This document shows positions 1-32,044 of a stretch of DNA of 32,044 nucleotides, one piece after another. Each line of letters starts with the position of its first letter. Position 1 is the first letter of the stretch. The DNA comes from Bacteroidota bacterium. GTDB taxonomy: Bacteria; Bacteroidota; Bacteroidia; AKYH767-A; 2013-40CM-41-45. The stretch covers positions 1-32,044 of the forward strand of contig PLYJ01000264.1 in assembly GCA_003151745.1 (NCBI GenBank), given 5' to 3'. The notes below the pieces were generated by a model that was not told the DNA's origin, did not search any database, and saw only the letters and a list, made by a program, of their open reading frames with translations. The position numbers and the translations under genes are program-made.

Positions 1-53
1 AGAGCACCTGCTTTGCAAGCAGGGGGTCATCGGTTCGACTCCGATATTCTCCA
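1..53 (+). tRNA. tRNA-Ala (TGC anticodon), 5' end cut by window start
   Basis: CCTGCTTTGCAAGCAGG anticodon arm with loop TTTGCAA, T-arm GGTTCGACTCC, 3' ATTCTCCA; 5' half is outside the window. Confidence 0.88.
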
Positions 54-63
54 CAAGAAATTG

Positions 64-109
64 AAAAAGCTCCTTCTGATGAAAATTGGAAGGAGCTTTT
101 TTATTTTTA
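64..109 (+). terminator. Rho-independent terminator after tRNA-Ala
   Basis: AAAAAGCTCCTTC...GAAGGAGCTTTTTT stem followed by a T-rich tract. Confidence 0.8.
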
Positions 110-132
110 TTAATTTTGTCATAACCTCAATT

Positions 133-417
133 ATGGGAAAACTGTTAATACTGGCGAAGTATATCTTCCTGATTTATGGTACGGACATTTATGAAACAAG
201 AAAGCATGTTCATGTTACATATTCTCATAGAGGATTTAAAAGAGCTTGTAAATTCTGGCTCGAACCTGAAATTGAATTAGATCGTAAGAAGAAAGGCGAG
301 TTTAGCGAAGTAGAATTGAAGGAAATAGAAAACTTAATAAAGCAACATAGAAGTGTTCTCTTAAAACAGTTAGAGCTATTTTACAATAATAAACCTGTTA
401 AAGCAATTAGAAAATGA
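133..417 (+). CDS. DUF4160-like small protein; the supplied ORF start at 13 lies inside the tRNA, so the start is moved to ATG 133
   Basis: GTDIYETRKHVHVTYSHRGFKRACKFWLEPEIELDRKKKGEFSEVELKEIENLI pattern typical of DUF4160. Confidence 0.75.
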   Translation: MGKLLILAKYIFLIYGTDIYETRKHVHVTYSHRGFKRACKFWLEPEIELDRKKKGEFSEVELKEIENLIKQHRSVLLKQLELFYNNKPVKAIRK

Positions 418-650
418 CAACTGCAACCATCCATACGCCTGCTATTCGGGCAATTGAATTTATCAATAGCAGCATATTATTTGTTCATCTTGATAATGAC
501 AGAACCTTCATTGTTCCCCTCGAAAAGTTTCCGGTGCTCAAAAGTTTAACTCCTGAGCAGCGCAAGGACTATGAAATCATTGATGAGAGCAATCTTTCTT
601 TTCTTGCTATTGATGAAGTTTATAGCATAAATGAATTGATAGGAATATAA
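414..650 (+). CDS. DUF2442-like protein, overlapping the DUF4160 stop by 4 nt
   Basis: IRAIEFINSSILFVHLDNDRTFIVPLEKFPVLKSLTPEQRKDYEII resembles DUF2442; ATGA overlap. Confidence 0.75.
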   Translation: MTTATIHTPAIRAIEFINSSILFVHLDNDRTFIVPLEKFPVLKSLTPEQRKDYEIIDESNLSFLAIDEVYSINELIGI

Positions 651-737
651 ATTGATCTGAATTAAAAAACAAAAGCAGCCTTTCATAGGGCGGCTTTTTT
701 TGTTTCCTGCCTTTGAGTATCTTTGCACATAGAAAAA

Positions 738-1034
738 ATGGAAGCAATCACAATTAATGTATATAAACAAATGGATGGCTATAACTTCAGTATTTCACCA
801 TCCATAAGAAAGTTAATTAGAGGTTGGTTTCCGGATTCGCACCCTGCAAACAATATTTTTGTTGCTTATGATACTAAGAGCGACTTTGAAGGGTATTATG
901 GCAAGCTTGAAAACTACATTTATCCCGCTTTATTGGGAATTGATAATAAGTCCGACTTGAATAAAAAGGTAGATGAAATTCTTTTTGTTGATACACAAAC
1001 AGGTAAAGTGTTGCACACACAGAAAGTAAATTAG
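738..1034 (+). CDS. Hypothetical protein
   Basis: ORF starting MEAITINVYKQ; TATCTTTG promoter-like motif just upstream at 718-725. Confidence 0.55.
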   Translation: MEAITINVYKQMDGYNFSISPSIRKLIRGWFPDSHPANNIFVAYDTKSDFEGYYGKLENYIYPALLGIDNKSDLNKKVDEILFVDTQTGKVLHTQKVN

Positions 1035-1509
1035 TGAAGAAGAATTATAACCTCTATTTAGGCAAAGCAGGACACTTAACTGTGATGTCAGAGTTTTTAA
1101 CTCGCGGCTGGAATGTTGCTATTCCTGAAGTTGATATTGGTGATGATATTTTTGTGGTGCAGGATGTGATGGAACTTTAAAACGGGTACAGGTAAAAACT
1201 TCTGCTTCTACTGTAAGACAAAGCAGCTTTAGCGCACAATTCAATTTGCCGGTTAACCAACTTAAAAATATTGGGAATATTCCTGTTCACTATGTGTTTG
1301 TTGTTCGGCATGATGAACAATGGACAAAACCTGTTATTATTCGCCAGGATTATTTGAGAGACCATCTAGAAAATGATAAGATTGGTTCCATCCATGAAGG
1401 TAGTTTGAACTTATATTTTTCATACTCTACCGGCAAAGTGGAATGTTCAGGAATTGATTTAAGCAAGTATATTGCTGATTATACTGACTTTCCTGTGATT
1501 GAGGAGTAG
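1034..1509 (+). pseudogene. PD-(D/E)XK-like nuclease-fold protein, frameshifted
   Basis: GTG start overlapping the previous TAG; YLGKAGHLTVMSEFLTRGWNVAIPEVDIGDDIFVVQD in one frame and DGTLKRVQVKTSASTVRQSS in another, joined at ~1165-1170. Confidence 0.65.
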
Positions 1510-1545
1510 TATTCAGATGAATCCTTGTTATTAAAAAAGTGTTTG

Positions 1546-1703
1546 TATATTTGCGCCATGAATATGTCAACAGGTAAATTTTGCTTTAGCTCATTTTTTA
1601 GTTACTCAAAAGGTAACGAGTGGGCTTTATTTGTCTGTTAGCGAATAAAGAAAAAAATAAAAAAACCGCTTGTTACTGATGTAGCAAGCGGTTTTTCTTT
1701 TTT
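1546..1703 (+). ncRNA. Candidate short transcript (promoter to terminator) with a possible 27-aa ORF
   Basis: TATATTTG motif at 1546-1553, ORF 1558-1641 MNMSTGKFCFSSFFSYSKGNEWALFVC, strong terminator at 1661-1703. Confidence 0.45.
1661..1703 (+). terminator. Strong Rho-independent terminator
   Basis: AAAACCGCTTGTTAC TGAT GTAGCAAGCGGTTTT (15 bp stem with one G-U pair) followed by TCTTTTTT. Confidence 0.85.
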
Positions 1704-1709
1704 ATACAT

Positions 1710-1780
1710 GTTTGGTATGCACAATGGATGTGCGCTGGTCTGCAAAACCAGTGTAGTCAGTTCGATTCTGACACCAAACT
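1710..1780 (+). tRNA. tRNA-Cys (GCA)
   Basis: GTTTGGT/ACCAAAC acceptor stem, CTGGT CTGCAAA ACCAG anticodon arm, CAGTTCGATTCTG T-arm. Confidence 0.92.
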
Positions 1781-1787
1781 CTAACCT

Positions 1788-1860
1788 GGAGATGTAGCAG
1801 AGTTGGTCTATGCGTTGGACTGAAAATCCAAAGAAACAGGTTCGATTCCTGTCATCTCCA
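1788..1860 (+). tRNA. tRNA-Phe (GAA)
   Basis: GGAGATG/CATCTCC acceptor stem, TTGGA CTGAAAA TCCAA anticodon arm, CAGGTTCGATTCCTG T-arm. Confidence 0.93.
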
Positions 1861-1933
1861 CTTATCTTGAGTCATTCTTTTTCTCTCCTCCTCCCCCTCC
1901 CCAACTTTCCTATCTTTGCAACGTTTTGTGTTC

Positions 1934-1991
1934 ACCCCGTTGGATATTCATCACGTAGGATACCTATCCAACGTGATAAATCCTACGGGGT
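1934..1991. repeat. Nested palindromic REP-like element
   Basis: ACCCCGT T GGAT attc ATCACGT A GGATA cc TATCC A ACGTGAT aa ATCC T ACGGGGT folds back almost completely. Confidence 0.75.
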
Positions 1992-2058
1992 TCATGTTTT
2001 TCTGTTGGGAAGGGGAGGTGGAGACCTCCCCTTTCATTTTTTAGTCATTGCGAACGCG

Positions 2059-2114
2059 GTGAACCAATCCCTGCCAAACAAAACAGGCAGATAGGAAAGC
2101 CGCCTTCACAAAAT
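2059..2114 (+). repeat. Dispersed repeat, copy 1
   Basis: GTGAACCAATCCCTGCCAAACAAAACAGGCAGATAGGAAAGCCGCCTTCACAAAATT, similar to 2843-2900. Confidence 0.75.
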
Positions 2115-2123
2115 TATTTCTCT

Positions 2124-2525
2124 CTATTGTTTGAATAACGAAAGCTGAGAAATGAATTTATAATCTCTCACGTTGTAAGTGAAAAGCTCTAAGTCCGCAA
2201 TAATTGCCGTTGACGCAATCATGCTGTCAGCAAGCGACAGGCCGTGACTCAGGTAGTAGCTATGCAATAATTCAAAAGATTTTAAAGTGATGTCGCCATT
2301 AAGGAGAGCAATATTAAAACGCTCAAGCTTTTTGCTAATCCTCGCCAAATCTGCTTTGTTAGTTGCCCCTGTCATCAACTCCATTTTTGTAATAGCAGAA
2401 AGCACCACATTGTCAAGCCCGATAGTCCTTTCAAGTATAGTTTTGGTTTCTGCATGACGCGATTGACTCGCATCCCAGTAGTCAATCATTACGTCCGTGT
2501 CGCAGACTATTTTTTCCGTTGCCAT
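2124..2525 (-). CDS. vapC: PIN-domain (VapC-type) toxin
   Basis: CDTDVMIDY, conserved E in KMELM, LADSMIASTAIIADLELFTYNVRDYKFI. Confidence 0.82.
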   Translation of the reverse strand: MATEKIVCDTDVMIDYWDASQSRHAETKTILERTIGLDNVVLSAITKMELMTGATNKADLARISKKLERFNIALLNGDITLKSFELLHSYYLSHGLSLADSMIASTAIIADLELFTYNVRDYKFISQLSLFKQ

Positions 2526-2752
2526 GCTTTAGCTCTCAGTTCTTTCGCTTTAATCTTTTTGCCTGTAAAAATTTTCACCAGGTCTGATGTATCCACCGAA
2601 TCGTTGCCAGGAACAACAGGCACTCCGTTAATCAGAATCACCTTGTTCTTTTGGGGTTTTTGAAAAGAAATAATAAAATCAAAATATTTTGCAAGAGCTT
2701 TTAAAGCATTTAAGGTTCTCTCGGTTTTATATTTAATCACAACTTCATTCAT
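2507..2752 (-). CDS. Putative antitoxin partner of the PIN toxin; start moved to internal Met (MNEVVIKYKTERT)
   Basis: 81 aa immediately upstream of and overlapping the PIN gene; basic tail KAKELRAKAWQRKK. Confidence 0.65.
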   Translation of the reverse strand: MNEVVIKYKTERTLNALKALAKYFDFIISFQKPQKNKVILINGVPVVPGNDSVDTSDLVKIFTGKKIKAKELRAKAWQRKK

Positions 2753-2842
2753 AACAATAATTTTCCCCAAAGATAAATCTTTACCCCTTGCAAAGCAAAA
2801 AAGAGTTTCTTTGCGAACCCCGAAAAAATCGGGACAGGCTCC

Positions 2843-2900
2843 GTGAAGCAATCCCTGCCAAACAAAACAAGCAGGTTGGGAAACCTGCCTGCACAAAAAT
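2843..2900 (+). repeat. Dispersed repeat, copy 2
   Basis: GTGAAGCAATCCCTGCCAAACAAAACAAGCAGGTTGGGAAACCTGCCTGCACAAAAATT, direct orientation relative to 2059-2114. Confidence 0.75.
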
Positions 2901-3039
2901 TCTCAACTTTGTTAACCCCCTCTGTGAGGGTGGTAAGTAGGAAAGAGATAGAGATAGAGGTAGGGAGTGTGTCGAAACTTGAATCTATTATCAGTTAATA
3001 CTATCTGCCCTTCGCTATTCGTAAATTTGTATATATTCG

Positions 3040-4866
3040 TTATTCGTAGATAACCAATCTTTTATTAAAAATTTTATATCCGCTTGCCAGCCTGATAAAA
3101 TAAATGCCCGCAGAAAGCTGATCTGCTTTTACCTCAAAGTGAACCTGGTATTTGCCGGGAAGTTGATTGCTGTTTACCATGTTTTTTATCTTTTTTCCTA
3201 AAGCATCAAAAACTTCAAGCTTCACGTCCGCAACATTGACAAGTGTATAGCTGATCATCACTTGCTCCCTGCCAGGATTGGGCTGTATGTTGAATGAAAC
3301 TATTGACTCCAATGAATTATTGAATCCAACAGGAAGTATTTGCACTGTGTCTGCTGATACGGTTGGTCCGCAATGATTCCAAGCGTACAACCACACGATG
3401 TACGAACCCGACGAAGGAAACGAATGAGAGGCAATCGAAGTTGAAGTAGTTAATGATCCCGATCCATCATTCCATATCCATACTAAGGAATCAGCTGAGC
3501 TGGCATTGGCCGTGAACGATACATTATTTCCAGCCACATTGTATGTGAAGCCACCGGCTTCAAAGTTTCCTGGCGATTGTTGATAAAGTGTAACCGGTAC
3601 CGCTACCCAATTGTTTGTTTTGTCCTGTTCAAGGAAATGATTATCAGGATCGGTAATAGATACTATATAGTAATCTCCGTTGCAGGTACCCGCAGGAAGA
3701 ATAATTCCCGGTGCATTTTCCCCGGCATCATAGATGTCAATATTGGCGGGATAAATTCCCTGGTTGGTGCCGCAGCCGCTAATCGTGCCGAAATTTGCAT
3801 TAGGAATATCTTTGTTTTGTAAAACATGCCCTGCGCTATCTATACAATACCCATAATAAGAATCGCAATCACCAAGATTAATAAGGCAGAAACTTTCTTT
3901 AGTTCCTGAGCCGATGATGGGCCAGGTAGTCGCGTCAGGATTGGGAGTTGATCTTCGAAGAGTATAAGAAGACCAGTCATCTACATGCGTATGGCCATGA
4001 TCGCGATCATAAAACATTTTTCCGGCAGGGCGATCATAATATGTCATGATATTGCCGCTACGATGGTAAATACGCTGGTTTACCAATTGCTTGACAGGAG
4101 TGCTGTCAGGACACAATGTGTCAAGGCAGGAAATAGGAGTAGTACCGCAAAAGCAACTATCTATTCCATGAATCTCAAGCGGACCCCACCCGATGTTCGG
4201 TGTCGAGTTGCTAAACGTAAGTTGACCGGGTGATTCTTGATGATCTATGATGATTGCAAGAGCGGAGGCGGTCAGATCAGGAAGCAAATCGCAATCAGTA
4301 GAAACTCCATCTGGACATTTGCATCCTGAAGGATTTGCAACCGAACATCCCGTGAATATAGGATCAGGTGGCGGATTACTGCCAAATGTTATGTTGACAG
4401 AGTAAACTGATCCGGTATCCTTTGGCGTAAATAAATCAATCACAACTAAATTCCAATTACCATTTGGATTTAAACCTGTATTGAATGTATTGAGTGATTG
4501 TTCGGGATAATAAGAGCCGGTGAAAGGAGCGACTCCTTGAAATATCTATCCATTCGCTGCATTTTCCTGAAAGCAAGTATTTGCATAGGCTGTATCGCTT
4601 CCACCCTTTTGATCAGCAAGTATAATAATACTATCATTAGGAGCACGTAACCCTATTCGCAAATCAGCAATATGCTGATGTCTGATATCGAGACAAAGTG
4701 TTAGTAAGCCGAAAGAGGAACTTGTTACATTAACTAATCCGGAAACATTAACAGGCACATCCAATGTATCTCCATTGGCAGGTATGGCATACCGTGTGCT
4801 ATCGGTAAATGTTTGGGCAAATACTAACGATGGTAAAAGGAAAAAAAAAGTAAGAAGTCCCTTCAT
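3040..4866 (-). pseudogene. T9SS-secreted protein with P-domain, lysyl-oxidase-like domain, PKD-like domain and C-terminal sorting domain, interrupted by an in-frame TAG
   Basis: ORFs 4546..4866 and 3040..4443 share a frame; readthrough gives AANG*IFQGVAPFTGSYYPEQSLNTFNTGLNPNGNWNLVVIDLFTPKDTG. LOX-like MFYDRDHGHTHVDDWSSYTLRR; CTD FNIQPNPGREQVMISY. Confidence 0.75.
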
Positions 4867-4960
4867 ATTCTGATTGTGATAACGATTGTGAAGATAAACT
4901 TTTAAAATAGTAATGCACCCTCACATTATTTCTTCAGCAAAGAGATTCATTTTTTTCCTG

Positions 4961-5040
4961 TATTGCAATAGCATGTTCATGCTATTAGGATGGGCCTTGC
5001 AATATTGGGAACGGCATGTTTATGCTATTGACGGGCTTTG
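4961..5040. repeat. Two imperfect tandem copies of a hairpin element
   Basis: GCATGTTCATGCTATTAGGATGGGCCTTG (4971-) and GCATGTTTATGCTATTGACGGGCTTTG (5014-). Confidence 0.55.
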
Positions 5041-5097
5041 TTATTCCAACGACCTTTGTTCTATTAAGAAATATATAAACCTGAAAACCAAATTAAA

Positions 5098-7355
5098 ATG
5101 AAAAAACAAATTCTCTCTTTCTCTCTTTCTCTCTTTCTCTCTTTCGCTCTTTCGCTCTCGTAGCGGCATTTTTAAAATTAGTATTCATCCCGCAATTTGC
5201 ATCAGGACAAAACACCCGCATCTGGGGTACTTACTACGGTGGTTACAACACGGACTCTGAACATGGCATAGCCTCCGATGAAGCTGGAAATGTGTATATG
5301 ACAGGGAGCACCCAAAGCCCCGGTTTGGCTTCGGGAGGATTTCAGGACACGTTAGGAGCGGGAAATATAAACAGCACGAGTGCATTCCTTGTAAAATTTG
5401 ATGCCAATGGGAATCGTCTTTGGGCTACTTATTACAGTGGGGAAATTGGTACTATAGCTTCTTCCGTAGCAACCGATGCATCAGGTAATGTATATATGGC
5501 CGGATTTACCTTCGATACCGCAGGCGTCGCCTCAGGTGGCTTTCAAAATACTTACGGTGGTAATGAAGATGCCTTCCTTGTAAAATTTGATGCCAATGGT
5601 AACCGCCTCTGGGCTACCTACTACGGTGGAGCGGGCCAGGAGGCTGCTAATAGTGTAACAATCGATGCTGTGGGAAATGTGTACCTGGCTGGACAGACCA
5701 ACAGTAGCGACAGCAACGTAATTGCCTCTTCAGGAGGGTTTCAGACTACTTATGGTGCAGGTATAATTTTTAATTCAAATGCCTTCCTTGTAAAATTTGA
5801 TGCCAATGGCAACCGCATTTGGGCTACTTATTACGGGGGAGCCGGGCGCACAGAAGCTATGAGCGTAGCAACCGATGCTACAGGAAATGTGTATATAGGA
5901 GGAACAACTATCAGCACCGACAGCATCGCCTCGGGAGGGTTTCAGGATACTTTAAGAGGAAATGCTGACGCCTTCCTTGTAAAATTTGATTCTAATGGCA
6001 ACCGTATTTGGGCTACTTACTATGGGGGAGTGGGTAGTGATGGCAGTAATTCCATAGCAACCGATGCTACAGGAAATGTGTATATAGGAGGAACAACTAC
6101 CAGCACCAACAGTATCGCCTCGGCGGGATTTCAGGATACTTTAAAGGGAAACAATGATGCCTTCCTTGTAAAATTTGATGGGGCCGGTAACCGCCTATGG
6201 GCTACTTATTACGGAGATAAAAATACCAATGGCTGGAGCGTAGGCACCGATGCTGTGGGAAATGTGTTTCTGGCGGGAACAACAAACACCTGTCCCAGTA
6301 CCAATATCGGCTGGAGAGGGTTTCAAGATTCTTGCATCTATTCTTATGGAGATGCCGAAGATTTGTTGGTGTTTCTGGTGAAGTTTGATACCAGCGGTAA
6401 CCGTCAATGTGCTACCTATTATGGACAAATCGAAAAAGGGCAAACAACAAGTCTTACTTTGGATAATGCACAAAATGTGTATTTGGCATCAAATACCGAG
6501 TGGGGCGATAGCTACGCTGACATTGCTTCTGGCGGCTTTCAAATGAATTATGCTGGTCCGTCAGGTGGTTATGATGCCTACCTTGTAAAGTTTTGCCCGT
6601 GCAGTAATTGCATTATTGCAGCTAATTTTCAATCAAGTGACTCGACCTTCTGCTCCAGTGAATGTATTAATTATACTGATCTTAGTATAAACGCCACTTC
6701 ATGGCAATGGAGCTTCCCCGGCGGCACTCCTTCGTCAAGCACAATTCAAAATCCCCAAGGTATATGTTATGATTCTGCAGGCACTTTTGATAGTAGGCTT
6801 ATCGCTTCCAATGGCACCGGCACTGATACGCTTACTTTTACCAATCATATCAAAGTATTTGCTTCTCCGCCAACGCCTGTAATAAGACAGCATCATGATT
6901 CGCTGTTTTGCACTACCGATCCGACATACACTTCTTATCAATGGTATGATAGTACAACACTTATTCCCGGCGCTACTGATACGTTCCTCGTTGTTACTCA
7001 CGGCGGCAATTACAATGTGGCTGTAACAAATGAGTTTGGCTGTAAGATTTCAGTAGGTATTACTATCGCCAATAACGTAGGCATCAATGAGTTTTCTACT
7101 AACAATTATATTTCTCTTTCTCCTAATCCTGCTTTCGATCAACTCACTATTCACATTTCCTACTCTCACATTAAAGGTACAGCAACTCTTTCTATAATAA
7201 ATCTGCTTGGGCAAGAAATGCTCTCTTGCTCCCTTCTCCTTGGGAGAGGGGTTGGGGGTGAGGCCATTTATGTTGGCAATCTTCCTTCCGGTATATATTT
7301 TGTTCAGGTTGCCGGAGAGAAAGAAAGATGGGCAGCGAAGTTTATTAAAGAATAG
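5098..7355 (+). CDS. Large T9SS-secreted SBBP beta-propeller-repeat protein with PKD-like and C-terminal sorting domains; ATG 5098 is out of frame with the body because of an octanucleotide tract
   Basis: Body frame is open from 5097 to 7355; repeats AFLVKFDANGNRLWATYYGG...TDATGNVYIGGTT; CTD ISLSPNPAFDQLTIHISYS; ATG 5098 runs into TAG at 5161. Confidence 0.75.
5113..5160 (+). repeat. Octanucleotide simple-sequence repeat (CTCTCTTT)x4 followed by CGCTCTTT and CGCTCTCG variants
   Basis: Direct reading of 5113-5160. Confidence 0.97.
7229..7264 (+). repeat. Dispersed hairpin repeat inside the T9SS CTD coding sequence
   Basis: CTCCCTTCTCCTTGGGAGAGGGGTTGGGGGTGAGGC; copy at 17249-17284. Confidence 0.85.
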
Positions 7356-7361
7356 GGCTAT

Positions 7362-7691
7362 TTATATTTTCTCCAGCCGCACCGCAGTGCCGTAAGCAAG
7401 CACTTCAGTAATGCCATTCATTACTTCGTTTGCATCGTAGCGCATGCCTATCACCCCGGCGGCGCCCATTTGTTCGGCATGTTGCACCATTTCATCGAAG
7501 GCATCGCTTCTTGTTTTTTCGCATAGCTCCTTATATATGCTGATGTTTCCGCCCAGCAGGCTTTGCAATCCTCCTGCAATGTTCCCGATAATGCTCCTGG
7601 AGCGAACGGTAATGCCGCGTACTATGCCAAGTGATTCTGTAATCCTATAGCCGTCAAGGGTGAGGGCTGTGGTAATCATTCTTCTGTCCAT
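7362..7691 (-). CDS. YbjQ/UPF0145-family protein
   Basis: ITESLGIVRGITVRSRSIIGNIAGGLQSLLGGNISIYKELCEKTRSDAFDEMVQHAEQMGAAGVIGMRYD. Confidence 0.88.
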   Translation of the reverse strand: MDRRMITTALTLDGYRITESLGIVRGITVRSRSIIGNIAGGLQSLLGGNISIYKELCEKTRSDAFDEMVQHAEQMGAAGVIGMRYDANEVMNGITEVLAYGTAVRLEKI

Positions 7692-7822
7692 AGGTTTTAG
7701 TTTTTAGTTTTCAAAGGTAGTTTTAAAACGTTATACGTTATTGGTTATAAGTTATACGGAGGTTAAACTCTATGTCACGGGTCAAATAAGTTGATGCTAT
7801 TAAATAATTACCGTCCTTCTTT

Positions 7823-7915
7823 CTTCTTCAATCAAATGTTCTTCATTCTTATATCAAAAACAATCCCGCACGTGCGGGACAGATTGAAGAGCATTAGAAC
7901 ATTCGATTGAAGAAG
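7823..7915. repeat. Nested inverted repeat enclosing a 16-bp perfect palindrome
   Basis: CTTCTTCAATCAAATGTTCTT / TAGAACATTCGATTGAAGAAG arms (19/21 match) around TCCCGCACGTGCGGGA at 7864-7879. Confidence 0.8.
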
Positions 7916-7961
7916 TAAATCAACAGCTATGACCAATGACCAAGCTCTATCCCCATATAAC

Positions 7962-8837
7962 TTATAATATATAACTATTAACGTGTTCAACCAGCTTAAT
8001 TGCCTCCACTGCTTCCTTCACATCATGCACACGAAGAATATTCGCTCCCTTCATTAATGCAATGGTGTTGAGTACGGTGGTTCCATTCAATGCTTCTGCG
8101 GCTTTTATATTCAGAACTTTATTAATCATTGACTTTCTTGAAACACCTGCCATAACAGGACAGTCCAACATGCGGAAAAGATCAAGATGCTTAAGAAGCG
8201 AGTAATTGTGTTCATTCGTTTTCCCAAAGCCAAAGCCCGGGTCAATAATTATATCATGAACGCCTTTTGACCAAAGCTGATTCACCCGCTCAATGAAATA
8301 GTTGAGTACTTCCTTAACCACATCCTCATAATGAGGTTCTCGTTGCATGGTTTGCGGAGCGCCCTGAATATGCATTAATATATAAGGAACTTTTAATTCA
8401 GCGATGGTGTCGAACATGCCGGGATCAATTGTTCCGCCGGAAACATCATTAACAATATCCACACCTTCATGCACAGCTGCTTTAGCCACTTCAGCATAAA
8501 ATGTATCAACAGAGAAAACAGCATCGGGAAAGTTCCTTCTCAATAATCTTAAAGCAGGCATTAATCTGTTCGATTCTTCGTTTGCAGTCAAAAATGTTGC
8601 ACGAGGCCTGGTAGATTGCGCTCCGACATCAATGATAGCTGCCCCATCGCTCAACATCTTTTCAACCTGCGCCAACATGTCTTTATCATCAACGTATCTT
8701 CCACCATCAAAGAAAGAATCAGGAGTGATATTAAAAACACCCATTACCACGGGTGTTGATAAATCCAATAACGTGCCTCTGCAGTTCAATCCCGCACGTG
8801 CGGGATTCCTGCTATTGAAAAATGTATCTTGCAGCAC
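7962..8837 (-). CDS. folP: Dihydropteroate synthase
   Basis: VVMGVFNITPDSFFDGGRY, IIDVGAQSTRP, IIIDPGFGFGKTNEHNYSLL, MAGVSRKSMI. Confidence 0.96.
   Translation of the reverse strand: MLQDTFFNSRNPARAGLNCRGTLLDLSTPVVMGVFNITPDSFFDGGRYVDDKDMLAQVEKMLSDGAAIIDVGAQSTRPRATFLTANEESNRLMPALRLLRRNFPDAVFSVDTFYAEVAKAAVHEGVDIVNDVSGGTIDPGMFDTIAELKVPYILMHIQGAPQTMQREPHYEDVVKEVLNYFIERVNQLWSKGVHDIIIDPGFGFGKTNEHNYSLLKHLDLFRMLDCPVMAGVSRKSMINKVLNIKAAEALNGTTVLNTIALMKGANILRVHDVKEAVEAIKLVEHVNSYIL
8788..8807. repeat. 20-bp perfect palindrome inside the folP coding region
   Basis: AATCCCGCACGTGCGGGATT; 16-bp core shared with 7864-7879. Confidence 0.9.
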
Positions 8838-8940
8838 CTTTTTTAATGAATATTGATTAGCGACATGACAAAAGTATTCACTTTTGATTCACAAACCGAT
8901 TTTAACTTGCGGCTCAATTTATAAACTGTAAACTTTTCGA

Positions 8941-10062
8941 ATGAAAACACTTGCTAATATATCGCGCCTTCTGGTCGGTGTGCTCTTTATTATTTCCGGT
9001 TTTATTAAAGCCAACGATCCGCTTGGGTTCTCTTACAAGCTGGATGAGTATTTTGTTGTCTTTCACATGGAGTGGCTGAGTCATATCTCACTGGCTTTGG
9101 CAATTCTTATTTGTGCTGCCGAGATAGGGCTTGGCGTAGCAACACTAATGGGCGCAAGAATGAACTTTACAGCATGGTCTCTTTTACTAATGATTATTTT
9201 CTTCACCTTCCTTACTTTCTATTCCTGGTACTTTAATAAAGTAACTGATTGCGGATGCTTTGGCGATGCGCTTCACCTTACGCCGCTTCAATCGTTTGAA
9301 AAGGATTTGGTGCTGCTCGTACTTATCCTTTTTATTTTTATCGGCAGGAAAAGCATTAGTCCTCTGCTTGGTGATATGCCTTCAACGGTAGTTTCATGGC
9401 TTGGCTTTGCAGGGTCATTGTTTTTCTCCATTCAATGCTATCGTCATCTGCCGATGATTGATTTTCGCCCTTACAAGATCGGCAAAAACATACAAGAGGG
9501 CATGAAGCTGCCGCCGAATGCTAAAAAAGGAAAGGTGGAAATGGTGTTTATATATAAGCACAATGGAAAGGAAGTAGAGTTGACTACGGAACAGATCAGC
9601 ACCATTGATTCAACCTATCAGTATGTTGATCGTAAGGATAAGATGCTGGAAGAAGCCGACAAACCCGCCATTCATGATTTCACTATCACTGACATGCAAG
9701 GATCGGACTATACTGAAGACATCCTTAACAACCCCAACTACTATTTCTTCCTTGTCGCATATCAACTGGATAAAACCGATGCTAAAGTACAAGGCAAGAT
9801 CAACGACTTTGTTAATTTATGTGATCAGAACAAAATAAAATTTATCGGGCTTACGTCTTCTTCGCCGAAAGAAGTGGATGCTTTCCGCCATGAGCATAAT
9901 TCCATGTTCCCGTATTATAACGCTGATGCCACAACGCTCAAAACCATGATTCGCTCCAATCCCGGTCTCATGCTTCTTAAACACGGAACTGTAATTGCTA
10001 TGTGGCATTACAACGATTTCCCAAGTTTTGATGATGTGAAGATAACTTATTTGGGAAAATAA
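8941..10062 (+). CDS. BT_3928-like protein: DoxX/MauE-type membrane domain with thioredoxin-like C-terminal region
   Basis: ISRLLVGVLFIISGFIKANDPLGFSYKLDEYF; VTDCGCFGDALHLTPLQSFEKD. Confidence 0.8.
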   Translation: MKTLANISRLLVGVLFIISGFIKANDPLGFSYKLDEYFVVFHMEWLSHISLALAILICAAEIGLGVATLMGARMNFTAWSLLLMIIFFTFLTFYSWYFNKVTDCGCFGDALHLTPLQSFEKDLVLLVLILFIFIGRKSISPLLGDMPSTVVSWLGFAGSLFFSIQCYRHLPMIDFRPYKIGKNIQEGMKLPPNAKKGKVEMVFIYKHNGKEVELTTEQISTIDSTYQYVDRKDKMLEEADKPAIHDFTITDMQGSDYTEDILNNPNYYFFLVAYQLDKTDAKVQGKINDFVNLCDQNKIKFIGLTSSSPKEVDAFRHEHNSMFPYYNADATTLKTMIRSNPGLMLLKHGTVIAMWHYNDFPSFDDVKITYLGK

Positions 10063-10211
10063 TAACAATAATGTTTACAGTTTACTGTTCTGTGAATATG
10101 TCTTCCCTCGTTGCACTTCAGAGTAGATATATAATACACTTCGCTGTTATTTCTAAAATAAAGGTCCAGACGCTAACTTGTAAACTGTAAACCGTAAACC
10201 GAAGCATTTCA

Positions 10212-10970
10212 ATGAGAAATAAGATAATTGCCGGCAATTGGAAAATGAACCTCGACTGGCAGGAGGCAATGGAGCTTGGCAATAAAGTTGCTGCTTATGT
10301 GGAAGAAAGTACTAAGGCTGAAGTCATTCTCGCTGTGCCGTTCTTATATATCCCTGTTCTTTCTGAACTTACGGAAGAGCAGCCGAAGATTTCATTGGCA
10401 GCACAAAACTGTTCAGAGTACCGTAAGGGTGCATATACCGGTGAAGTATCTGCAAGCATGATTCGGTCAGCAGGTGCGAAGTATGTGATAGTCGGGCATT
10501 CCGAACGCAGGAAATATTTCAATGAAGGTAATGATGTATTGGCTGAGAAGGTAAGACGGGTATTGGAAAATGATTTGCAGCCCGTCTACTGTTGCGGTGA
10601 AACCCTTGAGGAACGCAATGCAGCCAATCATTTCGATGTGGTTACCACACAGCTTGAAACCGGGTTATTTCATGTAAACGATGACGGCATTGATAAATGC
10701 ATCATTGCTTACGAACCCGTTTGGGCAATCGGCACAGGCGTTAACGCCTCACCGGAGCAGGCACAGGAAATGCATCATTTCATACGCGAGCTGGTGAAAA
10801 GCAAATATGGAAACCACCTGAGTGACAAGATTTCTATCCTTTACGGAGGAAGCGTTACTTCCGAAAATGCTGAACAGCTTTTTAAATGCGCTGATGTGGA
10901 TGGGGGTTTGGTTGGCGGCGCTTCGCTCAAGGCAATTGAATTCTCTGAGATCATTGATGCGGCTTCTTAA
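10212..10970 (+). CDS. tpiA: Triose-phosphate isomerase
   Basis: IAGNWKMN, VIVGHSERR, IAYEPVWAIGTG, ILYGGSVTSENA, DGGLVGGASL. Confidence 0.97.
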   Translation: MRNKIIAGNWKMNLDWQEAMELGNKVAAYVEESTKAEVILAVPFLYIPVLSELTEEQPKISLAAQNCSEYRKGAYTGEVSASMIRSAGAKYVIVGHSERRKYFNEGNDVLAEKVRRVLENDLQPVYCCGETLEERNAANHFDVVTTQLETGLFHVNDDGIDKCIIAYEPVWAIGTGVNASPEQAQEMHHFIRELVKSKYGNHLSDKISILYGGSVTSENAEQLFKCADVDGGLVGGASLKAIEFSEIIDAAS

Positions 10971-11056
10971 AAGAAGATTAAGCATCGTGCAAAACTTTCC
11001 TTCTCTTTCATCAACCCTCGTCCTAAAAAAGTACTTTTGCAAAAGAATAAATTTAA

Positions 11057-13411
11057 ATGACGGGGGACTACTTAGAACATCTTAACGAAGCGCAGCGTAA
11101 GGCAGTCATTCACACGGAAGGGCCTATAATGATCATTGCAGGTGCGGGATCGGGCAAAACGCGTGTGCTTACTTACCGTGTTGCACATTTGTTGCAGATG
11201 GGCGTGGACTCATTTAATATTCTCGCGCTTACTTTTACTAATAAGGCCTCGAAATCCATGCGGGAGCGCATTGCGAAGATTGCAGGCAATGAAGCGCGCA
11301 ACCTCTGGATAGGAACGTTTCACGCTGTGTTTGCTAAGATTCTCCGCATTGAAGGGCATAAGCTGGGCTATCCCCCTAATTTTACCATCTACGATACGGA
11401 CGATTGCAAGAGCCTCATGCGTGACATCCTGCGCGAACAAAACCTGGATGATAAAGTCTATAAGCCAAGCCTCGTGCTGAACCGCATCTCATCAGCCAAG
11501 AATAATCTTTACTCCTATAAAGAATATCAGGACAATATTGAGTTCACAAATGATGACCATCTGAGCGGCAAGCCGAAGATTGGGGAACTGTTTGAGCTAT
11601 ACGTGAAGCGTTGCCGCAAATCATCAGGCATGGATTTCGATGACCTGTTGGTGAACATGTTTGTGCTGCTACGCGACCATCCTGATGAACTGCATAAGTA
11701 CCAGCATAAGTTTAAATATATATTAGTTGATGAGTTTCAGGATACGAACTATGCGCAGTATATGATTTTGAAAAGGCTTGCTGCTGTGCATGAGAATATT
11801 TGCGTGGTAGGTGATGATGCACAGAGCATCTATGCTTTCCGCGGCGCCAACATCCAGAACATTCTTTCTTTTGAAAAGGATTATCCCGATTTGAATATCT
11901 TCAAGCTGGAACAGAATTACCGTTCCACTAAGAACATTGTAAGCGCTGCCAACAGCATCATCGCTAACAACAAGGCACAGATACCAAAGGAAGTGTGGAC
12001 GGAAAATGTAGTTGGAGAAAAGATAAAGCTGATGAAGGCGCTGAGTGATAATGAGGAAGGCAACATGGTGGCGAATTCTATCTTCGACGATAAAGTGAAT
12101 AACCAGATGCATAATCTGGACTTTGCTATCCTGTATCGTACCAATGCACAGAGCCGCGCAATGGAGGAAGCGTTGCGGAAGATGAACATTCCATACCGTA
12201 TATATGGCGGCCTTTCTTTTTACAAACGAAAGGAAATTAAAGACTTGTTGGCATATTTCCGTTTAGTGATCAATCACCATGATGAGGAAGCGTTGAAGCG
12301 CATCATCAATGTGCCGGCAAGGGCTATCGGCAAGACAACGATTGAAAAGATAACGGTGGTGGCAGGAGAGAAGGATAAAAGCTTGTGGGAGGTGATGGAA
12401 CAATTGTCCAGTGATCATGTTGGATTAAACAGCGGTACACGGGAGAAAATCGGCGAATTTATCACCATGATAAAAAGCTTTTCAGTGAAGTTGAAAGAGC
12501 TTAATGCATACGATCTTGCCAGTATTATTGCAACTTCTTCCGGGTTGCTTCGTGAATTGTATGCTGATAAAACGCCGGAAGGATTGAGTCGTTATGAAAA
12601 TATTCAGGAGTTGCTGAACGGAATAAAAGAGTTTACTGAAACAGGCAATTCAATTACTCCGCGCAATGACGAGGAGATGTATGATGATGATCCTGCTAAG
12701 CGCACGCTGGATGTTTTTATGCAGGATATCGCTTTGCTCACGGATGCTGATGAAGGTGATGACAACGACAATGACAAAGTATCCCTCATGACAATTCACG
12801 CTGCAAAAGGTTTGGAATTTCCTCATGTGTTTGTAGTGGGGCTGGAAGAAAATCTTTTTCCTTCGCAGCTTTCTGTTAACTCGCGTGAAGACCTGGAAGA
12901 AGAACGCCGGTTGTTTTACGTAGCAGTAACAAGAGGCGAACGAAAAGTGACTATTAGTTATGCAGCCAGCCGTTATCGTTGGGGTAATCTCATCAGTTGC
13001 GAACCGAGTCGTTTTGTTGAAGAGCTGGATCCCGAATATATGGAAGAAGTGGGAGGAAGAGGTTCTTCAGGCAGGGGAACCCGCATGAATGAAAATAATC
13101 ACGGTTGGAATAATGATTTCAGCAGAAGTAAAATTTTCAATAAGCAAACATCATTTAATTCAACACCACAGCCTGTCTTTAACCCCAAAGGTCATTTGAA
13201 AAAAATGAACTCATCGGATATAAAGAATTTTGTCGGCGAAGACGTAAGCAATATACAAGTAGGTATGGAAGTAGAGCATGGCCGCTTTGGCATTGGTAAG
13301 GTACTCCATTTAGAAGGAAAGAATCCTGATTTAAAAGCCACCATCTTTTTTGAAGGCATAGGGCAAAAGCAATTACTTCTTAAATTTGCCAAGCTTAAGA
13401 TCATTAGTTGA
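11057..13411 (+). CDS. pcrA: UvrD/PcrA-family superfamily 1 DNA helicase
   Basis: LNEAQRKAV, AGAGSGKTRVLTYR, VDEFQDTNYAQ, GDDAQSIYAFRGA, MTIHAAKGLEF, FYVAVTRGER. Confidence 0.95.
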   Translation: MTGDYLEHLNEAQRKAVIHTEGPIMIIAGAGSGKTRVLTYRVAHLLQMGVDSFNILALTFTNKASKSMRERIAKIAGNEARNLWIGTFHAVFAKILRIEGHKLGYPPNFTIYDTDDCKSLMRDILREQNLDDKVYKPSLVLNRISSAKNNLYSYKEYQDNIEFTNDDHLSGKPKIGELFELYVKRCRKSSGMDFDDLLVNMFVLLRDHPDELHKYQHKFKYILVDEFQDTNYAQYMILKRLAAVHENICVVGDDAQSIYAFRGANIQNILSFEKDYPDLNIFKLEQNYRSTKNIVSAANSIIANNKAQIPKEVWTENVVGEKIKLMKALSDNEEGNMVANSIFDDKVNNQMHNLDFAILYRTNAQSRAMEEALRKMNIPYRIYGGLSFYKRKEIKDLLAYFRLVINHHDEEALKRIINVPARAIGKTTIEKITVVAGEKDKSLWEVMEQLSSDHVGLNSGTREKIGEFITMIKSFSVKLKELNAYDLASIIATSSGLLRELYADKTPEGLSRYENIQELLNGIKEFTETGNSITPRNDEEMYDDDPAKRTLDVFMQDIALLTDADEGDDNDNDKVSLMTIHAAKGLEFPHVFVVGLEENLFPSQLSVNSREDLEEERRLFYVAVTRGERKVTISYAASRYRWGNLISCEPSRFVEELDPEYMEEVGGRGSSGRGTRMNENNHGWNNDFSRSKIFNKQTSFNSTPQPVFNPKGHLKKMNSSDIKNFVGEDVSNIQVGMEVEHGRFGIGKVLHLEGKNPDLKATIFFEGIGQKQLLLKFAKLKIIS

Positions 13412-13570
13412 CTCGTTTTACTTATTATTACTACCTTGCAGCACTGTTTAAAGTAATAAGTTACTGAGTTATTTGCTCTTCGGAAAGAAACTCAACTTAA
13501 TGCGCTAACGCAATTAAACTGATCCCTTTATCAATTTATAATTCAAAATTTATAATTTATAATTTCCAAA

Positions 13571-14206
13571 ATGGAATATAACACGCAACGTGGTCATCTG
13601 ATCATTCCTGAATATGGTCGCAACATTCAAAAGATGGTGGAGCAAGCCATTGCCATCAAAGACCGTGAAGAACGCAACCGTTACGCACAGGCCATTATTG
13701 CCATCATGGGTTATCTCAACCCTGCATTGCGTGACATTGTGGATTTCAAACACAAGCTTTGGGATCACCTTTTTATTATTTCCAATTTTAAACTGGATGT
13801 TGATTCTCCTTACCCGATACCGGGTAAAAACACGCTTGTTGCAAAACCCAAGAAGGTGGCGTATCCAATTGGCAATATCAAATTCAGGCACTTCGGAAAA
13901 ATCATAGAAGATATGGTGAAGGAAGTTGCGCTGGTTGAAGACGAAGCAAAGCGTGATGCGCTCACCTACAATGTCGCCAACTTCATGAAGATGTCTTACC
14001 TTAACTGGAATCGTGATTCTGTGACGGATGAAACCATTATTGAGAATCTTGTGAAGTTATCCGGCAACAAGCTTAAGCCCAAAGAAGACATTCGGTTGAA
14101 TCACACAAATGAGTTGCTTGCAATCAATGCCAAGAGGAACGCTGCCAACAATACGAATATCAAGAAGAACAATAATAATAATAAGCATAAAAGAAGAAAG
14201 AAGTAA
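13571..14206 (+). CDS. DUF4290-like protein with Asn/Lys-rich tail
   Basis: MEYNTQRGHLIIPEYGRNIQKMVEQAI...NPALRDIVDFKHKLWDHLFIISNFKLDVDSPYPIP. Confidence 0.8.
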   Translation: MEYNTQRGHLIIPEYGRNIQKMVEQAIAIKDREERNRYAQAIIAIMGYLNPALRDIVDFKHKLWDHLFIISNFKLDVDSPYPIPGKNTLVAKPKKVAYPIGNIKFRHFGKIIEDMVKEVALVEDEAKRDALTYNVANFMKMSYLNWNRDSVTDETIIENLVKLSGNKLKPKEDIRLNHTNELLAINAKRNAANNTNIKKNNNNNKHKRRKK

Positions 14207-14293
14207 TTAATGGAATAGCGAGATAGGGTAATATGAGTAACCCCCTATTGACCATATTTCCTTATTACCCTAATTACCTTAATCCCTTTTCAT

Positions 14294-15601
14294 TTGAACA
14301 ACAGTTTTGAAATCACCGGTGGCAGGGAGCTAAGAGGCGAAATCACGCCGCAGGGTGCCAAGAACGAAGCATTGCAGATCATCTGCGCGGTATTGCTCAC
14401 GCCTGATAAAGTCACCATCAGTAATATCCCCGACATCCGTGACGTGAACAAACTTATCGAGCTTTTACAAAGTCTTGGCGTCAAAGTTCAAAAAACAAGA
14501 GAAGGCGAATACACTTTCCAAGCATCGGATGTGAATCTTGATTATCTTAATTCGCCTGATTTTAAAAAACAAGCTGGTTCTTTGCGTGGCTCTATTATGA
14601 TTGTAGGACCCTTGCTGGCACGTTTTGGAAAAGCAAGAATTCCAAGGCCGGGAGGAGACAAAATCGGCAGAAGAAGATTAGACACACATTTCATCGGTTT
14701 TCAAAGTCTTGGAGCAATCTTTGATTTTAATGACCAGGATAATTTTTATACCGTCAGTGCAAAGCGCCTCAAAGGCGCAAACATGCTGCTGGATGAAGCA
14801 TCCGTAACGGGGACAGCCAACATTGTGATGGCTGCCGTGCTGGCAGAAGGTATTACCACCATCTATAACGCCGCCTGCGAACCCTATATACAACAGCTTT
14901 GCAAAATGCTAAACCGCATGGGTGCAAAGATCAGCGGCATCAGTTCCAACCTGCTCACCATCGAAGGTGTTGAAAAGCTGAAAGGCACTACCCATCGCAT
15001 GTTGCCTGACATGATCGAGATTGGCAGCTTCATCGGCCTTGCTGCCATGACGAAGTCTGAACTAACTATCAAAGACGTTAGCTATGAGCACCTCGGAGTC
15101 ATTCCCGATGTATTCAAACGCCTCGGCATAAAGATGGAACTGAAAGGTGATGATATATATATCCCAAAGCAGGAAAATTACGAGATTGATACTTTTATTG
15201 ACGGCTCCATTCTTACTATTGCTGATGCTATATGGCCCGGCTTCACACCCGATCTCCTGAGTGTTGTACTTGTAACAGCCACGCAAGCCAACGGCACCGT
15301 GCTCATTCACCAGAAAATGTTCGAAAGCCGTTTGTTCTTCGTGGATAAGATTATTGACATGGGAGCGCAAATTATCCTCTGTGATCCGCACCGAGCCACA
15401 GTCATCGGGCTGAACAGGAAGTTTCCGCTTCGCGCCATTCAAATGACATCTCCTGATATACGCGCCGGAGTAGCCCTTCTCATAGCTGCATTATCTGCTA
15501 AAGGAAAAAGCACCATTCATAATATCGAACAGATAGACCGCGGTTATCAGCGCATTGACGAACGCCTGAATAAGCTGGGTGCTCAAATTGTGAGGATATA
15601 A
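14294..15601 (+). CDS. murA: UDP-N-acetylglucosamine 1-carboxyvinyltransferase (TTG start)
   Basis: GGRELRGEITPQGAKNEALQIICAVLLT, GRARIPRPGG-like motif GKARIPRPGGDKIGRRRLDTH, DIRAGVALLIAALSAKG. Confidence 0.94.
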   Translation: MNNSFEITGGRELRGEITPQGAKNEALQIICAVLLTPDKVTISNIPDIRDVNKLIELLQSLGVKVQKTREGEYTFQASDVNLDYLNSPDFKKQAGSLRGSIMIVGPLLARFGKARIPRPGGDKIGRRRLDTHFIGFQSLGAIFDFNDQDNFYTVSAKRLKGANMLLDEASVTGTANIVMAAVLAEGITTIYNAACEPYIQQLCKMLNRMGAKISGISSNLLTIEGVEKLKGTTHRMLPDMIEIGSFIGLAAMTKSELTIKDVSYEHLGVIPDVFKRLGIKMELKGDDIYIPKQENYEIDTFIDGSILTIADAIWPGFTPDLLSVVLVTATQANGTVLIHQKMFESRLFFVDKIIDMGAQIILCDPHRATVIGLNRKFPLRAIQMTSPDIRAGVALLIAALSAKGKSTIHNIEQIDRGYQRIDERLNKLGAQIVRI

Positions 15602-15661
15602 TAGAGCAAGATAACAGGATGTTTTTTTTCATTCTTATAAGCCTGTATGTTTTTGTAGTGC

Positions 15662-16480
15662 ATGAAAAACACCCTTAAAGAATTCATTCCTCCTATAGCG
15701 CTAAAAATGATAAGAAGGTTATCTTGGAAGCAAACCGGAGATAGACTGAAACCCGATTGGCATACAATTCAAAGCGGGCATTTAAAAGGAATAAATATCT
15801 ACGTCAACAATGAAATGCCTGCATTTAAAGAAATGATTGCAGGAAAATACGATGGGTTTCTTTGGAAATACCTGGATGACATATCATTTGAGAAATCTAT
15901 TGTGCTGGACATCGGCGCTCACATTGGCTATCACAGCATGGGCTTTGCAAACAAAGGAGGTAATGTAATCGCATTTGAACCTAATCCATACAATGTAGAG
16001 CGGCTTAAAAAGAATCTATCACGAAATGAAAGATTGAAAGAGAGGATTTCAATAATGCCGGTGGCAGTATCAGATGTCAATGAAGAAGTAAAATTCTGTT
16101 TTTCAAAAAACATTGACGATGAAACAAGCACCGGCGGATATATAGAAAATAGTTACAAGCCCTTACAGGACACAGAATATGAAAAAGCCGGATTTACTTG
16201 TCAAAACATTCAGGCAAAGCAGCTGGATAAGTTCGTTGAAGAGAATAACTATGAAAACATACGAGTGATAAAGATTGATGTAGAGGGGGCAGAGCATCTG
16301 GTCTTGGCAGGAGCCTTAAAGACTTTAAAAAAGTATTCTCCAAAGCTATTTATTGAAATACACTCCGTCACTTCCATGTTATTCGTCACCCAAATCCTAT
16401 CCCGCCTCGACTATCATATTAAAATAATAAAAGAAGACACGGTGAGCAGATGCTTTATTATGGCTGAAAAAACACTGTAA
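15662..16480 (+). CDS. FkbM-family SAM-dependent methyltransferase
   Basis: VLDIGAHIGYHSMGFANKGGNVIAFEPNPYNVERLKKNL; IRVIKIDVEGAEHLVLAGA. Confidence 0.88.
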   Translation: MKNTLKEFIPPIALKMIRRLSWKQTGDRLKPDWHTIQSGHLKGINIYVNNEMPAFKEMIAGKYDGFLWKYLDDISFEKSIVLDIGAHIGYHSMGFANKGGNVIAFEPNPYNVERLKKNLSRNERLKERISIMPVAVSDVNEEVKFCFSKNIDDETSTGGYIENSYKPLQDTEYEKAGFTCQNIQAKQLDKFVEENNYENIRVIKIDVEGAEHLVLAGALKTLKKYSPKLFIEIHSVTSMLFVTQILSRLDYHIKIIKEDTVSRCFIMAEKTL

Positions 16481-16555
16481 ATGAATAAATTTAATAGATA
16501 TGCTTATCTTTGCGCTGGCCCAATTATTGTAAAAAGCCATCATTAAAAACAACGT

Positions 16556-17122
16556 ATGAAAAAATATCTTATCATTTTAACATTAGCAACTGCAGGCATT
16601 GCCTATAGTTTCATTAATCCTCCGCAACAAAGCAATCAGGCTGCCAGTCCCTCCGTGGGACTCGAAGTCGGCAATATTGCCCCTGACATAGCTCTCAACG
16701 ACACAGCAGGAAAACCACTTGCATTGAAATCATTGCGCGGCAAAGTCGTGCTCATTGATTTTTGGGCAAGCTGGTGTGGCCCTTGCCGCATGGAGAATCC
16801 GAATGTATTGTCGGCGTACAACAAATACAAAGACACGAAAATGGGCAAGGCAAAAGGCTTTACTGTTTACAGTGTTTCTCTTGATCGTGCCAAGGAGCCT
16901 TGGATTCAAGCCATCAAGCAAGACGGTTTGGCATGGCCCAATCACGTGAGTGACCTCAAATGGTGGTCATCTGAAGCTGGTCAGCGTTATGGAGTAAACA
17001 GCATTCCTACCAACTGGCTCATCAATGAAAAGGGTGTCATTCTGGCAAGAGGCCTTCGTGGTGAAGCGTTAGATCAGGAATTGGAAAATCTGATTGCTGC
17101 TAACAAGGCTGACAAGAAATAA
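16556..17122 (+). CDS. TlpA-like thioredoxin-fold protein, exported
   Basis: N-terminal signal; IDFWASWCGPCRMENPNV; INSIPTNW-like VNSIPTNWLINEKG. Confidence 0.93.
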   Translation: MKKYLIILTLATAGIAYSFINPPQQSNQAASPSVGLEVGNIAPDIALNDTAGKPLALKSLRGKVVLIDFWASWCGPCRMENPNVLSAYNKYKDTKMGKAKGFTVYSVSLDRAKEPWIQAIKQDGLAWPNHVSDLKWWSSEAGQRYGVNSIPTNWLINEKGVILARGLRGEALDQELENLIAANKADKK

Positions 17123-17143
17123 GTCATTCTAATATTTCTCTCT

Positions 17144-17182
17144 AAAAACATCCCGGTAACTATCGGGATGTTTTTTATTTTT
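17144..17182 (+). terminator. Rho-independent terminator
   Basis: AAAAACATCCCG gtaactat CGGGATGTTTTTT. Confidence 0.85.
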
Positions 17183-17248
17183 ATGACATGGCAAATAAGT
17201 TTTAGAATTATGCCGAACTTCGCCCATATAATATGCCGATTCTTCTTT

Positions 17249-17284
17249 CTCCCCTCTCCTTTGGAGAGGGGCTGGGGGTGAGGC
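17249..17284 (+). repeat. Dispersed hairpin repeat, intergenic copy
   Basis: CTCCCCTCTCCTTTGGAGAGGGGCTGGGGGTGAGGC; perfect 9-bp stem. Confidence 0.85.
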
Positions 17285-17328
17285 TGACAATTTGTCCGTT
17301 ATTTCATCAATGGCAATAAAATTGACTA

Positions 17329-17940
17329 ATGAAAAAGCCTAAGGGAAACTTTAATTTTTTAAATAAAAATAAGAAGAATATGAAGGAGAATGAATCCGAT
17401 TCTGTTATAGATAATAACGAAGAAACCAACGAATCTACAGGCATTGAGAAAGAGGAATTGGAACTCGGTGATTCAACGCTGGAGCAAACGGACCAGGCAG
17501 CAAATCTCGAAGTGCAGTTGTCAGCCGCGAAAGACAAGTACCTGCGCCTCGGAGCAGACTTTGAAAACTACAAGAAGCGCGTTGCCAAAGAGCGCATCGA
17601 AATGATAAAAATGGCAGGAGCCGATGTCCTTGTCTCCGTGCTCCCCGTCATTGACGACCTTGAGCGCGCCCTCAAATCAATGAACGAAGCCACCAATATT
17701 AAAGCAGTAAAAGAAGGCATCAACCTTATATATAACAAGATCAAATCCATCACCGAAGCCAGGGAATTAAAACCCATGGAAAGCATCGGCAAAGACTTCG
17801 ATCCCGACTTGCACGATGCCATCGCCAACATTCCCTCTCCCTCCGGCGATATGAAAGGCAAAGTAGTAGAAGAAATTGAAAAAGGATATTACCTCAACGA
17901 TAAAGTAATCCGTCACGCTAAGGTTATTGTAGGTAATTGA
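17329..17940 (+). CDS. grpE: GrpE nucleotide exchange factor
   Basis: KDKYLRLGADFENYKKRVAKERIEMIKMAGADVLVSVLPVIDDLERAL; DLHDAIANI; GYYLNDKVIRHAKVIVGN. Confidence 0.96.
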   Translation: MKKPKGNFNFLNKNKKNMKENESDSVIDNNEETNESTGIEKEELELGDSTLEQTDQAANLEVQLSAAKDKYLRLGADFENYKKRVAKERIEMIKMAGADVLVSVLPVIDDLERALKSMNEATNIKAVKEGINLIYNKIKSITEARELKPMESIGKDFDPDLHDAIANIPSPSGDMKGKVVEEIEKGYYLNDKVIRHAKVIVGN

Positions 17941-18027
17941 GGAAATAAGGTAATTGAGGTAATTTGGGTTTGCCCTTATTTCCTTATTTACCTTAATACC
18001 CCAATTACCTAATTACCCAATTAACAA

Positions 18028-19185
18028 ATGTCAAAAAGAGACTACTACGAAATACTCGGCGTCACCCGCACCTCCACAGAGATAGAGATCAAGAAAGCCT
18101 ATCGCCAGATGGCATTAAAATTCCATCCTGATAAAAATCCGGGCAATAAAGAAGCGGAGGAAAAGTTCAAGGAAGCAGCCGAAGCCTACGATGTATTAAG
18201 TACACCGGTGAAGAAGCAGCGTTACGACCAGTTCGGTCACCAAGGCATGCGTGATGGAGCAGGCGGCTATGGCGGTGGCAACATGAACATGGAAGATATT
18301 TTTTCTCACTTCGGAGATATCTTCGTCGGCGAAGGCAACCCTTTTGAAAGCTTCTTTGGCGGAGCAGGAGGCACACGCAGAAACGTAAATCGCGGCACCA
18401 ATCTCCGCGTCAAAGTAAAGCTGACTCTTGAAGAAATTGCAAGCGGAGTAGAAAAGAAAATCAAAGTCAATAAAACCATTCCTTGCGAAACTTGCCATGG
18501 CAGCGGCGCAGAGGATAAAAAATCATTTCATAAGTGCGACACCTGCAAAGGCACAGGGCAGGTACACCGCGTCACCAGCACCTTCATCGGGCAGATGCGC
18601 ACCACCTCCACCTGCCCAACCTGCGGAGGAGAAGGACAGATCATTGCTAACAAATGTAAAACCTGCTTCGGCAGTGGCGTGCAGAAAGGCGAAGAAACCA
18701 TCTCTATCAACATACCCGCCGGCGTAGCCGAAGGCATGCAGCTCAGCGTAAGCGGCAGGGGCAATGCAGCAGGGCGCAACGGCATCCCCGGCGATCTCCT
18801 CGTCGTTATCGAAGAAGAAGAACATCTCTTCCTCCAGCGCGAAGAAGGCCAGCTCATCTATGACTTATATATAAATTTCGCCGATGCTGCCATGGGAACA
18901 TCCGTCGAAATACCTACCCTTGAAGGCAAAGCCAAAATCAAGATTGATGCGGGAACCCAGGCAGGCAAAGTCGTTCGTTTAAAAGGCAAAGGCCTTCCTT
19001 CCATCAACAACTACGGGCGCGGCGACCTCCTCGTCAACATCAACGTATGGACACCTCAGCACCTCAACGCCGAAGAAAAACAACTCTTGGAAAAGCTTCG
19101 CAACTCGCCCAACTTCAAACCCAACCCCGGCAAAGCCGACAAAGGAAACTGGCGCGAACGCATGAAAGAATTCTTTCATGCGTGA
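18028..19185 (+). CDS. dnaJ: Chaperone DnaJ
   Basis: [13 protein letters not shown]-domain [15 protein letters not shown], four CxxCxGxG-type zinc motifs. Confidence 0.97.
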
Positions 19186-19354
19186 TTGGGAATAATTATT
19201 TTGTTTTAAAGGACTGACGAGTTGCAAGCAATTCAAACCTTAGTTTAGAGGTGCTGTCCTTATCATGCCACTTAATAAATTCCGATAACCACAAATATTT
19301 TGATGAAATCTCAGGTTTTGATATATATTCATTCAAGTTTTCTGAAATTTTATT

Positions 19355-20092
19355 TTAAATATTTTCTTTTTCAGAATTAGGATGTCGTTTCAGTTCTTGC
19401 TGAATAAAATTTTGAGTCAATTTACCATTTGAGTCATCTTCAATTTTTTTAAATAGTACTTTATCGTCATTTACAAGATCGCTATCATTGAGAATACCAT
19501 TCAGGTTATCTACTACAGCATCTATAAAATTATAGGAGTTTAAAAATGCAATATTTTCCCAGTCAAAGATTATGTAATTATCAATCTCTAACTTTTTTAT
19601 TTTAGAGGGATCAGAATTATGTATTCGTTTGATTATAGCATTATCTATAACAATTCTTGGATATATTGCAGTTCTGCTTTCCAGCCTATAAGCATTGACT
19701 AATGCCCTTGAAAAAACAATGTTATCGTCCGAATAATAAGATCCCATAGAAAGTCCTCCTCTTGTAAAAAAACCCTTTTGCATCATAGAGAATTGAAACG
19801 ATCTAGCATACATTGCAATTAAATTGAATCTTGTAATAAAACTATTATCAGAATCTTGGTAAGGAATTGAAATGAGAACATTATCCGAAAATGTTTTATG
19901 TTCCAGAGAATCCAAAATACCACCTGGATTATTGTTTCGATCTTTTAATGTTTTTATAGCATCTTCAAATGATTTCTTCATTTCAAGTACGATTGTTATG
20001 TCGTTACTATAATTAAATTTTTCAATGTAATTACCAAACCCAAGTATATCAATGAAACAAACTATTCGTTGTTCTATATTTAGATTATCCAT
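19355..20092 (-). CDS. Protein resembling the class III nucleotidyl cyclase fold
   Basis: VCFIDILGFGNYI ... KTFSDNVLISIP ... FFTRGGLSMGSYYSDDNIVFSRALVNAYRLESRTAIYPRIVI. Confidence 0.5.
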   Translation of the reverse strand: MDNLNIEQRIVCFIDILGFGNYIEKFNYSNDITIVLEMKKSFEDAIKTLKDRNNNPGGILDSLEHKTFSDNVLISIPYQDSDNSFITRFNLIAMYARSFQFSMMQKGFFTRGGLSMGSYYSDDNIVFSRALVNAYRLESRTAIYPRIVIDNAIIKRIHNSDPSKIKKLEIDNYIIFDWENIAFLNSYNFIDAVVDNLNGILNDSDLVNDDKVLFKKIEDDSNGKLTQNFIQQELKRHPNSEKENI

Positions 20093-20127
20093 TTACCTGA
20101 AGTTTTTCAATTTAACATTATGAAGAA

Positions 20128-21438
20128 CTACTGAATAATTACCTTGCCGTCTGCAATGAAATTTCCAGAGGATGTTATCCTATAAAAATAAATTCCTTTT
20201 GCCTCATTAGTTAAATCAATTTCTGTTTTATCTGAATTCAAATTAGTGCTGTAAATTATTTCTCCCAATACATTGTAAATTTTTAAATCTGATTTTGGAA
20301 TAGGATTTTGAATAGAGACAGTGAATTTATTATTGCAGGGATTAGGAAAGACAATTGCTTCGTGGCTCAAATTACTTTCTTCAATTCCGTTTATTCCATT
20401 CCATCTGGCAATATAAACTGTAATAGGATTGCCCCCTGTTGAACTGAATGTGCCTCCAGCGTAAAGTTGTCCATTATATACAGCCAAAGCAAATACAAAT
20501 CCACCTCCCAATCCGCCGCCAACATCAGACCAACTGTTTCCATTCCATTCAGCAATATTATTGACTGGATTCCCACCTGCTGTAGAAAAAGCACCGCCTG
20601 CGTAAAGTTCACCGTTGTATTGAGTCAATGACGATACATTTCCGTTATATCCCCCTGTTCCTCCGCCAACGTCAGACCAACTACTTCCGTTCCATTTGGC
20701 AATATTATTGACTGGGTTACTCCCTGCTGTGTCGAATATTCCTCCCGCATATAGTTCACCATTATATACCGCCAATGAACTAACATAACCATCCATTCCT
20801 CCGCCAACATCAGACCAACTACTTCCGTTCCATTTAGCAATACTATTAACGGGGTTACCCCCTGCTGTTCCGAATGTCCCCCCAGCGTAAAGTTCACCAT
20901 TATATATCGCGAATGCGTATATTGGAGAGTCATGATTTACTCCCCCACCAACATCAGACCAACTGCTTCCGTTCCACTTAGCAATACCATTAACAGGATT
21001 TCCCCCTGCTGATCCTATTATTCCTCCAGCGTAAAGTTCACCGTTATAAATTGCTAATGAAAAAACCTGACTCTCATAACTCAAACCCCCGCCAACATCA
21101 GACCAATTTGTTCCATTCCATTTTGCAATACTTTTGGCATAAGTGCCAGTGATTGTATCAAATTCACCAGCAGCGTAAAGTTCTCCATTGTACACTTGTA
21201 ATGAATAAATACCCGCTGTATTGTGATTTATATACGCTTCAGATCCTGCTGACGTCCAATTTGTATCATTCCATTTTTTTATCGATGCATTGAAAGAATA
21301 GCCGCCTTCATAAATTTCATTGTTAAAGACTCCTAAAGCCCAAACATTGGTACTAGTTCCACCTCCAACATCAGTCCATTGCGCATTTGTATTCAAACCA
21401 AGAAAAGCAAACAATAATAGAAAATAGATTTTTTTCAT
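20128..21438 (-). CDS. T9SS-secreted repeat protein (NGELYAGG/AKWNGSSWSDVGGG repeats) with C-terminal sorting domain
   Basis: Signal peptide MKKIYFLLLFAFLGLNTNAQ; tandem ~46-49-aa repeats; CTD IVFPNPCNNKFTVSIQN. Confidence 0.82.
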   Translation of the reverse strand: MKKIYFLLLFAFLGLNTNAQWTDVGGGTSTNVWALGVFNNEIYEGGYSFNASIKKWNDTNWTSAGSEAYINHNTAGIYSLQVYNGELYAAGEFDTITGTYAKSIAKWNGTNWSDVGGGLSYESQVFSLAIYNGELYAGGIIGSAGGNPVNGIAKWNGSSWSDVGGGVNHDSPIYAFAIYNGELYAGGTFGTAGGNPVNSIAKWNGSSWSDVGGGMDGYVSSLAVYNGELYAGGIFDTAGSNPVNNIAKWNGSSWSDVGGGTGGYNGNVSSLTQYNGELYAGGAFSTAGGNPVNNIAEWNGNSWSDVGGGLGGGFVFALAVYNGQLYAGGTFSSTGGNPITVYIARWNGINGIEESNLSHEAIVFPNPCNNKFTVSIQNPIPKSDLKIYNVLGEIIYSTNLNSDKTEIDLTNEAKGIYFYRITSSGNFIADGKVIIQ

Positions 21439-21550
21439 AGCTGAAGTAAATTATAATAAAAAAACAGGATTATTTCCGACAAGAGAAGTTTTTGGGATTA
21501 ACAACTTCCTCCTTCTTGGACACAACAAAGTAAAACAATCTTTTCCGAAA

Positions 21551-21587
21551 CCCTCGTTCTTCTTTGGAGAGCGACTTAGGGTTAGGC
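21551..21587 (+). repeat. Degenerate copy of the dispersed hairpin repeat
   Basis: CCCTCGTTCTTCTTTGGAGAGCGACTTAGGGTTAGGC resembles CCCCTCTCCTTTGGAGAGGGGCTGGGGGTGAGGC. Confidence 0.5.
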
Positions 21588-21779
21588 TAAAACACCCCTT
21601 TTTTTGCAATCAACTCCAAAACTTATGCTAACTTACCCTTTTCGACAACCTCCCAAAAACCCTCTAAATTTAAGTCTGCATTTACACTAAGATTCATTAA
21701 ATGTTGAAAAAGGTGCCAAATTTGTTATAATTTGATGGATGAAGTCTCCCAAAATGTGAAATTCTTTATAAAAAGGCTG

Positions 21780-22052
21780 CCTCCCTTTATCGGAGGATTA
21801 TCACCCTTTAGTCAAGGCGTATCACCCTTTATCGAAGAGAGACATGCTTTTGATAAAGGGATGCAACCCTTTGTTGAAGAATCACCGCCCCTCGTTAAAA
21901 GGAGACATCCTTTCGTTAAAGGGTGACATCCTTTCAACGAAGTCGTAACTTCCTGTGCTGCAAGTACTCATGCTTTTATCGAAGGGTGACATCCCTTTGA
22001 TAAAGGATCACAACCCTTTGTTGATGGGAGACAGCTTTTTTGGAACGGATTC
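21780..22052. repeat. Degenerate 21-bp minisatellite, 13 units
   Basis: Units such as TCACCCTTTATCGAAGAGAGA, CAACCCTTTGTTGAAGAATCA, CATCCTTTCGTTAAAGGGTGA, CATCCCTTTGATAAAGGATCA, CAACCCTTTGTTGATGGGAGA kept at 21-bp phase. Confidence 0.88.
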
Positions 22053-22123
22053 ATTGAGCGTATTGAAATCAGCATTGCATAATCCTCAGTTATGAACCAC
22101 AAATTTCTAACTTTGCCCTGCTT

Positions 22124-22669
22124 ATGAAGCATATAACAACATTATTTATTTTAATAATCTTCGCTCTACTCAGCTGCAGTAATACGCCTGCGTCTCAAAA
22201 CAATAATTCAAAAGCCATGACTGATCCCCAACACCCCAACAATCCTTATTATTCCCGAACAGACACTGCTGTTTTAAATGTTTCCAATGCGGAATGGAAG
22301 AAAGTCCTGCCTGACAGCATCTATGAGGTAGCCCGCAACAAAGACACGGAGCGTCCGTTCACCGGCAAGTACTGGGACTTTGAAGGACTCGGCACATACT
22401 ATTGTGCTGTCTGCGGCAATGCATTGTTCCGCTCCGATTCTAAGTTTGGAAGCTCCTGCGGCTGGCCCAGCTTCTTTGAAGCATTGAGAAAGAACAGTGT
22501 TATATATAAGTCTGATACTTCGTATGGCATGTCAAGAACAGAGGTGTTGTGTGGCCGTTGCGGCAGTCACCTTGGACATTTGTTTGATGACGGTCCTCCA
22601 CCCACCGGAAAACGATTTTGCATGAACTCCATCGTCCTCGATTTCGAGCCGGATAAGCACACGAAATAA
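22124..22669 (+). CDS. msrB: Peptide-methionine (R)-S-oxide reductase, lipoprotein-like
   Basis: Lipobox LLSCS; YYCAVCGNALFRSDSKFGSSCGWPSF; EVLCGRCGSHLGHLFDDGPPPTGKRFCMNS. Confidence 0.95.
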   Translation: MKHITTLFILIIFALLSCSNTPASQNNNSKAMTDPQHPNNPYYSRTDTAVLNVSNAEWKKVLPDSIYEVARNKDTERPFTGKYWDFEGLGTYYCAVCGNALFRSDSKFGSSCGWPSFFEALRKNSVIYKSDTSYGMSRTEVLCGRCGSHLGHLFDDGPPPTGKRFCMNSIVLDFEPDKHTK

Positions 22670-22804
22670 AGTGAGCAGTACTCAGTCTGCAATTGACGGT
22701 AAACGCTTAAGTTTATTCATTGCAACTGAAGGCTGCCGACTGTGGACAGAAGACTCAAAACAATTATTTTGCATCCGCTTCAAACAGCTATTTTTGCACG
22801 AGCA

Positions 22805-23659
22805 ATGAATAAAGTTAAGCTAATCGAATGTCCGCGCGATGCCATGCAAGGGCTGCATGACTATATTCCTGTGGACACAAAGGCGTCGTATATCAACGCA
22901 CTTTTAAATGTAGGCTTCGACACCATTGACTTTGGCAGCTTTGTTTCGCCTAAAGCCATCCCTCAATTGAAAGATACCGCGGAAGTGTTAGCAAAGCTTG
23001 ATCTTTCCTCTACTAAATCCAAGCTGCTTGCCATTATTGCCAATGTGCGCGGCGCGGAAGAAGCGGTTGCCTTCGATCAAATAAACTACCTTGGTTTTCC
23101 GTTCTCAGTATCAGAGGAGTTTCAAAGGAGGAATACCAACTCCACGATTGAAGAATCGCTGCTGCGTGTAGAGGAGATTCAGAATCTCTGCGTAAAAAAT
23201 AAAAAGCAATTAGTATTATATATCTCCATGGGTTTCGGCAATCCATACAACGAGCCATGGAATGCTGATATTGTAATCAGATGGATAAAGAAATTGGCAG
23301 GCATGGATATAAAGGTCATTGCCCTTGCTGATACCGTTGGTGTTTCCAATCCTGAAAACATCACCCATTTATTTACGCGCCTCATCCCTGAGTTTATGGA
23401 AATTGAGTTCGGCGCGCATCTTCATACTAATCCTGCGAAGTGGGAAGAGAAAATAAGAGCGGCGTATGAGAGCGGCTGCCGCAGGTTCGATTCGGCCATG
23501 AAAGGCATAGGCGGCTGCCCGATGGCAAACGATGAATTAGTTGGTAATTTAGCCACTGAGAATTTAGTTGACTGGTGCAAACAGAATAAGCTCGAGACAG
23601 GGCTTGATGAACGAGCCTTTGCAGCATCAATGAAGATAGCAGGAGAGACATTTCCTTAA
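22805..23659 (+). CDS. Hydroxymethylglutaryl-CoA lyase
   Basis: KLIECPRDAMQG, DTIDFGSFVSPKAIPQL, ALADTVGVSNP, GCRRFDSAMKGIGGCPMA; start moved to MNKVKL. Confidence 0.92.
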   Translation: MNKVKLIECPRDAMQGLHDYIPVDTKASYINALLNVGFDTIDFGSFVSPKAIPQLKDTAEVLAKLDLSSTKSKLLAIIANVRGAEEAVAFDQINYLGFPFSVSEEFQRRNTNSTIEESLLRVEEIQNLCVKNKKQLVLYISMGFGNPYNEPWNADIVIRWIKKLAGMDIKVIALADTVGVSNPENITHLFTRLIPEFMEIEFGAHLHTNPAKWEEKIRAAYESGCRRFDSAMKGIGGCPMANDELVGNLATENLVDWCKQNKLETGLDERAFAASMKIAGETFP

Positions 23660-23764
23660 TTCAAGAAATGGGTTATTAATGTAAAAACGTTGTGACAAGA
23701 AAGAGTAAATTTGCGCGTTGCAAATTAGAAATTAACAAGTACGCAAATAGCTTATAGTTTAGAA

Positions 23765-25729
23765 ATGATATTAAAACTGATAAAACTATTGAAAATTAAA
23801 TTTGGGATACTTCTTTTATTACCAATTCTTTTTTTTGTTGATGCATTTGCTCAAACCGGCGGGTATCTCCAGATAAGAGGAATTGTGCAAAAGGATGACA
23901 AGGCTTTGGAAGGTGCTAAGGTGGTGCTTTCTAAAAACGGAGCTGTTGCGCAATCGGTGATTTCGGCAGCCAACGGAACTTTCATTTTCAAGCTCGACTA
24001 TAATCAAAAATATAATCTTGCTATCACCAAAACAGGGTTGATCAGCAAGACTATTGAATTTGATACGAAGATACCCGATGATCAGGTTGACGTGATCATT
24101 GATTTTTACGGAGGGAAGTTTAAAGTTGATTTGTTCGATGACTCCGAAGGTAAATATGAATCTAAGCTTGGGGGAAAGCCTGTTGCAAAAATCTCTTACA
24201 ACAAGACCTATGAAGACTTTGACTATGACGCAGAGTATTCTAAAAAGATAAAAGACGATTTAGATGCTGCTCGTAAATCCGATGAAGCTGATGCCCGCGC
24301 GAAAGAGAAAGCAAGACTTGACTCGGTAAACAAAGCATGGAACGATTCCCTTGCTCTTAAAAAGCAACGTGAAGCAGGCCTTGCAGGTCAGAGAGCTGCT
24401 GCAGAGGCGGCGGCTAAAGCAAAGGCGGATTCAATAGCAAAGGTACAGGCAGATGAAAAAGCAAAAGCAGATGCGCTGGCAAAGGCAGATGCGGAAAAAA
24501 CCAGGCAGGAACAACTGGCGAGAAAAAAATCTGAATCCGATTCCATAGCGAAGGTGCAGGCAGATGAAAAAGCAAAAGCTGATGCAGATGCCAAAGAAAA
24601 GGCTCTTATTGCTGCAAGGGAAAAAAGCGCAAGAGATTCAGCAGCTAAAGCAGATGCGGAGCAGAAACGCATTGCACTTGCGACAAAGCAGAAAGCAGAA
24701 GCTGATTCAATAGCTAAAGTAAAAGAGGAAGCAAGGTTGAAAGCGGATGCGGCGGCTAAAGAACGGGCGCTTGCAGTAGCAGCAGAAAAAGCAAAGCAGG
24801 ATTCAATATCAAAAGCTCAGGCTGATGCAAAAGCGCGGGCTGACGCTGATGCAAAAGCTCAGTCCATTGCAGCAGCAAAAGAAAAAATACGCCAGGATTC
24901 GATAACCAAAGCTGAGGCTGAAAAGACCCGTCTTGCTGAATTTGCAAGAAAGAAGGCTGAGGAAGATTCCATTGCAAAAGTAGTGGCAGATGCGAAAGTG
25001 AAGGCAGATGCTGCAGCTAAAGCGCAAGCCATTGCCGAGGCTAAAGAAAAGGCGCGTCGTGATTCGCTTGACCAGGTAGAGATAGAAAGGAAACGGCTTG
25101 TCATGATTGCAAAACAAAAAGCTGATGCCGATTCCACAGCAAAAGCGGAAATATTAGCCAAGAATAAAGCAGATGCAGAAGCAAGGGCGCAGGTAATTGC
25201 TGCAGAAAGAGAAAAGGTACGTCAGGATTCAATTGCCAGGGTGGAAGAAGAAACCAAAGTGAGAGCAAAAGCAGAAGCAGATGTAAGAGCGAAGCTGATG
25301 GCAGACTCTACTGCAAGAGCGCAAATTGAAGAAAGTAAAAGACAAGAGGAGCGTAAGAAAATCGTGAATGATTCGCTCGTGAAGGCAAAACAGGATTCTA
25401 TTAGTTTTGCATTAGCTGAAAAGCGCGCCTTAGCTGACTCTGTTTCTAAAGCGAAGACCCTCGCTGCCATTGAAGCAAAGAAGGTTGCCCTGGTGGATGA
25501 CAAAGATTATCCTGAAGGACTCACAGAAGAAACCAAAACGGAAGCAAATAAAACCATCTACCGCACTGTCATAAAGAAAAAGGATTCATCTGTTATTTTC
25601 CAGAAGATTGTTTATGGATGGGGTGGTGTTTATTATTTTAAGAATACTGCCAGCATTTCCGAGAATACCTATACGCTCGAAATCAAAAAAGCAAAGGATA
25701 CTTTGGATAAGGATAAGGAGATTAAATAA
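23765..25729 (+). CDS. Exported protein with carboxypeptidase-regulatory-like N-terminus and long Ala/Lys-rich coiled-coil region
   Basis: Signal peptide; LQIRGIVQKDDKALEGAKVVLSKNG; repeated DSIAKxxADxKxKADAxAK. Confidence 0.75.
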   Translation: MILKLIKLLKIKFGILLLLPILFFVDAFAQTGGYLQIRGIVQKDDKALEGAKVVLSKNGAVAQSVISAANGTFIFKLDYNQKYNLAITKTGLISKTIEFDTKIPDDQVDVIIDFYGGKFKVDLFDDSEGKYESKLGGKPVAKISYNKTYEDFDYDAEYSKKIKDDLDAARKSDEADARAKEKARLDSVNKAWNDSLALKKQREAGLAGQRAAAEAAAKAKADSIAKVQADEKAKADALAKADAEKTRQEQLARKKSESDSIAKVQADEKAKADADAKEKALIAAREKSARDSAAKADAEQKRIALATKQKAEADSIAKVKEEARLKADAAAKERALAVAAEKAKQDSISKAQADAKARADADAKAQSIAAAKEKIRQDSITKAEAEKTRLAEFARKKAEEDSIAKVVADAKVKADAAAKAQAIAEAKEKARRDSLDQVEIERKRLVMIAKQKADADSTAKAEILAKNKADAEARAQVIAAEREKVRQDSIARVEEETKVRAKAEADVRAKLMADSTARAQIEESKRQEERKKIVNDSLVKAKQDSISFALAEKRALADSVSKAKTLAAIEAKKVALVDDKDYPEGLTEETKTEANKTIYRTVIKKKDSSVIFQKIVYGWGGVYYFKNTASISENTYTLEIKKAKDTLDKDKEIK

Positions 25730-25783
25730 ATGAATTTTTAGTTTGATGAATTGGAGAATAAATCAATAAATTAAAAATTCAAT

Positions 25784-27394
25784 ATGATCATGAAAAGGAT
25801 CTTTCTTTTATTTTTTCTTTTTCTTTCGATTATCAGTTATTCCCAAACGGTTAAGACCATTTCCAATACGGATATAAAAGAAGTGAAGGTTTACCTGACC
25901 GGCGCCCAGATTGTGCGTGAGATAAAAACCTCTGTTGATGCAGGCACCATGCAGCTTTCCATCGAAGGCCTGTCAGAACATATTAACGCGGGAAGCATAA
26001 CGGTTACGGGAACCGGTGATGCAACACTGCTATCCGTTGTGTCCCAGCTCGACTATCTCAACTCCACAAAGAAATCGCCGCAGTTAAAGATGTTGCAGGA
26101 TTCTCTCGATGAACTTAATCATTCATTAGTCAAAATAAATGACTTGTCTTCTATTTTCAATGGAGAGATTGATATGCTTAATGCAAATAAGAGCATAGGC
26201 GGCGCCAACGTAGGTGTTGACAAAGATAATCTGAAGGAAATAGCCGACTTCTATCGTGAGCGAATGATAGAGTTGAAAATAAAGCTGCTTGACAATAAAA
26301 CTGAATTAAAGAAAATAGGCGAGCACATTAAAAAAGTCTCGCAGCAAATATCCACACTTTCGGCACAAGAAAATAAACCTACCAGCACTATTCTTGTAAC
26401 TCTTGACTCTAAACAAAAGACAAACCTCTCTCTTGAAGTCAGTTATATTGTTTCTAATGCAGGATGGACTCCCCTCTATGATGTTCGTGCGGTTGACGTA
26501 AATAGCAATGTGCAATTGGGTTATAAGGCAAATGTTTTTCAAAGCACAGGAGAGGAATGGAAAAATGTAAAGCTGAAACTTTCTACCGGCAATCCCACTC
26601 AAAATGGAGTGAAGCCAACCCTCGTTCCGTGGTACCTTAATTTTTATCAGCCTCGTGCGTATGGATCTTATAAATTGGACAAGAACGCTGCAATTCAAAA
26701 TAACTTATCAATGGAAGCGCCCTCCACTCAAACCAGGGAAGAACTGGTAAACCCTGTTTCTTCCTATGTTTCTGTTGAACAGAACCAGCTAACCACCGAT
26801 TTCAACATAGCTATTCCTTATTCCATTCCTTCTGATGGCAAGAAATACCTCGTGGATGTGCAGACATTTTCTTTGCCTGCTATATATGTTTATTCGGCAG
26901 TTCCGAAATTGGACAGGGATGCATTTCTTCTTGCACGGATAACGGGATGGGATGATCTTAATTTATTAAGCGGGGAAGCTAATATTTATTTTGAAGGATC
27001 GTTTGTGGGCAACTCCGTCATTGACACACGCAGCACCAAGGACACGCTTGATATATCACTTGGCAGAGATAAAAGAATTGTCATTACGCGCGAAAAGAGA
27101 AAGGATGTGAGCAGCACAAAATTTATCGGCAACAATACTGTGAAGGAACTTAATTACCTACTCACAGTAAGAAACGGGAAGAAAGACCCGATTAAAATTA
27201 TCATCGAAGACCAGTTGCCTGTTTCAAAGAATACCGATATTGAAGTAAAGACGATAGATATAGATGGAGGAGAATATTTCTCCGAAACAGGTAAGGTGAA
27301 ATGGACGCTCAATATTGCACCGGGCAACACGGCTTCTAAAAAACTCAATTTTTCAGTGAAGTATCCAAAAAATAAGATCGTTGAGGGATTGTAA
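25784..27394 (+). CDS. DUF4139-domain (mucoidy-inhibitor-like) protein
   Basis: DIKEVKVYLTGAQIVREIKTSVDAG; VSYIVSNAGWTPLYDVRAVDVNSNVQLGYKANVFQSTGEEWKNVKLKLSTGNP. Confidence 0.88.
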   Translation: MIMKRIFLLFFLFLSIISYSQTVKTISNTDIKEVKVYLTGAQIVREIKTSVDAGTMQLSIEGLSEHINAGSITVTGTGDATLLSVVSQLDYLNSTKKSPQLKMLQDSLDELNHSLVKINDLSSIFNGEIDMLNANKSIGGANVGVDKDNLKEIADFYRERMIELKIKLLDNKTELKKIGEHIKKVSQQISTLSAQENKPTSTILVTLDSKQKTNLSLEVSYIVSNAGWTPLYDVRAVDVNSNVQLGYKANVFQSTGEEWKNVKLKLSTGNPTQNGVKPTLVPWYLNFYQPRAYGSYKLDKNAAIQNNLSMEAPSTQTREELVNPVSSYVSVEQNQLTTDFNIAIPYSIPSDGKKYLVDVQTFSLPAIYVYSAVPKLDRDAFLLARITGWDDLNLLSGEANIYFEGSFVGNSVIDTRSTKDTLDISLGRDKRIVITREKRKDVSSTKFIGNNTVKELNYLLTVRNGKKDPIKIIIEDQLPVSKNTDIEVKTIDIDGGEYFSETGKVKWTLNIAPGNTASKKLNFSVKYPKNKIVEGL

Positions 27395-27441
27395 AGTTTA
27401 TAATTTGCAGCTGCTAAAAAGTCCGTTTAATACTAAGGGTA

Positions 27442-27741
27442 TCAGAAAGCATTATATATACTATTCCACAATTCTTCCTCGCTGCCTTTTTCAAAAGTCA
27501 TTTTCCTGCTGAGAAGGTTTGGTTCTGAATTTATTGACAGGTCAATACGCGCTGCCTGATCATCAATCCTGGATGCATTTATATCAAGTGAAAGGCTTTG
27601 CTGGAAAAATCTTCTTTTATGCGCTCTTATTTTTCCCTGCATTTCATTGGAGGAAATAATGACAAATCCCTTCCTCTTCAGGATCTTTTGAAGACGAAGG
27701 AACACTTTATCAATAGGATATTGCAGTAAGGCTGTTTGCAT
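27442..27741 (-). CDS. Hypothetical protein
   Basis: 99-aa ORF between divergent neighbours with plausible composition. Confidence 0.5.
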   Translation of the reverse strand: MQTALLQYPIDKVFLRLQKILKRKGFVIISSNEMQGKIRAHKRRFFQQSLSLDINASRIDDQAARIDLSINSEPNLLSRKMTFEKGSEEELWNSIYNAF

Positions 27742-27859
27742 AAGAATGCACCAACGGTATAAAGGTTCTTGATGAATCCTACTATTTTAATAAATTTAGT
27801 AACCTTAAAGTAATTACTGTGTGTCCCTCGAAGAGCGGATATTTATACTCAAATCTTGC

Positions 27860-29890
27860 TTATTTTTCTATTTTTTTAATCATTTTCTCCAGCTCCTGCA
27901 TTTCATCACGCAAACGGGCAGCTTCATAAAAATCAAGATCTTTGGCGGCTTTTTCCATTTCGCGTTTCTTAGCAGTGATCGCCTTTTTTAGCTGCGCTTC
28001 AGACATGTAATTGACAACAGGATCAGCAGCTATTGTAATGCCGTCATGATCAATATAAGGCTTCGGTTCGCCCATTTTGGAATCAGCAACTCTTGTCTGT
28101 GTCATAATGCTTTCTGTTGATTTAACAATTTGTCGGGGAGTGATATTGTATTCCATATTATAGTCAAGCTGCTTCTCCCGCCTGCGATTGGTCTGGTCAA
28201 TTGTTTTTTGCATACTGTCAGTCACCTTGTCTGCGTAAAAGATAACGCGCCCGTTAATATTACGCGCTGCACGTCCCGCTGTCTGTGTAAGCGAGCGGTT
28301 GCTTCGCAGAAAGCCTTCTTTGTCTGCATCTAAAATGGCGACGAGGGACACTTCGGGAAGATCAAGCCCTTCGCGCAGCAGGTTGATGCCGATGAGCACA
28401 TCAAAGTTACCAAGCCGCAGATCGCGCAGCAGTTCCACACGGTCAAGTGTTTCTACTTCACTGTGTATATACCTGCAATTAATATTCAACTTCGTCATGT
28501 ACTTGGCTAATTCTTCCGCCATGCGCTTGGTGAGCGTGGTTATAAGAACCCGCTGTCCCGCCTTTACCGTTTTATCAATTTCATCAAGCAGGTCATCCAC
28601 CTGGTTAATGCTTGGACGCACTTCAATAACAGGATCAAGCAATCCCGTTGGACGTATTACCTGCTCCACAATCACACCCTGGCTTTGTTCAATCTCGAAA
28701 TCCGCCGGCGTTGCACTCACATATATAATCTGGTTTAGCATTAGCTCAAACTCATCAAACTTCAATGGGCGATTGTCCATTGCTGAAGGCAAACGAAATC
28801 CGTATTCAACCAAGTTGACCTTACGCGAGCGGTCACCGGCATACATGGCGCGTATCTGCGGAATGGTTGCATGGCTTTCATCAATCACCATCAGGTAATC
28901 ATCAGGAAAATAATCGAGCAGACAGAAGGGACGAGTACCCGGATCTCTGCCATCAAAATAGCGTGAGTAGTTTTCAATGCCGCTGCAATAGCCGAGCTCG
29001 CGTATCATCTCTAAGTCATACGTTACACGGTCTTCCAAACGCTTTGCTTCTACGTTCTGCCCAAGCAATTTCATATATTCCACCTGCTTCACCATGTCTT
29101 CCTGTATCTGCCAAATGGCAGTAAGCTGCCTGTCAGGGCTTGTTACAAAGATGCTGGCAGGATAAATAGTGATCTCGTCTGTTTTTTCCAATGTCCTGCC
29201 GCTTACAGGATCAATCTTGCTGATCTCTTCAATCTCATCACCGAAGAAAACAAAGCGGTAAGCGAAGTCGCTGTAAGCAAGAAATAAATCAACAGTATCG
29301 CCTCTCACCCGGAATTGCCCGCGCTCAAACTCAACCTCCGTGCGTGAATACAAAGCTGTAACTAATAAGTTCAGGAATTTGTTTCGTGAAATCTTCGTGC
29401 CAACGCTAACTATTATTACATTCTCCTTGAAGTCGGCAGGATTGCCGATACCATATATGCAGGACACAGAGCTTACTACAATAACATCTTTCCTGCCTGA
29501 CAGAAGAGATGTTGTTGTGCTAAGCCGCAGCTTTTCAATTTCATCATTAATGGCAAGGTCCTTCTCTATATAGGTATTAGTTGAAGGGATAAATGCTTCC
29601 GGCTGATAATAATCGTAATAAGAAACAAAATATTCAACGGCATTATTAGGGAAGAACTGCTTGAACTCGCCATACAACTGCGCCGCCAGCGTTTTATTAT
29701 GACTGAGAATGAGCGTTGCCTTCTGTGTCTGCTGAATTACATTAGCAATGGTGAACGTCTTTCCCGAACCGGTTATGCCCAGCAACGTCTGCGCATAATC
29801 TTCACGCTTCACGCCTTCCACAAGCTGTTGAATGGCTTCCGGCTGATCGCCTGTTGGATAAAACTCCGATGTTAATTCAAACTTCTTCAT
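27860..29890 (-). CDS. uvrB: Excinuclease ABC subunit B
   Basis: PTGDQPEAIQQLVEGV, LLGITGSGKTFTIANVI, YFVSYYDYYQPEAFIP, QTAGRAARN, C-terminal UVR motif. Confidence 0.98.
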   Translation of the reverse strand: MKKFELTSEFYPTGDQPEAIQQLVEGVKREDYAQTLLGITGSGKTFTIANVIQQTQKATLILSHNKTLAAQLYGEFKQFFPNNAVEYFVSYYDYYQPEAFIPSTNTYIEKDLAINDEIEKLRLSTTTSLLSGRKDVIVVSSVSCIYGIGNPADFKENVIIVSVGTKISRNKFLNLLVTALYSRTEVEFERGQFRVRGDTVDLFLAYSDFAYRFVFFGDEIEEISKIDPVSGRTLEKTDEITIYPASIFVTSPDRQLTAIWQIQEDMVKQVEYMKLLGQNVEAKRLEDRVTYDLEMIRELGYCSGIENYSRYFDGRDPGTRPFCLLDYFPDDYLMVIDESHATIPQIRAMYAGDRSRKVNLVEYGFRLPSAMDNRPLKFDEFELMLNQIIYVSATPADFEIEQSQGVIVEQVIRPTGLLDPVIEVRPSINQVDDLLDEIDKTVKAGQRVLITTLTKRMAEELAKYMTKLNINCRYIHSEVETLDRVELLRDLRLGNFDVLIGINLLREGLDLPEVSLVAILDADKEGFLRSNRSLTQTAGRAARNINGRVIFYADKVTDSMQKTIDQTNRRREKQLDYNMEYNITPRQIVKSTESIMTQTRVADSKMGEPKPYIDHDGITIAADPVVNYMSEAQLKKAITAKKREMEKAAKDLDFYEAARLRDEMQELEKMIKKIEK

Positions 29891-30645
29891 TTATTATTCC
29901 ATATCTCCCATGCCTTCTCTGCCTGCAGCTTAAGCATAGTCAAACCGTTTTGAACGGCAGCGCCTTTCTCTTTTCCTTTTTGTAAAAATAATGTTTCTTC
30001 AGGATTATAAACAAGATCGTATAGCAAATGCTTTTTGCTGATGTGCTCATAAGGAACAGGAGGGAAGGAGCTAATATCCGGATAAGTACCTAACGGGGTT
30101 GTATTTATAATCAATAGATTGTTGCCAATTATTTCATCATTCAACTGATCATAGCTAATGATCTTATCTCCTGATTTCTTTCTGCTCACAAACAAAAACT
30201 CAATGCCAAGCTTATTCATAACGTATGCCACAGCCTTTGATGCACCTCCTGTGCCAAGCACCAATGCTTTCTTATGATGCGATTGCAACAAGGGCTTCAA
30301 TGAATTTTCAAATCCGAAAGCATCCGTGTTGTAACCCGTGAGCAGTTCATGGGCAACCGGTGAAGAGCGATGAATGATTTTAATTGCGTTCACGGCGCCA
30401 ATTGCTTTTGCTTCATCGCTCATGTCGGTGAGATAAGGAATGACGGATTGCTTGTGCGGAATGGTAACATTTAATCCCCTCAGCTCTTTCTGCGATTTAA
30501 TGAGCGCAGGCAACCCGGTAATGTTTTCCATTGGAAAGTTTTCATACATACAATCTTTCAAACCTTCATGTTCAAACTTCTCAGTGAAGTATTTTTTAGA
30601 GAAAGAGTGTGAGAGGGGATAACCGATAAGTCCGAAAAGCTGCAT
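29887..30645 (-). CDS. aroE: Shikimate dehydrogenase; start moved to MQLFGLIGYPL, 4-nt overlap with uvrB
   Basis: LFGLIGYPLSHSFSKKYF, GLNVTIPHK, TGYNTDAFGF, VLGTGGASKAV, NTTPLG. Confidence 0.93.
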   Translation of the reverse strand: MQLFGLIGYPLSHSFSKKYFTEKFEHEGLKDCMYENFPMENITGLPALIKSQKELRGLNVTIPHKQSVIPYLTDMSDEAKAIGAVNAIKIIHRSSPVAHELLTGYNTDAFGFENSLKPLLQSHHKKALVLGTGGASKAVAYVMNKLGIEFLFVSRKKSGDKIISYDQLNDEIIGNNLLIINTTPLGTYPDISSFPPVPYEHISKKHLLYDLVYNPEETLFLQKGKEKGAAVQNGLTMLKLQAEKAWEIWNNK

Positions 30646-30665
30646 AGGGGGCAAAGATAGGAATC

Positions 30666-30747
30666 GTTTAAAGTTCAAAGTTCAAAGTTCAAAGTTCAAA
30701 GTTCAAGGTTAGCGCAACTTTAAACTTTGAACTTTGAACTTTAAACC
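30666..30747. repeat. Intergenic heptamer array (GTTCAAA) folding as an inverted repeat
   Basis: GTTTAAAGTTCAAAGTTCAAAGTTCAAAGTTCAAAGTTCAAGGTT ... TTTAAACTTTGAACTTTGAACTTTAAACC. Confidence 0.9.
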
Positions 30748-31394
30748 TTTTTCGTTGCCGCTTTCATCTTCACAATCTGAAAAACAGCCGGAATGAGGGA
30801 AATGATAATGATTGCAAGAACAACCAGCTCAAAGTGCTTGCTTACAAACTCATTTCCTCCGAACCTGTAACCGGCGTAGGTAAGCAAGCTCACCCACGTG
30901 ATTCCGCCAACGAGGCAGAAGAAAATATATTTGCTGTATTTCATCGTACCCACGCCTGCCACAAAAGGAGCAAACGTGCGGATGATAGGTATAAAGCGGG
31001 CAATGATAATCGTTTTGCCTCCATGCTTTTCATAAAACTCATGTGTGTGAGTAAGGTATTCATGTTTTAAAATCTTTCTCAATCCCCGCATATCAAAAAG
31101 CTTCGTGCCGATAAAACGCCCGATTAAATAATTTACGTTATCACCTAATATGGCAGCAGCAAAAAGCAACGGTATCAATAAGCGAATGTCAAGAATGCCT
31201 GTCTTGGCAGTGATGGCTCCTGCAGCAAACAACAGGGAATCGCCGGGCAGGAAAGGAGTTGCCACCAAACCTGTTTCGCAAAAGATAATGAGGCAAAGAA
31301 TAACGTAAGTCGTTGTCCTGTAATGCAGCATCAGGTTTTCGAGGTGCTTATCGAGGTGAAGAAGCCAGTCAACGGGGTGTTGTAGAAAGTCCAT
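30741..31394 (-). CDS. DedA/SNARE-associated-type membrane protein
   Basis: FCETGLVATPFLPGDSLLFAAGAI; ILGDNVNYLIGRFIG; FYEKHGGKTIIIARFIPIIRTFAPFVAGVGTM. Confidence 0.93.
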   Translation of the reverse strand: MDFLQHPVDWLLHLDKHLENLMLHYRTTTYVILCLIIFCETGLVATPFLPGDSLLFAAGAITAKTGILDIRLLIPLLFAAAILGDNVNYLIGRFIGTKLFDMRGLRKILKHEYLTHTHEFYEKHGGKTIIIARFIPIIRTFAPFVAGVGTMKYSKYIFFCLVGGITWVSLLTYAGYRFGGNEFVSKHFELVVLAIIIISLIPAVFQIVKMKAATKKV

Positions 31395-31562
31395 AGGTGA
31401 ATGTTAAGCGCCAAAGGAAGTAAAAAGCAAGGAATAATTAAAAGGGAAAGAATAATTAAATAAGGAATAAGTAATAAAGCGCTAAATGTTCGTTTTGCTA
31501 TTTATTCATTATTCCTTATACGTTATTCCTTATTTGTTATCTTTGGAAAAGATTTTATACGT

Positions 31563-31901
31563 ATGAAAAGAATTGCAGTATTCTTGCAACTTTTATTTTA
31601 CTCGTTTATTTTCATTCCCGTCTCACATTCCATTGCCCCTCTTTCCGTTGTTGAGTTCGATAATATTTTTGAAGGCAACGCTTCCATTTATTCTTTTTCT
31701 TATCTCGCCGGATTAGCCGGGCTTTTCTGCGTATTGGTTTTCCTGAACCGCGACAAAGCGTTTTTAATAAATATAATTGCTTCCCTGTTATTAATTGTGC
31801 CCATCTTTCAATATATAAACTGGCATAACTTTTGGATACCGTGCGTTACAGCCATTCCGTTTGTGCTCATCACTATTTCCTCCATTCTGCAGCTTAGATA
31901 G
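31563..31901 (+). CDS. Small membrane protein, hypothetical
   Basis: 112 aa with several hydrophobic segments; TATCTTTG-type motif upstream at ~31538. Confidence 0.6.
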   Translation: MKRIAVFLQLLFYSFIFIPVSHSIAPLSVVEFDNIFEGNASIYSFSYLAGLAGLFCVLVFLNRDKAFLINIIASLLLIVPIFQYINWHNFWIPCVTAIPFVLITISSILQLR

Positions 31902-32044
31902 AAGTGGTTTAAAGTTTAATGTTAGTGAACCTGAAACTTGAGACTTTATCTTAAACTTCAATGCACATTCAAAATCTTTTCTCATTAATTGAATGTTAAC
32001 CTTTCCAAGTTCCAGGCTTCTGAAAGGTTTTTATTTCACACGGT

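Follow-up and report, generated by a model that had tools for sequence, protein, structure and literature searches.

A gene for a surface-type cargo of the type IX secretion system (T9SS) in a Bacteroidota bacterium carries an octanucleotide array in its signal-peptide codons, and the array sets its reading frame. The gene lies in the window, by which we mean the whole 32,044-nt stretch of DNA that was analysed. The array is real, the gene is OFF as assembled, and it is plausibly phase-variable. That the allele was generated by slippage and is silenced through its frame is well supported, while the odds that it represents a maintained reversible switch are about even. Taken as a whole, the best explanation, to which we assign a probability of roughly 0.52, is a paralog with a slippage-set frame and reversible ON/OFF display; we infer that switching is reversible and ongoing, and likewise any benefit from it.

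The array comprises six 8-nt units, four copies of TTCTCTCT (A) followed by two of TTCGCTCT (B), and is flanked by ATGAAAAAACAAATT on one side and GCTCTCGTAGCG on the other (Table 1). It falls among the codons for the signal peptide of an SBBP beta-propeller with a T9SS sorting domain, whose gene we call the window gene. TRF returned 6.0 copies with a 97% match, including two one-mismatch units, and the perfect period-8 run (5111-5145; 35 nt, 4.4 copies) begins 13 nt past the A of the ATG. When the window was resampled 200 times at first order, the longest period-8 run reached 20 nt (mean 15.5). Selection on the protein cannot produce an 8-nt period in the DNA, which counts for slippage as its source.

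We verified on the sequence the ATG at 5098, the TAG at 5161, the body-frame stop at 5094 and the four perfect CTCTCTTT units at 5113-5144 that a preliminary description had reported. The frame of ATG 5098 encodes MKKQILSFSLSLFLSFALSLS and terminates after 21 residues, whereas the body frame stays open from 5160 to 7352 before reaching its stop codon. The same description had placed no start of the body frame before 5292, and none was found between 5094 and that position; 5292 itself is a GTG, however, and the first ATG is at 5298. An alternative start that would rescue the gene was rejected, since GTG 5292, the first usable one in this frame, falls 3' of the signal peptide. From the ATG, a conserved V codon (5160) is reached after 62 nt here but after 30 nt in most of the paralogs; the extra 32 nt equal 4 x 8. 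Frame is kept with 0, 3 or 6 extra units and lost with other counts, and the single version of the array in the assembly has four, leaving the gene out of frame; the earlier frame arithmetic, the OFF call and the return of the frame at defined copy numbers all held. The locus thus has a perfect tract of non-triplet units early in the coding sequence, a unit number that by frame arithmetic and in-frame paralogs toggles between full ORF and early termination, and an otherwise intact coding body (731 open codons, complete sorting domain), as in SSR contingency loci.

Table 1. Features of the window gene (positions in the window)
Feature	Position	Strand	Evidence or detail
Signal-peptide start frame	5098..5163	+	ATG 5098, TAG 5161-5163
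Octanucleotide array A4B2	5111..5158	+	TRF, decomposition, paralog comparison; 32 nt over tract-free consensus
Body frame: remaining signal-peptide part (VAAFLKLVFIPQFASGQ), SBBP propeller, PKD-like and T9SS sorting domains	5160..7355	+	
SBBP repeat region	5220..6596	+	Pfam SBBP E=4.2e-28, AlphaFold2 model, phmmer and Foldseek to CylK
PKD-like domain (residues 507-566)	6678..6857	+	Weak, under Pfam cut-off
248 nt identical to T9SS gene with Kelch-like body on contig C150 (L061)	6720..6967	+	
T9SS type A sorting domain (Por_Secre_tail)	7119..7352	+	TIGR04183, PF18962

The origin of the array could be traced through a large family in the same genome, which yielded 210 matches to the window gene and about 36 related genes, the window gene included, for secreted seven-bladed SBBP propellers. 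A homologous signal peptide, with the consensus MKKQLLTFAL-VATFLKLLFIPQFASAQ or MKKQLLTFAL-VATFLKLLFIPQFASAQN, was present at 35 other loci, backing the earlier proposal that the tract lies within a genuine signal peptide, and not one of these 35 contained the octamer array. Most paralogs have their ATG exactly 10 codons ahead of the conserved V/A, and an in-frame ATG was present at essentially all of them, the window gene being the sole exception among the loci checked. Relative to the paralog consensus, the window gene is longer by exactly four units (32 nt), and the ancestral stretch, TTCTCTCT TTCGCTCT C, is already a near-perfect two-unit seed. Judged by sequence comparison, a tract-free, in-frame signal peptide is the ancestral state. 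As both A and B units were multiplied, parsimony points to at least two separate slippage events (A1B1 to A4B2), the alternative being a point change between unit types. As a separate feature of the family, three paralogs (L047 at ~1070, L049 at ~1379 and L050 at ~1997) have the ATGAAAAAA start swapped for a palindromic GTGAAATCCCGC..GCGGGAAAA-like element, and this element may provide a new start; the window has palindromes of a similar kind near 7868 and 8810.

The identity of the protein as T9SS cargo, proposed beforehand, was confirmed by a sorting domain scoring above the curated cut-offs of both TIGR04183 (36.3 bits; cut-off 23) and PF18962 (34.3 bits; cut-off 27), by SBBP repeats and by a T9SS in the genome. 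PF06739 (SBBP) matched in six stretches, placing the body among the SBBP beta-propellers, and AlphaFold2 modelled 28 strands at residues 22-478 as seven four-stranded blades. The mean pLDDT of the model was 60, with 60-92 in most of the propeller blocks and an unreliable PKD region. The nearest solved relative of the body, by sequence as well as by fold, is CylK (PDB 7ron, 7fh6), likewise an SBBP-type beta-propeller. This relatedness tells nothing of function, and no common function is claimed. CylK is a cyanobacterial alkylating enzyme, unlike the T9SS propeller of the window gene, and is not known to carry a T9SS sorting domain. The genome encodes SprA (family PF14349, on contig C264, E=3.9e-156) and at least 150 T9SS sorting domains, so export of the window-gene protein through the T9SS is to be expected. 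The paralogs read from their Sec signal peptide straight into the body, but here the two are out of frame; the predicted mature peptide begins near QNTRIWGTYYGG. The upstream neighbour (3040-4443, minus strand) also bears PKD and sorting domains. Within the sorting domain of the window gene, a palindrome-like CTCCCTTCTCCTTGGGAGAGGGGTTGGGGGTGAGG insertion (SLLLGRGVGGEA; window 7227-7263) resembles a repetitive intergenic element.

The window gene shares ~70% identity with its full-length paralogs, against a complete match over 248 nt with the Kelch-like gene on C150. On the strength of this alignment, PKD/sorting modules have recently been shuffled between T9SS proteins, here between an SBBP and a Kelch-like gene. 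The open body together with the recent C-terminal exchange suggests that the window gene was functional until recently.

We propose that six units arose when strand slippage multiplied two near-identical 8-nt stretches (TTCTCTCT TTCGCTCT). An 8-nt unit does not divide into whole codons, so the frame downstream of ATG 5098 would depend on how many units have been added: with four, translation would end after 21 residues and yield no protein, and the gain or loss of units would regain the frame, giving stochastic ON/OFF display like that of the leader repeats of Neisseria Opa. The ON protein would be exported by Sec and then by the T9SS. That the product is a secreted cargo of surface type, encoded in a genome with a T9SS, counts in favour of this switch. 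Of the phase-variable surface protein put forward in the preliminary description, the tract, the frame and the OFF state stand, joined by evidence for more than one slippage step, whereas the maintained switch is what we infer from them. That only 1 of the 36 members carries the tract argues against a dedicated switch; an Opa-type family would have it in each or most members, and the opa repeat is indeed present in every family copy. About four perfect units are also short for a high-rate tract, which counts against the switch.

To place the array in its genomic context, we surveyed 1.85 Mb (40%) of the 4.6-Mb genome. Within this sample, neither a further array of octamers reaching 3.5 copies nor a second OFF locus like the window gene was found; other out-of-frame arrays near ATGs were set aside as most likely reflecting spurious upstream ATGs that precede the real starts. 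In the 1.85 Mb we counted 90 perfect arrays of a heptamer with a copy number of 2.5 or higher; in 1.60 Mb the count was 76, compared with 1 in a resample. AAAGTTC occurs three times in tandem at about eight places in the source genome and in 0 of 10 genomes of the family. The octamer was rejected as a class-wide element, since (TTCTCTCT)3 occurs in 2 of 395 genomes of the class and the second occurrence is intergenic. The window itself holds heptanucleotide arrays at 13527-13565, 30666-30710, 30716-30746 and 31502-31540. Elsewhere, such arrays lie in apparently conserved enzymes that by eye we take to be YggS-, UbiD-, DHODH- and oxidoreductase-like (L109 7280-7313, L171 15884-15910, L147 3387-3411 and L201 2701-2734), where they form in-frame peptide insertions such as KLQTSNFKLQTL, and in T9SS C-terminal sorting domains (QLPTPNSQLPTL, SKLQTSNFKLQT; L063 5522-5554, L042 7325-7352 and L064 1072-1098), where a slip would delete the sorting signal.

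Arrays this widespread, extending to apparent housekeeping enzymes and sorting domains, point to array formation as a general mutational habit, which makes chance inactivation within a redundant family credible and leaves the array alone as weak evidence for adaptive switching. The gene may accordingly be a young pseudogene, one redundant member silenced by a chance expansion and subject to occasional back-slippage with no maintained switch, a reading that we regard as a serious possibility though short of even odds. The uniqueness of the tract among 36 paralogs, the redundancy of the family and the tendency of the genome to form coding tandem arrays regardless of function all speak for it, as does the finding of a body frameshift with no assembly gap in at least one further paralog (C107, L040). 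It fits less well with a body that is still wholly open, with units having been gained at least twice instead of once, and with a location in the signal peptide, the classic contingency position. Breaks in the other paralogs were dropped as a sign of mass decay, since most coincide with runs of N or with the end of a contig.

Two further arrays bear on the switch reading. In L125 (15142-15170), AGAATGC x4.1, and in L163 (5523-5548), GCATTGT x3.7, encode the hydrophobic core of a signal peptide, and both are currently in frame; by eye, the products are presumably a lipoprotein-like peptide and an outer-membrane-like protein, respectively. As these heptamer arrays sit in signal peptides, a class of nascent switches is conceivable, though they are no proof of one. 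A wider reading, in which octamer-slippage phase variation of the window gene would join L125 and L163 as scattered SSR-controlled signal peptides, contingency loci born gene by gene in a lineage unusually prone to forming repeats, is rather unlikely in our estimate.

An error of assembly or consensus in the unit number, with the true gene in frame, is improbable: the draft is in 279 contigs with a contamination estimate of 6.82, and many paralogs are broken by runs of N, but the 48-nt array fits well inside one short read, is free of N and internal to its contig, and has its alignment anchored by variant units. More improbable still is an OFF copy kept as a sequence reservoir for recombination with expressed paralogs, in which gene conversion rather than slippage would matter, because the module exchange that the 248-nt identity with a different propeller indicates involves a C-terminal module common to expressed genes too, and nothing marks the window gene as a donor. 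Searches among relatives returned no same-genus genome among the 60 nearest genomes and distant homologs only at the contig level, and the 3' flank had no match among viral contigs.

The reversible switch that we favour has several counterparts among known systems. In Neisseria opa, the copy number of CTCTT repeats in the leader-peptide codons sets the frame (PMC3745409). Both cases combine a pyrimidine-rich, non-triplet repeat in signal-peptide codons with a surface-protein multigene family; opa has a 5-nt unit and encodes an outer-membrane barrel, as opposed to an 8-nt unit and a T9SS propeller, and its variation is demonstrated, whereas that of the window gene is putative. The 5' ends of Helicobacter pylori sabA/oipA contain repeats of the dinucleotide CT (PMC5371856), again a CT-rich 5' slippage tract with ON/OFF control of a surface-protein gene, but with a dinucleotide unit, unrelated proteins and variation documented across many strains. 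The neuO gene of E. coli K1 carries the heptamer AAGACTC within the 5' part of its coding sequence, in 3-53 copies across genomes (PMC13001214); it shares the long non-triplet unit and its frame is open at multiples of three units, but the heptamer belongs to a phage-borne acetyltransferase and lies outside any signal peptide. One octanucleotide SSR of Haemophilus influenzae ranges from 1 to 6 copies among strains (PMC2651432), showing that short tracts of octamers can change in length, although the examples given in that work are located either 5' of genes or in the gaps between them and not in a signal peptide. A limited keyword search of the open-access literature, which is no proof of absence, turned up no T9SS cargo switched by an SSR.

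If slippage at the window gene proves irreversible, it would be a tidy case of slippage inactivating a redundant gene. If it is reversible, T9SS bacteria would also have evolved the strategy of leader repeats known from Neisseria and Helicobacter. The 35 tract-free paralogs offer a rare before-and-after view of the birth of a tract from a two-unit seed.
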